This document shows, in pieces, positions 1-64,000 of a stretch of DNA of 64,000 nt; the first letter of the stretch is position 1, and every line of letters begins with the position of its first letter. The notes under the pieces are model-generated. The model worked only from the letters and a program-made list of their open reading frames with translations. It was not told where the DNA came from and ran no database searches. The translations under genes and the position numbers were made by a program. This DNA comes from Leisingera aquaemixtae (GTDB lineage: Bacteria > Pseudomonadota > Alphaproteobacteria > Rhodobacterales > Rhodobacteraceae): contig NZ_CYSR01000030.1 of assembly GCF_001458395.1 (NCBI RefSeq), positions 558,001-622,000 of the forward strand, read 5' to 3'.

Positions 1-870
1 TTTGCCTCGCCCTATGAGCTTCAGCCGATCCTGTCGCCCTGGCGCGGCAACCGCATGGCCAAGGCGGTGGTGGAGATGGCGTTCTGGGATCTCTGGGCCA
101 AAAGCCTCGGCCTGCCGCTGAAAGCCGCCCTGGGCGGCACCGGCGATCATGTCGACGTGGGGGTGAGCCTTGGCATCGCGCCGATTGAAACTTCGCTGGA
201 ACGGGTCCGCACCGCGGTTGAACAGGGCTACAAGCGCACCAAGCTGAAAATCGCTCAGGGCCACGACGTCCGGATCGTCGAGGCGGTGCGGGCCGAGTTC
301 CCGGACATCAAGCTGACGGTCGATGCGAATACCGATTACGGCCTGGCCGATCTGGCGAAGCTGCAGGCGCTGGACGCCTTCGCACTGGATTACATCGAAC
401 AGCCGCTCGCTCATGACGACATTCACGATCACGCCAAGGTGCAGCGCGCACTCAAGACCGCGATCTGCCTCGACGAAAGCATCCGCAGCGCCAGCGACGC
501 GCGCAAGGCGCTGGAAACCGGCGCCGCGCGGGTCATCAACATCAAGGTCGGCCGCGTCGGCGGCTTTGCCGAGGCGCGCGCCATCCACGACACCTGCGCC
601 GCCTTCGGGGTGCCGGTCTGGTGCGGCGGCATGCTGGAAAGCGGCATCGGCCGGGCGCATAACATCCACCTTGCAACGCTCGCCAACTTCACCAAGCCCG
701 GCGACACCTCCAGCGCCAGCCGCTACTTCGCGCGGGACATCACCAACGAACCGCTCGAAGCCTCCAATGGCGAAATGCCGGTTCCCGCCAACGGTCCGGG
801 CATCGGCGTGACCCTGGACCGGGATTACCTCGCGTCTGTCACGGATCACGCCGAGGAGATCACTGCATGA
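1..870 (+). CDS. N-acylamino-acid racemase / o-succinylbenzoate synthase family enzyme (5' truncated by window)
   Basis: Enolase-superfamily enzyme of the MenC/NSAR branch; the frame is open from base 1, so the start lies outside the window. The second-barrel hallmarks are visible in order: the K-x-K pair (TKLKI, about base 238-252), three metal-ligand strands (VDANT, YIEQPL, CLDES) and the catalytic lysine strand NIKVGRVGG. Such enzymes either make o-succinylbenzoate for menaquinone or racemise N-succinyl amino acids. No menaquinone genes are visible nearby and a GNAT gene overlaps its 3' end by 4 nt, an arrangement known for the succinylamino-acid racemase pathway that converts D- to L-amino acids. 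That role is an inference. Family assignment is firm, substrate is not. Confidence 0.85.
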
Positions 871-1598
871 ACATGGTGAATACGGGGCTGGTTCTGCGCG
901 AACTGAACGGCGTGGCCGAACTTAAACATGCTGAGTGGTTCCAGAAAGAGGTCTGGGGCAAGGACGACCCGCCGGACAACTCCGACCTGATGCTGGCGAT
1001 CCAGCATGAAGGCGGCCTTGTTGCGGGCGCCTTCAAGGACGGGCGGATGCTTGGGTTCCTGTTCGGCTTCCCCACCGGGCAGCCGCATATCCAGCATTCG
1101 CACCGGCTGGCCGTGCATCCCGACAGCCGCGGCATGGGGCTGGGGCTGAAACTGAAATGGTTTCAGCGCGACTGGTGCCTGAAGCGTGGCGTGACCTTGG
1201 TCCGCTGGACGTTCGACCCGCTGCGCCGCGTCAACGCAGGGCTGAATATTGCCCGTCTGGGCGGCTCGGCCAGAACGTATTACGAAGATTATTACGGTGA
1301 AATGGTCGGCATCAACGCTGGCATTCCCTCAGACCGCCTGCTGGTCGACTGGACCCTCACAGCGCCGCGCGTTGAGGCGCTGGCGAAAGGGTGGAAAACG
1401 GTCGCGCCCGCCGGGGCAGCGGATTCCATGACAGTGGAGATCCCCAAGGACCTGGACGGGCTGCTGGCTTCGGATCTTGACGCAGCGGTTGGCGAACGGC
1501 ATCGCGTGCGGGAAGAAATGACCTCGGCCTTCGCGCAGGGGTATAAAGTTGACGGATTTGACATTGAAACCTGCCGTTATCGTTTGACCAGGTCCTAA
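867..1598 (+). CDS. GNAT-superfamily N-acyltransferase coupled to the racemase
   Basis: A 243-residue protein of the COG3375 type. The GNAT core is in the N-terminal half: the strand before the pantetheine site ([15 protein letters not shown], near residue 80) carries an acetyl-CoA loop of the R-x-x-G-x-G type, followed by a helix and a WTFDPL strand. The ATG overlaps the racemase stop (ATGA), implying translational coupling. In Bacillales and Deinococcus clusters a GNAT protein beside the racemase acts as succinyl-CoA:D-amino-acid N-succinyltransferase, and this protein is the natural candidate here. A desuccinylase to complete the pathway is not seen in the window. Confidence 0.8.
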
Positions 1599-1974
1599 GG
1601 CAGAGAATGATCCCGATTGCGCCGATCAGATGATGGCGAAAGCTCCCCTGTCCTTGAGCATCCATTTGCAAAAGCACTTGTGACCGGAGACCGGGCACAG
1701 GGGGCAATTTCTGTCATGCCGCGCCAAACCGGCCCCGTGCAGCCGCCTGCCAAGCCGATCTGCTTCGGAGCCGCCTTCGCGTGAGCACAGACGGCCGGCG
1801 GCAGACGGCGGGATCAAGCCAAACCGCCGCGGGGCCCCGCCGTTAGGCGGGGATACGGCTGTTTTGCTTGGGGCCGGCGGCTGGCGCTGGCAGGCAGGGA
1901 TCTTGTGACGGCGGACCTGACGCTTGCATCTGCTTTGGAGAGCCCTGAGCGCCCGTCCTGTCCACGCCCGTCTT
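1599..1974. other. Intergenic region between convergent operons, with a hairpin
   Basis: About 375 bases between the GNAT gene and the convergent dctM gene. Open frames cross it on both strands, but their translations are Arg/Pro/Cys-rich and resemble no family. The only structure I see is a perfect 7-bp stem with a GTTA loop at 1835-1852 (CCCCGCC/GGCGGGG). It has no adjacent T-run, so its role in termination is uncertain. Confidence 0.5.
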
Positions 1975-3378
1975 CTACCCGGCCAAGGACGGCAGGTAGA
2001 GCACAATCCCCGGGAAGGCCACCAGCAGCGCAATCGTCACCGCGTCCGCCACAAAGAACGGCATCACGCCGCGGAACACGTCCTGCACGCTCAGGTCGTC
2101 GCGCACGCCGGCCACAACGAAACAGTTCAGCCCGATGGGCGGGGTGATCAGGCAGAACTCGGCCATCTTCACCACCAGGATGCCGAACCAGATCGCGCAC
2201 ATGGTGCCGCTCATGCCAAAGGCGCTGTCGGCCGCCGCAACGCTTTCGCCGCCGTTCAGCGCCATCACCGCCGGGTAGACCACCGGCAGGGTCAAAAGCA
2301 GCATGCCGATAGCGTCCATAAACATGCCCAGCACCGCATAGGCCAGCAGGATACAGATCAGGATCACCATCGGGCTCATCTCCAGCGTGGTGATCCAGTC
2401 CGAGAACGCCCCCGGCAGATCCGCAAAGCCCAGGAAGCGCACATAGATCAGCACCCCCCAGATGATAGTGAAGATCATCACCGTCAGCTTGGCGGTTTCC
2501 AGCAGCGCAGACTTCAGCTCCGCCCATTTCATCCCCTCCTTCAGCGCATAGAGGAACACGATGAAGGCGCCGATGGCGCCGCCTTCGGTCGGGGTGCCCC
2601 AGGCGTCGCCGCCAAAGGGGTTGTAGACAAAGCAGATGATGATCACGACCACCAGGATGATCGGCAGCGCCCCGGGCAGCGCGGCAAAGCGCTGGCCCCA
2701 GGTGAAGCCCTTGACCGGCGGGCCGACGGATTTGAAGACCACCGCAATGCCGACGATCAGCAGGCCGTAGATCACCGCCGAAAACGCCCCGGGGATGAAC
2801 CCCGCCAGCAACAGCTTGCCCACGTCCTGTTCAACGATGATGGCATAGATCACCAGAATGGCCGAGGGCGGGATCAGCGAGGCGAGTGTGCCGCCCGCCG
2901 CCACCACGCCTGCCGCGAAGCGCTTGTTGTAGCCGATGGCCAGCATCTCCGGGATGGCGATCCGGGCAAAGACGGCGGAGGTGGCGACAGAGGCTCCCGA
3001 CACTGCGGCAAAGCCCGCGGTGGCAAAAACGGTGGAGACCGCCAGCCCGCCCGGCAGCCAAGCGATCCAGCGTTTCGCGGCGGTGAACAGCGCCCGCGTC
3101 AGCCCGGCGTAATAGGCCAGGTAGCCGATCAGGATGAAGGTGGGGATCAGCGACAACGCCTGGCTGGACACCTTGGAGTGCGGCACCTGCCCCGCAATCT
3201 TGACCGAGACGGTCAGCGCCTTGCCGAACCGGGCCGGGTCATAGCCGAACTTGGCCCAGAAAATCCAGATCAGACCGATGAGCCCGGCTAAACCGGCAGC
3301 AAAGGCCACCCGCATCCCCAGGACCACCATCGCCAGCAGGCCGCCCGTGACCCACAGGCCGATTTCAATCGGTTCCAT
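1975..3378 (-). CDS. dctM: TRAP transporter large permease subunit (DctM family)
   Basis: A 467-residue protein of the usual DctM length with about a dozen hydrophobic segments and the family's conserved Gly/Pro-rich stretches (for example SLIPPSAILVIYA, about residue 163-175, and LITPPIGLNCFVV near residue 415). It is the ion-coupled transport subunit in the inner membrane. The start lies 5 nt after the dctQ stop, so the two are one transcription unit. The substrate cannot be read from this subunit. Confidence 0.93.
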   Translation of the reverse strand: MEPIEIGLWVTGGLLAMVVLGMRVAFAAGLAGLIGLIWIFWAKFGYDPARFGKALTVSVKIAGQVPHSKVSSQALSLIPTFILIGYLAYYAGLTRALFTAAKRWIAWLPGGLAVSTVFATAGFAAVSGASVATSAVFARIAIPEMLAIGYNKRFAAGVVAAGGTLASLIPPSAILVIYAIIVEQDVGKLLLAGFIPGAFSAVIYGLLIVGIAVVFKSVGPPVKGFTWGQRFAALPGALPIILVVVIIICFVYNPFGGDAWGTPTEGGAIGAFIVFLYALKEGMKWAELKSALLETAKLTVMIFTIIWGVLIYVRFLGFADLPGAFSDWITTLEMSPMVILICILLAYAVLGMFMDAIGMLLLTLPVVYPAVMALNGGESVAAADSAFGMSGTMCAIWFGILVVKMAEFCLITPPIGLNCFVVAGVRDDLSVQDVFRGVMPFFVADAVTIALLVAFPGIVLYLPSLAG

Positions 3379-3383
3379 ATTGC

Positions 3384-4049
3384 TTACCCCTGCCCGCCAG
3401 TCGCGTTATCACCTGCGCTGCTGTCGTGGCCTTGCATCTGCTCGGCCTCTGCCGCCGCCAGTTCGGCGGCGCCTTGCACCAGCGGCACTGCTACCGGTGC
3501 CTCCAGCCCCAGCACCAGCGCCCGGCCATAGCCCCAGATCTGCAGCACCAGCCGCAGCGCCAGCACCGCAAAGGCCACCGGCGCCAGCAGCTTGGCGGGC
3601 CAGATCGGCAGGCCGATGTCGATGGAGCTGTCACGGCTCCACATCGGCGCGGCAAAGTCGAAGGAACGCTGGAAATGCGCCCAGCTGCCCCAGACCATTG
3701 CCAGGATCAGCAACAGGATCAGCAGCACCGACACCAGCTCAAACAGCCACAGCGCCCGGCCGCGCAAAGCACCGATGAAGATGTCCATGCGGATGTGGCC
3801 GCCCTGACGCTGCACATAGGCGATGCCCATGAAGGCAATCAGCGGCATGATCTGCTCGATCCAGTCGACATAGCCGGGCAGCGGCGCGTTGATCGCGTTG
3901 CGCCCGCCAACCGAGACCACCGCCAGGATCATCAGAGAAAACACCGCGATCCCGCTCAGCAGTGCCAGCAATCGTTCGGCCTTCAATAAACCGCGGTCCA
4001 GCCTGCTGATCAGGCTGCCGTCCTCCAGGACTGCTGCGCTGCCTGCCAT
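3384..4049 (-). CDS. dctQ: TRAP transporter small permease subunit (DctQ family)
   Basis: A 221-residue protein with four predicted membrane helices and the typical DctQ signature in helix 2 (about residues 68-82, IAFMGIAYVQRQGGH). Its C-terminal tail of about 50 residues, rich in Ala, Glu and Gln, is longer than the family needs. A GGGGCAGGG tract just upstream of the ATG could serve as ribosome site. It sits between the binding-protein gene and dctM and probably forms the membrane complex with DctM. Confidence 0.9.
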   Translation of the reverse strand: MAGSAAVLEDGSLISRLDRGLLKAERLLALLSGIAVFSLMILAVVSVGGRNAINAPLPGYVDWIEQIMPLIAFMGIAYVQRQGGHIRMDIFIGALRGRALWLFELVSVLLILLLILAMVWGSWAHFQRSFDFAAPMWSRDSSIDIGLPIWPAKLLAPVAFAVLALRLVLQIWGYGRALVLGLEAPVAVPLVQGAAELAAAEAEQMQGHDSSAGDNATGGQG

Positions 4050-4084
4050 GCCCTGCCCCCATGTTCCAGAATTTCAAAGACAGA

Positions 4085-4112
4085 AAGGGCCGGAACTGTC
4101 GGCCCGGCCCTT
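4085..4112 (-). terminator. Intercistronic hairpin between dctP and dctQ
   Basis: A perfect 9-bp inverted repeat (AAGGGCCGG at 4085-4093, CCGGCCCTT at 4104-4112). Read on the minus strand it is followed by a T-rich stretch. It lies 3' of the binding-protein gene and 5' of dctQ, so it could act as a partial terminator or mRNA stabiliser giving more binding protein than permease. Confidence 0.7.
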
Positions 4113-4128
4113 CCGTATCATGTCAGGC

Positions 4129-5145
4129 TCAGCTGCCCGAGCGGTGGTCACTGAGGGTCTTCTGCACCAGATCGTACAGCTCCTGCGCCGGCAGGCCCTG
4201 CGCGCTCATGTCCTTGATCCACTGTTCGCGGATCGGGTCGGCAGCCACCTTGCGGAACTCGGCCAGCTGCTCGTCGGAGATCATCACCTTCTCGACGCCC
4301 TTCTCGTCCAGGACGCTGTCCCACTTGGTCAGCAGCGCGCCGTAGTTCTCCAGGTAATGGGCAATCGCTTCCTCCACCGAGCTGTCCAGCGCCTCGCGCT
4401 CGGCATCGCTCAGCGCCTCATAGGCGTCAGTGTTGACCACCACCGGGCAGTTCACGGTGCCGGGGTTCAGGTTAGCCGTCCACCAGTCGGCCTTGTTGAT
4501 GGTGCCAAAGCTGAGGTGGGCATGCTGGGCAAAAGCAACGGTGTCAACAACGCCGGATTCCATCGCGTTATAGGCCTCGGTTGCGGTCACCGAGGTCGGC
4601 ACCGCGCCCACGGCGGAGAACGCCTGGCCGATGCCGCCGGTGGCGCGCACCCGCATGTCCTTGAACTCCGCCAGCTCATCACGCGGCTCGCCGGTGCCGA
4701 CGATATTGTACTGCGGCATCGGCGAGGTCATCAGCAGCTTGGCGTTCCAGCGGTCCAGATCCGCCTCTACCGCCGGGTGGGCGTAAACCGCGTGGGACAC
4801 GGCCACCTCTTCCTCCAGCGTGTTCACGCCCAGGAACGGCAATTCCAGAACGGTGATCGAGGGGTTCTTGTCGCGATGGTAGCCGGCGCAGAACTGCGCC
4901 ATTTCAAACGCCCCGATGGAGATGCCGTCGAGGTTTTCCTTGTTCTTGCTGAGACCGCCATAGCTGATATTCAGAGTGAACTCGCCATTGGTCTTCTCGC
5001 TGACCAGCTCGGCCAGTTTCTCCACATGTTCCGTGAAGGCGCGGCGCTTGCCCCACAGGGACACGTTCCACTCGGTCGCCGCGGCCTCGCCCGCCATTGC
5101 AACGCCAGCAGTCGCCGCCACAGCGGCGGTCAGAAATCTGTTCAT
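4129..5145 (-). CDS. dctP: TRAP transporter substrate-binding protein (DctP family)
   Basis: A 338-residue periplasmic solute-binding protein. The start at 5145 is chosen because it gives a clean Sec signal (MNRFLTAAVAATAGVAMAG, cleavage near AAA-TE) and has a GGGAG ribosome site; an in-frame upstream ATG would add 60 residues with no signal character. The fold markers are typical: the substrate-contact region near residue 150-180 (MRVRATGGIGQAFSAVGA) and the Gly-Val-Asp motif in MESGVVDTV. The ligand is unknown, probably an organic acid. Its promoter must lie in the 500-bp region shared with the divergent acetyl-CoA synthetase gene. Confidence 0.92.
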   Translation of the reverse strand: MNRFLTAAVAATAGVAMAGEAAATEWNVSLWGKRRAFTEHVEKLAELVSEKTNGEFTLNISYGGLSKNKENLDGISIGAFEMAQFCAGYHRDKNPSITVLELPFLGVNTLEEEVAVSHAVYAHPAVEADLDRWNAKLLMTSPMPQYNIVGTGEPRDELAEFKDMRVRATGGIGQAFSAVGAVPTSVTATEAYNAMESGVVDTVAFAQHAHLSFGTINKADWWTANLNPGTVNCPVVVNTDAYEALSDAEREALDSSVEEAIAHYLENYGALLTKWDSVLDEKGVEKVMISDEQLAEFRKVAADPIREQWIKDMSAQGLPAQELYDLVQKTLSDHRSGS

Positions 5146-5648
5146 AATGTAACTCTCCCGGATTGCGCCCTTTTTGCCTGCCGCACATGCGTCAGGCGGA
5201 CGCTTGCCCGACAGGCTAGCCGCAAGGCCGCGCCCTGCCAACCCCCACGGCAGAAACGTGACGCAGTGACTCGCGTTCAGGGCACCGGGGCGCTCCCGTC
5301 CGCCCGCCGCGGGGCGGCCTGGCACAATATGCCGCAGCGCGATTGGGCCTGTTTCCGCCGCTTAGGCTGCCCTTTGGTCAATCTGCCCCGGCTTCAACCG
5401 CAAAATGACCGCAAAAGCGTTTACACCTAAACTGTTGTTTTTCCCGATTGCAGCGTTTGCGGGTGTCAAAACTTTTACAGATACGCGCCCCAAGGGGAAA
5501 TTCGTTGACAATGAAATGCTTAAAAACCGGTCGCTTATTCACAAATTTTCAGCACGCGGTATTATCAGTGCCTAGGAGGAAACGGTTTGACAGCCACGGC
5601 ACAGCGGTGTCGTTTGTCTTGCCAATAAAATTTCTGGGAGGAAACCGA
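5146..5648. promoter_or_regulatory. Divergent regulatory region between dctP and acs
   Basis: About 500 bases holding promoters for both the TRAP operon and the acetate operon; no credible gene. The part nearest acs is AT-richer than its surroundings. TTTACA occurs at 5420-5425 and 5474-5479, and GCAAAAGCGTTTA at 5411-5423 resembles a GCAAAAGGGTTTT stretch upstream of the ScfR-type regulator. TTGACA occurs at 5505-5510 and 5587-5592, but I cannot pair either with a convincing -10 box. Confidence 0.5.
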
Positions 5649-7610
<1,962 letters not shown>

Positions 7611-7617
7611 TTTAACG

Positions 7618-8301
7618 ATGAATATGGCAGTTATGACCCGTCCCGCCGTTTTGATCCTGCTGGGGCCTCCGGGCGCCGGCAAGGGCACCCAGGCGCGGAT
7701 GCTTGAGGAAAAATTCGGCTATGTGCAGCTGTCGACCGGCGACCTGCTGCGCGAGGCGGTTGCCGCGGGCACACCCGCCGGCCTTGCCGCCAATGCGGTT
7801 ATGGAAGCGGGCCAGCTGGTCAGCGACGAGATCGTGATCAACATCTTGCGCGACCGCCTGGCAAAACCCGATTGCGCCAAGGGCGTGATCCTTGACGGCT
7901 TCCCGCGCACCACCGTGCAGGCAGAGGCTCTGGACGGCCTGCTGGCGGAAACCAATCAGAAGATCAACGCCGCGATCAGCCTGGAAGTGGACGACGCGGC
8001 CATGGTCGAGCGGATTTCCGGCCGCTACACCTGCGGCGGCTGCGGCGAGGGCTATCACGACAGCTTCAAGCAGCCTGCAAAGGCCGGCACATGCGACAAA
8101 TGCGGCGGCACAGAGATGAAGCGCCGCGCTGACGATAATGCAGAAACCGTTGCCAGCCGGCTGGAGGCCTATCACGCGCAGACCGCGCCGCTGATTGCCT
8201 ACTACGGCGGCAAGGGCGTGCTGCAAACCACGGATGCCATGGGCGGTATCGACGACATCGCCCAGGACATGGCGGCCATTGTGACAAAGGCCACCAGCTA
8301 A
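7618..8301 (+). CDS. adk: Adenylate kinase, long zinc-binding type
   Basis: A 227-residue kinase interconverting AMP, ADP and ATP. The P-loop GPPGAGKGT and the AMP-site motif DGFPRT are intact, and the LID carries two CxxC pairs (CGGCGEG and CDKCGG) expected to bind zinc. It begins 7 nt after acs. Since Acs releases AMP, this copy probably recycles AMP during acetate activation. Roseobacters usually carry another adk in the ribosomal-protein operon, so this may be a dedicated second copy, but that copy is outside the window. Confidence 0.95.
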   Translation: MNMAVMTRPAVLILLGPPGAGKGTQARMLEEKFGYVQLSTGDLLREAVAAGTPAGLAANAVMEAGQLVSDEIVINILRDRLAKPDCAKGVILDGFPRTTVQAEALDGLLAETNQKINAAISLEVDDAAMVERISGRYTCGGCGEGYHDSFKQPAKAGTCDKCGGTEMKRRADDNAETVASRLEAYHAQTAPLIAYYGGKGVLQTTDAMGGIDDIAQDMAAIVTKATS

Positions 8302-8311
8302 CGAATAAGAA

Positions 8312-8342
8312 GCGGGGCCTGCCCTGACCGGCAGGATCCCGC
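8312..8342 (+). other. Hairpin between adk and the symporter genes
   Basis: A two-part stem: inner CCTGCC (8318-8323) with GGCAGG (8330-8335), and an outer GCGGG/CCCGC pairing separated by a small bulge. There is no T-run. It could be an mRNA stability element or attenuator between the enzyme and transporter genes. Confidence 0.45.
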
Positions 8343-8483
8343 CCCCCGGACAATGAGATACCCGATGGACCTGCCTTGGCAGACCAAAGGAGTCATGCCT
8401 GCGCGCCGCGACCCGGCTGCTGGCAAACGGAGAGAGTCCGCCCGGTCCCCGCGGCGGCTCAGGAGGAAGAAGGAGGAGCCGCC

Positions 8484-8768
8484 ATGGCGGATCAAACCAC
8501 AAATGCGGCAAAAACCGCCGAAGCCGACAAAGGCTATTGGGCGGCAAACGTGCGCATCATTCTAGTCAGCCTGGTGATCTGGGCTGTTGTTTCATTCGGC
8601 TTCGGCATCCTGCTGCGCCCGCTGCTTTCGGGCATCAAGGTCGGCGGCAGCGATCTGGGCTTCTGGTTCGCCCAGCAAGGCTCGATCCTGGTGTTCCTGG
8701 GGCTGATCTTTTTCTACGCGTTCCGGATGAACAAGCTGGACCGCGAATACGGCGTGGAGGAAGAATAA
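8484..8768 (+). CDS. Small subunit of sodium/solute symporter (DUF4212)
   Basis: A 94-residue membrane protein with two hydrophobic helices (about residues 24-46 and 60-80), matching DUF4212, the small partner encoded next to VC_2705-type SSS symporters. The start at 8484 is fixed by a strong AGGAGGAG site; longer in-frame starts to 8376 add Arg/Pro-rich sequence outside the family. One base separates its stop from the large subunit start, so the two should be made together. Confidence 0.9.
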   Translation: MADQTTNAAKTAEADKGYWAANVRIILVSLVIWAVVSFGFGILLRPLLSGIKVGGSDLGFWFAQQGSILVFLGLIFFYAFRMNKLDREYGVEEE

Positions 8769-8769
8769 G

Positions 8770-10554
8770 ATGGACCAGTTTACCATCAACCTGCTGTTTG
8801 TGGGCGCTTCTTTCGCGCTCTACATCGGCATCGCGATCTGGGCCCGCGCGGGTTCCACATCTGAATTCTATGCCGCGGGCCGGGGTGTGCATCCTGTCAC
8901 CAACGGCATGGCAACCGCAGCCGACTGGATGTCGGCAGCCTCCTTCATCTCGATGGCGGGCCTCATCGCCTTCACCGGCTATGACAACTCCACCTTCCTG
9001 ATGGGCTGGACCGGCGGCTACGTTCTGCTGGCACTGCTGCTGGCGCCCTACCTGCGCAAGTTCGGCAAGTTCACCGTGTCCGAGTTCATCGGCGACCGGT
9101 TCTACTCCCCGACCGCGCGCGTGGTGGCGGTGATCTGCCTGATCGTGGCCTCGACCACTTACGTGATCGGTCAGATGACCGGCGTCGGCGTGGCCTTCGG
9201 CCGCTTCCTGGAGGTCTCCAACACCGCGGGCCTGCTGATCGGCGCCTGTGTGGTCTTTGCCTACGCCGTGTTCGGCGGCATGAAGGGCGTGACCTACACT
9301 CAGGTGGCCCAGTACGTCGTGCTGATCATGGCCTACACCATCCCGGCCATCTTCATCTCGCTGCAGCTGACCGGCAACCCGATCCCGGCGCTCGGCCTGT
9401 TCGGCGATCACGCAGCCTCCGGCGAGCCGCTGCTGGCCAAACTGGACGCCATCGTGACCGAGCTGGGTTTCAACGAGTACACTGCGCATCACGCCGACAC
9501 CTTCAACATGGTGCTGTTCACCCTGTCGCTGATGATCGGCACCGCGGGCCTGCCCCACGTGATCATGCGCTTCTTCACCGTGCCGAAAGTGGCTGATGCC
9601 CGCTGGTCGGCCGGCTGGGCGCTGGTGTTCATCGCCCTGCTCTACCTGACCGCTCCGGCAGTTGGCGCCATGGCCCGCCTGAACATCACCGAGATGATGT
9701 GGCCGAACGGCGGCATCGAAGGCGGCGCCGTGACCGTGCAGCAAATCGAGAACGATCCGCAGTACGACTGGATGGCGACCTGGCAGCAGACCGGCCTCCT
9801 GGGCTGGGAAGACAAGAACGGCGACGGTGCGATCCAGTACTACAACGACCAGAACGCCGATCTGCAGGCCACTGCCGAAGCCAACGGCTGGGTCGGCAAT
9901 GAGCTGACCAACTTCAACCGCGATATCCTGGTTCTGGCCAATCCTGAGATTGCCAACCTGCCGGGCTGGGTCATCGGTCTGGTGGCAGCTGGCGGCCTGG
10001 CGGCTGCACTGTCCACCGCTGCAGGCCTCTTGCTGGCGATCTCCTCGGCTGTGTCGCACGACCTGATCAAAGGGTCGATCAACCCGAGCATCTCGGAAAA
10101 AGGCGAACTGCTGTCGGCCCGGATTGCCATGGCCGTGGCCATCGGTGTGGCAACCTACCTGGGTCTGAACCCGCCGGGTTTTGCCGCGCAGACTGTGGCG
10201 CTGGCCTTTGGCCTCGCGGCTGCCTCGATCTTCCCGGCGCTGATGATGGGCATCTTCACCAAGGTGAACAACAAGGGTGCCGTGGCCGGCATGCTGGCAG
10301 GCCTGATCGTGACCCTGGTCTACATCTTCCTGCACAAGGGCTGGCTGTTCATCCCGGACACCAACTCCTTCACCGATGCGGATCCGCTGTTGGGCACCGT
10401 CAAATCCACCTCCTTCGGTGCGATCGGCGCGATGGTGAACTTCGCGGTGGCCTTCCTGGTGTCGAAATCGACCGAGGCGATCCCCGCCGAGATCGAAGAG
10501 CTGGTGGAAAGCGTCCGCATCCCGCGCGGCGCCGGGGCCGCACAGGACCACTAA
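8770..10554 (+). CDS. Sodium:solute symporter, VC_2705 subfamily (probable acetate/monocarboxylate uptake)
   Basis: A 594-residue member of the SSS (SLC5) family with about 13 membrane helices. The N-terminal family marker is SEFYAAGRGVHPVTNGMATAADWMS (about residues 34-58). A hydrophilic insert of roughly 70 residues (about 315-385), rich in Asn, Asp and Gln, is typical of the VC_2705/ActP-like branch paired with DUF4212. Its position behind acs and adk supports acetate or short-chain carboxylate uptake. The substrate is an inference. Confidence 0.9.
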   Translation: MDQFTINLLFVGASFALYIGIAIWARAGSTSEFYAAGRGVHPVTNGMATAADWMSAASFISMAGLIAFTGYDNSTFLMGWTGGYVLLALLLAPYLRKFGKFTVSEFIGDRFYSPTARVVAVICLIVASTTYVIGQMTGVGVAFGRFLEVSNTAGLLIGACVVFAYAVFGGMKGVTYTQVAQYVVLIMAYTIPAIFISLQLTGNPIPALGLFGDHAASGEPLLAKLDAIVTELGFNEYTAHHADTFNMVLFTLSLMIGTAGLPHVIMRFFTVPKVADARWSAGWALVFIALLYLTAPAVGAMARLNITEMMWPNGGIEGGAVTVQQIENDPQYDWMATWQQTGLLGWEDKNGDGAIQYYNDQNADLQATAEANGWVGNELTNFNRDILVLANPEIANLPGWVIGLVAAGGLAAALSTAAGLLLAISSAVSHDLIKGSINPSISEKGELLSARIAMAVAIGVATYLGLNPPGFAAQTVALAFGLAAASIFPALMMGIFTKVNNKGAVAGMLAGLIVTLVYIFLHKGWLFIPDTNSFTDADPLLGTVKSTSFGAIGAMVNFAVAFLVSKSTEAIPAEIEELVESVRIPRGAGAAQDH

Positions 10555-10563
10555 CCTCCCCTG

Positions 10564-10589
10564 GGCGGGCTGCCTCCCAGCGGCCCGCC
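10564..10589 (+). terminator. Upstream hairpin of a tandem terminator
   Basis: GGCGGGC (10564-10570) pairs with GCCCGCC (10583-10589), followed by TCTTTCCT. It begins 10 nt after the symporter stop and directly precedes a stronger terminator. Confidence 0.65.
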
Positions 10590-10598
10590 TCTTTCCTC

Positions 10599-10639
10599 AT
10601 GGTCCCGTCCGGTTCACACTCGGCGGGACCATTTTTTTC
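10599..10639 (+). terminator. Rho-independent terminator after the symporter
   Basis: ATGGTCCCG (10599-10607) pairs perfectly with CGGGACCAT (10624-10632), followed at once by seven T. It separates the symporter from the DUF294 gene, which starts 23 nt later, so the downstream genes are reached by readthrough or their own promoter. Confidence 0.9.
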
Positions 10640-10661
10640 CTGATCCCATGCAGGTACGCCC

Positions 10662-12485
10662 ATGCCCCTTTCTGATGCCGCGCTGCTCCGCTTTCTGACT
10701 TCGGTCCACCCCTACGACAGCCTGGAACCGGCGCTGCTGCAGGCGCTGGCCCCCAAGTTCCGCCTGATCGATGCAGCTGCAGGTGATGCTGTCTACGCGC
10801 TGAACGAGGATCTGGAAGGGCTGTACCTGGTCCACACCGGCGAGGTGGAAGTGACCGATGAAAACGGCATTCCCGTTTCCATCCTCGGCCCCCGCAATTC
10901 CTTTGGCGAACGCGGGCTGACCCGCGGCGGCCGGGCGGTGACCTCTGCGCGGACGACCAAGGACACACTCCTGCTGCTGCTGCCCAAGGCGGATTTCCAC
11001 GCCCTGATGGCCGGCCAGCCAAAGGTCGCCAAGTTTTTCGACCGCCGCCGCCCCGGCAGCCAGGTCTCCGGCAGCCTCGCCACCACCCGGGTTGAGGCCA
11101 TCATGGCGCGCGCGCCGGTCACCTGTTCCGGCGGCCTTACCTGCCAGGGCGCCGCGCAACTGATGCGGGACCGCCGCATCTCCTCCGTCTGCGTGACCGA
11201 CGGCGACCGCTTGCAAGGCATCCTGACCACCCGCGACCTGACCGCCAAGATCCTCGCCGCAGGCAAGCCGATTTCCACCCCGGTCTGCAACGTGATGACC
11301 CCGGACCCGCTGACCCTGGCGCCCTCCGCCATCGGCTCCGACGTGCTGCACATGATGATGGAGCACGGCATCGGCCACATCCCCGTGGTTGAGGCAGGCA
11401 AGCTCGCAGGCATCGTCACCCAGACCGACCTCACCCGCTTTCAGGCCGTCAGCTCAGGCGAGATGGTGTCGAGCATCGCCCGTGCAGCGTCGGCTGAAGA
11501 GATGGCCAAGGCCACCGCCGAAATCCCCCGCCTGCTGGTGCAGCTGGTGGCAGGCGGCAACCGGCATGAGGTGGTGACCCGGCTGATCACCGACATCGCC
11601 GACACCGTGACCCGCCGCCTGCTGGCATTGGCGGAAGATAAACATGGCCCGGCCCCGGTGCCCTACCTGTGGCTCGCTTGCGGCTCGCAAGGGCGGCGCG
11701 AGCAGACGGGCGTGTCCGACCAGGACAACTGCCTGATCCTGTCCGACGATCTGGCCCCGGGCGATGAGGCCTATTTCGAACAGCTCGCCAAGTTTGTCTG
11801 CGACGGGCTCAACACCTGCGGCTACGTCTATTGCCCCGGCGACATGATGGCCTCCAACCCGCGCTGGCGTCAGCCGCTGCGGGTCTGGCGCGACTATTTC
11901 CGCGGCTGGATCGTCAAGCCAAACCCGGAAGCGCAGATGCTGGCCTCAGTGATGTTCGACCTGCGCCCCATCGGCGGCGACGCCGCGCTGTTTGCTGACC
12001 TGCAGCAGGAGACCCTGCAGGCGGCCAGCGCCAATACCATCTTCACCGCCCATATGATCGCCAATTCGCTGAAACACACGCCGCCCCTGGGCCTGTTGCG
12101 CGGGCTGGCCACCATCCGCTCGGGTGAGCACCGCAACACGCTGGACATGAAGCACAACGGCGTGGTGCCGGTGGTGGATCTGGGCCGGGTCTATGCGCTG
12201 CAGGGGAAACTGGCCGAGGTCAACACCCGCGCCCGGCTGGAGGCCGCCGAGGCCGCGGGCGTGCTCAGCCCCTCCGGTGCGCGGGATCTGACGGATGCCT
12301 ACGACCTGATCGCCCAGACAAGACTGGAGCATCAGGCGGCGCAGATCCGCGGCGGCCAGGCACCGGACAATTACCTGGCGCCCTCGGACCTGTCGGATTT
12401 TGAGCGAAGTCATCTGCGCGACGCCTTTGTTGTGGTAAAGACGATGCAATCGGCAGTTGGGCACGGTAAGGGAATGCTGAGCTGA
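10662..12485 (+). CDS. cNMP-binding / CBS / DUF294 nucleotidyltransferase-like regulatory protein
   Basis: A 607-residue cytoplasmic multidomain protein. In order: a cyclic-nucleotide-binding beta roll (about 15-125), a CBS pair (about 150-265), a GlnD-like nucleotidyltransferase domain with GSQGRRE at 341-347 and SDQDN at 352-356, and a helical DUF294 C-terminal domain. The catalytic Gly-Ser and paired Asp residues are present, so it may be an active nucleotidyltransferase. Proteins of this build commonly accompany SSS symporters of this type and DnaQ-like exonucleases. The nucleotide ligand, the reaction and the target are unknown. Confidence 0.9.
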   Translation: MPLSDAALLRFLTSVHPYDSLEPALLQALAPKFRLIDAAAGDAVYALNEDLEGLYLVHTGEVEVTDENGIPVSILGPRNSFGERGLTRGGRAVTSARTTKDTLLLLLPKADFHALMAGQPKVAKFFDRRRPGSQVSGSLATTRVEAIMARAPVTCSGGLTCQGAAQLMRDRRISSVCVTDGDRLQGILTTRDLTAKILAAGKPISTPVCNVMTPDPLTLAPSAIGSDVLHMMMEHGIGHIPVVEAGKLAGIVTQTDLTRFQAVSSGEMVSSIARAASAEEMAKATAEIPRLLVQLVAGGNRHEVVTRLITDIADTVTRRLLALAEDKHGPAPVPYLWLACGSQGRREQTGVSDQDNCLILSDDLAPGDEAYFEQLAKFVCDGLNTCGYVYCPGDMMASNPRWRQPLRVWRDYFRGWIVKPNPEAQMLASVMFDLRPIGGDAALFADLQQETLQAASANTIFTAHMIANSLKHTPPLGLLRGLATIRSGEHRNTLDMKHNGVVPVVDLGRVYALQGKLAEVNTRARLEAAEAAGVLSPSGARDLTDAYDLIAQTRLEHQAAQIRGGQAPDNYLAPSDLSDFERSHLRDAFVVVKTMQSAVGHGKGMLS

Positions 12486-12522
12486 CGGCTGCGCGTGCGG
12501 AGCGTGCGGGAGCCTGCGGCGC

Positions 12523-12547
12523 GAGTATTTTAAGAAAGATGAAAAGG
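12523..12547 (+). repeat. Dispersed intergenic repeat, copy A
   Basis: The core GAGTATTTT-n5-AGATGAAAAGG, preceded by a GC-rich stretch, follows the DUF294 stop and ends 23 nt before the next ATG. It matches four other copies in the window (18264, 21777, 52526, 57554), each in the same orientation as the gene downstream. Confidence 0.6.
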
Positions 12548-12570
12548 CCGGTGGCCTGCGGGGAGATGGG

Positions 12571-13089
12571 ATGTTTCTGGAACTGATTGCGGTGATTATT
12601 GCTGGTATCGCGGCGGCGGGCGTGGTGATGCTCTTGAACCGGACGCTGAAGGGGCGGCTGCCGCGCTGGATGGCGCCGGTGGCGGCGGGGCTTGCAATGA
12701 TCAGCGTCACCATCGCCTCGGAATACGGCTGGTACGGGCGCACCAGGGCCGCCCTGCCGGAAGGGGTGGAAGTGGCGGAAACGGTTCAGAACAAAAGCTT
12801 CTACCGGCCCTGGACCTATGCCGTGCCGTATGTGGACCGGTTTGCCGCCATCGACACCGCCACCATGAAAAGCCACGAGGCGCATCCGCAGGTTTATCTG
12901 GCCGAGGTGTATTTCTTTGGCCGCTGGGCGCCGCTCAGCAAGCGGCCTGCGGTGCTGGACTGCGGCAAATGGCGCCGCGCGCTGGTGGCGAACGGCACCG
13001 TCTTTTCCGGCAACAGCCTGCCCGCGGGGCTCGATTGGGTTGCCGGTGCCCCGGAGGACGCGCTGCTGACCACGGCCTGCGGAGGATAA
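12571..13089 (+). CDS. Hypothetical membrane protein of the acetate locus
   Basis: 172 residues with two N-terminal hydrophobic segments (about 3-22 and 33-52), then a hydrophilic part of about 120 residues with a conserved-looking SFYRPWTYAVPYVDRF stretch and two late cysteines. No family is recognised. A GGGGAGATGGG sequence precedes the ATG. It sits between the DUF294 protein and the membrane-anchored exonuclease, with only 2 nt to the latter, so it probably belongs to the same system. Function unknown. Confidence 0.75.
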   Translation: MFLELIAVIIAGIAAAGVVMLLNRTLKGRLPRWMAPVAAGLAMISVTIASEYGWYGRTRAALPEGVEVAETVQNKSFYRPWTYAVPYVDRFAAIDTATMKSHEAHPQVYLAEVYFFGRWAPLSKRPAVLDCGKWRRALVANGTVFSGNSLPAGLDWVAGAPEDALLTTACGG

Positions 13090-13091
13090 CG

Positions 13092-14501
13092 ATGCTGTCA
13101 CGCCTCAGCCTGCGCCTGCGGATCTTTCTGTTCTTCTGCCTGCTGGCGCTTGGCGGCATCGCCGTCACCGGCGGCGCGCTGTGGCTTGGCTACAGCCGCG
13201 CGGGCCAGCCCGCCCTGACCGATGCCTTCATCTTTTCCGGCCTCCTGAGCAGCTTTGCCATGCTCGGGCTGAGCGCCGGGGTCTGGCTGCTGTTTGACGA
13301 GAACGTCGCCAAGCCGATCGAACGGCTGGCGGCAGGCATGCGCGCCCGCGCCCACGCCGGGGTGAGCAAGGAGCTGGACACCCACAGCGCCCGCTACCTG
13401 GGCGACCTGGCGGCCGCTGCCGAGGGGCTGGCGGGCCAGCTGGGCGCCTCTGCCCTGTCCGCGGCCGAGGCCATCGCCCGCGAGACCGAGCATCTGGAAG
13501 CCGAGAAAGCCCGCCTTGCGGCGCTACTCACCGACATTCCGGTTGCCACCGTCATGGCCAGCCCGGCGCATCAGATCGTGCTTTATGACGGCCAGGCCGC
13601 CGCGGTGCTGGCGCAGGAAGCGCCGCCGCGGCTCAATGCGCCGCTGTCCGATTACCTGGACCGCACCGGCCTGGAGGCCGCCTATGGCCGGCTGGTGCGC
13701 AGCGGCCTGGAGGTTCTGGCCGAGGTGAAAAGCGCCAGCGGCAGCCAGGTTTTTGATCTGCGGCTGAAACCGCTGGGCGGCGCGCCGGGCTACATCATCC
13801 TGTTCGAAGGCGCCCATGCGGACCTTGCCCCCGGCGACTCGCGGCCGCTGGTCTATGATTTTGCCCTGCTGGACACCGAGCACGCGGAACTGGACAGCCG
13901 CAAGCTGTCAAACCTCAGCTATGTGGTGTTTGACACCGAAACCACCGGCCTCCTGCCGCATAAGGACGAGATCGTCCAGATCGGCGCCCTGCGGGTGGTG
14001 CGCAACAGGATAATTGCAGGCGAGCAGTTCGCCACGCTGGTCGATCCCGGCACGCCGATCCCCGCCGCCTCCACCAAGGTGCATGGGATCAGCGATGCCA
14101 TGGTGCAGGGCGCGCCGGACATCGGCAAAGCCGCCCGCGCCTTTCACCGGTTTGCCTCCGATGCGGTGATCGTCGCCCATAACGCGCCGTTCGACATGGC
14201 CTTTCTGCGCCGCCATGCCAAACGTGCGGGCGTCAGCTGGGACCAGCCGGTTCTGGACACCGTGCTGCTGAGCGCGGTGCTGTTCGGCGCCTCGCAGAGC
14301 CACACGCTGGATGCGCTGTGCGAGCGGCTGGAGGTGACCATCCCGCCTGCCCTGCGCCATACCGCAATGGGGGATGCTCAGGCCACGGCAGAGGTGTTCT
14401 GCAAAATGCTGCCGATGCTGGAGGCGCGCGGCCTCGGCACCTTTGGCGCGGTGATTGAGGAGACCCGCAAGCACGGACGCCTGTTAGAGGACTTGAATTA
14501 G
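13092..14501 (+). CDS. Membrane-anchored DnaQ-like 3'-5' exonuclease with sensor-like N-terminus
   Basis: 469 residues. Two membrane helices (about 8-35 and 45-68) are followed by a HAMP-like linker (about 69-115), a coiled region, a PAS-like segment (about 140-238) and a DEDDh exonuclease domain (about 275-445). The catalytic set is intact: DTETTG at 281-286, HNAPFD at 363-368, and H423 with D428 in HTAMGDAQ. It is unlike the replicative epsilon subunit in carrying a sensor-kinase-like front end. The start at 13092 is preferred over an upstream in-frame ATG (12969) because it gives the hydrophobic N-terminus and lies 2 nt after the previous gene. Its substrate is unknown. Confidence 0.9.
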   Translation: MLSRLSLRLRIFLFFCLLALGGIAVTGGALWLGYSRAGQPALTDAFIFSGLLSSFAMLGLSAGVWLLFDENVAKPIERLAAGMRARAHAGVSKELDTHSARYLGDLAAAAEGLAGQLGASALSAAEAIARETEHLEAEKARLAALLTDIPVATVMASPAHQIVLYDGQAAAVLAQEAPPRLNAPLSDYLDRTGLEAAYGRLVRSGLEVLAEVKSASGSQVFDLRLKPLGGAPGYIILFEGAHADLAPGDSRPLVYDFALLDTEHAELDSRKLSNLSYVVFDTETTGLLPHKDEIVQIGALRVVRNRIIAGEQFATLVDPGTPIPAASTKVHGISDAMVQGAPDIGKAARAFHRFASDAVIVAHNAPFDMAFLRRHAKRAGVSWDQPVLDTVLLSAVLFGASQSHTLDALCERLEVTIPPALRHTAMGDAQATAEVFCKMLPMLEARGLGTFGAVIEETRKHGRLLEDLN

Positions 14502-14539
14502 CACCTGTATTTGCCGCCTGATCTGCGAAATACAGGTGC
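14501..14539 (+). other. Perfect 12-bp inverted repeat after the exonuclease gene
   Basis: GCACCTGTATTT (14501-14512) and AAATACAGGTGC (14528-14539) form a perfect dyad with a 15-base centre, starting on the last base of the exonuclease stop codon. There is no T-run, so it is either a factor-dependent terminator or stability hairpin, or an operator for the flavin reductase gene 61 bases downstream. Confidence 0.6.
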
Positions 14540-14600
14540 AAGGTGGACAACCGGCCGCATGCGTGGCAGGTCACTGCCGAACGAAAAAGAGGCGCGCGAC

Positions 14601-15101
14601 ATGGCCGACACCAGCTTTATCCCCGGGCCGGAGACCGCCCGGGCCTACCGCGATGCGCTCGGCTGCTTCGGCACCGGGGTGACGGTTGTCACCACCCAGA
14701 CCCCGCGCGGCCCGCTGGCGATCACCGTCAACAGCTTCACCTCCGTTTCACTGGAGCCGCCGCTGCTGTTGTGGTGCCCGGCCAAAGCCTCGCTGCGCCA
14801 TGACGCCTTTGTCGGCGCCGAGCATTTCGCCATTCACGTGATGGCAGAGGATCAGCTGGACCTGGCCAAGCATTTCGCCGCCAACGGCGAGGATTTCTCT
14901 GCCGCCGCCTGGCAGCTGAACGCGCAAGGTTCGCCGGCCCTGGAGGCGGTGATTGCCCGTTTCGACTGCCGCCGCTTTGCTGCCCATCCGGCAGGCGATC
15001 ACACCATCGTCGTCGGCGAGGTGGCCAGCGTCACCACCCGGCCCGGCAAGGGGCTGATCTTCAAGCGCGGCCAGTACGGCGGTTTTCTGGAACAGAGCTG
15101 A
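14601..15101 (+). CDS. Flavin reductase family protein (FMN-binding split barrel)
   Basis: A 166-residue protein of the HpaC/flavin-reductase-like family. Its markers are FGTGVTVVTTQ (about 18-28), the flavin-contact strand AITVNSFTSVSLEPPLLLW (about 36-54) and a late GEVASV motif. Such proteins reduce FMN or FAD with NAD(P)H, often for a two-component monooxygenase; no partner oxygenase is visible here. The ATG at 14601 fits the family N-terminus; an in-frame upstream extension does not. Confidence 0.85.
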   Translation: MADTSFIPGPETARAYRDALGCFGTGVTVVTTQTPRGPLAITVNSFTSVSLEPPLLLWCPAKASLRHDAFVGAEHFAIHVMAEDQLDLAKHFAANGEDFSAAAWQLNAQGSPALEAVIARFDCRRFAAHPAGDHTIVVGEVASVTTRPGKGLIFKRGQYGGFLEQS

Positions 15102-15131
15102 GCGCCCTGCGGCACTGCCGCGCGGGCACCC

Positions 15132-16109
15132 TCATCCGGCGGGCAAAACCGGCGGCAGGCTGGCGGGCTGCGCCTCGGCAGGGCCGGCCTCGGCCCCGGC
15201 GGCACTGCCGCACCCCTCTGCAGTCCCGTCCAGCAGATGCGGCAGGACCGCTGCCGCGGACAGGTCCATCCCCGGCGCCATGCGCAGCGCCCGCTGCGGG
15301 CAGATCGACACACACAGCCCGCATTGAAAGCACAGGGACTCCACAAAACTCAGCGCGCCGCCGGCCTCCGTCAGGCTCAGCGCGTCCGATGGGCAGACCC
15401 AGACGCAGCTGCTGCAATGAGTGCAGCGATCGGCGTCCAGGCTGACAGCCCCGTAGGGGGCCTGCTCCGGCAGCGCGATATTGCCTGCCTTGGCCGGCAG
15501 CAGGGCCGCGGCGCTGGCCCGTGCGGTATCCCTGCGGCTGCCCACCGCAAGAACGTCCGGCGAGACGGAGGCAAACGGAAAGATCCCGGCCTCCAGACGC
15601 CGCGCCAGGGTGCCGCCGTCCCCGAACAGCAGTATCCGGCCCAGCCCGCCCAGAACATGCGCCAGCTCCACTTGCCGCTCCTGCTGCGCCAGTCCGGCAG
15701 CGCCGGCGCAGGATTGCAGGTGAATGACGTCAAAACCGCAGGCCAGCGCGTGCAGCAGGTCGGCATGGCCGATTTTCTGCACGCAGCAAACCAGAACCGG
15801 AATCACATCCGCCGCGGCTTCTGCCGGCGGGGGAAGGTCCACCGCTTCCGGCACAACCGGCTCCACCTCATAAAGAATCAGCACCTGGGCGCGGCCGGTT
15901 TCATGCTTGCGCTGATGCGCCGCCCGGCACAGCGCCATCAGCGGCAGTTCGCAGCTCCTGCTGGCCACATCCAGCAGCGCCGGACGCCCGCGCGGCGCAT
16001 GCCGCGCATTGCAGGAAGGAGTCTCGGGCCGCCGGCAGAAACAAATATAATGCGGCGGGTGCCCGTCTGCCGTCTGCCCTTCAAGGATATCAGCGCAAAT
16101 CTCTCCCAT
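15132..16109 (-). CDS. 4Fe-4S dicluster ferredoxin-type protein
   Basis: 325 residues. The C-terminal third holds two ferredoxin motifs, CTHCSSCVWVCP and CFQCGLCVSICP, expected to bind two [4Fe-4S] clusters. The middle (about 105-150, VLVCCVQKIGHADLLHALACGFDVIHLQSC) resembles the hydrogenase iron-sulfur subunit (MvhD-like) fold with extra cysteines. The N-terminus has a CFCRRPETPSC patch. No clear ribosome site precedes the chosen ATG, so the start is uncertain. It stands alone on the minus strand. Partner and reaction unknown. Confidence 0.75.
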   Translation of the reverse strand: MGEICADILEGQTADGHPPHYICFCRRPETPSCNARHAPRGRPALLDVASRSCELPLMALCRAAHQRKHETGRAQVLILYEVEPVVPEAVDLPPPAEAAADVIPVLVCCVQKIGHADLLHALACGFDVIHLQSCAGAAGLAQQERQVELAHVLGGLGRILLFGDGGTLARRLEAGIFPFASVSPDVLAVGSRRDTARASAAALLPAKAGNIALPEQAPYGAVSLDADRCTHCSSCVWVCPSDALSLTEAGGALSFVESLCFQCGLCVSICPQRALRMAPGMDLSAAAVLPHLLDGTAEGCGSAAGAEAGPAEAQPASLPPVLPAG

Positions 16110-16205
16110 TGGGAGATGCTAACACAGAAAAACTCATCCAAGACGTGTATTTCATCTTGACGGCGGAATTGTCGAAATTTTTACAAAAAACGGCTCAAAA
16201 CAAAA

Positions 16206-16239
16206 AAGGCCCGCCGGACGGCCAAGTCCGGCGGGCCTT
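16206..16239 (-). terminator. Rho-independent terminator of the pyrimidine ABC binding-protein gene
   Basis: A perfect 14-bp stem, AAGGCCCGCCGGAC (16206-16219) with GTCCGGCGGGCCTT (16226-16239). On the minus strand it is followed by a run of T (the plus strand shows AAAAAA at 16202-16207). It lies just downstream of the binding-protein stop at 16264. Confidence 0.95.
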
Positions 16240-16263
16240 GGTTTCGCAGTCCGCAAAGACGGC

Positions 16264-17250
16264 TCAGTTCAGCGCCGCATCGGTGATCGCATGGGTCCAG
16301 GCACCCTCCGGCTGCTTGGTGATCACCGGATCGGAGCCGCCGCCCATCAGCGTCGACACGGTCCGCTCGTAATCGGCCGGGTCCAGCGCCCCGTTGCTGC
16401 CGGCGGTCAGCTTGGCAATCTCGCCCATCATCCGCTTCTGGTGCTCCTCGGTCTGCGCACCGGATGCATCATTGTCGAGCACGATGTCCGCCGCTTCGTC
16501 CGGGTTCTCCTCGGCATACTTCCAGCCCTTCATCGAGGCCCGCACGAACCGCTCCATCTTGTCCGCAAATTCCGGGTTCTCCAGGTTCTCCTCCAGCACA
16601 TAGAGGCCGTCTTCCAGCGTTGCGACGCCCTGATCCTCATATTTGAAGGTGACCAGCTCCTCCGGGCTGACGCCCGCGTCAATGACCTGCCAGTATTCAT
16701 TGTAGGTCATGGTCGAGATGCAGTCCGCCTGGCGCTGCAGCAGCGGGTCGACGTTAAACCCCTGCTTCAGCACTTCGACACCGTTCTCGTCCTTGCCATC
16801 GGTGCCGATGCCCAGCTGGCTCATCCAGCTCATGAAGGGGAATTCGTTGCCAAAGAACCAGACCCCCAGGGTGCGGTTTTTCAGATCTTCCGGGGTTTCG
16901 ATGCCGGCATCCTTCCAGCAGGTCAGCATCATGCCGGAGGATTTGAACGGCTGGGCGATATTGACCAGCGGCAGGCCCTTCTCGCGCGCAGCCAGCGCCG
17001 CGGGCATCCATTCCACCGTCACATCGGCGCCGCCGCCGGCAATCACCTGGGTCGGCGCAATATCCGGCCCGCCCGGCAGGATGGTGACATTCAGGTCTTC
17101 TTCCTCATAGAACCCCTTGTCCAGTGCCACGTAATAGCCGGCGAACTGGGCCTGGGTCACCCATTTCAGCTGCAGCGTCACATCATCCGCCGCCTGCGCC
17201 GCTCCGGTTGCCCCCAGCGCCAGAGCCGCCGCAGTCATAATATGTTTCAT
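16264..17250 (-). CDS. ABC transporter substrate-binding protein, NMT1/SsuA-like (probable pyrimidine uptake)
   Basis: A 328-residue periplasmic protein with a Sec signal (residues 1-20, ending AAQA-AD) and an NMT1/ThiY-like start, LQLKWVTQAQFAGYYVALDKGFY, that binds small aromatic or pyrimidine-like ligands in relatives. It is the most promoter-distal gene of a cluster holding two permeases, an ATPase and pyrimidine catabolic enzymes. A RutR-like palindrome lies 48 bases upstream of its ATG, suggesting its own uracil-controlled promoter. The ligand is inferred from context. Confidence 0.88.
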   Translation of the reverse strand: MKHIMTAAALALGATGAAQAADDVTLQLKWVTQAQFAGYYVALDKGFYEEEDLNVTILPGGPDIAPTQVIAGGGADVTVEWMPAALAAREKGLPLVNIAQPFKSSGMMLTCWKDAGIETPEDLKNRTLGVWFFGNEFPFMSWMSQLGIGTDGKDENGVEVLKQGFNVDPLLQRQADCISTMTYNEYWQVIDAGVSPEELVTFKYEDQGVATLEDGLYVLEENLENPEFADKMERFVRASMKGWKYAEENPDEAADIVLDNDASGAQTEEHQKRMMGEIAKLTAGSNGALDPADYERTVSTLMGGGSDPVITKQPEGAWTHAITDAALN

Positions 17251-17297
17251 GTCTCGTTCTCCCTATTGATTATTTATGATGTGAAGCTTGCCCGGGT

Positions 17298-17313
17298 TTG
17301 ACCCTTCGTTCAA
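17298..17313. promoter_or_regulatory. RutR-like operator upstream of the ABC binding-protein gene (degenerate)
   Basis: TTGACCCTTCGTTCAA: arms TTGA and TCAA are intact, and 11 of the 14 specified positions match the RutR consensus TTGACCA-n2-TGGTCAA. It is flanked by one more matching base pair (TTTGA/TCAAA). It is 48 bases upstream of the binding-protein start. Confidence 0.55.
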
Positions 17314-17402
17314 AGTTTTTCGTTATATGGCCTGCCCTTGAGAGGCCCCCGCGCAAGATTTCGGCAAAGCCGCCCCGCACCCGGCGGGACGGCGTCTATC
17401 TG

Positions 17403-18248
17403 TCAGCCCCGCTGCGACGGGTGCCAGAAGGTAAAGCTCTTCTCGATCAGCGCCACCAGCCCGTAGAAGGCCGACCCGGCCAGCGCCGCCACCACGATCT
17501 CCGCCCAGACCATATCCAGCGCCAGTTGACCGACGCTGGTGGAAATGCGGAACCCCATGCCGACGGTGGGCGAGCCAAAGAATTCCGCCACAATCGCGCC
17601 GATCAGGGCCAGCGTAGTGGAAATCTTGAGGCCGTTGAACACAAACGGCAGCGCCGCCGGCAGCCGCAGCTTGAAGAAGGCCTGCCAGTAGGTCGCCGCA
17701 TAGGTCTGCATCAGATCGCGCTGCATGGCGGAGGTCTCGCGCAGGCCTGCCACGGTGTTCACCAGCATCGGAAAGAACACCATGACCACGACCACCGCGG
17801 CCTTCGACTGCCAGTCGAACCCGAACCACATCACCAGGATCGGTGCGGTGCCGACAATCGGCAGCGCCGCGACGAAGTTCCCGACAGGCAAAAGGCCTCG
17901 GCGCAGGAAATCGCTGCGGTCGACCAGGATCGCGGTCAGGAACGCCGCGCCGCAGCCGATCACATAGCCGCCAAGCGCGCCTTTCAGGATGGTCTGGGCA
18001 AAATCCTCCCACAGGACCGGCAGGCTGGATGCAAACCGCGCGGCAATCACCGTGGGCGCCGGCAGGATCACCAAGGACACCTCCAGCCCGCGCACCAGCA
18101 GTTCCCAGACCACCAGCACGGTAATCCCGAAGATCGCAGGCACAAATAGCTGCACCGCGCGGGTTTTCGACGCCGGGCTGTTCGCCAGCCGGCTGTTCAA
18201 CCACCAGCCGCCGCACCAAACAACCACGGCAAGCACCACCATTATCAT
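17403..18248 (-). CDS. ABC transporter permease (SsuC/ThiX-like), first
   Basis: A 281-residue inner-membrane permease with about six to seven helices and the binding-protein-dependent loop (about residues 175-205, LRETSAMQRDLMQTYAATYW) that contacts the ATPase. The start at 18248 follows a GGGGGGG tract and gives a membrane N-terminus; an in-frame start at 18326 would add a soluble 26-residue piece encoded by the repeat upstream. It pairs with the second permease encoded just upstream. Confidence 0.88.
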   Translation of the reverse strand: MIMVVLAVVVWCGGWWLNSRLANSPASKTRAVQLFVPAIFGITVLVVWELLVRGLEVSLVILPAPTVIAARFASSLPVLWEDFAQTILKGALGGYVIGCGAAFLTAILVDRSDFLRRGLLPVGNFVAALPIVGTAPILVMWFGFDWQSKAAVVVVMVFFPMLVNTVAGLRETSAMQRDLMQTYAATYWQAFFKLRLPAALPFVFNGLKISTTLALIGAIVAEFFGSPTVGMGFRISTSVGQLALDMVWAEIVVAALAGSAFYGLVALIEKSFTFWHPSQRG

Positions 18249-18263
18249 GACAGGCCCCCCCTG

Positions 18264-18318
18264 TTCATCTGGCCAAAAATATCCCGGGTGAGCCGCGCAG
18301 CGGCGAGGGCAGAGCCCT
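18264..18318 (-). repeat. Dispersed intergenic repeat, copy B
   Basis: On the minus strand a GC-rich hairpin-forming stretch (GGGCTCTGCCCTCGCC...) leads into CCCGGGATATTTTTGGCCAGATGAA, ending 15 nt before the permease ATG. This is the clearest copy of the family. Confidence 0.7.
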
Positions 18319-18333
18319 TCTTCCAAACATCCA

Positions 18334-19251
18334 TCATGCCCGCACCCCCATCCGGCTCAGGACCAGCTTCTCGATCAAGCCCAGCAAGGCCACCAGCGCC
18401 GCCGCCAGGATCGCCGCCGCAAACAGCGCCGACCAGATCTGCACGGTCTGCCCGTAGTAGCTGCCCGCCAGCAGCCGCGCGCCCAGCCCCGCAACCGCGC
18501 CGGTCGGCAGCTCGCCCACGATGGCCCCCACCAGGGACGCTGCAATGCCGATCTTCAGCGAGGCGAACAGATAGGGCATCGAGGACGGCAGCCGCAGTTT
18601 CCAGAACCCTTGCGAGGTATTGGCATTGTAGGTCTTCAGCAGATCCAGCTGCATCGCATCCGGCGCGCGCAGCCCCTTCACCATGCCGACAACCACAGGG
18701 AAGAAGCTGAGGTAGGCCGAGATCACCGCCTTCGGAATGATCCCCTGCACCCCGATGGAATAGAGAACCACGATGATCATCGGCGCCAGCGCGATGATTG
18801 GGATGGTCTGGCTGACAATCGCCCAGGGCATCACCGACATATCCATCACCCGGCTGTGTACGATGCCGACCGCCAGCAGGATGCCCAGCCCGGTCCCGAT
18901 GGCAAACCCCAGCAGCGTAGCGCTCAGCGTTACCTGCGCATGGTAGATCAGGCTGCGCTTGGAGGTGATCTTCTTCTCCACCGTGGTCTCCCACAGCTCC
19001 ACCGCCACCTGATGCGGCGCGGGCAGCCGCGGGCGGTCCTGCACCCAGGTCTCGCCAATGGCAAAGCTGTTGTTCGCCACCAGCCCGATCTCGCTCATGT
19101 CCCGGCGCGCCTTGGCGGTGGCGGGGGTCACTTCGGCCCCTGCCCGCTCCGCCTGGTCCAGCACGCCCTTGATGTTCATCGGCACGCAGGCTGCGTACCA
19201 AAGGGCGATGATGGCGGCGAGCACAGTGAGGACGGCAACAAGGCTTTTCAT
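18334..19251 (-). CDS. ABC transporter permease (SsuC/ThiX-like), second
   Basis: A 305-residue permease with an N-terminal membrane anchor (about 1-21), a periplasmic stretch of about 75 residues, then the transport core. The ATPase-contact loop KGLRAPDAMQLDLLKTYNA is clear, near residue 200. The extra N-terminal domain is longer than in SsuC and may touch the binding protein. Two different permeases suggest a heterodimeric channel. Confidence 0.87.
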   Translation of the reverse strand: MKSLVAVLTVLAAIIALWYAACVPMNIKGVLDQAERAGAEVTPATAKARRDMSEIGLVANNSFAIGETWVQDRPRLPAPHQVAVELWETTVEKKITSKRSLIYHAQVTLSATLLGFAIGTGLGILLAVGIVHSRVMDMSVMPWAIVSQTIPIIALAPMIIVVLYSIGVQGIIPKAVISAYLSFFPVVVGMVKGLRAPDAMQLDLLKTYNANTSQGFWKLRLPSSMPYLFASLKIGIAASLVGAIVGELPTGAVAGLGARLLAGSYYGQTVQIWSALFAAAILAAALVALLGLIEKLVLSRMGVRA

Positions 19252-19282
19252 AGCTGTGCCCTCCGCAACCGGCAGCCGCCCG

Positions 19283-19313
19283 GTGCACAGGGGGTGTACA
19301 GGGGGTGCACGCG
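19283..19313 (-). repeat. Tandem 11-bp repeat between ATPase and permease genes
   Basis: Consecutive units on the plus strand: GTGCACAGGGG (19283-19293), GTGTACAGGGG (19294-19304) and GTGCACGCG. They fill the gap between the ATPase stop and the second permease start. Confidence 0.65.
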
Positions 19314-19350
19314 TGACACCCCCCGGTTCCGGCGGGTCGTGCTGGCAGAA

Positions 19351-20190
19351 TCAATCATCGCCATGCCCCGCCCTGAGGCCCTCACGCACCCGGTGGGCGA
19401 TCTCGATGAACTCCGGACTGTCGCGGATATCCAGCGGCCGTTCCTTGGGCAGCGTGCTGTCGATCACATCGTGGATCCGCCCCGGCCGCGGTGACATCAC
19501 CACGATCTTGGTGGACAGATAAACCGCCTCCGGGATTGAGTGGGTCACGAAGCCGATGGTCTTGTTGGTCCGCGCCCAAAGCTTCAGCAGTTGCTCGTTC
19601 AGGTGATCGCGCACGATCTCATCCAGCGCCCCGAAGGGTTCATCCATCAGAAGGATTTCGGCATCAAAGGCCAGCGCCCGCGCGATGGAGGCCCGCTGCT
19701 GCATCCCGCCCGACAACTGCCAGGGAAACTTGCCGCCAAAGCCTGACAATTCAACAAGTTCCAAGACTTGGTTAACGCGCTTTTCCTGCTCCGCCCTGGA
19801 GTAGCCCATGATTTCCAGCGGCAGCTTGATGTTCTTGGAGATGGTGCGCCACGGGTACAGCCCCGCGGCCTGAAACACATAGCCATAGGCCCGGTTGCGC
19901 CGTGCCTCATCCGGGGTCATGCCGTTGACGCTCAGGCTGCCGCCGGTGGGCGTTTCCAGCGCCGCGATACAGCGCAGAAAAGTAGTCTTGCCGCAGCCCG
20001 ACGGCCCGATGAAGGAGACAAAATCGCCCTTGCTGATCTTCAGGCTCACATCCTTCAGCGCATGCACCGGCCCGTCATTTGTCTGAAAGGTCAGGTCCAG
20101 GTTCCGGGCCTCGATCACGCAGTCTGCGGGGGCAGGTGCGGACGCGGCGGCCTCGGGGCGGATTGCCTGGGTGGTCGGTTCCATATTCAT
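19351..20190 (-). CDS. ABC transporter ATP-binding protein (SsuB/ThiZ-like)
   Basis: A 279-residue ATPase with Walker A GPSGCGKTT (about 62-70), the Q-loop, the signature LSGGMQQR and Walker B LLMDEPFGALD. The N-terminal 22 residues are a hydrophilic Ala/Pro-rich extension. It powers the importer formed by the two permeases and the NMT1-like binding protein. It is the first transporter gene after the hydA terminator. Confidence 0.93.
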   Translation of the reverse strand: MNMEPTTQAIRPEAAASAPAPADCVIEARNLDLTFQTNDGPVHALKDVSLKISKGDFVSFIGPSGCGKTTFLRCIAALETPTGGSLSVNGMTPDEARRNRAYGYVFQAAGLYPWRTISKNIKLPLEIMGYSRAEQEKRVNQVLELVELSGFGGKFPWQLSGGMQQRASIARALAFDAEILLMDEPFGALDEIVRDHLNEQLLKLWARTNKTIGFVTHSIPEAVYLSTKIVVMSPRPGRIHDVIDSTLPKERPLDIRDSPEFIEIAHRVREGLRAGHGDD

Positions 20191-20218
20191 ATCTTCGCCT
20201 TGATTTCACACAGGAAAA

Positions 20219-20242
20219 CGGGCCGCCGTTTCCGGCAGCCCG
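20219..20242 (-). terminator. Terminator-like hairpin after dihydropyrimidinase gene
   Basis: On the minus strand CGGGCTGCC pairs with GGCGGCCCG (one G-U pair) over a GAAAC loop and is followed by TTTTCC. It lies between the hydA stop and the ATPase start, so it may limit readthrough into the transporter genes. Confidence 0.7.
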
Positions 20243-20250
20243 CTCCTGAT

Positions 20251-21705
20251 TTACACGCCTGTTGCCGGGATGCCGGTGCGCTCCACCGGGCGGGGCGCCG
20301 TCAGCTCTTTCCAGGTCGACAGCGCCTTGTTCACCGTGGTGTTGGCCTCCCGCGCGACGAACTTGCCGTGGCCCTCCTGGCAGCGGATCTCACCATCATG
20401 CACCGCCACATGGCCGCGCGTCAGGGTAAAGCGCGGCAGGCCCTTCACCTCATGCCCTTCGAACACGTTGTAGTCGATGGAGGACTGCTGGGTATCCGCG
20501 GAAATCGTCTTGCGCTTCTCCGGATCCCAGACCACCAGATCGGCATCGGCGCCGACCAGAACCGCGCCTTTTTTCGGGTAACAATTCAGGATCTTGGCGA
20601 TGTTTGTTGACGTAACCGCAACAAACTCGTTCGGGGTCAGGCGGCCGGTTTCCACGCCGTGGGTCCACAGCATCGGCATCCGGTCCTCAAGGCCCCCGGT
20701 GCCGTTCGGGATCTTGGTGAAATCGCCCACACCCGTGCGCTTCTGCTCGGTGGTAAAGGCGCAATGGTCGGTGGCCACGACAGACAGAGAGCCCGACTGC
20801 AAACCGGCCCACAGGCTGTCCTGATGCTGCTTGTTACGGAACGGCGGCGACATCACCCGACGGGCGGCGTGGTCCCAGTCCTTGTTGAAATACTCGCTCT
20901 CATCCAGCGTCAGATGCTGGATCAGCGGCTCGCCCCAGACCCGCTTGCCCTGCATCCGGGCACGGCGGATGGCCTCGTGGCTGTCCTCGCAGGAGGTATG
21001 CACGACGTACAGCGGCACACCTGCCATATCGGCAATCATGATCGCGCGGTTGGTCGCCTCGCCTTCCACCTGCGGCGGGCGGGAATAGGCGTGTGCTTCG
21101 GGGCCTGTGTTGCCTTGTGCCAGAAGCTTGGCCGACAGCTCCGCCACCACATCGCCGTTTTCGGCATGCACCATGGCAATGCCGCCCAGCTCCGCCAGCC
21201 GCTGGAAGGAGGCATAGAGCTCGTCATCATTCACCATCAGCGCGCCCTTGTAGGCCATGAAATGCTTGAAGGTGTTGATGCCGCGCTCCTGGATCACGGT
21301 CTTGATATCGTCAAAGACCCGCTCGCCCCACCAGGTCACCGCCATGTGGAAGGAATAGTCGCAGTTGGCGCGGGTCGACTTGTTGTCCCAGCGTTTCAGC
21401 GCATCCAGCAGGCTCTCGCCCGGGTTGGGCAGCGCAAAATCCACCACCATGGTGGTGCCGCCCGCCAGCCCTGCGCGCGTGCCGGACTCGAAGTCATCCG
21501 AGCTGTAGGTGCCCATGAAGGGCATCTCCAGGTGGGTGTGCGGATCAATCCCGCCCGGCATCACGTAGCAGCCGGTGGCGTCCAACTCCTCGCCGCCTGT
21601 CAGGTTCGGCCCGATCTGGGTGATAACCCCGTTTTCGATCAGCACATCGGCTTTGTAGGTCAGATCGGCAGTCACGATGGTGCCGTTCTTGATGACTTTA
21701 CTCAT
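20251..21705 (-). CDS. hydA: Dihydropyrimidinase (D-hydantoinase)
   Basis: A 484-residue cyclic amidohydrolase opening dihydrouracil or dihydrothymine to N-carbamoyl beta-amino acids. Metal-site residues are visible: the DPHTHLE motif (His56, His58), the bridging carboxylated lysine in FKHFMAYKGAL (Lys153), VVHTSC and ATDHCAF with the catalytic Asp region. Length matches the family. It is the second step of the reductive pathway, between PreTA and the ureidopropionase-type enzyme encoded just upstream. Confidence 0.94.
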   Translation of the reverse strand: MSKVIKNGTIVTADLTYKADVLIENGVITQIGPNLTGGEELDATGCYVMPGGIDPHTHLEMPFMGTYSSDDFESGTRAGLAGGTTMVVDFALPNPGESLLDALKRWDNKSTRANCDYSFHMAVTWWGERVFDDIKTVIQERGINTFKHFMAYKGALMVNDDELYASFQRLAELGGIAMVHAENGDVVAELSAKLLAQGNTGPEAHAYSRPPQVEGEATNRAIMIADMAGVPLYVVHTSCEDSHEAIRRARMQGKRVWGEPLIQHLTLDESEYFNKDWDHAARRVMSPPFRNKQHQDSLWAGLQSGSLSVVATDHCAFTTEQKRTGVGDFTKIPNGTGGLEDRMPMLWTHGVETGRLTPNEFVAVTSTNIAKILNCYPKKGAVLVGADADLVVWDPEKRKTISADTQQSSIDYNVFEGHEVKGLPRFTLTRGHVAVHDGEIRCQEGHGKFVAREANTTVNKALSTWKELTAPRPVERTGIPATGV

Positions 21706-21776
21706 GGTTTTAACTCCCTGAATCGGGGCGTATTTTCACGCCTCCACTTATCTCTTCCGCTGTCTGGCGCAGCGTG

Positions 21777-21836
21777 TTTCATCTTTCCGGAAATACTCCG
21801 GGGGAGCGGCCCAAGGGGCCGCGGGGGCAGCGCCCC
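21777..21836 (-). repeat. Dispersed intergenic repeat, copy C
   Basis: Abuts the amidohydrolase stop codon. On the minus strand it reads GGGGGCGCTGCCCCC, an internal GCGGCCCCTTGGGCCGC hairpin, then CCCCGGAGTATTTCCGGAAAGATGAAA. It lies upstream of hydA in the same orientation. Confidence 0.7.
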
Positions 21837-23087
21837 CTACTCCACGATTTCCGCTGTCTCGACCACCGCGTGGAACAGTACATTGGCACCAGCCTCAGCC
21901 CATTCCTTGCTGATCTCCTCGGCCTCGTTGTGACTAAGGCCATCAACACAGGGGCACATCACCATAGCGGTCGGCGCCACCCGGTTGATCCAGCAGGCAT
22001 CGTGGCCTGCGCCCGAGATGATATCCAGATGCGAATAGCCCAGCCGCTCCGCCGCATTGCGCACCGCACTTACGCAGCCCTTGTCAAAGGCCACGGGGTC
22101 AAAGCCGCCGACCTTCTCGAACTCGATCTCTACTCCCATTTCCTCGGCAATCCGGGTGCCTTTCTCGCGCAGGCGGTTTTCCATATCGGTGATCACATCC
22201 AGCTCCGGGCTGCGGAAATCGACGGTAAAGACCACCTTGCCGGGGATCACGTTGCGCGAGTTCGGGTAAACGTCGATATGGCCCGCGGCGCCGACCGCAT
22301 GGGGCGCGTGGCTCCAGGCGATCTCGTCCACCGCCTCAAGGATCCGCGCCATCGCAAGGCCCGCGTTGCGGCGCATCGGCATCGGGGTGGAGCCGGTGTG
22401 CGCGTCCTTGCCGGTGATGGTCACCTGTGTCCAGCTGAGTCCCTGGCCGTGGGTCACGACACCGATATCCTTGCCCTCGGCCTCCAGGATCGGCCCCTGC
22501 TCGATGTGCAGCTCAAAGAAAGCATGCATCTTACGGGCACCGGTTTCCTCTTCGCCGCGCCAGCCGATGCGCTTCAGCTCATCGCCGAATTTCTTGCCTT
22601 CCGCATCTTCCCGGTCATAGGCCCAGTCCTGGGTGTGAATTCCGGCAAACACGCCGGACGACAGCATGGCCGGCGCGTAGCGGGTGCCTTCCTCACTGGT
22701 GAAGTTGGTGGCCACGATCGGGTGCTTGGTCTTGATGTTCATGTCGTTGAGCGAGCGGATCAGCTCCAGCCCCGCCAGCACCCCGAGAACACCGTCATAC
22801 TTGCCGCCCGTGGGCTGGGTATCCAGATGCGAGCCGACATAGACCGGAAGCGCGTCCGGGTCGGTGCCTGCGCGCATCGCAAACATGTTGCCCATCTGGT
22901 CCAGCCCCATGGTGCAGCCTGCCTCCTCGCACCATTTCTGGAACAGGGCGCGGCCTTCGCCATCCGCATCCGTCAGCGTCTGGCGGTTGTTGCCGCCTGC
23001 GACTCCGGGGCCGATTTTGGCCATCTCCATCAGGCTGTCCCACAGCCTGTCACCATTGATTTTCAGATTCTGTCCAAGCGACGTCAT
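21837..23087 (-). CDS. Zn-dependent hydrolase, beta-ureidopropionase / N-carbamoyl-amino-acid amidohydrolase type
   Basis: A 416-residue M20-family amidohydrolase (HyuC/AllC/PydC-like). Metal-ligand motifs are VGSHLDTQPTGGKYDG, the TNFTSEEGTRYAP acid pair and ISGAGHDACWINR. It would hydrolyse N-carbamoyl-beta-alanine to beta-alanine, CO2 and ammonia, completing reductive pyrimidine degradation. The start at 23087 has an AAGGAAG site; a start at 23144 is less likely. It leads the operon facing rutR, with the perfect RutR palindrome upstream. Confidence 0.92.
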   Translation of the reverse strand: MTSLGQNLKINGDRLWDSLMEMAKIGPGVAGGNNRQTLTDADGEGRALFQKWCEEAGCTMGLDQMGNMFAMRAGTDPDALPVYVGSHLDTQPTGGKYDGVLGVLAGLELIRSLNDMNIKTKHPIVATNFTSEEGTRYAPAMLSSGVFAGIHTQDWAYDREDAEGKKFGDELKRIGWRGEEETGARKMHAFFELHIEQGPILEAEGKDIGVVTHGQGLSWTQVTITGKDAHTGSTPMPMRRNAGLAMARILEAVDEIAWSHAPHAVGAAGHIDVYPNSRNVIPGKVVFTVDFRSPELDVITDMENRLREKGTRIAEEMGVEIEFEKVGGFDPVAFDKGCVSAVRNAAERLGYSHLDIISGAGHDACWINRVAPTAMVMCPCVDGLSHNEAEEISKEWAEAGANVLFHAVVETAEIVE

Positions 23088-23206
23088 CTCGAGCTTCCTT
23101 CCCTGTGCGCCCGTCTTTGCAGGCTGGCTCCGGCTTGGCGCCATGTTAGGTGGCTTCGAATGCTGGTCCGTTGCAAAGCCGGGCTATTGTTGGCCCGGAC
23201 ATTGAT

Positions 23207-23222
23207 TTGACCAACTGGTCAA
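23207..23222. promoter_or_regulatory. Perfect RutR operator palindrome
   Basis: TTGACCAACTGGTCAA is an exact match to the published E. coli RutR consensus TTGACCA-n2-TGGTCAA and a near-complete dyad. It lies in the divergent region, 120 bases upstream of the amidohydrolase start and 136 upstream of the rutR start. Confidence 0.85.
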
Positions 23223-23357
23223 ACTCACGCTATCACGGGTTCACCACCAGTCAAGAAATTGCCGCAGGACCCTTGCAAAAAACGGCGCCTTAGCCGGAAA
23301 CAGGTGAAAATCCGTGCTTTCGCCCGCCGCAGGCGGCAGAACCAGACAAGGACGACC

Positions 23358-23972
23358 ATGCCCGCAGACCGCGCGCCCACCCGCATTCAGAAGAAGAATC
23401 GCGCTGCCATTCTCGAAGCGGCGCTGGACGTGTTTTCAAGCCACGGCTTCCGCGGCTCCACCGTGGATCAGATCGCCAAGGCGGCCGGGCTGTCGAAACC
23501 GAATCTGCTTTATTACTTCCCCTCCAAGGAAGCGATGTTCAACGAGCTGATGGCGGGGCTGCTGGACACCTGGCTCGATCCGCTGCGCGGTCTTGATCCT
23601 GAGGGCGAGCCGCTGGAGGAAATCCTTGCCTATGTGCAGCGCAAACTGCAGATGAGCCGGGACTACCCGCGCGAAAGCCGTCTTTATGCCAATGAGATTG
23701 TGCAGGGCGCGCCGCGGCTGCGAGAGGTGATCGCCACAGATCTCAAGGTTCTGGTGGAGGAAAAGGCGCAGCTGCTGCAGGACTGGATGGATGCCGGGCG
23801 GATCAACCGGGCGCACCCCCAGCATCTGTTGTTTTCGATCTGGTCGCTGACCCAGCACTATGCGGATTTCGACGCCCAGGTGCGCACGCTGATGGGCGAG
23901 GAAGACCCGTTCGACGCCGCCCCGGAGTATCTGGAAACCCTGTACCGCCGGATGCTTACGCCCAAAAGCTGA
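23358..23972 (+). CDS. rutR: TetR-family regulator RutR (uracil-responsive)
   Basis: A 204-residue regulator. The N-terminal TetR helix-turn-helix (about 20-65, GSTVDQIAKAAGLSKPNLLYYFPSK) and a RutR-type (YcdC) C-terminal domain with the conserved LTQHYADFDAQV stretch are visible. RutR of E. coli is released from DNA by uracil or thymine. The start at 23358 has an AAGGA site; a longer start is basic and non-family. Its position next to pyrimidine catabolic genes and three matching palindromes support the assignment. Confidence 0.92.
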   Translation: MPADRAPTRIQKKNRAAILEAALDVFSSHGFRGSTVDQIAKAAGLSKPNLLYYFPSKEAMFNELMAGLLDTWLDPLRGLDPEGEPLEEILAYVQRKLQMSRDYPRESRLYANEIVQGAPRLREVIATDLKVLVEEKAQLLQDWMDAGRINRAHPQHLLFSIWSLTQHYADFDAQVRTLMGEEDPFDAAPEYLETLYRRMLTPKS

Positions 23973-24031
23973 CCTCAGATATCCTCGGAAACGCTTTGCA
24001 GGAGAACCGGGAACTCCCGCGCCCGCAGGTG

Positions 24032-24174
24032 CCATCAGCCGTGCTGATGCCCCCTTGGCGGCCTTGGGCCCGGCGCCGCGCAAAGCGCAGCGCCGGGCCC
24101 AAGGGGAGGAGCGTCTCCTGAAAAGGAGACCGGCGGCGGGCGGGAGCCTTTCCGTTTGAGCTGCTCCCGCCCGC
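24032..24174. repeat. Cluster of four inverted repeats between rutR and preA
   Basis: Four hairpins fill the gap between convergent genes: CATCAGC/GCTGATG (about 24033-24049), a perfect 15-bp stem CCTTGGGCCCGGCGC/GCGCCGGGCCCAAGG (24062-24076, 24090-24104), GTCTCC/GGAGAC (24113-24130) and a perfect 12-bp stem GCGGGCGGGAGC/GCTCCCGCCCGC (24136-24147, 24163-24174). They probably stop transcription from both sides, though no long T-run is present; the 15-bp stem may be a dispersed REP-like element. Confidence 0.8.
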
Positions 24175-24183
24175 TGGAAAAAT

Positions 24184-25488
24184 CTACTCTGCGGCCGTTG
24201 CCGACGGGTTGTTCGGATGCGTGGTCCAGTTGGCATATTCGTCCGAAACCACCTCGCCGGTGCGCTCGTCGATCTGGCCTGCCGGGACTTCCTCCATGGT
24301 GATGCAGCCCTCCACCGGGCAGACGTTCACACAGAGGTTGCATGCGACGCATTCGTCGTCCTTCACCGTGAACACCCGGTCCTCGCTCATCGCAATCGCC
24401 TGGTGCGAGGTGTCCTCGCAGGCTGCATAGCAGCGGCCGCATTTGATGCAATCCTCCTGGCTGATCCTGGCCTTGGTGACGTAGTTCAGGTCCAGATACT
24501 GCCAGTCGGTCACATTCGGCACCGCCATGCCGATGAAATCCTGGGTGGAGGTATAGCCTTTCTCGTCCATCCAATTCGACAGGCCCGAGATCATCTCCTT
24601 CACCACGTTGAAGCCATAGGTCATCGCCGCGGTGCAAACCTGCACATTGCCAGCGCCCAGTGCCATGAACTCCGCCGCGTCGCGCCAGGTGGTGACGCCG
24701 CCAATGGCGGAGATCGGCAGGCCGCGGGTCTGCGGGTCGCGGGCGATTTCAGCGACCATATTCAGCGCAATCGGCTTCACCGCCGGGCCGCAATAGCCGC
24801 CGTGGGTGCCTTTGCCGCCGATGGTCGGCTCCGGCGCCATGCTGTCGAGGTTCACCGAGGTGATCGAGTTGATGGTGTTGATCAGGCTGACCGCATCGGC
24901 GTTGCCCGCGTGCGCAGCCCGGGCCGGGTGGCGGATATCGGTGATGTTCGGGGTCAGCTTAACGATCACCGGCTTGGAGTAGTATTTCTTGCACCACTCG
25001 GTGACCATCTGAATATATTCCGGCACCTGCCCCACGGCAGAGCCCATGCCGCGTTCGGCCATGCCGTGCGGGCAGCCGAAATTCAGCTCGATCCCGTCGG
25101 CGCCTGTGGCCTCCACCTGCGGCAGGATGTCCTTCCAGGCCTGCTCCTCGCACGGAACCATGATCGAGACGATCACGGCGCGGTCCGGGTAGTCTTTCTT
25201 GACCCGGGTGATTTCCTCCAGGTTGGTTTGCAGCGGCCGGTCGGTAATCAGCTCGATGTTGTTGAGGCCCAAAAGACGGCGGTCAGCGCCCCAGATCGCG
25301 CCATAGCGAGGGCCGTTTACATTGACCACCGGCGGGCCTTCGGCGCCCAGGGTCTTCCAGACCACACCGCCCCAGCCGGCCTCGAAGGCGCGGCGGACGT
25401 TGTATTCCTTGTCGGTCGGCGGCGCAGAGGCCAGCCAGAACGGGTTGGGGGATTTGATCCCCAGAAATTCTGTTGTCAGATCAGCCAT
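24184..25488 (-). CDS. preA: NAD-dependent dihydropyrimidine dehydrogenase, catalytic subunit PreA
   Basis: A 434-residue enzyme reducing uracil and thymine to the dihydro forms. The N-terminal 310 residues form a DHOD-like FMN barrel (GIKSPNPFWLASAPPT, ELNFGCPHGMAERGMG with the catalytic Cys region). The C-terminus carries two ferredoxin motifs, CIKCGRCYAACE and CVACNLCVNVCP. PreA pairs with PreT, encoded upstream with a 54-nt gap. Confidence 0.95.
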   Translation of the reverse strand: MADLTTEFLGIKSPNPFWLASAPPTDKEYNVRRAFEAGWGGVVWKTLGAEGPPVVNVNGPRYGAIWGADRRLLGLNNIELITDRPLQTNLEEITRVKKDYPDRAVIVSIMVPCEEQAWKDILPQVEATGADGIELNFGCPHGMAERGMGSAVGQVPEYIQMVTEWCKKYYSKPVIVKLTPNITDIRHPARAAHAGNADAVSLINTINSITSVNLDSMAPEPTIGGKGTHGGYCGPAVKPIALNMVAEIARDPQTRGLPISAIGGVTTWRDAAEFMALGAGNVQVCTAAMTYGFNVVKEMISGLSNWMDEKGYTSTQDFIGMAVPNVTDWQYLDLNYVTKARISQEDCIKCGRCYAACEDTSHQAIAMSEDRVFTVKDDECVACNLCVNVCPVEGCITMEEVPAGQIDERTGEVVSDEYANWTTHPNNPSATAAE

Positions 25489-25542
25489 TTGATCTCTCCT
25501 CTTAAGGCTAGCTTGGCGCAGCCGCAGCGCGCCGAAGCTGGC

Positions 25543-26877
25543 TCAGCCCATCAGGCTGGAGTGAATGTCCATTGCAGCGTCGCGGCCCTCGGCCACGGCA
25601 GTCACGGTCAGGTCCTCGCCGCCCGAGGCGCAGTCGCCCCCGGCCCAGACCCCGGCCACAGAGGTGCGCCCGCTGGCATCGACCTTGATCTTGCGGCCCT
25701 CCAGCGCCAGCGCCTCCGGCTGGCCCTCCAGCGTCTGGCCGATCGCTTTGAACACCTGATCCGCGGCCAGCCGCAGGGTTTCGCCCGTGCCGGAGACCTT
25801 GCCGTCCGCGACCTGAGTATACTCCAATTCGATCTCGGCCGCTGCACCGCTGCCGTGCACCGCAACCGGCATCACGTTGAACATCAGCTTGACGCCCTTG
25901 GAGGCCGCCAAGTCCTGCTCGAACCGGCTTGCGCCCATCTCCTCGCGGCTGCGGCGGTAGGCGATGGTGACGTTTTCGGCGCCCAACAGCTTGGACTGCA
26001 CCGCAGCATCCACCGCGGTCATGCCGCCGCCGATCACCACCACATTGCGGCCGACCGGCAGCGTGGTCAGGTCGTCCGCCTGGCGCAGTTCGGCGATGAA
26101 GTCCACCGCGTCGCGGACACCGTCCATGTCTTCGCCCGGCGCGCGCAGGGCATTGACCCCGGCCAGACCAATGGAGAGGAACACCGCGTCATACGCCTCC
26201 TTCAGCGCATCCAGTGACAAGTCCTCGCCCAGTTTCTGGCCGTAATCCATGGTGATTCCGCCGATCTGCAGCAGCCAGTCCACTTCGCGCTGCGCAAAGC
26301 CGTTGGTGGTTTTATAGGCGGCAATCCCGAATTCGTTGAGGCCGCCGGGCTTGGACCGGGCGTCATAGACCACCACGTCATGGCCCAGCATCGCCAGCCG
26401 GTGCGCGGCAGACAGACCCGCCGGGCCCGCCCCCACAACGGCCACCTTCTTGCCAGTCGCTGCGGCGCGGGTGAAGGGATGCTCGCCCTTCGCCATCAGG
26501 GTGTCGGTGGCATAGCGCTGCAGGCGGCCGATCTCGACCGGCTTGCCCTCTGCCGTCTCCCGCACGCAGACCTCTTCGCACAAGGTTTCGGTCGGGCAGA
26601 CCCTGGCGCACATGCCGCCCAGAATGTTCTGCTCCAAAATGGTGCGGGCCGCGCTTTCGGGGTGGCCTGCCTGGATCTCCCGGATGAACTGGGGGATGTC
26701 GATGCTGGTCGGACAGGCCGTCATGCAGGGCGCGTCATAGCAGAAATAGCAGCGGTCGGCGGCCACGGCGGCCTCATGCGCGTCATAGGGCGGGTGCAAG
26801 TCCGAGAAGTTCTCAGCGATCCCGGCAGCGTCAAGCCGCGCTGCCTGAATGCCGGATGCCTGATGGCTGGTCGCCAT
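25543..26877 (-). CDS. preT: NAD-dependent dihydropyrimidine dehydrogenase subunit PreT
   Basis: A 444-residue GltD-like flavoprotein. Two N-terminal cysteine clusters (CYFCYDAPCMTACP, about 43-56, and CARVCPTETLCEEVC) hold [4Fe-4S] centres; VVGAGPAGLSAA and VVIGGGMTAVDAA are the FAD and NAD(P)H dinucleotide folds. It passes electrons from NADH to PreA. A degenerate RutR site lies 58 bases upstream of its start, suggesting a second uracil-controlled unit. Confidence 0.95.
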   Translation of the reverse strand: MATSHQASGIQAARLDAAGIAENFSDLHPPYDAHEAAVAADRCYFCYDAPCMTACPTSIDIPQFIREIQAGHPESAARTILEQNILGGMCARVCPTETLCEEVCVRETAEGKPVEIGRLQRYATDTLMAKGEHPFTRAAATGKKVAVVGAGPAGLSAAHRLAMLGHDVVVYDARSKPGGLNEFGIAAYKTTNGFAQREVDWLLQIGGITMDYGQKLGEDLSLDALKEAYDAVFLSIGLAGVNALRAPGEDMDGVRDAVDFIAELRQADDLTTLPVGRNVVVIGGGMTAVDAAVQSKLLGAENVTIAYRRSREEMGASRFEQDLAASKGVKLMFNVMPVAVHGSGAAAEIELEYTQVADGKVSGTGETLRLAADQVFKAIGQTLEGQPEALALEGRKIKVDASGRTSVAGVWAGGDCASGGEDLTVTAVAEGRDAAMDIHSSLMG

Positions 26878-26934
26878 TGGGTGTCTCCCTGATTTTCGGT
26901 TGTTCTTGCTATTCAGAGTGCCACAGTCTTATTT

Positions 26935-26950
26935 TTTATCAACTGGTAAA
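26935..26950. promoter_or_regulatory. RutR-like operator upstream of preT
   Basis: TTTATCAACTGGTAAA matches 11 of the 14 specified consensus positions, and its central ATCAACTGGT is nearly identical to the perfect site at 23207. It lies in an AT-rich promoter-like stretch 58 bases upstream of the preT ATG. Confidence 0.65.
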
Positions 26951-27032
26951 ATTTTTCCCGCGGGCAAAAAATATGCCGCCCCCGAAGGAGCGGCGTGCAA
27001 GAAACTGATTTCACTCCGAAATCAGGCGATGC

Positions 27033-27674
27033 CTATTGAGCAGTCATTTGCGAAAGATGGCCGGTTTTCATCCACACTTTTGCCCCGTCCGCACCGGCGG
27101 TGGCGTCAAACCGGCTGCCGGGCGGCAGGCGCAGCCAGTCCCAACGGGTGAAATCCTCGCCGTTCTCGCTGTAGCTGCCGTCCACCACAAAGACCTCCAG
27201 CCCGCCGGGCACCTGCAGGCTGACCGCGTGATGCGGACCCCAGGTTTGCAGCGTCACCGTCTCAACCGCATCCTGAAACAGCTGCTGCTGCGCGGCGCCG
27301 CCATCGGCGCGGGTTTTGACCTCGGTACGGTCGGCGGGGTCGAACTGGTGCAGCTTGACCAGGATCACCGCGCCCTCCGCCGCGGCGGGCGTGTGGCTGG
27401 TGGTGGGCGGGTTACGGACATAGGAGCCTGCGGGAAAGTCGCCGTGCTCATCCTGGAACACGCCGTCCAGCACCAGAAACTCCTCGCCGCCGTCATGCAC
27501 ATGCGCATCAAAGGCGGACCCCGGTGCAAAGCGGACGATGGTGGTGGCGCGGGCAACTTCCTCGCCGATGCGGTCGAGCATCTTGCGCTCTACCCCCGGG
27601 GCCGGGCTGGGCACCCAGGGTGTGTCCTCGAAATGCACCGCGGCGCGTTTGGTGAAATCGGCATTGATACGCAT
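27033..27674 (-). CDS. Cupin-domain protein (ChrR-like bicupin)
   Basis: 213 residues with two cupin repeats. The first has the metal-binding pattern [14 protein letters not shown] (about 58-71) and a late TSH motif; the second, less conserved, has [21 protein letters not shown]. This resembles the cupin part of ChrR anti-sigma factors, but no zinc-finger anti-sigma domain is present. The start at 27674 has a GGGGAG site. It is probably co-transcribed with the RidA gene 88 nt upstream. Substrate unknown. Confidence 0.8.
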
Positions 27675-27762
27675 CTTGCTCTCCCCTTGCTGCGCCAAGC
27701 AATGTGGCGGCTGGCCGGGACCATGGGAAGAGCGCTCACGAAACCGTGCTTGATCCGCGGCG

Positions 27763-28161
27763 TCAGCCGGGCAGCACGGCAGTGGCTTCGATCTCCACCC
27801 TGGCCTCATCCTCGACCAGCGCGGACACGACAACCATCGTCATCGCCGGGAAGTGATAGCCCATCACCGCGCGGTAAGCCTTGCCGACCTCAGCCTGATG
27901 GCCAAGGTATTCCGCCTTGTCGGTCACATACCAGGTCAGCCGGGTGATGTCCTCTGCGGTGCCGCCCGCGGCCTCGACCACTTCCAGGATGTTGCGCAGC
28001 GCCTGGCTCATCTGGCCGATGAAATCATGGGCCTCGAACACCTGATCCGCGGTCCAGCCGATCTGGCCGCCGACAAACAGCAGCTTGCCCTCTGCGACCA
28101 TTCCGTTGGCGTAGCCTTTGGCGGGCTTCCACCCTTCGGGATGCACACTGATGGCCGGCAT
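27763..28161 (-). CDS. RidA family protein (YjgF/YER057c/UK114)
   Basis: A 132-residue single-domain RidA-type protein with the core [28 protein letters not shown] and [16 protein letters not shown]. The last motif has E where classical RidA proteins carry the carboxylate-binding Arg (at R-x-x-V-E the Arg is present as ARVEIE), so deaminase activity is plausible. Members hydrolyse reactive enamines or imines. Next to pyrimidine catabolism it may clear aminoacrylate-like intermediates, but its substrate is not established. Confidence 0.88.
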
Positions 28162-28220
28162 GGCGGGTCTCCTTTGCTGATAATGCCTGCCACCGACAAT
28201 AGCGCCGCCGCGGGAATTAT

Positions 28221-28247
28221 TTCAAGCTTAAAACTTATAAGCCTGAA
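28221..28247. promoter_or_regulatory. Operator-like inverted repeat upstream of ridA
   Basis: TTCAAGCTTA (28221-28230), a 7-base spacer, then TAAGCCTGAA (28238-28247): arms complementary at 9 of 10 positions, in an AT-rich patch 60 bases upstream of the RidA start. It could be a repressor site, or a terminator for the preceding minus-strand gene. Confidence 0.55.
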
Positions 28248-28281
28248 GCAAACCCGCGGGGCCTCCTGGTTCCGGTCCCCT

Positions 28282-29019
28282 TCAAATGCTCATCTTCTTG
28301 AACACAGCTTCCGGAATGCTGCGGATGATCAGCATGATCAGCCGCCAGACCGGCCGCACATAGACGATGTTTTTCTGCTTGGCAGTGGCCTCGGTGATGG
28401 CGCGGGCGACTTCCTCGGGCTGGGCCGTCAGCTTGTCCGGCAGGTCCATGCCCTCGGTCATCTGCGTGGCGACGAACCCCGGCAGCACCGTAACCACATG
28501 CACGCCCTTGCGGGCCAGCCGGTTGCGCAGGCCGGACAGGAAGGCGGTGAAGCCGGCCTTGGCCGCGCCGTAGACATAGTTGGTCGCGCGGCCGCGGTCT
28601 CCGGCCACCGAGCTGATCCCCACCAGCGTGCCGGAGCCGCGCTGTTCAAACCGGCTGGCCAGAACCGAAAGAATGCTGGCAGGGCCTTCGAAGTTGCTGC
28701 GCAGGACCCGGGCCGCGGCGGCGGGGCTGATTTCGCTTTCGCCCTGCTCCCCCATGAAGCCGACGGCGCAGACGGCGATGCCGGGCAGTTCCGGCAGCGC
28801 ACCGGCAAAGCGTTCATGATAATCCAGCGCCAGCGCGTCGAATTCATGCAGAGAGACCGGCACGCCGTGGCGCAGCTCCAGATCGGTCTTCTGGGGTTCC
28901 AGATTGCCGGCATTCCGGGCCGCCAGTTGAACCGGGTGGCCTTGCGCAGCATAGGCATGGGCCACTGCCATGCCGATGTCCGACCGGGCGCCAAGGATCA
29001 GAACGGGAGATTTTGTCAT
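28282..29019 (-). CDS. SDR-family oxidoreductase, DprE2-like (polyprenylphosphoryl 2-keto-pentose reductase)
   Basis: A 245-residue short-chain dehydrogenase. The nucleotide motif is unusual for SDRs, LGARSDIGMAVA (about 10-21), as in DprE2; the catalytic Ser-Tyr-Lys set is visible in GISSVAGDRG and YGAAKAG. The hydrophobic C-terminus (about 222-236) could contact the membrane. Its ATG overlaps the DprE1-like stop by 4 nt. Together the two would epimerise C2 of polyprenylphosphoryl ribose to arabinose. An in-frame extension to 29391 is not part of the gene. Confidence 0.87.
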   Translation of the reverse strand: MTKSPVLILGARSDIGMAVAHAYAAQGHPVQLAARNAGNLEPQKTDLELRHGVPVSLHEFDALALDYHERFAGALPELPGIAVCAVGFMGEQGESEISPAAAARVLRSNFEGPASILSVLASRFEQRGSGTLVGISSVAGDRGRATNYVYGAAKAGFTAFLSGLRNRLARKGVHVVTVLPGFVATQMTEGMDLPDKLTAQPEEVARAITEATAKQKNIVYVRPVWRLIMLIIRSIPEAVFKKMSI

Positions 29020-30344
29020 AGCGATAGCCTTTGCGACTGGGCGGACTGGAAGGACGGGTGCATCCCGGACAGCTGCCGCATACCGGCAAACTCTGCTGCC
29101 CTGGAGTCGGCAGCGTGCAGCGTGTCCCGGCTCATCCGGCTGTCCTTGGCCAGATAGAAGCGGCCGCCGTGGGCAATGGTGATACGGTCGAGGTCCTGCA
29201 TCAGCTGCAGGCTGCGGCGGTTGACCGGGAAGTCCAGCGCCAGCGTGTAGCCCTCCATCGGGAAGGAGAACGGGCTGTCCTGCGCGCCCAGCCGCTTGAG
29301 CACCGCCAGGAAGGAGCCCTGCCCGGCGGCGGAGATCGCCTGCAGAAGCGCGCGCAGCCCCGGCCGGGCGCTGTCGAGCGGCAGCACGCATTGGAACTGG
29401 GCAAAGCCCTTGCGCCCGTAGATCCGGTTCCAGCCCAAAAGCGCGTCGAGCGGAAAGAAGTAGCTGTCAAAATCGGTGATCTGCCGCCCTGCCTTGCGCG
29501 CACCGGTCCAGAAATAGGCCGCGTTGAAGGCGCGGACGCTGAAGCGGTTCAGCGCAAAGGACGGGAACACGGGCGGCACGGTGCGGCTGCCGAAACGGGG
29601 AATGGCAAAGGGGCGCGCGGCCTGGTCATAGCTCAGATCCTGCAGCCCGGCATGTTCCCCCAGCATGACCAGCGACCGCCCCAGCCTGCCGCCGCCCGCC
29701 AGGCAGTCGATCCAGGCCACGGAATAGGTCGCAGCGGCGGAGCGTTCGAAGATTTCGATGGCCGCGTGGAGGTTTGCAGCCGGTATTGTCTGTTGCCGGA
29801 TCCAGGCCGAGGACACCCGGCGCAGGCGGATGGCAGCCCGCAGGATCACGCCCGTAAGCCCCATGCCGCCAGCGGTCCAGTTGAACAACTCTGTGTTTTC
29901 CTGGGGGGAGCAGCGGCGGACCGTTCCGTCCGGCCCCATCACCTCGACCCAGTCCAGGCAGCTGCGGAAACTGCCGTCCTTGTGGTGGTTCTTGCCATGC
30001 ACATCCGCGGCAATGGCGCCGCCAAGGGTCACGAACTTGGTGCCCGGCACCACCGCCGGAAACCAGCCCCGCGGCAGGAAGGCAGAGATGATATCGCCCA
30101 GCAGCACACCGCTTTCCGCCACCAGCAAGCCGGTCTGCGCATCAAAGGAGATCATCTTGTCGAAATGGCGCATATGCAGGGTCGCCGGCACGCCAACCGC
30201 GCTGTCGCCATAGGCGCGGCCATTGCCCCGGGCGATGACGGAAGGATTGCTGGCGATCAGCCCCTGCAGCTCCGCCTCGCTGCGCGGCGCAAGCAGCTGC
30301 GCCTGGGACACGGGGTAGTTGCCCCAGCCTGACAGCCGTCTCAT
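29016..30344 (-). CDS. FAD-dependent oxidoreductase, DprE1-like (polyprenylphosphoryl-ribose 2-oxidase)
   Basis: A 442-residue VAO/PCMH-type flavoprotein. The FAD-binding segment ARGNGRAYGDSAVG (about 38-51) matches the DprE1 signature, followed by VVPGTKFVTLGGAIAADVHGKNHH. The opening RLSGWGNYPVSQAQLLAP is also typical. It would oxidise the 2-hydroxyl of polyprenylphosphoryl ribose. Both ends overlap neighbours by 4 nt (GtrA gene upstream, DprE2-like downstream). Confidence 0.9.
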   Translation of the reverse strand: MRRLSGWGNYPVSQAQLLAPRSEAELQGLIASNPSVIARGNGRAYGDSAVGVPATLHMRHFDKMISFDAQTGLLVAESGVLLGDIISAFLPRGWFPAVVPGTKFVTLGGAIAADVHGKNHHKDGSFRSCLDWVEVMGPDGTVRRCSPQENTELFNWTAGGMGLTGVILRAAIRLRRVSSAWIRQQTIPAANLHAAIEIFERSAAATYSVAWIDCLAGGGRLGRSLVMLGEHAGLQDLSYDQAARPFAIPRFGSRTVPPVFPSFALNRFSVRAFNAAYFWTGARKAGRQITDFDSYFFPLDALLGWNRIYGRKGFAQFQCVLPLDSARPGLRALLQAISAAGQGSFLAVLKRLGAQDSPFSFPMEGYTLALDFPVNRRSLQLMQDLDRITIAHGGRFYLAKDSRMSRDTLHAADSRAAEFAGMRQLSGMHPSFQSAQSQRLSL

Positions 30345-30760
30345 TCCGCGTTCTTTGAGCGGCGGGCAAAGACGAACTGCCGGTCGAGCTGGTATTTCAC
30401 CGTGTAGCCGATTACCAGCCCCAGGATTGCCCCGGCCTCGCGCGCCGCATCGGTGCCCCAGGTGAGCCAGAACAGCGTTTCGGTGATCCAGAACACCGCC
30501 GTGGTCGCCACCCCCATCGCCGAATACAGCAGGAAGGTCCGGCCCTGGTGCTTCAGGCCGCCCTGCTGGTCAAAGAAGATCCACCGCTTGTCCAGAAGGT
30601 ATTTGACCACCAGCCCGGCCAAAGTGCCCGCAGCCATGGCAGCGGTGAAATGGGCGCCGGTCTCCCCCAGCTGCAAAACCGCGCGCTGGGTGGCGAGGTT
30701 GACGGCGGTGGCCACGGCCGCGAAGGCGGAGTAGCGGACAAGAAGCTGGTGCAGGGTCAT
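30341..30760 (-). CDS. GtrA-family membrane protein
   Basis: A 139-residue protein with four membrane helices and the GtrA pattern (YSAFAAVATAVNLATQRAVL; VVKYLLDKRWIFF; GYTVKYQLDRQFVF). GtrA proteins are thought to help move polyprenyl-linked sugars across the membrane. The ATG at 30760 overlaps the HAD-UbiA stop. Here it is the candidate flippase for polyprenylphosphoryl arabinose. Confidence 0.88.
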   Translation of the reverse strand: MTLHQLLVRYSAFAAVATAVNLATQRAVLQLGETGAHFTAAMAAGTLAGLVVKYLLDKRWIFFDQQGGLKHQGRTFLLYSAMGVATTAVFWITETLFWLTWGTDAAREAGAILGLVIGYTVKYQLDRQFVFARRSKNAE

Positions 30761-32205
30761 AGCGCGCTGCTCCACACCGCAAAGGACAGCGCGATCAGGA
30801 AGCACAGCTGGCTGCCGCGGTCGCGCGCGGCATAGACCACCGGGTCATCCTGCATCTGGCCGCGATGGGCCAGCATCACCGTATTGGTGATCCAATAGAG
30901 CAGCACACAGCAAATCCCCCACAACCCCTGCGGCGTGGTGTACAGCGCGGCAACCGCCGGCGAATTGAGGTAGAGCGCCAGAACGAGCACCGACACGTAG
31001 CCCGCGGCAATCGCGATCATCGAGATCACCGGCAGATCGTCAACGTGATAGCCGCGCCCCTTGGCGGTCAGCTGCTGTCGCCTGGCGCTGTCCACCAGCT
31101 CCGCCTGGCGTTTCACGGCGGCCAGCGAAAAGAAGAAGAAAATGGAAAACGCCAGCAGCCAGACCGACAGCGGTATGCCGGTAGCGGCACCTCCCGCCGC
31201 GATGCGGATCGTGTAAAGCCCCGCCAGCAGGCAGATATCCATCACGATCAGCCGCTTGAAATGCAGCGAGTAGGCTGTTGTCATTGCGTAATAAAGCAGG
31301 ATGACGCCAAGAAACAACAGGCCCAGCGGCAGGGCCGCCGCCAACCCGCCCAGAAACAGCGCCGCCGCCATCCAACTGCCATGCTCAATCGGGATGCGGC
31401 CCGCGGCAAAGGGCCGGAACCGCTTGCGCGGATGGGCGCGGTCGGCGTTCAGGTCAAGGAGGTCATTCACCACATAAACGCTGGAGGCGATCAGGCTGAA
31501 CGACAGGAACGCCAGCAGCGACTGCACCAGGGTCACCATGTCCAGCTGATGCGCGGCCAGCATCGGCAGGAACACGAGGATGTTCTTCAACCACTGATGC
31601 GGCCGCAGCGCCTTGACATACGCGGCCAGCGCGGGCTCCACCGTTGCCAGATGTTCGGTCCGGGACGCCGCGTGCTCCGCCTTCTGGCGCAGCGCCGGGG
31701 CGGCATTGACGGTGACCGCCGTTGACGCCAGCCGCCAGACCGGCAGATCGGCCGGGGAATCCCCCATGTAGGCAAACCCGCCCGCGCCGAACCGGTTTTG
31801 CAGGAACTCCGCCTTGACCGGGCCCTTCAGGTTTTCGGTGCCGGTGGAGCCATGCACCTCGTCAAACAGGTCCAGGTGAGCGGCGATCTGATCGGCGATG
31901 GACTGGTCGCTGGCAGTCACCAGCGCGGTCTGGCCGCCCCGCTGCCGCCAGTCCCTGACATAGTCCATGACCGCCGGATCATAAGGCAGGCTGGCCGCAT
32001 CAATGCGGGAGGTGCCGGCCAAATGCCGCTTCAGCGCCGCTCGGCCGTTCAGCAGCGCAACCGCCGCGGAAAAGGGGCTTTTCCAGTCGCGCCCGAAGGA
32101 AGACCAGAAGCTTTCATAGAGGATATTGCTGCGCAGCAGAGTGCCATCCAGGTCGACGGCAAGCATGCCGGGCTGCCCGGCCGGAAGCGATGAATCTGTC
32201 GTCAA
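30757..32205 (-). CDS. HAD phosphatase-UbiA prenyltransferase fusion (polyprenyl-phosphate phosphoribosyltransferase type)
   Basis: 482 residues. An N-terminal HAD domain (about 12-190; DLDGT at 18-22, VTASD, GDSPADLPV) is fused to a UbiA membrane domain (about 195-482). The UbiA motif NDLLDLNADRAHPRKRFRP (247-265) matches the decaprenyl-phosphate phosphoribosyltransferase branch (Rv3806c) rather than ubiquinone enzymes. The predicted reaction joins PRPP to polyprenyl phosphate; the HAD part may then remove the 5-phosphate. This leads a four-gene overlapping operon. Confidence 0.88.
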   Translation of the reverse strand: MTTDSSLPAGQPGMLAVDLDGTLLRSNILYESFWSSFGRDWKSPFSAAVALLNGRAALKRHLAGTSRIDAASLPYDPAVMDYVRDWRQRGGQTALVTASDQSIADQIAAHLDLFDEVHGSTGTENLKGPVKAEFLQNRFGAGGFAYMGDSPADLPVWRLASTAVTVNAAPALRQKAEHAASRTEHLATVEPALAAYVKALRPHQWLKNILVFLPMLAAHQLDMVTLVQSLLAFLSFSLIASSVYVVNDLLDLNADRAHPRKRFRPFAAGRIPIEHGSWMAAALFLGGLAAALPLGLLFLGVILLYYAMTTAYSLHFKRLIVMDICLLAGLYTIRIAAGGAATGIPLSVWLLAFSIFFFFSLAAVKRQAELVDSARRQQLTAKGRGYHVDDLPVISMIAIAAGYVSVLVLALYLNSPAVAALYTTPQGLWGICCVLLYWITNTVMLAHRGQMQDDPVVYAARDRGSQLCFLIALSFAVWSSAL

Positions 32206-32399
32206 ATGAAGTCAACCGGAAGATGGATTTGGTCCCTGCCCCGCTTGTACCAGCGGTCCGGCTTTTTGGCTAGGTGCCAACTCCGCCGAGCCGCGGCCGC
32301 CTGTTGCACCGATGCCTGTGCCGGAGCCGCTGTCCGGCAGGGGGAATTTCATAGACGCCCCGGTTCCAGTATGACGGGGCAAAACAATTGAGGTCCGGC

Positions 32400-33806
32400 A
32401 TGACAACTCCCCCGCAGGTTACCGGCATGGCGTGCGCTCCGGCGCCCGGGCTGGCTTCGCTGCTGCGCGAAACCGCAGTTTTCACCCTTGCCGCTGCGGC
32501 GATCGTGCTGGTGACCAGAACGCTGGCGGCGCTGCTGCTGGAGATCCGCCCCGATCCTGTCCACCTGTCCGGGGCATACCAGCACCTGCCGGTGCAGCAG
32601 CTGCATGACGGGCTGCTGGAGGCGCTGATCGCCTTGCATTCTCAGCCGCCGTTCTGGAACTTGCTGCTGGGGCTGGCAGCTAAGGCCTGCAATGCGCAGG
32701 AGGCCTGCATGATCCAGCTGATCTGGGGCAGCCACCTGCTGCTGACCGTTGTGACTGCTGCCAGCATGTTCGCTGCCCTTCGCCTGCTGACCCCGTCGCG
32801 GCGGTTGGCATGGCTGCTGCCGCTGGCCTATGTGCTGTCTCCGGCGGTGTTCTATTACGAGAACTTCATCCTCTATGCCCATTTCACCGCAGCCCTTTTT
32901 GCCTTGTCGTGCCTCTGCGTCCTGCTGCTGCTGAAAACGCGCCGCACGCTGTATTTCCTGCTGTTCTGCGCCTGCCTCGCGATCCTGTCGCTGACCTGGA
33001 CGCTGTTCCACCCGATTTACATCCTGCTGGTGGGAGGCCTGGTCCTGTTCAAGGCGGGCGCCGGACCGGCCCGCGCCGCCATCCTGGCCCTGACGCTGGC
33101 GGTATCGCTGCTGCCGTCGGTCAAGAACAAGGCGGTGTTCGGCATTTTCAGTTCCGGCAGCTGGCTTGGCCTCAATGTCTCGCAAGTGGCGCCGGAGCGG
33201 ATCGAGGGGTGTTCCTTCAAGACGTTTGCCGAAACCCACGGGCTGATCGGCCAGCATATTGGCAGCGCCCTGAACGATCCGCGGATGATCGGTTATTCCA
33301 AAACCTGCCTTAAGAAGTCTCTGGACGTGATTGCTGCCAGCCCCCTGCAATACGCCGCCGGCGTGGTGGTGCGCGCCTCGACCAGCCTGTCGCTGTGGCC
33401 GAACGAATACCTGTTCCCGCCGCTGAACTGGGACCGCTTCCCCAAACTGCCGGACACCAAGCGGGTGCTGACCGAAGACAACAAGATCGTGATCGACCCC
33501 AGCCTGTCGCGGTTCCTGACGCTGGCGCTGAACCTGTTCGCGCTGATCGCCCTGGCGGAGCTTGCGCGCCGGGACAGGGATCCGGCACGCCGGGCGTTCT
33601 TTCAGGTGATGCTGCTGTCGGTCGTGCTGTTCCTGGGGGTGGCCCACGCGGTGAACGGGCCTGAGCAGGAGCGCATGCGCTACACGCTGCATCCGCTGTT
33701 CTGGGGGCTTTACGCCGTGGTGCTGCTGGAGGCCGGCCGCCGCTTGAGGCGGCTGTTCGCACGCGCCGGAGCAGAAAACCTGCCATCGGCGGGCAGCTCG
33801 CGCTAA
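32400..33806 (+). CDS. Polytopic membrane protein, GT-C glycosyltransferase-like
   Basis: 468 residues with about ten to eleven membrane helices. It is divergent from the polyprenyl-arabinose operon, starting 195 bases away. The first large loop (about 40-75) contains acidic residues and a SQPPFWN segment like those near the catalytic site of GT-C enzymes, but I do not see a certain DxD or ExD motif. Context suggests it uses the lipid-linked sugar. The ATG at 32400 has a GAGG site; a TTG four codons upstream is possible. Specificity unknown. Confidence 0.65.
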   Translation: MTTPPQVTGMACAPAPGLASLLRETAVFTLAAAAIVLVTRTLAALLLEIRPDPVHLSGAYQHLPVQQLHDGLLEALIALHSQPPFWNLLLGLAAKACNAQEACMIQLIWGSHLLLTVVTAASMFAALRLLTPSRRLAWLLPLAYVLSPAVFYYENFILYAHFTAALFALSCLCVLLLLKTRRTLYFLLFCACLAILSLTWTLFHPIYILLVGGLVLFKAGAGPARAAILALTLAVSLLPSVKNKAVFGIFSSGSWLGLNVSQVAPERIEGCSFKTFAETHGLIGQHIGSALNDPRMIGYSKTCLKKSLDVIAASPLQYAAGVVVRASTSLSLWPNEYLFPPLNWDRFPKLPDTKRVLTEDNKIVIDPSLSRFLTLALNLFALIALAELARRDRDPARRAFFQVMLLSVVLFLGVAHAVNGPEQERMRYTLHPLFWGLYAVVLLEAGRRLRRLFARAGAENLPSAGSSR

Positions 33807-33829
33807 GATTTCGCGGCTTGAATGCAAAA

Positions 33830-33865
33830 CTGGCGCCGGGGGCACTTCCGCCCGCCCGGCGCCAG
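33830..33865 (-). terminator. Terminator after the GapR-like gene
   Basis: An 11-bp perfect stem CTGGCGCCGGG (33830-33840) and CCCGGCGCCAG (33855-33865). On the minus strand TTTTGC follows, so it serves the DUF2312 gene and may also stop transcripts from the convergent membrane-protein gene. Confidence 0.8.
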
Positions 33866-33899
33866 CTAATTCCCTGCCAGGGCCGAAGCCCGGCGCGGC

Positions 33900-34163
33900 T
33901 TACATGCCCAGGGCTTCCTTGTACATTTCCAGCACCGCCTCTTCTTCGGCGATGTCGTTTTCGTCGCGCTTGCGCAGGGCGATGATCTTGCGCATCACCT
34001 TGGTGTCGTAGCCGCGCCCCTTGGCTTCGGCCATCACCTCTTTCTGCTGCTCGGCGATCGTCTTTTTCTCTTCGTCCAGACGCTCGAACCGCTCGATAAA
34101 CTGGCGCAGTTCGCCAGCGGTCACACGGTAGTTTTCGCTTTTTTCGTCTTCGGTGATATCCAT
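33900..34163 (-). CDS. DUF2312 (UPF0335) protein, GapR-like nucleoid protein
   Basis: An 87-residue, mostly helical charged protein with the DUF2312 pattern: ELRQFIERFERLDEEKKTIAEQQKEV, then KGRGYDTKVMRKIIALRK. The Caulobacter homologue GapR binds overtwisted, AT-rich DNA and helps replication. The ATG at 34163 is preferred to a GTG six codons upstream. It stands alone with its own terminator. Confidence 0.92.
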   Translation of the reverse strand: MDITEDEKSENYRVTAGELRQFIERFERLDEEKKTIAEQQKEVMAEAKGRGYDTKVMRKIIALRKRDENDIAEEEAVLEMYKEALGM

Positions 34164-34356
34164 CTGCGGCTCCGTCGGCACATGCTGTCAGTTGCTGTCG
34201 GAGCAAGGGGATAACGCCCCGCCCGCCGCGCCGCAAGAAGGGAAAGCGGCGGAGCTGCGCCAAGCGGCAAAAACCGGCGCCCGTGCCGGCGCGGCTTGCG
34301 CGCGCCGGACGGATCGGCTAGGCGCGGCGCAACGCAACCCCTGCAGGAGCACACCC

Positions 34357-34575
34357 ATGTTCGATCTCATCGTCTGGACCGGAGCCGCCGTGTCCGTTGC
34401 CGGGCTGCTGGGGCTGGTCTGGTGCATCATCAAGGTCGCACGCGCCCGCCGCCAAAATCTGGATGACGACGCGCTGCGTGCCGTTGTGCAATCGGTGCTG
34501 CCCTACAATCTGGGCGCCCTGCTGCTGTCGGTGCTGGGCCTTATGCTGGTGATGACGGGCATCTTCCTGGGCTGA
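34357..34575 (+). CDS. Small hypothetical membrane protein
   Basis: 72 residues with two membrane helices (about 4-26 and 48-70) joined by a basic-acidic loop (ARARRQNLDDDALR). An AGGAG ribosome site lies 8 nt before the ATG. No family is recognised and no operon partner is evident. The codon pattern and ribosome site support a real gene. Confidence 0.65.
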   Translation: MFDLIVWTGAAVSVAGLLGLVWCIIKVARARRQNLDDDALRAVVQSVLPYNLGALLLSVLGLMLVMTGIFLG

Positions 34576-34600
34576 CGCCCGGCCCGCCCCTGCCTGACAA

Positions 34601-34619
34601 CCCGTCTGTGTCAGACGGG
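34601..34619. terminator. Hairpin between convergent small genes
   Basis: CCCGTCTG (34601-34608) pairs with CAGACGGG (34612-34619) over a 3-base loop and overlaps the stop of the minus-strand gene. There is no T-run on either side, so its terminator role is uncertain. Confidence 0.5.
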
Positions 34620-34826
34620 CATGTTGTCGAACATCTCTTCCACCGCTTCTTCGCACAGTGCAGCCTCAAGACGGCGGAACCGGCGCGGAACCTCTGCCCC
34701 TTTCTTGCGCATGTGATCCAGCAGCCGGATGAATTCGGGCCGCATGGCCAGCCGGGCCGCGCCGGTCTCTCTCTGAATTCTGGTTTCCAGCTGTTCGACG
34801 GTGTGAAACAGATCTTCCATTGTCAT
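34611..34826 (-). CDS. Small hypothetical charged protein
   Basis: 71 residues, helical and rich in Arg and Glu, with no membrane segment or cysteine motif. A strong GGGAGGA site sits 7 nt before the ATG. The sequence (EDLFHTVEQLETRIQRETGAARL...) suggests a coiled or helical-bundle adaptor. No family is recognised. Confidence 0.65.
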   Translation of the reverse strand: MTMEDLFHTVEQLETRIQRETGAARLAMRPEFIRLLDHMRKKGAEVPRRFRRLEAALCEEAVEEMFDNMPV

Positions 34827-35062
34827 AAGCAGTCCTCCCTACGTCCTGCGATTGTGACAGTATTTCGCAACAGGAATACGAAATCCCGCAGAATGTTACC
34901 TTTGCGCCGCATTTTCACGCTTTTTTTACGGCTGCCTGACGCTTTTGCGGCTTTACTCAGCACCAAACGATTCTAAGGGGCCGGTTCTTGCCGCGCCTTG
35001 ACACACATCAGACAGCTGCGATGATTTTTTGCCAAAGCCTGCGGTAAGGGCCGCCGGCTCTC

Positions 35063-35090
35063 TTGAAACATATTCTTAAATCAATATATG
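35063..35090 (+). promoter_or_regulatory. Promoter with embedded palindrome upstream of the sulfur operon
   Basis: A -35 like TTGAAA (35063-35068) and a -10 like TATATG (35085-35090) with a 16-base spacer. A dyad, CATAT-n12-ATATG (35069-35090), fills the spacer and covers the -10. A repressor of the ArsR type (BigR/SqrR), which controls such operons in other bacteria, could bind there; no such gene is in the window. Confidence 0.55.
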
Positions 35091-35118
35091 ATTTCCCAGC
35101 ATCCAGGGAGACTGACAG

Positions 35119-35982
35119 ATGACCCCCGCCGTCAAAGCCTTTTTCGACGAAGCCACCAACACCGTGTCCTACGTGGTGCGCGAGCCCGAGGGCACAGCCT
35201 GCGCCATCATCGACTCGGTCCTGGACTTTGATCACGCCGCCGGACGCACCAGCACCGCCTCTGCCGACGCCATCATCGCCTGGGTCAAGGCCGAGGGCCT
35301 GAGGGTGGAGTGGATCCTGGAGAGCCATGTCCATGCTGACCACCTGTCCGCCGCCCCCTATCTGCAGGAACAGCTGGGCGGCAAGATCGGCATTGGCGAC
35401 CGGATCACCGTGGTCCAGGACACCTTTGGCAAGATTTTCAACGAAGGCACCGAGTTCCAGCGCGACGGCAGCCAGTTCGACCAGCTGTTCCGCGAAGGCG
35501 ACAGCTTCATGATCGGCCAGCTGCGCGGCGAGGTGCTGCACACACCCGGCCACACGCCCGCCTGCCTGACCTACGTGATCGGCGATGCGGCCTTTGTCGG
35601 CGACACGCTGTTCATGCCCGATTTTGGCACCGCCCGCTGCGATTTCCCGGGCGGCTCCTCTGCCGATCTGTACAACTCGATCCAGAAGATCCTAACGCTG
35701 CCGGACGAGACCCGCATCTTTGTCGGCCACGATTACAAGGCGCCGGGCCGCGACGATTATGCCTGGGAGACGACAGTGGGCGAGCAGAAGGCGCTGAACG
35801 TGCATGTGGGTGAAGGCCGCAGCATCGAGGAATTCGTCCAGATGCGCGACGCCCGCGACGCGACGCTGGGGATGCCGCGGCTGATCCTGCCGTCGCTGCA
35901 AGTGAATATGCGCGCAGGCCAGATGCCGGAGCCGGATGAGCAGGGCGATGTGATCCTGAAGATCCCGGTGAACAAGATCTGA
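35119..35982 (+). CDS. MBL-fold metallo-hydrolase, persulfide dioxygenase (ETHE1/Blh) type
   Basis: A 287-residue metallo-beta-lactamase-fold protein. The metal motif is ESHVHADHLSAAPYL (HxHxDH), with a second His in HTPGHTPACL and an Asp in GDTLFMPDFGTARCDF, typical of ETHE1-like sulfur dioxygenases and the Blh protein of BigR operons. It would oxidise glutathione persulfide to sulfite. It leads an operon with two YeeE/YedE proteins and a DUF442 sulfurtransferase. Confidence 0.9.
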   Translation: MTPAVKAFFDEATNTVSYVVREPEGTACAIIDSVLDFDHAAGRTSTASADAIIAWVKAEGLRVEWILESHVHADHLSAAPYLQEQLGGKIGIGDRITVVQDTFGKIFNEGTEFQRDGSQFDQLFREGDSFMIGQLRGEVLHTPGHTPACLTYVIGDAAFVGDTLFMPDFGTARCDFPGGSSADLYNSIQKILTLPDETRIFVGHDYKAPGRDDYAWETTVGEQKALNVHVGEGRSIEEFVQMRDARDATLGMPRLILPSLQVNMRAGQMPEPDEQGDVILKIPVNKI

Positions 35983-36014
35983 CCGGACGCACGGGAAAGG
36001 ACCAGGGAAAGACA

Positions 36015-36443
36015 ATGCAAGCAGACTGGATTTGGGGACTGGGCGGCGGCCTGCTGATCGGGCTAGGCGGCGCGGTTTACCTGCTCGGCAACGGCCGGAT
36101 CATGGGGGCCAGCGGCATCCTGGGCGGTCTTCTGGATGGCAGCGGCCGAAACACAGCGGCTGAGCGGATCGCTTTTATCGCCGGGGTGATTGGCATGCCG
36201 CTGCTGATCGGGCTGCTGACGGGCGGCACGCCCGATACCCATGTCACCAGCAATGCGGCGGTTCTGGTGCTTGCCGGGCTGCTGGTGGGGGTCGGCACCC
36301 GCGTTGCCAACGGCTGCACGTCCGGCCACGGGGTTTGCGGCATTTCCCGCCTGTCCTTGCGCGGGATTGCGGCGACCGCCGTCTTCATGCTGGCGGGCAT
36401 TCTGACGCTGGCGGTGCTGCGCCAGCTGCTGGGGGTGGTCTGA
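36015..36443 (+). CDS. YeeE/YedE-family sulfur transport protein, first half
   Basis: A 142-residue membrane protein with four helices and the family motif RVANGCTSGHGVCGISRLSLR near residue 96, whose cysteine is thought to relay sulfur species. Its stop overlaps the next start (TGATG), so the two are probably a heterodimer equivalent to one full-length YeeE. Confidence 0.9.
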   Translation: MQADWIWGLGGGLLIGLGGAVYLLGNGRIMGASGILGGLLDGSGRNTAAERIAFIAGVIGMPLLIGLLTGGTPDTHVTSNAAVLVLAGLLVGVGTRVANGCTSGHGVCGISRLSLRGIAATAVFMLAGILTLAVLRQLLGVV

Positions 36444-36877
36444 TGCTGCGGATGTTTCTGGCACTGGCCGCAGGCAGCCTGTTCGGGGCCGGTCTGATGT
36501 TTTCGGGGATGACTGACACCACCAAGGTACAGGGGTTCCTGGATATCTTTGGCAACTGGGACCCTACCCTGGCCTTCGTGATGGGCGGCGCGCTGCTGCC
36601 GATGGGGCTGGCCTGGCGGTTGACGGAAGGGCGCAAGCCGGCCGCCGGCGGCAGCTTTCCTTCACCGCCCTCGGCCGAGCTGGACCGGCGGCTTGCTCTT
36701 GGGTCGGTGCTCTTCGGCATCGGCTGGGGGCTGGTGGGCCTGTGCCCCGGCCCGGCGATGGCCTCGCTCAGCTACAACAGCTGGCAAGGCGCGCTGTTCC
36801 TGGCGGCGATGGCCTGCGGCATGATAGCCGCCCCGGCGGTCAGCCGGCATCTGGACCGTGGCGCCGCAAGCGCGTAA
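36443..36877 (+). CDS. YeeE/YedE-family sulfur transport protein, second half
   Basis: 144 residues with about four helices. It holds the second family motif, GLMFSGMTDTTKVQGFLDIFG near residue 17, and GLVGLCPGPAMAS near residue 95 with its cysteine. Translationally coupled to the first half. The pair is expected to import or export thiosulfate-like or persulfide sulfur. Confidence 0.9.
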   Translation: MLRMFLALAAGSLFGAGLMFSGMTDTTKVQGFLDIFGNWDPTLAFVMGGALLPMGLAWRLTEGRKPAAGGSFPSPPSAELDRRLALGSVLFGIGWGLVGLCPGPAMASLSYNSWQGALFLAAMACGMIAAPAVSRHLDRGAASA

Positions 36878-36888
36878 GGAGTCGGCCC

Positions 36889-37314
36889 ATGGATGCACGT
36901 GTAATCACCCCCCGCTATTCGGTCTCGCCGCAGATCTCGGCTGAGGACCTGCCCGCCATTGCCGCCGCCGGCTATAAGACGGTGATCTGCAACCGCCCGG
37001 ACGAGGAAGTGCCGCCCAGCCATCAGGCGGACGCGATCCGCGACGCAGCTGAAGCAGCCGGCCTGCGGTTTGAGGTTCTGCCCTTGACCCACCAGACCAT
37101 GACGCCGGAAAACGTGGCGGCACAGCGCGAGTTCTATGAGAGCAGCGACGGTCCGGTGCTGGCCTATTGCGCCTCCGGCACGCGCAGCTCTGTGGTCTGG
37201 GCGCTGGGTCAGGCCAGCGAATTGAGCGCGGATGATATTCTGCAAAAGACCGCTGCGGCGGGCTATCAGCTGGACGGGCTGCGCCCGGCGCTGGACTCGC
37301 TGGCAAACCGCTGA
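36889..37314 (+). CDS. DUF442 / TIGR01244-family sulfurtransferase
   Basis: A 141-residue phosphatase-fold protein matching the N-terminal domain of Blh. The active-site loop is AYCASGTRSS (about 93-102), a CxxGxR cradle as in tyrosine-phosphatase and rhodanese-like proteins. In related operons it works with the MBL dioxygenase in sulfide detoxification. The AAGGA site overlaps the upstream stop codon. Confidence 0.88.
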   Translation: MDARVITPRYSVSPQISAEDLPAIAAAGYKTVICNRPDEEVPPSHQADAIRDAAEAAGLRFEVLPLTHQTMTPENVAAQREFYESSDGPVLAYCASGTRSSVVWALGQASELSADDILQKTAAAGYQLDGLRPALDSLANR

Positions 37315-37362
37315 AGCCAAGCCTGCATGGGGTTGCGGCCTGCAACCCCAAGCGGCGGCTTC
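37314..37362 (+). terminator. Nested hairpin after the sulfur operon
   Basis: A perfect inner stem GGGGTTGC/GCAACCCC (37329-37336, 37342-37349) within an outer GAAGCC/GGCTTC pairing (37314-37319, 37357-37362). It starts at the DUF442 stop; no T-run follows. Confidence 0.6.
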
Positions 37363-37634
37363 CGGATTGAAGCCTGCCCCCTCTCCAACAGCAAGACCTG
37401 ACTTGATTGCAAACAGCCGTCCCTGCCGGTGCCGGCGGCCGGCTGAACACCCACCGGAAGCACAGGCAGCGGGCATAGCACCGTACGCTTGCTGGTGGTT
37501 TGCTTCTTACAGTCCGTTGAAAGCGCGCCGGAAATGGGACAGCAGAGCGCGCGAATAGTCTGAAGCCAAGGCCGGGCGTGCCGCGCTTCACCCACGCCAA
37601 TCAAGAGTCAGCTTCAGCCCTTCTCTGTCAGGGC
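37363..37634. other. Intergenic region without a recognised gene
   Basis: About 270 bases (320 counting the hairpin) between the sulfur operon and the convergent FliM/FliN-like gene. Frames on both strands are open but give Arg/Pro/Gly-rich sequence. I see no further hairpin or repeat. Confidence 0.45.
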
Positions 37635-38933
37635 TCAGTCCAGCCCGGCCAGCTGCGAGATTTCTACCGCATCGGCGGCCTCGAAATCGCCGAGGTCGGC
37701 GGCGGGAAAGTCGGGCAGATCCGGCAGATCGGGAAGATCCGGCAGCCCGCCGTCCAGGCCATCCAGACCCAGCCCGCCATCACCGTCGAGGTCGGACAAG
37801 TCCAGGCCATCCAGCCCGGCGTCCATGCCGCCCATTCCCCCCATGGCACCGCCATCCAGCGCCGGTGCGGCCTCCAGCGCGGGCAGGCCGCCGTCATCCA
37901 TCGGATCCTGCAGACCCTGGTCGGCAATGCCCATGCCAAGGGCCGGCGGCGCGTCTGGCAGCGCATCCAGGCCGCCCCCATCGGAAAAGCCCATGTCGCC
38001 GCCGCCATCGCCCGCCAGCTTGGCGCCGGACCGGTTCAGCCGGACCGCGCGGGACCCGTTCATCTGGCCCAGCCGCCCCTGCGCCACCGGTTTGCCGCCA
38101 ATGGTCAGCAGGTCGGTTTCATACAGGAACGCCTGATCCAGCGGCAGCGTGTCGCCGATCTTGAGGTCCGTGAAGTCGCGCAGCGGAACCCGCATCTTGC
38201 ACAGGACCGCGGTCAGCTCTGCGCGGATCGAATCGAGGTTGCGGCCCAGCGACGGACCCTGGGCGGCGGCGCCCTTGCTCTCCTGCAGTTCCTCCGCAGT
38301 GGGTTCCGGCAGGATCAGTTTCATCACGCCCTGCATGGCGCCGCAGGCCAGATCCAGGTTCAGCTCGATCACCCGGTAATCGTCAGCCTCCATCCCCAGC
38401 ACCAGGCTGCGCACGTTTTCGACCTGGGCGCCAAAGCGGTAGCCGGTAAAGATTGCCTGATCCGCCTGGCCCTCCAGCATCGACACAACCTTGGCAAAGG
38501 AGCGTTCCAGGAATTCCGCGGTCATTGCAGCGTCGGTGGGGGTGTACAGCCGTTCGTTCGGCGCCTTGCCGATCACCGCGCCGATGGTCTGCTGCTGAAT
38601 CAGCGCCGTCACCGTGGCCGCGTCCATGCTGGCCGCACCGACCCGCCCGTTCGGGCAGTCCAGCACCACAAGCAGGTCTTTGTCGGACAGATTCCGGGCC
38701 AAATCCTCGGAAATGCGGTTGCACTGGCGGGCCGCCAGCACCGCCAGCGGCAGTTCGCACAGATCGGCCGCCGCGCGCGCGAGGGAACGGCGCAACGCCT
38801 TCAGCGTCAGGGAGCTGTTGATCGCCCCTGCGCCTTCCTTGGTTGCTGCCAGCTTGCGTGCAAGCACACTTTGCTTACCGCTGCCCGCCTGTGCTGCTTC
38901 TGTCTCAGACATAGGCTGTTTAACCTGCCCCAT
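37635..38933 (-). CDS. Lone FliM/FliN-family (SpoA domain) protein with acidic repetitive tail
   Basis: 432 residues. The middle resembles the FliM core, and a SpoA (FliN-like) domain covers about 230-300. The last 125 residues are low-complexity, Gly/Asp/Leu/Pro-rich with DGLD and LPD repeats (LPDLPDLPDLPD near 398-409). This tail is not part of FliM or FliN. No other flagellar gene is nearby. The start could also be at 38912. It follows the SLC5-type kinase gene on the same strand. Function unknown: a switch-like adaptor is one guess. Confidence 0.8.
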   Translation of the reverse strand: MGQVKQPMSETEAAQAGSGKQSVLARKLAATKEGAGAINSSLTLKALRRSLARAAADLCELPLAVLAARQCNRISEDLARNLSDKDLLVVLDCPNGRVGAASMDAATVTALIQQQTIGAVIGKAPNERLYTPTDAAMTAEFLERSFAKVVSMLEGQADQAIFTGYRFGAQVENVRSLVLGMEADDYRVIELNLDLACGAMQGVMKLILPEPTAEELQESKGAAAQGPSLGRNLDSIRAELTAVLCKMRVPLRDFTDLKIGDTLPLDQAFLYETDLLTIGGKPVAQGRLGQMNGSRAVRLNRSGAKLAGDGGGDMGFSDGGGLDALPDAPPALGMGIADQGLQDPMDDGGLPALEAAPALDGGAMGGMGGMDAGLDGLDLSDLDGDGGLGLDGLDGGLPDLPDLPDLPDFPAADLGDFEAADAVEISQLAGLD

Positions 38934-38996
38934 ACGCGTCCCGTTTCCCCGTTTTTACCCGAAAGGAGGTTAACAACTCCTATACCTCACAGCGGG

Positions 38997-41675
38997 TTAC
39001 GCCGCCTTTTCGCCCGCAGCGGGTAGGGAAACCCGGAAAGCGCCGCCGCTGTGGCCCGGCAGGTAGCAGATATCGCCGCCAAGCCGCTGCATGACCTCGC
39101 GGCAGATCGCCAGACCGAGCCCGGCACCGCCCGCGCGCTCAGGGCTGACGCGGGAGAATTTTTCGAAAATCATCTGCCGGAAATCCGCGGGCACGCCGCT
39201 GCCGTTATCCGTGAAATCAATATGCAGGCGGCCGCCGGCGGCGTTGGCGGAGATGGTCAGCTCCGGCTTCTCCGCGTCGCAGTATTTCTGGGCATTGGCG
39301 ATCAGGTTGATGAACACCTGCGCCAGCCGGTCAAGATCCGAGGAGATGCGGAAAGTCTCCGTCTCCGGGCTGCGGATCACCTTCAGCGGCCGGTCCGACC
39401 CCGCCAGCGCCGCCGCGACTGCATGGTCCAGCACTTCCGGCAGGGTGCCCGCCGTCATGTTGAGGCTCACCTGGCCGTTTTCCAGCACGCTCAGGTCCAG
39501 AAGGTCGTTGAGCAGCCGGGTCAGCCGCAGCGTCTCGTCATGGATGATACCGGCATAGTGGCGCTGCTCCTTGGGGTTGAGCTGTCCGTCGTCGCGCAGA
39601 ATTTCCGAGAACGCCCGGATTGAGGTCATCGGCGTGCGCAGCTCATGGCTCACCTGGCTAAGAAACGCATCCTTCTGCTCAGAAAGCTGGGTCAGCTTTT
39701 CGTTTGTTTCCCGCAGCTTGCGCGCTGTTGCCGACAGCTCTGCCGATTGCGCCTCAAGACGGCTGGAGTATTCCAGCATCTGCGCCGTCTCATCCGCCAC
39801 CGCCAAAAGATCCTGCACAGAGACCGACGAGCCGCCGACAATCTGGCCGATCATCGCATGCGCCGCCGCTGCCCCGATGGAGGCGCTAAGCTCGCGCTCC
39901 AGCCGCTCCAGGAAGGCCGGCGTCGGCTCCGGCAAGGGCCCGCGGCCGCCCTGGCGCAGCCGCTCGCGCTGGAAGAACGCCTGCGCCTCCGGCGCGCCAA
40001 GGATCCTCTGCGACATGATCATGAGGTCTTCGGATTGCGCCACGGATCCGGTCCAGCCGCGCGGACCCGCGGAATGGTCGAAGACATTGACGAATTGCGC
40101 CCCCTGCAGCCGCTCCAGCGGGCTCGGGAAGCTCACCAGCGACACCAGGCAGAACGCCAGGGCATTGAGGCTCATCGACCACATCACCGCATGGACGGTC
40201 GGGTCCAGCCCCTCGATCCCGAACAGCGCCTCCGGCCGCAGCCAGGCCAGGCCAAACAGGCCCTCGCGCAGGATATGCTCGGGCAGCAGCCCGCCGCCCA
40301 GCGCCGGCAGCAGCATTGTATAAAGCCAGATGGCAAAGCCCACGGTGAGACCGGCCAGGGCGCCGGAGCGGGTGGCGCCGCGCCAGAACAGCCCGCCGAC
40401 GAGTGCGGGCAGGATCTGCGCCACCCCGGCAAAGGAGATCAGGCCGATGGCCGCCAGCGCGGCGGCGCCGCCGGACAGGTGATAATAGAAATACCCCAGC
40501 GCCATGATCACCGCGATCGACACCCGGCGCGAAAACAGCACCACATCGCGCACATCGCCCGAGACCGAGGCCCGGCGGCTTTGCAGCCGCAGCCAGACCG
40601 GCATCACGATATGGTTCGACACCATCGTCGACAGCGCCATGGCCGCCACGATCACCATCGAGGTCGCGGAGGAGAAGCCGCCCAGGAACGACAGCACCGC
40701 CAGCCCTTGCTGCCCCTGCTGCAGCGGCACCGTCAGAACGAACATGTCCGGGTTGGCGCCCGCGGGCAGCAGCTCCAGCCCGACCACGGCGATCGGCACC
40801 ACGAACATCGAGATCAGCAGCAGGTAGAGCGGAAACGCCCAAGAGGCGATGCGCAGGTGGCGCTCGTCCTCATTTTCCACCACCATCACCTGAAACATCC
40901 GCGGCAGGCAGACAAAGGCGGCAGCGGCCAGGAAGGTGATGGTGGCCCAGCGGCTGCCATCGACGTTCCAGTGGCCGATCTGCGAGGCATCAATGCGCTG
41001 CAGCGTCTGGCCGACACCGCCCGCCACGCCCCAGACCACAAACACCCCGACCGCCAGCAGCGCCGCCAGCTTGACGATCGCCTCCAGCGCAATGGCGGTC
41101 ACCACCCCGTGGTGGCGCTCGTTGGCGTTGAGGTTGCGGGTGCCGAACAGGATTGCAAACACCGCCAGCCCGGCGGCCACCCAGAATACGGTCGAGGTCT
41201 CGTTGTAGCCGCGCAAGGGGTCGGCCTCGGCAAAGATGGCAAAGGACAGGGTGACCGACTGCAGCTGCAGCGAAATATAGGGGGTAACGCCAATCACCGC
41301 GAGGATGGTCACCCCGGTGGCCAGCAGGTTCGACTTGCCATAGCGCGAAGAGATCAGGTCGGCGATCGAGGTGATCCGCTGGCTGCGCCCGATCCGCACC
41401 AGCTTGCGCAGGCCCCACCACCAGCCGATCATCACCAGCGACGGGCCAAGGTAGATGGTCACGAACTCCAGTCCCGACCGCGCCGCATAGCCGACCGCGC
41501 CGTAAAAGGTCCAGGCGGTGCAGTAGACCGACAGCGACAGCGTGTAGATCAGCGGCGAGCGCATCCAGGCGGCACTGCGGCCGCGGGCGGCCATCCGGTC
41601 GGCCCAGAAGGCGATGAAGAACAGGAAGGCCACATAGGCAAGGCAGACAAAGGCCAGCACATTCAGGGAGGCCAT
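38997..41675 (-). CDS. Hybrid SLC5-type symporter-histidine kinase (CbrA-like)
   Basis: 892 residues. An N-terminal sodium:solute-symporter-like domain of about 13 helices (about 5-520) leads through a linker and coiled region (about 590-670) to a HisKA domain with SQVSHELRTP (His677) and an ATPase domain (N790/N794 box, DNGSGVP near 823, GAGLGLAI near 850). There is no receiver domain. CbrA-type proteins couple a transporter-like sensor to phosphorelay. It follows the small membrane protein and response regulator genes, overlapping the former. Confidence 0.92.
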   Translation of the reverse strand: MASLNVLAFVCLAYVAFLFFIAFWADRMAARGRSAAWMRSPLIYTLSLSVYCTAWTFYGAVGYAARSGLEFVTIYLGPSLVMIGWWWGLRKLVRIGRSQRITSIADLISSRYGKSNLLATGVTILAVIGVTPYISLQLQSVTLSFAIFAEADPLRGYNETSTVFWVAAGLAVFAILFGTRNLNANERHHGVVTAIALEAIVKLAALLAVGVFVVWGVAGGVGQTLQRIDASQIGHWNVDGSRWATITFLAAAAFVCLPRMFQVMVVENEDERHLRIASWAFPLYLLLISMFVVPIAVVGLELLPAGANPDMFVLTVPLQQGQQGLAVLSFLGGFSSATSMVIVAAMALSTMVSNHIVMPVWLRLQSRRASVSGDVRDVVLFSRRVSIAVIMALGYFYYHLSGGAAALAAIGLISFAGVAQILPALVGGLFWRGATRSGALAGLTVGFAIWLYTMLLPALGGGLLPEHILREGLFGLAWLRPEALFGIEGLDPTVHAVMWSMSLNALAFCLVSLVSFPSPLERLQGAQFVNVFDHSAGPRGWTGSVAQSEDLMIMSQRILGAPEAQAFFQRERLRQGGRGPLPEPTPAFLERLERELSASIGAAAAHAMIGQIVGGSSVSVQDLLAVADETAQMLEYSSRLEAQSAELSATARKLRETNEKLTQLSEQKDAFLSQVSHELRTPMTSIRAFSEILRDDGQLNPKEQRHYAGIIHDETLRLTRLLNDLLDLSVLENGQVSLNMTAGTLPEVLDHAVAAALAGSDRPLKVIRSPETETFRISSDLDRLAQVFINLIANAQKYCDAEKPELTISANAAGGRLHIDFTDNGSGVPADFRQMIFEKFSRVSPERAGGAGLGLAICREVMQRLGGDICYLPGHSGGAFRVSLPAAGEKAA

Positions 41676-42019
41676 CAGGCGTCCTCCGGGCCGGCGGGGC
41701 CGTCCCCGGGAAGCTCCGCCCCGTCCGGCCCGCCGCCGGTCCAGTGATCAGCCCACCGCTGCACTGTCAGGCTGAAGGCGAAACAGGCGCCGATCAGGCC
41801 GATCCAGACCGCGAACACATAGATGATGGCCGAAGACATGCTGACCCCGCCGCGCGCGGCCGGATGGGTCGAGGCCTCAGGCCACAGCAGCGGCAGCGCC
41901 AGCAGCAGCACCCCCAGCACCGGCAGCAGCCGGGCGATGTCCATCAGGCGGCGGCGGCGGTAGGTCTGGCGTTCCGCGCGGGTGCCCGTTTGCTCTCTGG
42001 GGCTGCCGTCCCGGGTCAT
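41675..42019 (-). CDS. Small membrane protein between response regulator and SLC5-kinase
   Basis: 114 residues with two membrane helices (about 26-45 and 60-82), a basic N-terminus and a Gly/Pro/Glu-rich tail. It overlaps the response regulator stop (ATGA) and shares one base with the kinase start. It recalls the small DUF4212 partners of SSS symporters, but similarity is not clear; it may be an accessory subunit of the kinase's transporter-like domain. Confidence 0.75.
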   Translation of the reverse strand: MTRDGSPREQTGTRAERQTYRRRRLMDIARLLPVLGVLLLALPLLWPEASTHPAARGGVSMSSAIIYVFAVWIGLIGACFAFSLTVQRWADHWTGGGPDGAELPGDGPAGPEDA

Positions 42020-42396
42020 CCCTGCCCGGCCTGGGCGTGCAGGTCCCGCACTGCGGTCAGCACCTCGGCGTTGGAAAAGGGTTTGGTCATGAACCGGGTG
42101 ACGCCGGCCTTTTCCGCCATCTCGCGGTCGCGCATCTGGCCGCGGGCGGTCAGCATCAGCACCGGCAGCGCCTGCATCCCCCCCTCGGCGCGCAGCTCGC
42201 GCACGATCTCCAGCCCGCTTTTGCCCGGCAGCATCAGATCCAGAATCACCAGGTCGGGATTGGCATCCCGGATCACCTCCACCGCAGTGGCGCCATCGGT
42301 GTGCGCATCCACGCTCCACCCGTCCCGGGTCAGCAGAAACCGGATGGCCTCGGTGATATTCGGCTCATCTTCGATCAGTACAACATGCCTGCCCAT
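42016..42396 (-). CDS. Single-domain response regulator
   Basis: A 126-residue CheY-like receiver without an output domain. The acidic pocket D10/E11, phospho-acceptor D53 (ILDLMLPG), T83 and K105 (MTKPF) are all present. The start at 42396 has a GGGAGGA site; longer frames add a basic stretch. It is encoded with the SLC5-type kinase, its likely partner. With no DNA-binding domain its output must be protein contact. Confidence 0.9.
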   Translation of the reverse strand: MGRHVVLIEDEPNITEAIRFLLTRDGWSVDAHTDGATAVEVIRDANPDLVILDLMLPGKSGLEIVRELRAEGGMQALPVLMLTARGQMRDREMAEKAGVTRFMTKPFSNAEVLTAVRDLHAQAGQG

Positions 42397-42488
42397 CAGC
42401 AGAAATTCCTCCCGGCGCCCCCTGCCGGACAAGCCGGTGCGGGCACGCATTCCTTTTGGCGCAGGTTAGCCCCGCCGCCATGTTGCTG

Positions 42489-43787
42489 TCAAAACTCTTC
42501 CTTCAGGATCGACGGCTCGCGCCGGGCCGGACAGCCGCGGCGCGGGCAGATCCGGCAGCTGGCACCGACCGGCTGCGGATCCTGCGCGTCCTGCCCGCCG
42601 GGCAGGATCAGCATCACTGCCCGGTACAGCGGGTCAGCCCCGAAATCCGGCATCTCCAGCGGCCAGGCCACCGCCATGCAGTCAAAGGCCGCCGCGTTGC
42701 GCCCCTGCTGCACCACGTTGCGCCGCACCGGAACCTGCGGGCGCACCAGCGCGGTGTAAAGCGGCCACAACGGACAGGACGCCCCGAACCGCGGCATGGC
42801 AAAGCCGGTCACCGGCTTGCGGAACAAAAGCGTGCCGGAGGCGTCGCAGATCACCAGCCCGGCCTCGCGGCCCAGCACCTCTTCCGGCAGCGCAGCCAGA
42901 CGGCGAAGCACCACTGGCAGGCCGCAGCCGAACTGCCGCGCCAGCGCCACCGGATCCAGCCCGCCAGAGCGGATCCCGCGCGCCAGCGCCGGCAGCGGCA
43001 TGGCGCGGGCATCCGCCTGATACTGCTCCAGCGCCGCGCGGGCCAGGCTGCGGGCCGCTTCGCTCACCAGTTCCGGCGCGTGCTGCACCAGCTCCTGCGG
43101 CACGGCAGTGCCCTCCTCCAGCGCCGGGAAATGGAAGCCGCTCGCCTGCAGGAAGGCCTCGGCCTCCTCCTGCGGCATGCCGCGGCGGTCCTCGCCGGTG
43201 TCGCCCTCATCCAGAAAGCTGACCAGCGCCCGGCTGCTTTCGGACAGGCGCAGCGAATCCTGGTTGAGGTTCTTGTGGAAACGGTCGCGCCACTCCGGTT
43301 CCAGCTCGCCGGTTTCCGCCAGAATCGACGCGGTGGAGCGGATCGCGGCGGCGGTCGACAGCACCTCATGCACCGAGGCCGCCAGGTTGGGGTCATGGGT
43401 CAGCCGGTCCGAGAGCGTCTCGACCGTGCGCTCCAGCGTGGCGATGCGGCGGTGGCCGGAGGCCAGCACCTCGGCCCAGCCCGGAAACCGGCCGGCGAAC
43501 TCGTCCACCCGGTCCAGCTCCGCCACCGGCACGCCGCTGTCTGCCGCCGCCTCCCGCAGGGTGGAGATCAGCGCCGCCTCCGCCCCCTCGCTTAGCATCG
43601 AGGGTTCGACCCCCAAAACCCCGGCAATGCCGACCAGAAGCTTGCCGCCGATTCTGCGCCGATTGTGCTCAATCAGGTTGAGATAAGAGGCTGAAATCCC
43701 TGCCTCCCGCGCCAATTCAGCCTGCCGCAACCCCAGGATGAGCCTGCGTTCGCGGATCCGGCTGCCGGTCAAGGTGTCGCGTGCCAT
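42489..43787 (-). CDS. XRE-family short-chain fatty acyl transcriptional regulator (ScfR/RamB type)
   Basis: 432 residues. An N-terminal helix-turn-helix (about 8-62, LRQAELAREAGISASYLNLIEHNRRRIG) is followed by a middle region and the DUF2083-type domain ending in a cysteine-rich CRICPRRGCPARRE motif. RamB and ScfR relatives control acetate, propionate and glyoxylate genes. It is divergent from the HAAT ABC operon, and upstream of the SLC5 two-component genes. Start at 43787 fits the family. Confidence 0.88.
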   Translation of the reverse strand: MARDTLTGSRIRERRLILGLRQAELAREAGISASYLNLIEHNRRRIGGKLLVGIAGVLGVEPSMLSEGAEAALISTLREAAADSGVPVAELDRVDEFAGRFPGWAEVLASGHRRIATLERTVETLSDRLTHDPNLAASVHEVLSTAAAIRSTASILAETGELEPEWRDRFHKNLNQDSLRLSESSRALVSFLDEGDTGEDRRGMPQEEAEAFLQASGFHFPALEEGTAVPQELVQHAPELVSEAARSLARAALEQYQADARAMPLPALARGIRSGGLDPVALARQFGCGLPVVLRRLAALPEEVLGREAGLVICDASGTLLFRKPVTGFAMPRFGASCPLWPLYTALVRPQVPVRRNVVQQGRNAAAFDCMAVAWPLEMPDFGADPLYRAVMLILPGGQDAQDPQPVGASCRICPRRGCPARREPSILKEEF

Positions 43788-44018
43788 GCGGACAGGCCTC
43801 CCAAAACACTTCCAATTCAAGGGCTTTCTGCAACGCAATATAACTTTGTTTACAGTATGCCACGGAATATTGTTCATTTATTTACAGAATTTTCAAGCTG
43901 CAAAAGGGTTTTATTGCTTGGGTTTACATGACGCTCCCATACTGATTTTGCACTTACCGTGCTGGTACCGCGCAGAAGTGAGGAGCTGCAAGGCACCAAT
44001 CATATTAGGGAGGAATAC
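43788..44018. promoter_or_regulatory. Divergent promoter region with three TTTACA repeats
   Basis: An AT-rich 231-base region between the ScfR-type gene and the ABC operon. TTTACA recurs at 43849-43854, 43881-43886 and 43923-43928, spacings of 32 and 42 bases, close to 3 and 4 helical turns. A GCAAAAGGGTTTT stretch lies at about 43900-43912. Confidence 0.5.
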
Positions 44019-45365
44019 ATGTCTAAATTTGACGTTTCGCGCCGTGGTGTCTTGAAGACCGGCGCAATGGCAGGCGCTGGAGTGGCGCTGCCGACCATCT
44101 TCACCGCCTCATCCGCCGCGGCCTTCACCAATGAGCCGACCGGCAGCACCGTCACCCTGGGCTTCAACGTGCCGCAGACCGGACCCTACGCCGACGAAGG
44201 CGCCGACGAGCTGCGCGCCTATGAGCTGGCGGTCGAGCATCTGAACGGCGGCGGTGACGGCGGCATGATGAACACCTTCAGTTCCAAGGCGCTGCAGGGC
44301 AACGGCATCCTGGGCAAGAAGGTCGAATACGTCACCGGCGACACCCAGACCAAATCCGACGCCGCCCGCGCCTCTGCCAAGTCGATGATCGAAAAAGACG
44401 GCGCGGTGATGATCACCGGCGGCTCCTCCTCCGGCGTGGCCATCGCGGTGCAGGGTCTCTGCCAGGAGGCAGGCGTGATCTTCATGGCCGGTCTCACCCA
44501 CTCCAACGACACCACCGGCAAGGACAAGAAGGCCAACGGTTTCCGCCATTTCTTCAACGGCTACATGTCGGGCGCGGCGCTGGCACCGGTGCTCAAGAAC
44601 CTCTATGGCACTGACCGCACCGCCTATCACCTGACCGCCGACTACACCTGGGGCTGGACTCAGGAAGAGTCGATCGCCGCCGCCACCGAAGCCCTGGGCT
44701 GGCAGACCGTGAACAAGGTCCGCACCCCGCTGGCGGCCACCGACTTCTCCTCCTACATCGCGCCGGTTCTGAACTCGGGCGCGGATGTGCTGGTGCTGAA
44801 CCACTATGGCGGCAACATGGTGAACTCGCTGACCAATGCGGTGCAGTTCGGTCTGCGCGACAAGGTGGTGAACGGCAAGAACTTCGAAATCGTGGTGCCG
44901 CTCTATTCCCGCCTGATGGCCAAGGGTGCCGGCGAAAACGTGAAGGGCATCCATGGCTCCACCAACTGGCACTGGACGCTGCAGGACGAGGGTTCCAAGG
45001 CCTTCGTGAAATCCTTCGGGACCAAATACGGCTTCCCGCCGAGCCAGGCAGCGCACACCTGCTACGTGCAGACGCTGCTTTATGCGGATGCGGTGGAACG
45101 GGCCGGCAGCTTCAACCCCTGTGCCGTCGTCGAAGCCCTCGAGGGCTATGAGTTCGACGGTCTGGGCAACGGACCGACCCTGTACCGCGCCGAAGACCAC
45201 CAGTGCTTCAAGGACGTTCTGGTGGTGCGCGGGAAAGAAAATCCGACCTCGGAATTCGACCTTCTGGAAGTGGTCGAGGTCACGCCGCGCGCGCAGGTGG
45301 AATACGCACCGGATCACCCGATGTTTGCCGGCGGCAACCTCGGCGCCTGCAATCCGGGCGCCTAA
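44019..45365 (+). CDS. HAAT-type ABC substrate-binding protein with Tat signal
   Basis: 448 residues of the Peripla_BP_6 (Liv/urea/amide) type. The N-terminus has a twin-arginine signal (SRRGVLKTGAMAGAGVALPTIF, AAA-F cleavage near 35). The fold opens with VTLGFNVPQTGPYADEG and includes GGSSSGVAIAVQ and the YTWGWTQ segment. An AGGGAGGA site precedes the ATG. It starts a five-gene importer divergent from a short-chain-acyl regulator; the ligand (amide, amino acid or carboxylate) is not resolved. Confidence 0.92.
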   Translation: MSKFDVSRRGVLKTGAMAGAGVALPTIFTASSAAAFTNEPTGSTVTLGFNVPQTGPYADEGADELRAYELAVEHLNGGGDGGMMNTFSSKALQGNGILGKKVEYVTGDTQTKSDAARASAKSMIEKDGAVMITGGSSSGVAIAVQGLCQEAGVIFMAGLTHSNDTTGKDKKANGFRHFFNGYMSGAALAPVLKNLYGTDRTAYHLTADYTWGWTQEESIAAATEALGWQTVNKVRTPLAATDFSSYIAPVLNSGADVLVLNHYGGNMVNSLTNAVQFGLRDKVVNGKNFEIVVPLYSRLMAKGAGENVKGIHGSTNWHWTLQDEGSKAFVKSFGTKYGFPPSQAAHTCYVQTLLYADAVERAGSFNPCAVVEALEGYEFDGLGNGPTLYRAEDHQCFKDVLVVRGKENPTSEFDLLEVVEVTPRAQVEYAPDHPMFAGGNLGACNPGA

Positions 45366-45378
45366 GCCCCGCAGATCC

Positions 45379-45403
45379 GGCCGGGCGCCTGACGCGCCCG
45401 GCC
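45379..45403 (+). terminator. Intercistronic hairpin after the ABC binding-protein gene
   Basis: A perfect 10-bp stem GGCCGGGCGC (45379-45388) and GCGCCCGGCC (45394-45403), with only TTCC after it. Such hairpins between binding-protein and permease genes usually raise the relative amount of binding protein. Confidence 0.75.
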
Positions 45404-45512
45404 TTCCATCCCGGACCGGCAACCGGACGCGCGGCGTTCGACCGGGGGCGAGAAGCCCCTGAACCGACCGGTTTTATCTCTACCACCCAGACTAACCCCG
45501 GGGGCGGGATCC

Positions 45513-46535
45513 ATGGACGCAATCCTTTTGCAAATCTTGAACGGGCTCGACAAGGGCTCGGCCTATGCGCTGATCGCGCTGGGTTTGACACTTATCTTCG
45601 GCACGCTGGGCGTGGTGAACTTTGCCCACGGGGCCTTGTTCATGATCGGCGCCTTCTGCGCCGTCACCCTGCAGCGGCTGCTGAACCTCAGCTATGAAGT
45701 GGTCGACGAGACGCAGACCGACTTTCTCGGCAACCCGCTGAAGGTGAAGACCCCTTATGTCGAGGCCTGGTTCGGCCCCGAGTTCGGAGGGGCCATCATC
45801 GACTGGGCGGTGCCGCTGGCCATCCTGTTTGCCATCCCGATCATGATCGGCGTCGGCTACGTGATGGAACGCGGGTTGATCAAGCATTTCTACAAGCGCC
45901 CCCATGCCGACCAGATCCTGGTGACCTTCGGCCTCGCCATCGTGCTGCAGGAAGTGGTCAAGTATTTCTACGGCGCCAACCCGATCCAGACCCCGGCGCC
46001 GGACGCGCTGAACGGGGTGGTCAACCTGGGCGCCGCGATCGGCATGGACATCGTCTATCCGGTCTGGCGCGTGGTCTATTTCTTCTTTGCCGTGGTCATC
46101 ATCGGGGGCATCTTCAGCTTCCTGCAGTTCACCACCTTTGGCATGGTGGTGCGGGCCGGCATGGCGGACCGCGAGACGGTGGGCCTTCTGGGCATCAACA
46201 TCGACCGCCGCTTCACCATCATGTTCGGCATCGCCGCCGCCGTCGCCGGTCTGGCCGGTGTCATGTACACCCCAATCAACTCGCCCAACTACCACATGGG
46301 CATGGACTTCCTGGTCCTCAGCTTCGTGGTGGTGGTCGTCGGCGGCATGGGCTCCCTGCCCGGTGCTGTTCTGGCGGGCTTCCTCTTGGGCATCCTCGAG
46401 AGCTTTGCCTCGATGAACGAGATCAAGTCGCTGATCCCCGGCATCGACCAGATCATCATCTATTTGGTGGCCATCATCATTCTGCTGACCCGTCCGCGAG
46501 GCCTGATGGGCCGCAAAGGCGTGATGGAGGACTAA
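45513..46535 (+). CDS. Branched-chain amino acid/amide-type ABC permease (LivH-like)
   Basis: 340 residues with about eight helices and the LivH opening [42 protein letters not shown]. The contact motif [19 protein letters not shown] near residue 215 touches the ATPases. The loop near residues 60-95 is longer than in LivH. It lies in the operon order SBP, LivH, LivM, LivG, LivF. Confidence 0.92.
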
Positions 46536-46539
46536 AGAC

Positions 46540-47745
46540 ATGTTCGGACTGAACAAAAAAGACACCTCTTTGCTGATCATCGTGGCCTGCCTGACGATGT
46601 TCGCCCCCTTCATCCTGAACCCCTTCCCCACTGACAGCGGGCTGGCGCAGTTCAACGCGGGCTACCCGGACCTGATGCAGCGTTTCGTGATTTTCGGGAT
46701 CTTCGCCATCGGCTTCAACATCCTGTTCGGGCTCACCGGTTACCTGTCGTTCGGCCATGCGGCCTTCCTCGGTGTAGGCTCCTACTCGGCCGTGTGGATG
46801 TTCAAGCTGATCGGCATGAACGTGATCCCGGCGATTGTGCTGTCGGTGATCGTGGCGGGCCTGTTCGCGCTGTTGATCGGGTTCATCTCCCTGCGCCGCT
46901 CCGGCATCTACTTCTCGATCCTGACGCTGGCCTTTGCGCAGATGTCGTTCAACCTCGCCTATTCGGTGCTGACCCCGATCACCAATGGTGAAACCGGCCT
47001 GCAGCTGACGCTGGAAGACCCCCGCATTTTGGGCGTCTCCGCCACAGCAGACGGCTCGATCCCGGTGACCAACCTGTTCGGGCTCGAGATGCGCTCCACC
47101 TTCGAGATGGCGGTCGGCCCCTGGGCGTTCCAATTCAATGCGGGCTACTACCTCTGTGCTTTCATCATGTTGGCGGCCTTCTACCTGTCGATCCGCATCT
47201 TCCGCTCGCCCTTTGGCATGATGCTGCGGGCGGTGAAATCGAACCAGCAGCGGATGAACTACACCGGTCTGAACACCCGGCCCTACACGCTGGCAGCCTT
47301 CGTGATTTCCGGAATGTATGCCGGTCTTGCGGGCGGGCTGATGGCCTCGATGGACCCGCTGGCCGGGGCGGAGCGGATGCAGTGGACCGCTTCCGGTGAG
47401 GTGGTGCTGATGACCATCCTCGGCGGTGCCGGTACGCTGATTGGCCCGGTGCTGGGCGCCGGTTTCATCAAGTACTTCGAAAACATCTTCTCGAAGATCA
47501 ACGACAACGTGCTGCACAGCTGGTTCAGCTTCATGCCCGACGGCATGGAAGACGCGGTGGTGTTCCTGATCCACCCCTTCATCGGCAAGGGCTGGCATCT
47601 GACCCTGGGCATCTTGTTCATGCTGGTGGTGATCTTCCTGCCCGGCGGCCTGGTCGAAGGCGGCCAGCGGATCAAGGGCTGGCTCAGCGGCCGCAAGGCC
47701 AAAGACGACGGCAAGGCCGCCGGCGAAACCAATCCCGCGGAGTAA
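46540..47745 (+). CDS. Branched-chain amino acid/amide-type ABC permease (LivM-like)
   Basis: 401 residues with about ten helices and the LivM pattern [24 protein letters not shown], and the ATPase-contact loop [19 protein letters not shown]. Four bases separate it from the LivH-like gene. A charged Lys/Gly/Asp tail ends the protein. Confidence 0.92.
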
Positions 47746-47757
47746 GGAGACAGAACC

Positions 47758-48513
47758 ATGGGTATCCTTGAAGTCAAAGACGTGGGGAAACGGTTCGGCG
47801 GGCTGCAGGCCCTGTCCGATGTGAACCTCAGCGTAAAGGAAAACTCGGTCCACGCCATCATCGGGCCGAACGGCGCGGGCAAATCCACCCTGCTGAACTG
47901 CCTGGTGGGCAAGCTGATCCCCGACACCGGATCGGTGATGTTCGACGGCCAGTCCGTGCTGGGACGGGCGCCATACGAGATCAACCAGATGGGCATCTCC
48001 CGCGTGTTCCAGACGCCCGAGATCTTTGGCGATCTGACGGTGCTGGAGAACATGATGATCCCCTGCTTTGCCAAACGGGACGGTGCGTTCGAGCTGAACG
48101 CCTTGTCGTCGGTTTTGCGGCAGAAGGACATTCTGCAAAAGGCAGAGCACATGCTGGAAGAGATGAACATGGCGGACAAGCGGCACATGCACGCCGCCGC
48201 CATGTCCCGCGGCGACAAGCGGCGGCTGGAGATCGGCATGTGCCTGTCGCAAGAACCGCGCCTGCTGCTGCTGGACGAACCCACCGCGGGCATGGCGCGG
48301 GCCGACACCAACAACACCATAGACCTGCTGAAACAGATCAGCGACGAGCGCGACATCACCATCGCCATCATCGAACACGACATGCATGTGGTGTTCAGCC
48401 TGGCCAACCGGATCACCGTGCTGGCCCAGGGCACCCCGCTGGTCGAGGACGATCCGCAAAACATCCGCGGCAACCCGAAGGTGCGCGAAGCGTACCTGGG
48501 TGAGAGCGCGTAA
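47758..48513 (+). CDS. ABC ATPase (LivG-like)
   Basis: 251 residues. Walker A GPNGAGKST (about 37-45), a signature region (SRGDKRRLEIGM) that departs from LSGG, and Walker B LLLLDEPTAGM. The missing LSGGQ is replaced by MSRGDKRR, notable but seen in some urea/amide transporters. One of two ATPases in this importer. Confidence 0.93.
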   Translation: MGILEVKDVGKRFGGLQALSDVNLSVKENSVHAIIGPNGAGKSTLLNCLVGKLIPDTGSVMFDGQSVLGRAPYEINQMGISRVFQTPEIFGDLTVLENMMIPCFAKRDGAFELNALSSVLRQKDILQKAEHMLEEMNMADKRHMHAAAMSRGDKRRLEIGMCLSQEPRLLLLDEPTAGMARADTNNTIDLLKQISDERDITIAIIEHDMHVVFSLANRITVLAQGTPLVEDDPQNIRGNPKVREAYLGESA

Positions 48514-48525
48514 AGGAGAAACACC

Positions 48526-49281
48526 ATGAATGTGAAACCCGATTTCTCCAAGAACGCCAATATGGCCACCACCGCGCCGGCCTTTCTGTCGGTCTGGGAC
48601 GTTCATGCCTATTACGGCGAGAGCTACATCGTGCAGGGCATCAGCTTTAACGTCCACGAGGGCGAGATCCTGGCGCTGCTGGGCCGCAATGGTGCCGGCA
48701 AAACCTCCACTTTGCGCTCAATCGCGCGTACCGGCTCGCCTTTGGTCACACGAGGCGAGATCTGGCTGGACCACAAGCCGCTGCACAAGATGGAATCTTA
48801 TGAGGCCGCTGCCGTGGGCCTGGGCCTGGTGCCCGAAGACCGCCGCATCATCCACGGCCTGACGGTGGAGGAAAACCTTCAACTGGCACAGATTGCCCCG
48901 CCCGTCGGCTGGTCGCTGGAGCGCCTTTATGACCTGTTCCCGCGCCTTGGCGAACGCCGCAAGCAGGAGGGCGTGACCCTGTCGGGCGGCGAACAGCAGA
49001 TGCTGGCCATCGCCCGCGCGCTGGCCCGCGACATCAAGGTGCTTCTGCTGGACGAACCTTACGAAGGCCTCGCCCCGGTGATCGTGGACGAGATTGAAAA
49101 GACCCTCATCCACATCAAGGAACAGGGCATGACAACCATCATTGTCGAGCAGAACGCAGTCCGCGCCCTGGAACTGGCAGACCGTGCGGTGATCCTCGAT
49201 ACGGGCGGCATTGTCTTTGACGGCACCGCCGCCGAGGTTCTGGAAAACGAGGAGCTGCGCGCCGAATACCTGGCGATCTGA
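48526..49281 (+). CDS. ABC ATPase (LivF-like)
   Basis: 251 residues. Walker A GRNGAGKTS (about 51-59), signature LSGGEQQ and Walker B VLLLDEPYEGLAP. The first 17 residues before the conserved core are a hydrophilic extension; an internal Met (MATTAP) could also start. It completes the ABC operon and is followed by a terminator. Confidence 0.93.
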   Translation: MNVKPDFSKNANMATTAPAFLSVWDVHAYYGESYIVQGISFNVHEGEILALLGRNGAGKTSTLRSIARTGSPLVTRGEIWLDHKPLHKMESYEAAAVGLGLVPEDRRIIHGLTVEENLQLAQIAPPVGWSLERLYDLFPRLGERRKQEGVTLSGGEQQMLAIARALARDIKVLLLDEPYEGLAPVIVDEIEKTLIHIKEQGMTTIIVEQNAVRALELADRAVILDTGGIVFDGTAAEVLENEELRAEYLAI

Positions 49282-49341
49282 GGCGCGCTGCAAAATTCAT
49301 CTCCGTCTTGCCGGCCGCCCGCGTGCCGGCAGTGGCAGACT

Positions 49342-49374
49342 GAGGCCGGCTCTGTTCAAGAGCTGGCCTCTTTT
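49342..49374 (+). terminator. Rho-independent terminator of the HAAT ABC operon
   Basis: An 11-bp stem GAGGCCGGCTC (49342-49352) and GAGCTGGCCTC (49360-49370) with one G-U pair, followed by TTTT. Confidence 0.92.
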
Positions 49375-49560
49375 ACGGCAAGCGCTGCGCCTGCGCTGCA
49401 AACATCAGTCTTTGCCGCAATAAACCCGGGTTATACGGCCCCGGTTTCTGCGCCGTTCCAACCTGGCGCCTATTTCCCTTTGCTGCTCCCGTCCCGACGT
49501 CTCTGAGACGGACCGCGCCATTCCGGTGCGGCGCCGGACAGGACACCGAAAGGACACCCG

Positions 49561-49812
49561 ATGCGCCATTCACTGAAACTCCTCGCCCTTGTTCTCACCC
49601 TGCCTGCGGCAGCGGTCTTTGCCTCTGACAGCGCCCCCAGCGCCGACACCCAAGCCAAGATCCGCGATCTTCTGACAGGCCAGGGCTACGAGGTGCGCAA
49701 GATCGAAGCTGAAGACGGCCAGTTTGAGGCCTACGCCGTGAAGGACGGTAAGAAGTACGAGGTCTACCTGAACGGCAAGCTTGAGGTGGTGAAGATCAAG
49801 GAAGACGACTGA
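49561..49812 (+). CDS. PepSY-domain periplasmic protein
   Basis: 83 residues: a Sec signal (about 1-21, ending AVFA-SD) and one PepSY domain (IRDLLTGQGYEVRKIEAEDGQFEAYAVKDGKKYEVYLNG), with a Lys/Glu-rich end. Small PepSY proteins are often encoded with cytochrome b561-like proteins, as here, and may regulate or mature them. Confidence 0.88.
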   Translation: MRHSLKLLALVLTLPAAAVFASDSAPSADTQAKIRDLLTGQGYEVRKIEAEDGQFEAYAVKDGKKYEVYLNGKLEVVKIKEDD

Positions 49813-49873
49813 CCGGCTCAGGGCATCATCTGCCGGGCGCCTGTCTGCGCCCGGCCACGGCAGGAGGGCTGAC

Positions 49874-50413
49874 ATGCACCGCACATACGTCTGGGACCCT
49901 GTGGTCCGGCTGTTCCACTGGTCGCTGGCGGCGGGCTTTGCCGCCAATGCGCTGGTCACCGATCCGGAGGGCAATCTTCACGAAAACATCGGCTATGCCG
50001 TTGCCGCGCTGATCGGCATCCGGGTGGTCTGGGGCCTTATCGGCAGCCGCCACGCGCGGTTTTCCAGCTTTCCGCCCAATGCCGGCGCCGCGGCCGGGCA
50101 GCTGAGCGATATCGCCACAGGCCGGATCCGGCGGCATAAGGGCCACTCTCCGCTGGGCGCGCTGATGATCTACAATCTGCTGCTGACGATCACCTGCATC
50201 GCCCTCACCGGCTATCTGATGACCACAAACATGTTCTGGGGCATCGAATGGCCGGAAGAGCTGCATGAGGCGCTGGTCTCCTGGGCGGAGATTTCCATTG
50301 TGCTGCATGTGGCGGCGGTGCTGTTCGAAAGCCGCCGCACCAAAGTCAATCTGGCGCGCGCGATGGTCACTGGCTACAAGGAGGGCACGGAAACCAGCAG
50401 AGAGAGCCCCTGA
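49874..50413 (+). CDS. Cytochrome b561-like membrane protein
   Basis: A 179-residue protein with four helices and the paired histidines expected for two b-hemes: RLFHWSLAAG near residue 16, GSRHARF near residue 59, and ISIVLHVAAVL near residue 144. It moves electrons between quinol and periplasmic partners in relatives. Its stop overlaps the LuxR-type gene (TGATG). Confidence 0.88.
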   Translation: MHRTYVWDPVVRLFHWSLAAGFAANALVTDPEGNLHENIGYAVAALIGIRVVWGLIGSRHARFSSFPPNAGAAAGQLSDIATGRIRRHKGHSPLGALMIYNLLLTITCIALTGYLMTTNMFWGIEWPEELHEALVSWAEISIVLHVAAVLFESRRTKVNLARAMVTGYKEGTETSRESP

Positions 50414-50961
50414 TGCGCCACGCCCCGAACGGCCCTGCCCAGCCTTGGGTCCTGATCGCCGTCATCGCCGTGCAAGCCATTTGCGCGGCGGTGTTTCTAG
50501 GGGATGTGATCGCGGACCTCAGCGGCTTGGAGGCCGGAGAGGCGGAAGCCGGGGAGCGCAGCCACACCTATATCGAAGGGCTTGCCGCGCTGGCGCTGAC
50601 TGCGGCCATCATTATTGAAACCCGCATTCTGATGTGGCTGCTGCGCCGCAAGGCGCATCTGGAGGAAAGCCTGAGCGCCGCCCAGGCCGCCGTGCAGGAC
50701 GTGATCAACACGGAGTTTGCCGCCTGGGGCCTGACCCCCGCAGAGCTGGATGTGGCAACCTTTCTGGTCAAGGGCCTCAGCACGGCCGAAATCGCCACCA
50801 TGCGCGGCAGTGCCGAAGGCACCGTCAAGGCGCAGCTGAATGCGATCTACCGCAAATCCGGCACCGCCAGCCGGGCCGAACTGATGAGCCTGCTGATCGA
50901 CACGATGATGGGACAGCGCCAGCCCGACCGCAGCGAAGGCTCCGCCGCCCGCCCGGCCTGA
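50413..50961 (+). CDS. Membrane-anchored LuxR-type HTH protein
   Basis: 182 residues: two N-terminal membrane helices (about 13-33 and 55-75), a short helical linker (about 80-105) and a LuxR/GerE helix-turn-helix (about 108-165, LTPAELDVATFLVKGLSTAEIATMRGSAEGTVKAQLNAIYRKSG). It has no receiver or ligand-binding domain. Coupled by overlap to a cytochrome b gene, it may sense the redox state of the membrane. The target is unknown. Confidence 0.85.
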   Translation: MRHAPNGPAQPWVLIAVIAVQAICAAVFLGDVIADLSGLEAGEAEAGERSHTYIEGLAALALTAAIIIETRILMWLLRRKAHLEESLSAAQAAVQDVINTEFAAWGLTPAELDVATFLVKGLSTAEIATMRGSAEGTVKAQLNAIYRKSGTASRAELMSLLIDTMMGQRQPDRSEGSAARPA

Positions 50962-50971
50962 GCTGGCGTCA

Positions 50972-52468
50972 TCAGACCATCTTCCGCAGCTCGGTCTTCA
51001 GCACCTTGCCATAGTTGTTCTTGGGCAGCGCATCAATGCGCAAGTAGGCCTTCGGCCGTTTGAACCGGGCAATCCGGCTGTTGCACAGATCGTCCAGCTC
51101 CCCCTCCGGCGCATCCCCCACGACAAAGGCCACCACCTCCTCGCCCCAATCCGCATGCGGGCGGCCCACCACCGACACCTCGCGCACCTGCGGATGCATC
51201 AGCAGCACCTCCTCCACCTCGCGCGGGTAAACATTGGAGCCGCCGGTGATGATCATGTCCTTGGAGCGGTCCTGCAGCGTCAGATAGCCATCCGCATCCA
51301 GCACCCCCATGTCGCCGGTCATCAGCCAGCCGTTGAGCAAGGTCTTGGACGTCGCTTCGGGATTGTCCCAATACCCCGGCATCACCGCATCGCCGCGCAC
51401 CATGATCTCGCCATGGCTGCCTGCAGGCAGGAACTCCCCCTCCGGCGTGCCGATCTGCACCTCCACCACGCTTTGCGCCCTGCCGACGCTGGCCAGCCGC
51501 TCGCGCCAGCGCGGATGCGCGCGGTCCTGCACGTCGCGGCGCGGCAGCGCGGTGATCGCCATCGGGCATTCGCCCTGACCGTAAACCTGCACGAAGACCG
51601 GGCCGAAATGCTCAACCGCCTCGATGATATCGGCGGCATACATCGGCCCGCCTGCATAGACGACCGTGCGCAGCCCTTCTCCCTTGAAGCCCAGCCGCTT
51701 GGCCTCAGCCGTCATTCTTGTGACCATGGTCGGCGCGGCAAACATGTGGACCCGCCCGAAATGCGCGGCAAGGCCGAAGATCTCCGCCTCATCGAAACCG
51801 CCGGAGGCCGGGCAGACGTGGCGCGCGCGCGCCAGCACGTGCTGAATCGCGTAGATGCCCGCGCCGTGGCTCATCGGCGCGGCATAGAGCGCGTGGTCGG
51901 CGGCGCTCACCTGATCCACGTCGGCGAAATAGGCGATGGCCATGGTCATCAGCATCCGGTGGGTGATCATCACCCCCTTGGGCCGCCCGGTGGTGCCGGA
52001 GGTGTAAAACAGCCACGCCAAATCCCCGGGCGCGCGGGAGGCAGGCCCCGCCACCGGCTCCGCCTGAAGCGCCGCCGCATAATCCGCACCGGTGATATCC
52101 ACGCAGCGCACCGCGGCCCCGGTGTCTGCAACCGCCTCTGTCAGCCCCGGCGAGGTGAACAGCAGGCCGGTGCCGGAATTTTGCAGGATGTACTCCGCCT
52201 CCTTGCCGTGCAGCTTGGCATTGATGGGAACTGCCGCCGCGCCGGCATACCAGATGGCATATAGCGCAATCAGGTAATCCGGGCAGTTCGTCATGAAGAT
52301 GCCAACCCGGTCGCCCGGTGAAATCCCCTGCGCCAGCAGCCAGCCCGCCACCGAGGCCGCCCGCGCATGAAACCCGGCGTAATCCGCCACCAGATCCCGC
52401 CCCAGATACAATGCAGGCCGCGCGCCCTCTGCCGCCGCTGTCCGCTGCAGCCACACCGCTATGTTCAT
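50972..52468 (-). CDS. AMP-dependent acyl-CoA synthetase/ligase
   Basis: 498 residues of the adenylate-forming family. The phosphate loop LAWLFYTSGTTGRPKGVMITH (about residues 165-185), the LTLQDRSKDMIITGG hinge motif and PKNNYGKVLKTEL (catalytic Lys) are intact. It activates a carboxylic acid to its CoA ester; the substrate is not readable. Start at 52468 has a GAGAGGA site. Divergent from a PAS-LuxR regulator that may control it. Confidence 0.9.
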   Translation of the reverse strand: MNIAVWLQRTAAAEGARPALYLGRDLVADYAGFHARAASVAGWLLAQGISPGDRVGIFMTNCPDYLIALYAIWYAGAAAVPINAKLHGKEAEYILQNSGTGLLFTSPGLTEAVADTGAAVRCVDITGADYAAALQAEPVAGPASRAPGDLAWLFYTSGTTGRPKGVMITHRMLMTMAIAYFADVDQVSAADHALYAAPMSHGAGIYAIQHVLARARHVCPASGGFDEAEIFGLAAHFGRVHMFAAPTMVTRMTAEAKRLGFKGEGLRTVVYAGGPMYAADIIEAVEHFGPVFVQVYGQGECPMAITALPRRDVQDRAHPRWRERLASVGRAQSVVEVQIGTPEGEFLPAGSHGEIMVRGDAVMPGYWDNPEATSKTLLNGWLMTGDMGVLDADGYLTLQDRSKDMIITGGSNVYPREVEEVLLMHPQVREVSVVGRPHADWGEEVVAFVVGDAPEGELDDLCNSRIARFKRPKAYLRIDALPKNNYGKVLKTELRKMV

Positions 52469-52525
52469 TCGATTGTCCTCTCCCGCTTGCCCCGCAGCGC
52501 GCAACGTGGCACGCAGCGGCTGCCC

Positions 52526-52551
52526 CCTTCAATTCCGCAAAAATACCGGGG
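52526..52551 (-). repeat. Dispersed intergenic repeat, copy E (short)
   Basis: On the minus strand CCCCGGTATTTTTGCGGAATTGAAGG, matching the core of copies A to D with several differences. It points towards the acyl-CoA ligase start 58 bases away. Confidence 0.55.
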
Positions 52552-52563
52552 TAAAAGTACCAT

Positions 52564-53100
52564 ATGAACGATCTTGCCTTTGACCATGCCCCCGTGGGCC
52601 TCGCCGTCCTGGAACGCCGCGTCATCACGCGGTGCAACCTGCAATTCGCGGCGACCTTTGGCGGCGCACCCGGTGACTATACCGGCATGCTGGTGGCCGA
52701 ACTGTACCCCAGCCAAGAGGATTTCAACCGCATCGGCGCCCTTTTGCAGCAGCCAGAGGCGCAGCGCGGCAGCTACAGCGACGAACGCATCATGCGCCGC
52801 CGGGCGGGCGGATTGTTCTGGTGCCGGGTGCGCGGCCGGTCGGTGACGCCTGAGGCGCCGTTTCAGACCGGCATCTGGTCCTTTGCGGACATTTCCGACG
52901 ACCGCCCTGTGGTCTCCCTCACCCCGCGCGAGCGCGAAGTGGCGATCCTCACCTGCAAGGGGCTGTCGGCCAAGGAGATCGGCAAGCAGCTGGACCTGTC
53001 CTACCGCACGGTCGAAAGCCACCGGGCGCATCTGCTGCAAAAGTTCGGCGCCCGCAAACTGCCGGAACTGGTGGCCAAGCTGACGGGAATGCCGCTGTGA
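52564..53100 (+). CDS. PAS-LuxR family transcriptional regulator
   Basis: 178 residues: an N-terminal PAS-like domain (about 5-110, APVGLAVLERRVITRCNLQFAATFG) and a C-terminal LuxR HTH (about 115-172, LTPREREVAILTCKGLSAKEIGKQLDLSYRTVESHRAHLLQKFG). Divergent from the acyl-CoA ligase, 95 bases apart, which makes that gene its likely target. Confidence 0.87.
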   Translation: MNDLAFDHAPVGLAVLERRVITRCNLQFAATFGGAPGDYTGMLVAELYPSQEDFNRIGALLQQPEAQRGSYSDERIMRRRAGGLFWCRVRGRSVTPEAPFQTGIWSFADISDDRPVVSLTPREREVAILTCKGLSAKEIGKQLDLSYRTVESHRAHLLQKFGARKLPELVAKLTGMPL

Positions 53101-53279
53101 CCCGGCAACTGGAGTCTGAATGCGGCAGGCAATTGCAAATTTATCAATTCATCTCCATGTTACAGCAAGCATCGACAGCGCTTTCCTTGCGGTAATCCTT
53201 GCCCTATAAGCGCGCTAATTTCCTGCCTGCCGGGCCTTCCGGGCCCGGGCGGGCATGTCGGAACCGGCTTGAGGACAAT

Positions 53280-53774
53280 ATGACAAACAAATCTCACGAA
53301 GCGGATGTGGCATTCATCAAGGCGCTGGCGGAGCTGCTGCGCGAAAACGATCTGACCGAGCTGCAGGTCAAACGGGAATACGGCGATGACGACAGCCTGA
53401 ACGTGCGCGTCTCCCGCCAGACCGCGATGGCCGCGGCGCCGATGCAAGTTCAGGTGCCTGCCGCCCCGGCGCCGGTTGCTGCCGCCGCCGCACCTGCCGC
53501 TGCCGCCCCCGCAGCCGCAAACGACGATCCGGCCAGCCACCCCGGTGCCGTGACCTCGCCGATGGTCGGCACCGTGTACCTGCAGCCGGAACCGGGCTCG
53601 CCGTCTTTCATTTCCGTGGGCGCACAGGTCAGCGAAGGCGACACCCTGCTGATCGTCGAAGCCATGAAGACCATGAACCACATTCCGGCGCCGAAATCCG
53701 GCACCGTGAAGCGCATCCTGGTCGAAGACGGCGCCGCCGTTGAATTCGGATCGCCTCTGGTCATCATCGAATAA
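53280..53774 (+). CDS. accB: Biotin carboxyl carrier protein of acetyl-CoA carboxylase
   Basis: 164 residues. An N-terminal helical part, an Ala/Pro-rich linker (about 55-90) and the biotinyl domain with EAMKTMNH near residue 131, Lys being the biotin site. It starts the accBC operon for malonyl-CoA formation; ATG at 53280 fits the family N-terminus. Confidence 0.95.
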
Positions 53775-53783
53775 GGATCTGCC

Positions 53784-55133
53784 ATGTTTGACAAGATCCT
53801 GATTGCCAACCGCGGCGAGATCGCCCTGCGCGTGATCCGTGCCTGCCGGGAAATGGGCATCAAGTCGGTTGCAGTGCACTCCACCGCCGACTCCGACGCG
53901 ATGCACGTGCGCATGGCCGATGAATCGGTCTGCATCGGGCCGCCCTCCGGCGCCCAAAGCTACCTGTCGATTCCCGCCATCATTTCCGCTTGCGAGATCA
54001 CCGGCGCCCAGGCGATTCACCCGGGCTACGGCTTCCTGTCGGAAAACGCCAATTTCGTGCAGATCATCGAGGACCACGGGCTGACCTTCATTGGCCCCTC
54101 GGCCGAACACATCCGCATCATGGGTGACAAGATCACCGCCAAGGAAACCGCCAAAAACCTCGGCATTCCGGTTGTTCCGGGCTCCGAAGGCGGCGTGCCC
54201 GACATTGCCGCTGCCAAAAAGGCGGCCAAGGACATGGGCTACCCGGTGATCATCAAGGCGACCGCCGGCGGCGGCGGCCGCGGCATGAAGGTCGCCAAGG
54301 ACGAGAAAGAACTGGTCTCGGCCTTCTCCACCGCCCGGTCCGAGGCCAAGGCCGCCTTCGGCAATGACGAAGTCTACATGGAGAAATACCTCCAGAAGCC
54401 GCGGCACATCGAAGTGCAGGTCTTTGGCGACGGCAAGGGCACCGGCATACACCTGGCGGAGCGCGACTGCTCGCTGCAGCGCCGCCACCAGAAGGTGTTC
54501 GAGGAGGCCCCCGGCCCCTGCATCACCCCGGAAGAGCGTGCCCGCATCGGCAAGATCTGTGCCGACGCGATCGGCAAGATGGGCTATTCCGGCGCCGGCA
54601 CCGTGGAGTTCCTCTATGAAGACGGCGAGTTCTACTTCATCGAGATGAACACCCGCCTGCAGGTGGAGCATCCGGTGACCGAAGCCATCTTTGGCGTCGA
54701 CCTGGTGCGCGAGCAGATCCGGGTGGCCGAAGGCCTGCCGATGTCGTTCACGCAGGACGATCTGGAGATCAACGGCCACGCCATCGAAGTCCGGATCAAC
54801 GCCGAGAAGCTGCCGAACTTCTCGCCCTGCCCGGGCAAGATCACCGCGTTCCACGCCCCCGGCGGCCTGGGTGTGCGGATGGATTCGGCGCTCTATGACG
54901 GCTACTCGATCCCGCCCTACTATGACTCGCTGATCGGCAAGCTGATCGTGCACGGCCGTGACCGGACCGAGGCGCTTGCCCGCCTGCACCGCGCCCTGGG
55001 CGAGCTGATCATCGACGGCATCGACACCACCGTGCCGCTGTTCCATGCGCTGTTGGAGGAGCAGGACATCCACACCGGCGACTACGGCATCCACTGGCTG
55101 GAACGCTGGCTGGAAAAAAACACACCGGCCTGA
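53784..55133 (+). CDS. accC: Acetyl-CoA carboxylase biotin carboxylase subunit
   Basis: A 449-residue ATP-grasp enzyme. The motif [16 protein letters not shown] opens the N-terminal domain; the ATP loop GGGGRGMKV near residue 161-169 and [14 protein letters not shown] near residue 288 are intact. Carboxylates biotin on AccB using ATP and bicarbonate. Nine bases after accB. Confidence 0.97.
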
Positions 55134-55139
55134 AACCCG

Positions 55140-55166
55140 CGGGGCGCGCCATCCGGCTGCGCCCCG
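55140..55166 (+). terminator. Terminator-like hairpin after accC
   Basis: CGGGGCGC (55140-55147) pairs with GCGCCCCG (55159-55166), followed by TCTTACTTTTC, a broken T-run. The aat gene begins 42 bases later, so some readthrough is likely. Confidence 0.65.
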
Positions 55167-55207
55167 TCTTACTTTTCTCTGCCTTTGCCCTTTATACTGG
55201 CGGCACC

Positions 55208-55840
55208 ATGAGCCTGACTGCCGATCTCCTGCTGCACGCCTATTCCGCCGGTGTTTTCCCGATGGCCGAACACCGCGACGACCCGGAAGTGTTCTGGGTC
55301 GACCCCAAACGGCGCGGGATCCTGCCGCTGGACGGCTTCCGCATCTCCCGCTCCCTGGCCAAGCGCATCCGCAACGGCGGCTTTGAGATCACCGTGAACC
55401 GGGACTTTGCCGGCGTGGTGGAGGGCTGCGCCGACCGGGCGGAAACCTGGATCAGCGCCGAAATCCGCGACCGCTACTTGGAACTGCACGCGATGGGCAA
55501 CGCCCATTCGCTGGAGGTCTGGCATCAGGGCATTCTGGCCGGAGGCACTTATGGGGTGTCACTGGGCGGCGCATTTTTCGGCGAAAGCATGTTCTCCCGC
55601 CGCCGCGACGCCTCCAAGGTGGCGCTGGCCTATCTGGTTGACCGGCTGGTGCAGGCAGGCTTCATCTTATGCGACACCCAGTTCCTGACCCCGCACCTGG
55701 CCTCCCTCGGCGGCATTGAGGTCAGCCGCGCCCGCTACCGGGCGCTGCTGCGCGACGCCTTGTCAAAAGAGGCCGATTTCACCCGCCCCGCCGTGCCCGC
55801 GCCTCAGCTGCTGCTGCAGCGGATGACCCAGACATCATAA
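55208..55840 (+). CDS. aat: Leucyl/phenylalanyl-tRNA--protein transferase
   Basis: A 210-residue N-end-rule enzyme that adds Leu or Phe to N-terminal Arg or Lys. The family motifs [26 protein letters not shown] and [32 protein letters not shown] are clear. Its position after accBC is a common alphaproteobacterial order. The 3' end overlaps the convergent DUF2155 gene by 37 bases. Confidence 0.95.
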
Positions 55841-56181
55841 CGGCTGTGGTCCAGCGGGTTCAGCGCCGGACTGGACGCGATCATCCAGCCCTCGAACTGC
55901 ACCGCATTGTCAGCGGGATTGCGCACGGTGAGAAAGGCGTAGGCATCCCCGGTCGGGTTCTCCGCCGGATAGCGGCAGTCCGACACGGTGACCAGCAGCC
56001 CGAACATCTCCCCACTGCCGCCGACCGCGATCTCGGCATCCATGCTGTGGCCGTTGACTTTGTCCAGCGCCCGCAGCACCGCCGCAGTGCCCTGTGCCGC
56101 ACCGCTCTGCGCCACCTGCTCCTGCCCCCAGGCAGGCAGGGCCAGCAGGCCTGCGGCCAGGGCAGCGGCCAGCCGCTTCAC
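55804..56181 (-). CDS. DUF2155-domain exported protein
   Basis: A 125-residue periplasmic protein with a Sec signal (1-19, AWG-QE) and the DUF2155 pattern ([61 protein letters not shown]). Two cysteines may form a disulfide. Its gene lies beside aat in many alphaproteobacteria. The start overlaps the MlaD-like stop by 4 nt. Function unknown. Confidence 0.9.
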
Positions 56182-56630
56182 GAGTCTTCCCCGCCGCCTG
56201 CCACGAATTTCACCAGCAGCGAAATCAGGCTGACCGCGCCTTGGGTATCCTCGATCTCATCCCCCGGCTCGAAAGCGAAGGCAGAGCCGCCCGGCATGAT
56301 TTCCACGAAATTGCCGCCCAGCAGCCCCTCGGAAGAAATCACCACCGCGCTGTCATCGGGGATATCGATCCCTTGCTTCACCGAAAACCGGGTGTCGGCG
56401 CGGAAGGTTTCCGGGTTCAGGTCGACACCGGTCACGGTGCCGATCTTGACGCCCGCAAGCCGCACATCGGTGCCGACGCTGACGCCCTCAAGGGACCGGA
56501 AAGACGCGCTCAGATCATAGGTAGCGCCGGCCCGCGACAGGCCCGCAGCCTGCCCGGCATAGACGGCAAACGCAACCGCGGCGGCCAGCACGACGCCACC
56601 GGCCAAAACTTCAGTAGGATTTTGAGACAT
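56178..56630 (-). CDS. MlaD-family lipid-transport protein
   Basis: A 150-residue protein with an N-terminal membrane anchor (about 10-28) and one MCE domain (YDLSASFRSLEGVSVGTDVRLAGVKIGTVTGVDL...). It resembles MlaD, the hexameric subunit that carries phospholipids between membranes. The other Mla genes are not seen here. It overlaps DUF2155 by 4 nt. Confidence 0.88.
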   Translation of the reverse strand: MSQNPTEVLAGGVVLAAAVAFAVYAGQAAGLSRAGATYDLSASFRSLEGVSVGTDVRLAGVKIGTVTGVDLNPETFRADTRFSVKQGIDIPDDSAVVISSEGLLGGNFVEIMPGGSAFAFEPGDEIEDTQGAVSLISLLVKFVAGGGEDS

Positions 56631-56653
56631 GAAACCAGCCTTCTGGCAGATGT

Positions 56654-57040
56654 TTATTCGGGCACCCAGGCCTCATAGTCGCGGCGCTCCTTGGGCTCGC
56701 CGCCGGCGCGGATCGAGCCCGCAGGCGCATAGGCCATCATGGTGCCGGTCAGGTTTTCCTGGTGCGGCTTTTCCCAGGGCTTATGCTTCAGCGGCTTCTC
56801 GCTCGGCACCTCGTCAAAGGTCCGGTGCAGCCAGCCGTGCCAGTCCGGGCTGACGCGGGAGGCTTCCACTTCGCCGTTGAACATCACCCAGCGCTTGCTG
56901 TCATCGGCATTGCGGTAAAAGACATTGCCCTGATCATCCTCACCCACCTTGATGCCCTTGCGGGCGGTGAAGATCCGGGTGTTCAGGGTGGAGCCGTTCC
57001 ACCAGGTCACAGCGCGCAGAAGAGTGTTCAGGATTCCCAT
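56654..57040 (-). CDS. NADH:ubiquinone oxidoreductase NDUFA12-type subunit
   Basis: A 128-residue protein of the B17.2/NDUFA12 family, an accessory subunit of complex I in alphaproteobacteria and mitochondria. The pattern [42 protein letters not shown] and NLTGTMMAY is intact. Starts 23 bases upstream of the MlaD-like gene on the same strand. Confidence 0.93.
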
Positions 57041-57175
57041 GGATGCCTCCGGAGTTTTCCGATCTTGATATGGCCCAATTTCCCGCCAAGGTCCAGTGGC
57101 TTGCGCCGTGGCTTGGGGCCTGCCGGCGGGAACGGGCAGTTTTGCCTCAGCCCCGCGTGCGGGGCATCCGCCGGC

Positions 57176-57541
57176 TCAGCTGTCCGCCGGTGCCAGCGCG
57201 GTCACCTCGATCTCGATGCGGTACTTCGGATCAATCAGATTGCATTCGATCATCGTCGCCGCCGGCGGGCTGGCACCAAAGGTTTCGGCCAGAACCGGCC
57301 AGCAAGGCTCAAACTCCGCTGCATCCGGCAGGTAGTAGTTGACCCGCACCGCATCGGCGAAGCTTGCCCCCGCCTTCTCCAGCGCCGCGCCGATGGTGTC
57401 CAGCGCCGACCGGCACTGCGCCACCACATCGTCGCCCTGGCCAACCGTTCCGGCCACATGCACGAACCCGCCCGCAACCACGGCGCGGCAATAGCCGATC
57501 TTGGCCTCGAACTCACCGCCGGAGGAAATCCGTTTGATCAT
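57176..57541 (-). CDS. RidA family protein, second copy
   Basis: 121 residues with the RidA-type core (GYCRAVVAGGFVHVAGTV, CRSALDTIGAALEKAGASFADAV, EIEVTALAPADS). The usual Arg of the deaminase motif is not clear (YRIEIEVTAL carries an Arg nearby). It differs strongly from the copy at 27763. Its ribosome site lies just beyond repeat copy D. Confidence 0.87.
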   Translation of the reverse strand: MIKRISSGGEFEAKIGYCRAVVAGGFVHVAGTVGQGDDVVAQCRSALDTIGAALEKAGASFADAVRVNYYLPDAAEFEPCWPVLAETFGASPPAATMIECNLIDPKYRIEIEVTALAPADS

Positions 57542-57553
57542 CGCCTCTCACCT

Positions 57554-57613
57554 TCTTCTGGCTGAAAATATCCCAGGGGAGCAGCGGCCTGCCGCTGCGG
57601 GGGCAGCGCCCCC
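57554..57613 (-). repeat. Dispersed intergenic repeat, copy D
   Basis: On the minus strand GGGGGCGCTGCCCCC, a GCAGCGGCAGGCCGCTGC hairpin, then CCCCTGGGATATTTTCAGCCAGAAG. It ends 13 nt before the RidA ATG, in the same orientation. Confidence 0.7.
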
Positions 57614-57639
57614 TCTGCCGAGCCGCCCCCAAAAGACAA

Positions 57640-57664
57640 ACGGCGCGGAAAAAAACCGCGCCGT
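57640..57664 (-). terminator. Terminator of clpX
   Basis: A perfect 9-bp stem ACGGCGCGG (57640-57648) and CCGCGCCGT (57656-57664) with a 7-base loop. On the minus strand TTTGTCTTTT follows. Confidence 0.9.
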
Positions 57665-57684
57665 CTGATTGAAGTCCTATCCGT

Positions 57685-58953
57685 TTACCCGGCCGTTGCG
57701 GGTTCTTTCTCGGCATCCGCGTGGATCATCAGCGGCTGCGCGTCCGAGGTCACCGCCTCTTCGTTCACGACCACCTTGGTCACGCTGTCCATGCCCGGCA
57801 GGTCGAACATGGTATCCAGCAGGATGTCCTCCATGATCGAGCGCAGGCCGCGGGCGCCGGTCTTGCGTTCGATCGCCTTGCGGGCAATCGCCTTCAGCGC
57901 TTCTTCGGTGAAGTCCAGTTCGGTGTCTTCCAGCTCGAACAGGCGCTGGTACTGTTTGACAAGGGCGTTCTTCGGCTCGGTCAGGATGGTGACCAGCGCC
58001 TCCTCGTCCAGGTCCTCCAGCGTTGCCAGAACCGGCAGACGGCCGACGAATTCCGGGATCAGGCCGAATTTCAGCAGGTCTTCCGGCTCCAGATCCTGGA
58101 AGATTTCACCGACGCCGCGCTCATCGTTGTCGCGCACATCAGCGCCAAAGCCCATTGCCGAGCCCTTCCCGCGCGCCGCGATGATCTTGTCGAGGCCGGC
58201 AAAGGCGCCGCCGCAGATGAACAGGATGTTGGTGGTGTCCACCTGCAGGAATTCCTGCTGCGGATGCTTGCGCCCGCCCTGCGGCGGAACCGAGGCCACG
58301 GTGCCTTCCATCAGCTTCAGCAGCGCCTGCTGCACGCCCTCGCCCGACACGTCGCGGGTGATCGAGGGGTTTTCCGACTTGCGGGTGATCTTGTCGACCT
58401 CGTCGATATAGACGATGCCGCGCTGTGCGCGCTCGACGTTGTACTCCGACGACTGCAGCAGTTTCAGGATGATGTTCTCGACATCTTCGCCCACGTAACC
58501 GGCCTCGGTCAGCGTGGTGGCATCCGCCATGGTGAACGGCACATCCAGAATCCGCGCCAGCGTCTGCGCCAGCAGCGTTTTGCCGCAGCCGGTGGGGCCG
58601 ATCAGCAGGATGTTGGATTTTGCCAGTTCGATGTCCGAGCCCGCCTTCTGGGCGTGGTTCAGACGCTTGTAGTGGTTGTGCACCGCAACCGACAGCACCC
58701 GCTTGGCGGTGGCCTGACCGATCACGTAGTCGTCCAGCACCTGGCAGATGTCCTTGGGTGTCGGCACCCCGTCGGTCGCCTTCAGCCCGGAGGCCTTGGT
58801 CTCTTCCCGGATGATGTCCATGCACAGTTCGACGCATTCATCGCAAATGAATACGGTGGGGCCGGCGATCAGCTTGCGCACTTCATGCTGGCTCTTGCCG
58901 CAGAAGCTGCAATAGAGGGTGTTTTTGCTGTCGCCGCCTGAATTCGTCGCCAT
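57685..58953 (-). CDS. clpX: ATP-dependent Clp protease ATP-binding subunit ClpX
   Basis: 422 residues, standard length. The zinc finger C-x2-C (YCSFCGK) and C-x2-C (ICDECVELC), Walker A GPTGCGKT (about 121-128) and Walker B VYIDEVDK are present, and the IGF-type ClpP loop appears as [11 protein letters not shown]. It unfolds substrates for ClpP, encoded 149 bases upstream. Confidence 0.97.
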
Positions 58954-59052
58954 GGTCTACCTTTCAGTCCGCCCGGTCCGATGCGCCCGCGCTGCGGGGC
59001 AAGTCAACTTTCTGCCAGCTTAAGCCACTGCTTAGGCCGCCACAATGTGAAA

Positions 59053-59081
59053 GTGCGCCCCAAGTTAATCGCAGGGCGCAC
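59053..59081 (-). terminator. Terminator of clpP
   Basis: A perfect 8-bp stem GTGCGCCC (59053-59060) and GGGCGCAC (59074-59081), followed on the minus strand by TTTC. It implies that clpX has its own promoter. Confidence 0.75.
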
Positions 59082-59102
59082 CGCTGGTCACAAGCCCAGG
59101 CC

Positions 59103-59735
59103 TCAGGCCTGCTCGTCATCGCCTTTGGCTCTGTTTTCAACGATTTCGTCGATCAGGCCGAACTCCTTCGCCTCTTCCGGCGACATGAAGTTGTCGCGCT
59201 CCAGCGCGTTCACGACCGTGTCGTAGTCCTGGCCGGTGTGCTTGACGTAGATCTCGTTCAGGCGCTTCTTCAGCTTCAGGGTCTCTTCGGCGTGGATCAT
59301 GATATCGGTCGCCTGGCCCTGGAAGCCGCCGGAGGGCTGGTGCACCATCACGCGGCTGTTGGGCAGCGAGAAGCGCATGCCTTTTTCCCCAGCCGTCAGC
59401 AGCAGCGACCCCATCGACGCCGCCTGGCCGATCACCAGGGTGGACACCTTGGGCTTGATGTACTGCATGGTGTCATAGATCGACAGGCCCGAGGTCACCA
59501 CGCCGCCGGGCGAGTTGATGTACATCGAGATTTCCTTGGACGGGTTTTCCGCCTCAAGGTGCAGCAGCTGCGCCACGATCAGCGAGCTCATCCCGTCGTG
59601 CACCGGACCGTTCACAAAGATGATCCGTTCCTTCAGCAGGCGGGAAAAGATGTCATAGGCCCGCTCGCCCCGGCTGGTCTGCTCAACCACCATCGGGACC
59701 AGGGTGTTCATGTATGTTTCTCTGGGATCAATCAT
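59103..59735 (-). CDS. clpP: ATP-dependent Clp protease proteolytic subunit ClpP
   Basis: A 210-residue serine peptidase. The catalytic Ser is in [10 protein letters not shown] (about residue 106), His in [10 protein letters not shown] and Asp near KEFG/RDNFM. It forms the tetradecameric chamber fed by ClpX. Divergent from the GlxA-type regulator. Confidence 0.97.
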
Positions 59736-59981
59736 TTCGACCTGCCTGCGTTGTTTATGTCCGGCACCATACCCGACAGTGTGTTACCCGAGTCTTAGTA
59801 TCGCCCCTTTTGACCTGCAAGGGGCGGCGGGCATTTTACGGTGCCGCAAACCTGCATGCGGTGTCGCAATCCGCAGGAACGCTGTCGCTATTCTAGGGCT
59901 GTGGCCTGCGTCAGCGCCTTAGGAAGCAAAATCAAGTCCGAATTCCGCCCGGCTGCCCGGGTGCCGCGCTGGGGTCCCGCC

Positions 59982-60989
59982 ATGTCCGATGACAGCTTCG
60001 TTCAGAAAGGCGCCGCCGCCAATCTCGCCATCCCGTTCGAGGGCGCGCCGCAGGATTTCTATTTCCTGCTGCTGCCCAAGGCGACAATGCTGCCGGTGGC
60101 CGCCGCCATCGAGCCCCTGCGCATTGCCAACCAGGTGACCGGCACCCGGCTCTACCGCTGGTACATCATGACAGAGGACGGCCAGCCGGTGCGCTGCTCC
60201 AACGGCATGGTGGTGACGCCGGACACCCCGCTCCAGCCGCTGCCCTCGGATTCACTCGGCTTTGTCTGCGCTGGGGTCGAGCCGCACAGCGCCGCCACCG
60301 AGATCACCCTGAACTGGCTGCGCCGCGAAAGCCGCTTTGGCCGCGCCATCGGCGGCATCTGCACCGGCGCCTTTGCGCTGGCCCAGGCCGGGCTGATTAA
60401 GAATCACAAGTTCACCCTGCACTGGGAGAACCAGCCGGGGTTCCTGGAAAGCTATCCGAGCCTCGCGCCCTCGCCCAATATCTTTGAGATCTCGGGCCCG
60501 CTGATGACCTGCGGCGGCGGCAATGCCGCGACCGACATGATGCTGCACCTGATCGAGGAACGCCACGGCAAGCAGCTGGCGATCATCGTCGCCGACATGT
60601 GCCTGCACGTGCGCTCCGGCGGCCAGGCGGCGCCGCAGAAATCGAATTACGCGGTGGCCATCGGCAGCCGCAACCAGCGCTTGCTGAATGCGCTGCAGCT
60701 GATGCAGGAATCGATCGAGGAGCCGCTGTCCATCGGCGAGCTGTGCGACCGCCTCGACATCTCCCGCCGCCAGCTGGAGCGGCTGTTCTCGCGCTACCTG
60801 AACCAAAGCCCGATGCACGTCTATTTTGACATGCGCCTCAGCCATGCCTTTGCGCTGATGAACGAAACCTCGATGAGCGTCACCGAAATCGCGCTGGCCT
60901 CGGGCTTCAACTCCGCCCCCCATTTCTCCCGCCAGTTCAAGCGCAAGTTCGGCGCCTCGCCGCATTTCTTCCGCAAGGGCTGGAGCTGA
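59982..60989 (+). CDS. GlxA/GbdR-type AraC-family transcriptional regulator
   Basis: 335 residues: an N-terminal DJ-1/PfpI-like domain (about 25-195; GGICTGAFALAQAG, non-enzymatic in this family) and a C-terminal AraC pair of HTH motifs (about 235-330). Relatives control choline, glycine betaine, carnitine or arginine use. ATG at 59982 fits the family; no strong ribosome site is seen and longer starts are possible. The regulated genes are not visible nearby. Confidence 0.87.
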   Translation: MSDDSFVQKGAAANLAIPFEGAPQDFYFLLLPKATMLPVAAAIEPLRIANQVTGTRLYRWYIMTEDGQPVRCSNGMVVTPDTPLQPLPSDSLGFVCAGVEPHSAATEITLNWLRRESRFGRAIGGICTGAFALAQAGLIKNHKFTLHWENQPGFLESYPSLAPSPNIFEISGPLMTCGGGNAATDMMLHLIEERHGKQLAIIVADMCLHVRSGGQAAPQKSNYAVAIGSRNQRLLNALQLMQESIEEPLSIGELCDRLDISRRQLERLFSRYLNQSPMHVYFDMRLSHAFALMNETSMSVTEIALASGFNSAPHFSRQFKRKFGASPHFFRKGWS

Positions 60990-61039
60990 CACCCGGCACG
61001 CCCCGCAAAGGCCGCCGCGCCAGTTAAGCGCTCGGGTGA

Positions 61040-61055
61040 GGCCTTGAAAAAGGCC
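61040..61055 (+). terminator. Short hairpin downstream of the regulator gene
   Basis: GGCCTT (61040-61045), a GAAA loop and AAGGCC (61050-61055). No T-run follows; weak evidence. Confidence 0.45.
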
Positions 61056-61205
61056 CGCCCAGCTGTTTCACTGCGCCGGTGCCGCGTCGGCCCCGGCGGC
61101 GGGCAAATTCAGACAATCATTTTTCACCCCCTGCACCTGTGCCGCGCTGAATTCAAAGGCGGCTGGCGGTCAGGGCGGCATTCTAAAACCAAACGGAATT
61201 AATCC

Positions 61206-62645
61206 ATGCGCCGTTCCCCGGACCTTCATCTGCCGCAAGCCACCCGCGCGGCAGCTGGCAGCCTGCCTGCCTTCCTCGCGGCCTGTGCCGTGGCCCTTCC
61301 GGTTTTGCTGGCCGTTTCGGCTGGCAATATCGCGGATCCGATTGTCCGCTACGACGATTACCCCGCCCTTCTCGCCCAGCCCGAAGGGTTCTGGCAGAAA
61401 ACCCTGACCGAAGGCCGCTGGCTCAATTACCTGTGGCACCTGCGCGGCGCGGTGACGCCGGCCTGGCTGAATTTCGTTCTGTTCCAGATCCTTTGGGGCG
61501 TGACCGCCGCCGCGATCGCAACCGCGGCCACCCCGCCCGGCAGCCGCAAATGGTTTACTGCGGTTCTGGCCCTCACCCTGCTGCCGGCCCCGCCGGTGTT
61601 TCTGATGGCGCCCTGGTCCAGCACCCTCATTCCCGGGTTTGCGGTGCTGGCACTGTTTGCCTGCCTGGCGCTGGTTCTGTCTCAGGCCGCCCTGCGCCTG
61701 CTGCTGCCGCTTTTCACGCTGCTTGCCTTCACGGCCTACACCACCTTTCCGCTGATCCTGCTTGCAGTCTGCCTGATCAGCACGCGGCAGCGCTCGCTGC
61801 CGGACCTGGCCCGGCTGCTGATCCTGTTCGGGGCCAGTTTCGCGGGCGCGGTCTTGGCCGTCTATGCGTTGAACTGGCAGGTGCATGGCGTCTTTGGCAT
61901 CCCGCTGGACCCGGCCCGCAGCCCGGACCCGGCGCAGGACCTTGCCGGATTGTGGTCGCACCTGCCGCTGCTGCAAGAGACGCTTTCGGTCCTGCTCGGC
62001 AAGCTGAGCTTCCAGTCCACGCCGGTTCTGCTGTTTCACCTGTGCCTGCTGATTGCCGCCACCGCCGTGCTGCTGCGCCGCCAGTCGCTGGAGGCCCTCT
62101 ACCTCTGGACCGCGCTTTGGGCCGGGATGGCGCTGATGACGCTGCAGGTGCTGAAGCTGGGCGTGACGATCCCGGTGCGGGCCTTTCACTTCACCTGGAT
62201 CATCTATGCGGTGCTGATCGTGCGGGCCGCGCAAGAGCTTAGCCGCGGCCCCGGCCTGCCCGGGCGGCTGGCGCGCAATGCGGTGCTGCTTGTTGCACTC
62301 AGTTACCTGGTGCAGACCGCTGTGCAATTCACCCGCTTCCGCGACTGGCAGCACGAGACCCGCGCTATGGCAGCCGCCATTGCCGCGCAACCAGGGCCGG
62401 TCTATGCCACTGGCAGCATTCTGGATTACCCGGCAGCGCGCAAGGCAGGCCTTCACCGGGCCAGCAGCCTGGCCAGCCGGCTGGAGCTTCTGACCGGGCG
62501 CCAAGTCTCCCTGTGCGGGGCAATTCCCGAAGCCTGCGCGCATCTGCCGCCGGGGCTGACCAGCCCCGCGCCGGAGCCGCAGCCGCAAGCCCGGCTGGAA
62601 CGTTTCAAGGGCGCAAACGTCCTTGTTTTCCCGCCGCGGCAATAG
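61206..62645 (+). CDS. Polytopic membrane protein, GtrII-like glucosyltransferase candidate
   Basis: 479 residues with about ten helices. The first periplasmic loop has RYDDYPALLAQPEGFWQKTLTEGRWLNYLWHL, like the D-D-Y/W...GRW pattern near the N-terminus of GtrII-type glucosyltransferases that decorate O-antigen. The last 90 residues are soluble. It is isolated between a regulator and the sox genes, and no GtrA/GtrB lies adjacent (a GtrA is 30 kb away). The assignment is tentative. Confidence 0.6.
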   Translation: MRRSPDLHLPQATRAAAGSLPAFLAACAVALPVLLAVSAGNIADPIVRYDDYPALLAQPEGFWQKTLTEGRWLNYLWHLRGAVTPAWLNFVLFQILWGVTAAAIATAATPPGSRKWFTAVLALTLLPAPPVFLMAPWSSTLIPGFAVLALFACLALVLSQAALRLLLPLFTLLAFTAYTTFPLILLAVCLISTRQRSLPDLARLLILFGASFAGAVLAVYALNWQVHGVFGIPLDPARSPDPAQDLAGLWSHLPLLQETLSVLLGKLSFQSTPVLLFHLCLLIAATAVLLRRQSLEALYLWTALWAGMALMTLQVLKLGVTIPVRAFHFTWIIYAVLIVRAAQELSRGPGLPGRLARNAVLLVALSYLVQTAVQFTRFRDWQHETRAMAAAIAAQPGPVYATGSILDYPAARKAGLHRASSLASRLELLTGRQVSLCGAIPEACAHLPPGLTSPAPEPQPQARLERFKGANVLVFPPRQ

Positions 62646-62663
62646 AAGCTTCGGCTCCCAAGC

Positions 62664-62693
62664 AAAAAAAGGGCGCCTAAAGCGCCCTCTTTC
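62664..62693 (-). terminator. Terminator of the sox operon
   Basis: GGGCGC and GCGCCC around a TTTA-type loop; on the minus strand TTTTTTT follows (the plus strand shows AAAAAAA at 62664-62670). It lies just beyond the soxD stop. Confidence 0.9.
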
Positions 62694-62713
62694 ACCACCC
62701 TTCAGGGCTGCGC

Positions 62714-63892
62714 CTACTGAGAATAGGACTGCAGATAGGCGATGACCGCCTCAATATCGCTGTCCTTCTTCAGCCCGGCAAAGGACATCTTGGTGCCCTT
62801 CATGTACGACTTGGGCTTGGCCAGAAAGGCCGCCAGCTCAGCTTCGGTCCAGACCAGCCCGTCTTCCGCCGCGGCTGCCATCGCCTTGGAATACCGGAAC
62901 CCCTCCGCATGGCCGGCCGGGGCGCCGACAATGCCGTTCAGCACCGGCCCGGTCTTGGACTTGGCGCCATCGCCCACCTGGTGGCAGGCCTTGCACTTCT
63001 TAAAGGTCTTCTCGCCCTGGGCCACCAGTTCCGGATCCAGAACCGCAGCCGTCTGCACCGGTTCCTCTGCGGGCTGTTCCGCCGCGGCGTCCTGCACCGG
63101 TGCAGCGTCCCCGGCCGGCGCCCCGGCAGGGGTCTCAGCAGCGGCCTCGGCACCTTCCTCCTCCGGCGTCACATCCAGCACCATGGCCCGCATGGTGATC
63201 TCGACGCTGTCCTTGCAGTTCTCCATGCAAGGCTCCGGGTTCCAGAAGTGCTTCTCCGCCTCCTGACGGTCGTCCAGGATAAAGCCGTCCGCATTCGGCA
63301 GCTCAACCTCCAGGAAGGTCTCGTCCGACAGCACGAACTCATCATCCACCAGATCGTTGGAATAGAGGATATAGGCCACGATGGCGTAAACCTCATCCGG
63401 CGTTAGCGACTGCGCGTTGCCAAAGGGCATCGACCGGTTCACATAGTCCCATGTGGTCGACAGATAGGGCCAGTAGCTGCCCACCGTCTTCAGCGGGTCC
63501 TCATGGTCCAGCGTGCCCTGCCCGCCTGCCAGCTTGGGCCAGTTGCCCACGCCCTCGGCAAAATCGCCATGGCAGACCGCGCATTTCTCGGCAAAGACCT
63601 CCTCGCCTGTGAACACATCGCCCGAGCCTGCGGGCAGGCCGGTGCCGTCGGAGGCCACGTCCAGGTCCCAAGCGGCGATTTCCTCCGGCAAGGCCGGACG
63701 GCCCAGGCCGAATTTCTCGGCCGCAACAGGCCCAGCACCCAGAGCCGTCAGCGATACAGCCAATAGAATGTTCCGCCCGGCCGACAGGCCGGGCAGCGCC
63801 CGTCCGCCCCCTTGGGCGGGCGCTTCGCTTTCCGCCCGCGGCCGGGCGCTGCCCTCTGCTCTGTTGTTCAGCCTGTTAGGAAACCTCGACAT
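62714..63892 (-). CDS. soxD: SoxD, diheme cytochrome c subunit of sulfane dehydrogenase SoxCD
   Basis: 392 residues. Two c-type heme sites are present, CAVCH near residue 107 and CKACH near residue 299, separated by a family stretch with cysteines CMENCKDS and an Ala/Pro/Glu-rich linker (about 243-285). SoxCD oxidises the sulfane sulfur bound to SoxYZ, releasing six electrons, in the thiosulfate-oxidation cycle. The export signal (about 40-58) is preceded by a 35-residue hydrophilic extension, so an internal start is possible. The start overlaps the soxC 3' end. Confidence 0.94.
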   Translation of the reverse strand: MSRFPNRLNNRAEGSARPRAESEAPAQGGGRALPGLSAGRNILLAVSLTALGAGPVAAEKFGLGRPALPEEIAAWDLDVASDGTGLPAGSGDVFTGEEVFAEKCAVCHGDFAEGVGNWPKLAGGQGTLDHEDPLKTVGSYWPYLSTTWDYVNRSMPFGNAQSLTPDEVYAIVAYILYSNDLVDDEFVLSDETFLEVELPNADGFILDDRQEAEKHFWNPEPCMENCKDSVEITMRAMVLDVTPEEEGAEAAAETPAGAPAGDAAPVQDAAAEQPAEEPVQTAAVLDPELVAQGEKTFKKCKACHQVGDGAKSKTGPVLNGIVGAPAGHAEGFRYSKAMAAAAEDGLVWTEAELAAFLAKPKSYMKGTKMSFAGLKKDSDIEAVIAYLQSYSQ

Positions 63893-64000
63893 TTTCCGCC
63901 TCCCCGTTTGCCTTGACCCACCAGGTCTGGATGGCGTTGTTGTGATAGATCGAATTCAAGCCCCGCACCTCGCGCAGCTGCGCCTTGGTGGGCTGCACAT
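63876..64000 (-). CDS. soxC: SoxC, molybdenum subunit of sulfane dehydrogenase (3' end only)
   Basis: Only the last 41 codons lie in the window. They read VQPTKAQLREVRGLNSIYHN, then NAIQTWWVKANGEAENVEVS and a stop, matching the SoxC C-terminus. It overlaps soxD by 17 bases, the usual coupling of soxC and soxD. The rest of the gene and any other sox genes lie beyond the window. Confidence 0.88.
   Translation of the reverse strand, partial: VQPTKAQLREVRGLNSIYHNNAIQTWWVKANGEAENVEVS

Follow-up and report, generated by a model that had tools for sequence, protein, structure and literature searches.

A predicted D-arabinofuranose cassette with a GtrA protein and a candidate GT-C transferase in Leisingera aquaemixtae

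INTRODUCTION

The closest published system to the locus described here is the three-component pentofuranose pathway of Citrobacter youngae O1/O2 (Kelly et al. 2024, PMC11127046). According to the sections consulted of that paper, a HAD-UbiA fusion, whose activity was demonstrated in vitro with C. youngae ORF15, makes polyprenyl-phosphate-ribofuranose from PRPP, and genes for a flippase, a GT-C transferase and a sugar-setting epimerase complete the pathway; the same sections report DprE1 and DprE2 homologues in systems for arabinofuranose-containing glycans. Among alphaproteobacteria, arabinose-donor genes accompanied by a transferase gene of their own, noeP, are described for the noeCHOP/noeCNHOP loci (Azorhizobium and Rhizobium sp. 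IRBG74) in the consulted parts of PMC2443382 and PMC5080398. The mycobacterial pathway (Rv3806c, Rv3807c, DprE1, DprE2, Rv3789 and Emb/Aft), which serves cell-wall arabinan, has a phosphoribosyltransferase domain and a DprE1 homologous to those described here, and it further resembles the present locus in its SDR (DprE2), in a small membrane protein presumed to act as flippase and in a GT-C acceptor step. Counterparts of these components, at the level of homology or candidate function, lie together in a Leisingera locus.

RESULTS

Four overlapping genes and a divergent neighbour

The locus lies in the window, that is, the whole 64,000-nt stretch of Leisingera aquaemixtae DNA analysed, and comprises the following features.

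28282..29019, minus strand: DprE2-like SDR keto-sugar reductase (PF00106, NF005489, NF053786)
29016..30344, minus strand: DprE1-like FAD-dependent 2′-oxidase (NF053785, PDB matches, aligned residues)
30341..30760, minus strand: GtrA family protein, presumed to flip the lipid-linked pentose (PF04138, NF037976)
30757..32205, minus strand: HAD-UbiA fusion, putative polyprenyl-phosphate phosphoribose synthase and 5′-phosphatase (PF12710 + PF01040, NF006088, 8j8j)
32206..32399, no strand: divergent intergenic region, presumed to hold both promoters
32388..33806, plus strand: divergent polytopic protein, candidate arabinofuranosyltransferase of GT-C type, family unclassified (best matches of a poor model are GT-C; travels with the operon)

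Each of the three junctions between the HAD-UbiA, GtrA, DprE1-like and DprE2-like genes is a 4-nt ATGA overlap, and the gene order, overlaps and divergent neighbour given by an earlier sequence-only reading were borne out, with coordinates exact to the base. The HAD-UbiA gene starts at TTG 32205 or ATG 32166. For the divergent gene, ATG 32400 is a more probable start than TTG 32388, because the TTG is absent in two relatives while the methionine at residue 5 is kept. Promoter and terminator scans told us little; in 32206..32399, scanning by consensus gave no sigma-70-like site. No glycan genes were seen by Pfam among the neighbours of the cassette scanned in the window.

Homology of the operon-encoded proteins

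The first protein carries both a UbiA domain (PF01040, 74 bits) and a HAD domain (PF12710, 43 bits), the arrangement found in the synthases of three-component systems. It scored 617 bits against NF006088 (cut-off 351) and 162 bits against the decaprenyl-phosphate phosphoribosyltransferase model NF008978, under the cut-off of 207, and it matched the PDB sequence of the decaprenyl-phosphate phosphoribosyltransferase 8j8j (5.5e-35). The motifs DLDGT, TASD, GDSPAD and NDLLDLNADRAHPRKRFRP were read in its sequence; the N, D, D and D of the last are residue types found important in the consulted part of PMC11127046. The GtrA protein matched PF04138 (45 bits) and NF037976 (166 bits, cut-off 50).

The DprE1-like protein matched decaprenylphosphoryl-ribose oxidases of the PDB over nearly its full length (best 1.4e-74) and reached 392 bits, under the cut-off of 500, with the DprE1 model NF053785. 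Aligned to solved DprE1, it keeps His132 and Lys418, which we take to be functional residues, as H116 and K400, and has A369 in place of Cys387, the target of covalent benzothiazinones. Across the 55 sequences compared, window sequence included, the equivalents of His132, Lys134 and Lys418 were conserved in all, and the Cys387 equivalent was Ala in 54 and Thr in one. Since this position is Ala, sensitivity to DprE1 inhibitors, which the sequence-only reading had proposed as a check, would be a weak one, and a negative outcome uninformative. The DprE2-like protein, searched against Pfam and NCBIfam as the over-extended raw ORF 28282-29391 (the gene being 28282-29019), matched PF00106 and scored 342 bits with the SDR model NF005489 (cut-off 267) and 192 bits with the DprE2 model NF053786, under the cut-off of 250; YxxxK is readable in its translation. 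As the DprE1, DprE2 and phosphoribosyltransferase equivalog scores all fall below their curated cut-offs, substrate identity is assigned by homology only.

The divergent membrane protein

The divergent ORF had no Pfam or NCBIfam match at E ≤ 0.01 and no PDB sequence match at E ≤ 10. Its structural model is poor (mean pLDDT 52.5, pTM 0.49), and the top structure matches of this low-confidence model were GT-C enzymes, including ArnT, EmbB, AftD, AftB and AftA. Foldseek gave an E-value of 0.03 for ArnT and none below 0.001, VIA Z-scores reached 12.8, where values up to ∼13 can arise by chance for helical bundles, and unrelated helical proteins stood lower in both match lists. No invariant acidic residue was seen in the first periplasmic loop in alignment A1. 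The protein occurs in two of 198 genomes of the family, its own included, and in its own genome alone among 385 sampled from the class, so that most related operons must work without it. Between it and the polytopic protein that neighbours other loci, hhalign found no relation; PDB sequence searches with either protein returned nothing useful. The proposal that the divergent gene encodes the transferase gains support from its linkage to the cassette and from the GT-C structure matches, and we regard the protein as a candidate GT-C transferase of an unclassified family.

Gain, loss and truncation of the cassette in Leisingera

Of 21 Leisingera genomes, 8 have the five genes side by side at a single shared site, and the genes are gained or lost as a unit. 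In the other 13 genomes, the distance between the RidA and DUF2312 matches is 156-165 bp in 12 and 714 bp in the last (G205). Searched with blastn, this 714-bp gap yielded the flank on either side and, beyond these, only short hits to the cassette at the level of chance. An internal TAG suspected of breaking the transferase gene of G213 proved to be its normal stop codon, and that gene is intact.

The first gene is truncated in four Leisingera genomes. One cassette-bearing genome is decayed (G203), and three others with a truncated first gene retain the remaining four genes intact. In these three the same central stretch is missing, and the residual mini-ORF still terminates in the ATGA overlap with gtrA. 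Pairwise dN/dS among them was 0.095-0.196 for GtrA, DprE1, DprE2 and the GT-C candidate, low values whose reading assumes that the truncation is older than the split of the three genomes. In two of the three, a further synthase is encoded on a second replicon, within an exopolysaccharide locus; the stretches read of these loci (G199, NJS204) contain no DprE1 or DprE2. G214 kept the other four genes, and no synthase was detected. In G199, G210 and G214, an insert of 2.6-4.1 kb separates RidA from DprE2. The idea that it holds a replacement synthase was rejected: the UbiA-family search was negative there, and the longest form of the insert (L055) encodes RTX and Ig/cadherin-like repeats. In sister strains the pathway appears to be divided between a chromosomal and a plasmid-borne part, and these lines, with the first step apparently supplied from the second replicon, make step sharing testable.

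Two DprE1 clades in the family

A DprE1 search matched 175 of 198 family genomes at E ≤ 0.001, a figure rejected as a count of the pathway because most matches were remote FAD oxidases; the weaker ones were dropped. Among the matches listed, clade 1 comprises at least 20 genomes at 51-100% DprE1 identity, our own included, and clade 2, delimited by identity, at least 53 genomes at 39-46% (E ≤ 5.6e-76), of which 31 were placed by tree; G069 had one short DprE1 fragment besides these clades. DprE1 and DprE2 were both present in 20/20 clade-1 and 31/31 clade-2 loci; every one of these loci had been chosen for its DprE1 or its synthase.

Clade-1 loci give some view of the glycan context. In G209, genes of this clade lie in an exopolysaccharide-type locus (Poly_export, Wzz, sugar transferase, sulfotransferase). 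An operon of the clade, or its synthase and GtrA, is found in another such locus on the 140-kb plasmid of Leisingera sp. NJS204, and on a plasmid of Ruegeria its neighbours are sugar transferase and glycosyltransferase genes. An exopolysaccharide-type glycan is the acceptor that we favour.

The second clade has a different neighbourhood: 24 of the 31 loci examined lie beside Tad/Flp pilus genes, against 0 of 20 clade-1 loci. The Tad queries came from three of these positives (L086, L090, L093), without which the count is 21/28; when CpaB and CpaC alone served as the Tad criterion, both were present in 23/31. This clade suggests arabinosylated Flp pili and hence, as a prediction, Tad/Flp pili that are chemically modified; no title found in the open-access literature searched concerned this subject.

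DISCUSSION

We consider it reasonably likely, with a probability of roughly two in three, that the five genes form one cassette adding D-arabinofuranose to a surface glycan outside the cytoplasm. From the homologies and gene linkage we infer the enzymatic steps, which sugar is made, which protein transfers it and what accepts it, as follows. The UbiA domain would transfer phosphoribose from PRPP to polyprenyl phosphate and the fused HAD domain would remove the 5′-phosphate; oxidation by DprE1 and then reduction by DprE2 at C2 would yield polyprenyl-phosphate-D-arabinofuranose, which GtrA may help across the membrane. The divergent GT-C-like protein would then attach the arabinose to a glycan of the cell surface, with exopolysaccharide or O-antigen as the likeliest acceptor. 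Each step of the polyprenylphosphoryl-arabinose pathway proposed in the sequence-only reading has a recognisable enzyme by homology; that reading is supported in part, namely for the pathway, its mycobacterial and Azorhizobium parallels and the candidate transferase, and it missed the closest published system (PMC11127046).

Alternatively, the operon could make the arabinose donor while the divergent membrane protein is a second transporter or polymer-modifying protein and the transferase is encoded elsewhere in the genome. Such a division would fit a protein that matches no glycosyltransferase family in Pfam or NCBIfam, is so rare in the family and class and is unrelated to the polytopic neighbour of other loci. 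We nevertheless think it unlikely, given that the divergent gene is present or absent together with the operon at one site, shows low dN/dS alongside DprE1 and DprE2 and has GT-C enzymes as its best fold matches. The divergence of the DprE1 and DprE2 homologues, both under their equivalog cut-offs, raises the question of a different pentofuranose, for instance another epimer, and the second-replicon synthase loci of G199 and NJS204 might be read the same way. Against this stand the match of DprE1 to solved decaprenylphosphoryl-ribose oxidases, the retention of the catalytic residues checked and the pairing of DprE1 with DprE2 in every locus of both clades, selected as they were, and we judge another sugar quite improbable.

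As to the acceptor, a pilin or other secreted protein in place of a polysaccharide is suggested by the sister clade beside Tad genes in the same family and by a related synthase of P. aeruginosa, proposed, as told in the consulted part of PMC11127046, for arabinose O-glycosylation of type IV pili. The Tad genes tested were found in none of the clade-1 loci, however, and those with readable context include exopolysaccharide-type loci, which makes a protein acceptor for the Leisingera cassette rather unlikely. More tentatively, and at somewhat less than even odds, the Rhodobacterales may hold two old, specialised arabinose-donor clades. Clade 1, with the present cassette, would serve exopolysaccharide-type glycans through GtrA and an exchangeable GT-C, split in some Leisingera between a second replicon (synthase) and the chromosome (epimerase and transferase); clade 2, with an LPG_synthase_TM-type membrane protein, would serve Tad/Flp pili, so that as much as roughly a quarter of the family would have Flp pili bearing arabinose; and the GT-C of the window would found a new transferase family. 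The cassette offers a candidate new arabinofuranosyltransferase family, and places a mycobacterial drug-target pathway, as an accessory cassette, in a growable marine genus.

Set beside the known systems, the locus differs from the noeCHOP/noeCNHOP genes in that there, according to the parts consulted of PMC2443382 and PMC5080398, the acceptor is a Nod factor and the genes lie in nod loci. Compared with mycobacteria, the 5′-phosphatase is a fused HAD domain instead of Rv3807c, DprE1 has Ala where the mycobacterial enzyme has Cys387, and Leisingera is Gram-negative. The principle of the pathway is known, because a pentofuranose pathway of three components, one of them a HAD-UbiA fusion, has been published (PMC11127046); in the portion of that work consulted, the flippase is a MATE protein and the terminal enzyme is GT136, whereas the Leisingera cassette has GtrA, none of its five proteins matching a polysaccharide transporter, and a terminal GT-C candidate that is unclassified, and it lies outside any O-antigen cluster in the neighbourhood scanned. 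With GtrA in place of MATE, the cassette would therefore work like the published system and yet differ from it: the arabinose-donor chemistry is already known, and what sets this variant apart is its GtrA protein and its terminal protein, which is unclassified.

The operon and the divergent gene are one rare cassette

The sequence-only reading had placed HAD-UbiA, GtrA, DprE1-like and DprE2-like genes in this order, overlapping by 4 nt each, beside a divergent gene. Our analysis bore out this arrangement: the three junctions are each ATGA, and the divergent gene encodes a polytopic protein, a candidate GT-C transferase.

Genes of the cassette in the window (operon genes named by Pfam and NCBIfam)
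28282-29019, minus strand, DprE2-like
29016-30344, minus strand, DprE1-like
30341-30760, minus strand, GtrA
30757-32205, minus strand, HAD-UbiA
32388-33806, divergent from the operon, polytopic protein (ORF)

The translations show the HAD motifs, the aspartate-rich motif of UbiA and the YxxxK of SDR proteins. A PDB sequence search matched the DprE1-like protein to a solved decaprenylphosphoryl-ribose oxidase (DprE1; 1.4e-74), a mycobacterial enzyme. It also matched HAD-UbiA, a putative polyprenyl-phosphate phosphoribose synthase with a fused 5′-phosphatase, to the decaprenyl-phosphate phosphoribosyltransferase 8j8j (5.5e-35), a mycobacterial enzyme (PMC11127046). The NCBIfam equivalog models for DprE1, DprE2 and the phosphoribosyltransferase all scored below their cut-offs, and we therefore infer the product of the operon. 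In composition the cassette is like its surroundings: its GC content is 65.2%, against 64.4% across the window, and third-position GC spans 0.81-0.86 both in the cassette and in six neighbour genes. Further along, at 35119-37314, lies a metallo-beta-lactamase-fold protein gene (PF00753), then two small membrane-protein genes and one more small gene; the set looks like a sulfide/persulfide detoxification operon.

The divergent gene is rare: counting the genome under study, it was found in 2 of 198 family genomes and in 8 of 21 Leisingera genomes, one copy being decayed, while among 385 genomes sampled from the class it occurred in this one alone. All eight Leisingera carriers have DprE1 at the same locus (as fragments in G203), and in 12 of the 13 Leisingera genomes lacking the divergent gene the matches to the flanking genes, RidA and DUF2312, lie 156-165 bp apart (714 bp in the other), although the relatedness of these 21 genomes means that the counts lack independence. 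Among the 12, G209 carries a separate operon elsewhere, without the GT-C of the window. Operon and divergent gene are thus one cassette; that they occur or are missing together at a single site is the strongest argument for assigning the divergent gene to the pathway. Among the loci compared, record JAHVJD010000002.1 bears the title Nocardioides marinus DP1N28-1, yet the proteins it encodes closely match those of the window (PreA 98%, histidine kinase 90%), and the title looks wrong.

The divergent protein as a candidate GT-C transferase

The AlphaFold model of the divergent protein, built from three input sequences, was poor (pLDDT 52.5, pTM 0.49). Foldseek on this model returned ArnT (E 0.03), EmbB and oligosaccharyltransferases in the first seven rows, none below 0.001, and GPCRs and other helical proteins lower down (E of 0.75 or more). 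The top rows of VIA-align, with Z from 12.8 to 8.3 on a scale where about 13 can arise by chance for helical models, comprised a GPI-transamidase chain (PIG-U), ALG3, oligosaccharyltransferases including PglB, Pmt4, ALG6, DPY19, EmbB, AftD and AftB; ArnT, AftA and EmbC came directly below; at Z 7.5 and lower the rows held unrelated helical proteins. Although scores of this size make a GT-C fold no more than possible, the consistency with which GT-C enzymes recur as best matches of the predicted structure is striking. In the alignment of the protein, the invariant positions comprise, among others, LHSQ.P..N (after the first helix), YYE, YAH, FHP and NG.EQERMRYT; none of the acidic residues of the first loop is invariant.

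A truncated synthase and a pathway that may be split between replicons

The central part of the HAD-UbiA gene is missing in L. aquimarina, Leisingera sp. NJS204 and G214, leaving a mini-ORF of ~90-110 codons that retains the ATGA overlap with gtrA. GtrA, DprE1, DprE2 and the GT-C are intact in these three genomes, and their pairwise dN/dS ranges from 0.095 to 0.196. For comparison, RidA and BLH, which flank the cassette, gave 0.031-0.079 between these three genomes, and cassette genes compared among the intact genomes G000, G200 and G201 gave 0.054-0.199. In G203 the synthase gene is similarly truncated and the remainder of the cassette decayed. An RTX-repeat protein gene lies between RidA and DprE2 in three truncated-synthase lineages (L053, 4542-5843; L055, 3534-7061; L056, 12771-16040); that of L055 has HemolysinCabind, Ig and cadherin-like domains, and the ORF is broken into pieces in the other two.

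Counting UbiA-family members revealed a third one in L. aquimarina and NJS204, a HAD-UbiA on contigs of ~140 kb. G214 and G203 have only two members, and a protein search found no HAD-UbiA in them beyond the truncated fragment. Where the chromosomal synthase is intact, in four genomes, no second copy was found. In NJS204 the second synthase lies on a 140,681-bp plasmid (NZ_CP035420.1); from its size and relatives, we infer that the L. aquimarina contig is also a plasmid. There (L063, 5682-10868), the genes after HAD-UbiA encode a polytopic protein that has no Pfam match and a PF13440 transporter, a gene set resembling published three-component ribofuranose systems. Six protein clusters, including that of the synthase, are common to these two second-replicon stretches and the separate operon of G209, whose locus encodes polysaccharide export, Wzz-type, sugar transferase, sulfotransferase and glycosyltransferase proteins; the NJS204 plasmid is annotated with the same kinds of polysaccharide genes. 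DprE1 and DprE2 are present in the G209 operon and absent from the stretches read in NJS204 and L. aquimarina. We read these gene contents as an arabinose pathway probably divided between replicons in the latter two, in which the plasmid-type replicon would supply the synthase and the chromosome the epimerase and the GT-C. G214, where no synthase was found, does not fit this division unless it has lost a plasmid or its truncation is recent.

Two DprE1 clades and their neighbourhoods

A tree of 55 DprE1 proteins separated the clade of the window (24) from a second clade (31) with support 1.0. For the latter we sampled 31 of 53 loci from family genomes (L085-L095, L122-L141). At least two of CpaB, CpaC, CpaE and CpaF were found within the 14-20 kb read in 24 of the 31 (21/28 excluding three query-source loci), and none of the four in any of 20 loci of the window's clade. 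GtrA occurs in 19 of these 20, and the window's GtrA matched none of the 31, 30 of which have an LPG_synthase_TM protein. Pfam backs the names CpaB, secretin, T2SSE ATPase, AAA_31 ATPase and OmpA protein at a Tad locus of the second clade; for the small pilin-like genes, matched in 24/31 loci, its backing is weak, with PF16982 scoring 16.8 of 33.5 bits. This gene order suggests that the second-clade pathway may arabinosylate Flp pili. Against this, seven of the 31 loci fell short of two Cpa genes, HAD-UbiA was absent from the stretch read in nine, no transferase gene was recognised at these loci, and 25 also adjoin CoA-transferase genes, which need not be connected with pili.

For the cassette of the window, none of the scanned neighbours names an acceptor. 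Gene neighbourhoods in relatives point to exopolysaccharide, because of the exopolysaccharide-type locus shared by G209, L. aquimarina and NJS204 and because a Ruegeria plasmid operon adjoins sugar transferase, acyltransferase and glycosyltransferase genes. In Salipiger, a plasmid operon is found close to genes for calcium-binding and YjbH-domain proteins, and both plasmid operons have DprE1 of the window's clade. In another locus of this clade (L076), a GT87 gene overlaps dprE2 by 4 nt, which fits the idea that these operons recruit their own GT-C; mycobacterial AftC also belongs to GT87. No such gene was among those listed for several other loci of the clade.

Covalent benzothiazinones target Cys387 of DprE1. 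Counted along the PDB alignment with the solved DprE1, this residue corresponds to Ala369 in the window, and each of the 55 sequences compared has Ala or Thr at the position; therefore, covalent inhibition by benzothiazinones would not be expected.

Comparison with known systems

Alphaproteobacterial precedents include noeCHOP of Azorhizobium (PMC2443382) and noeCNHOP of Rhizobium (PMC5080398). Kelly et al. 2024 (PMC11127046) demonstrated the chemistry of HAD-UbiA using membranes, PRPP and farnesyl phosphate, and they list homologues of DprE1/E2 for arabinofuranose systems. The cassette of the window should operate as these systems do. Their prototype combines a MATE flippase with a GT136 transferase (PMC11127046), whereas the window cassette carries GtrA rather than a MATE protein, and its transferase candidate is unclassified.
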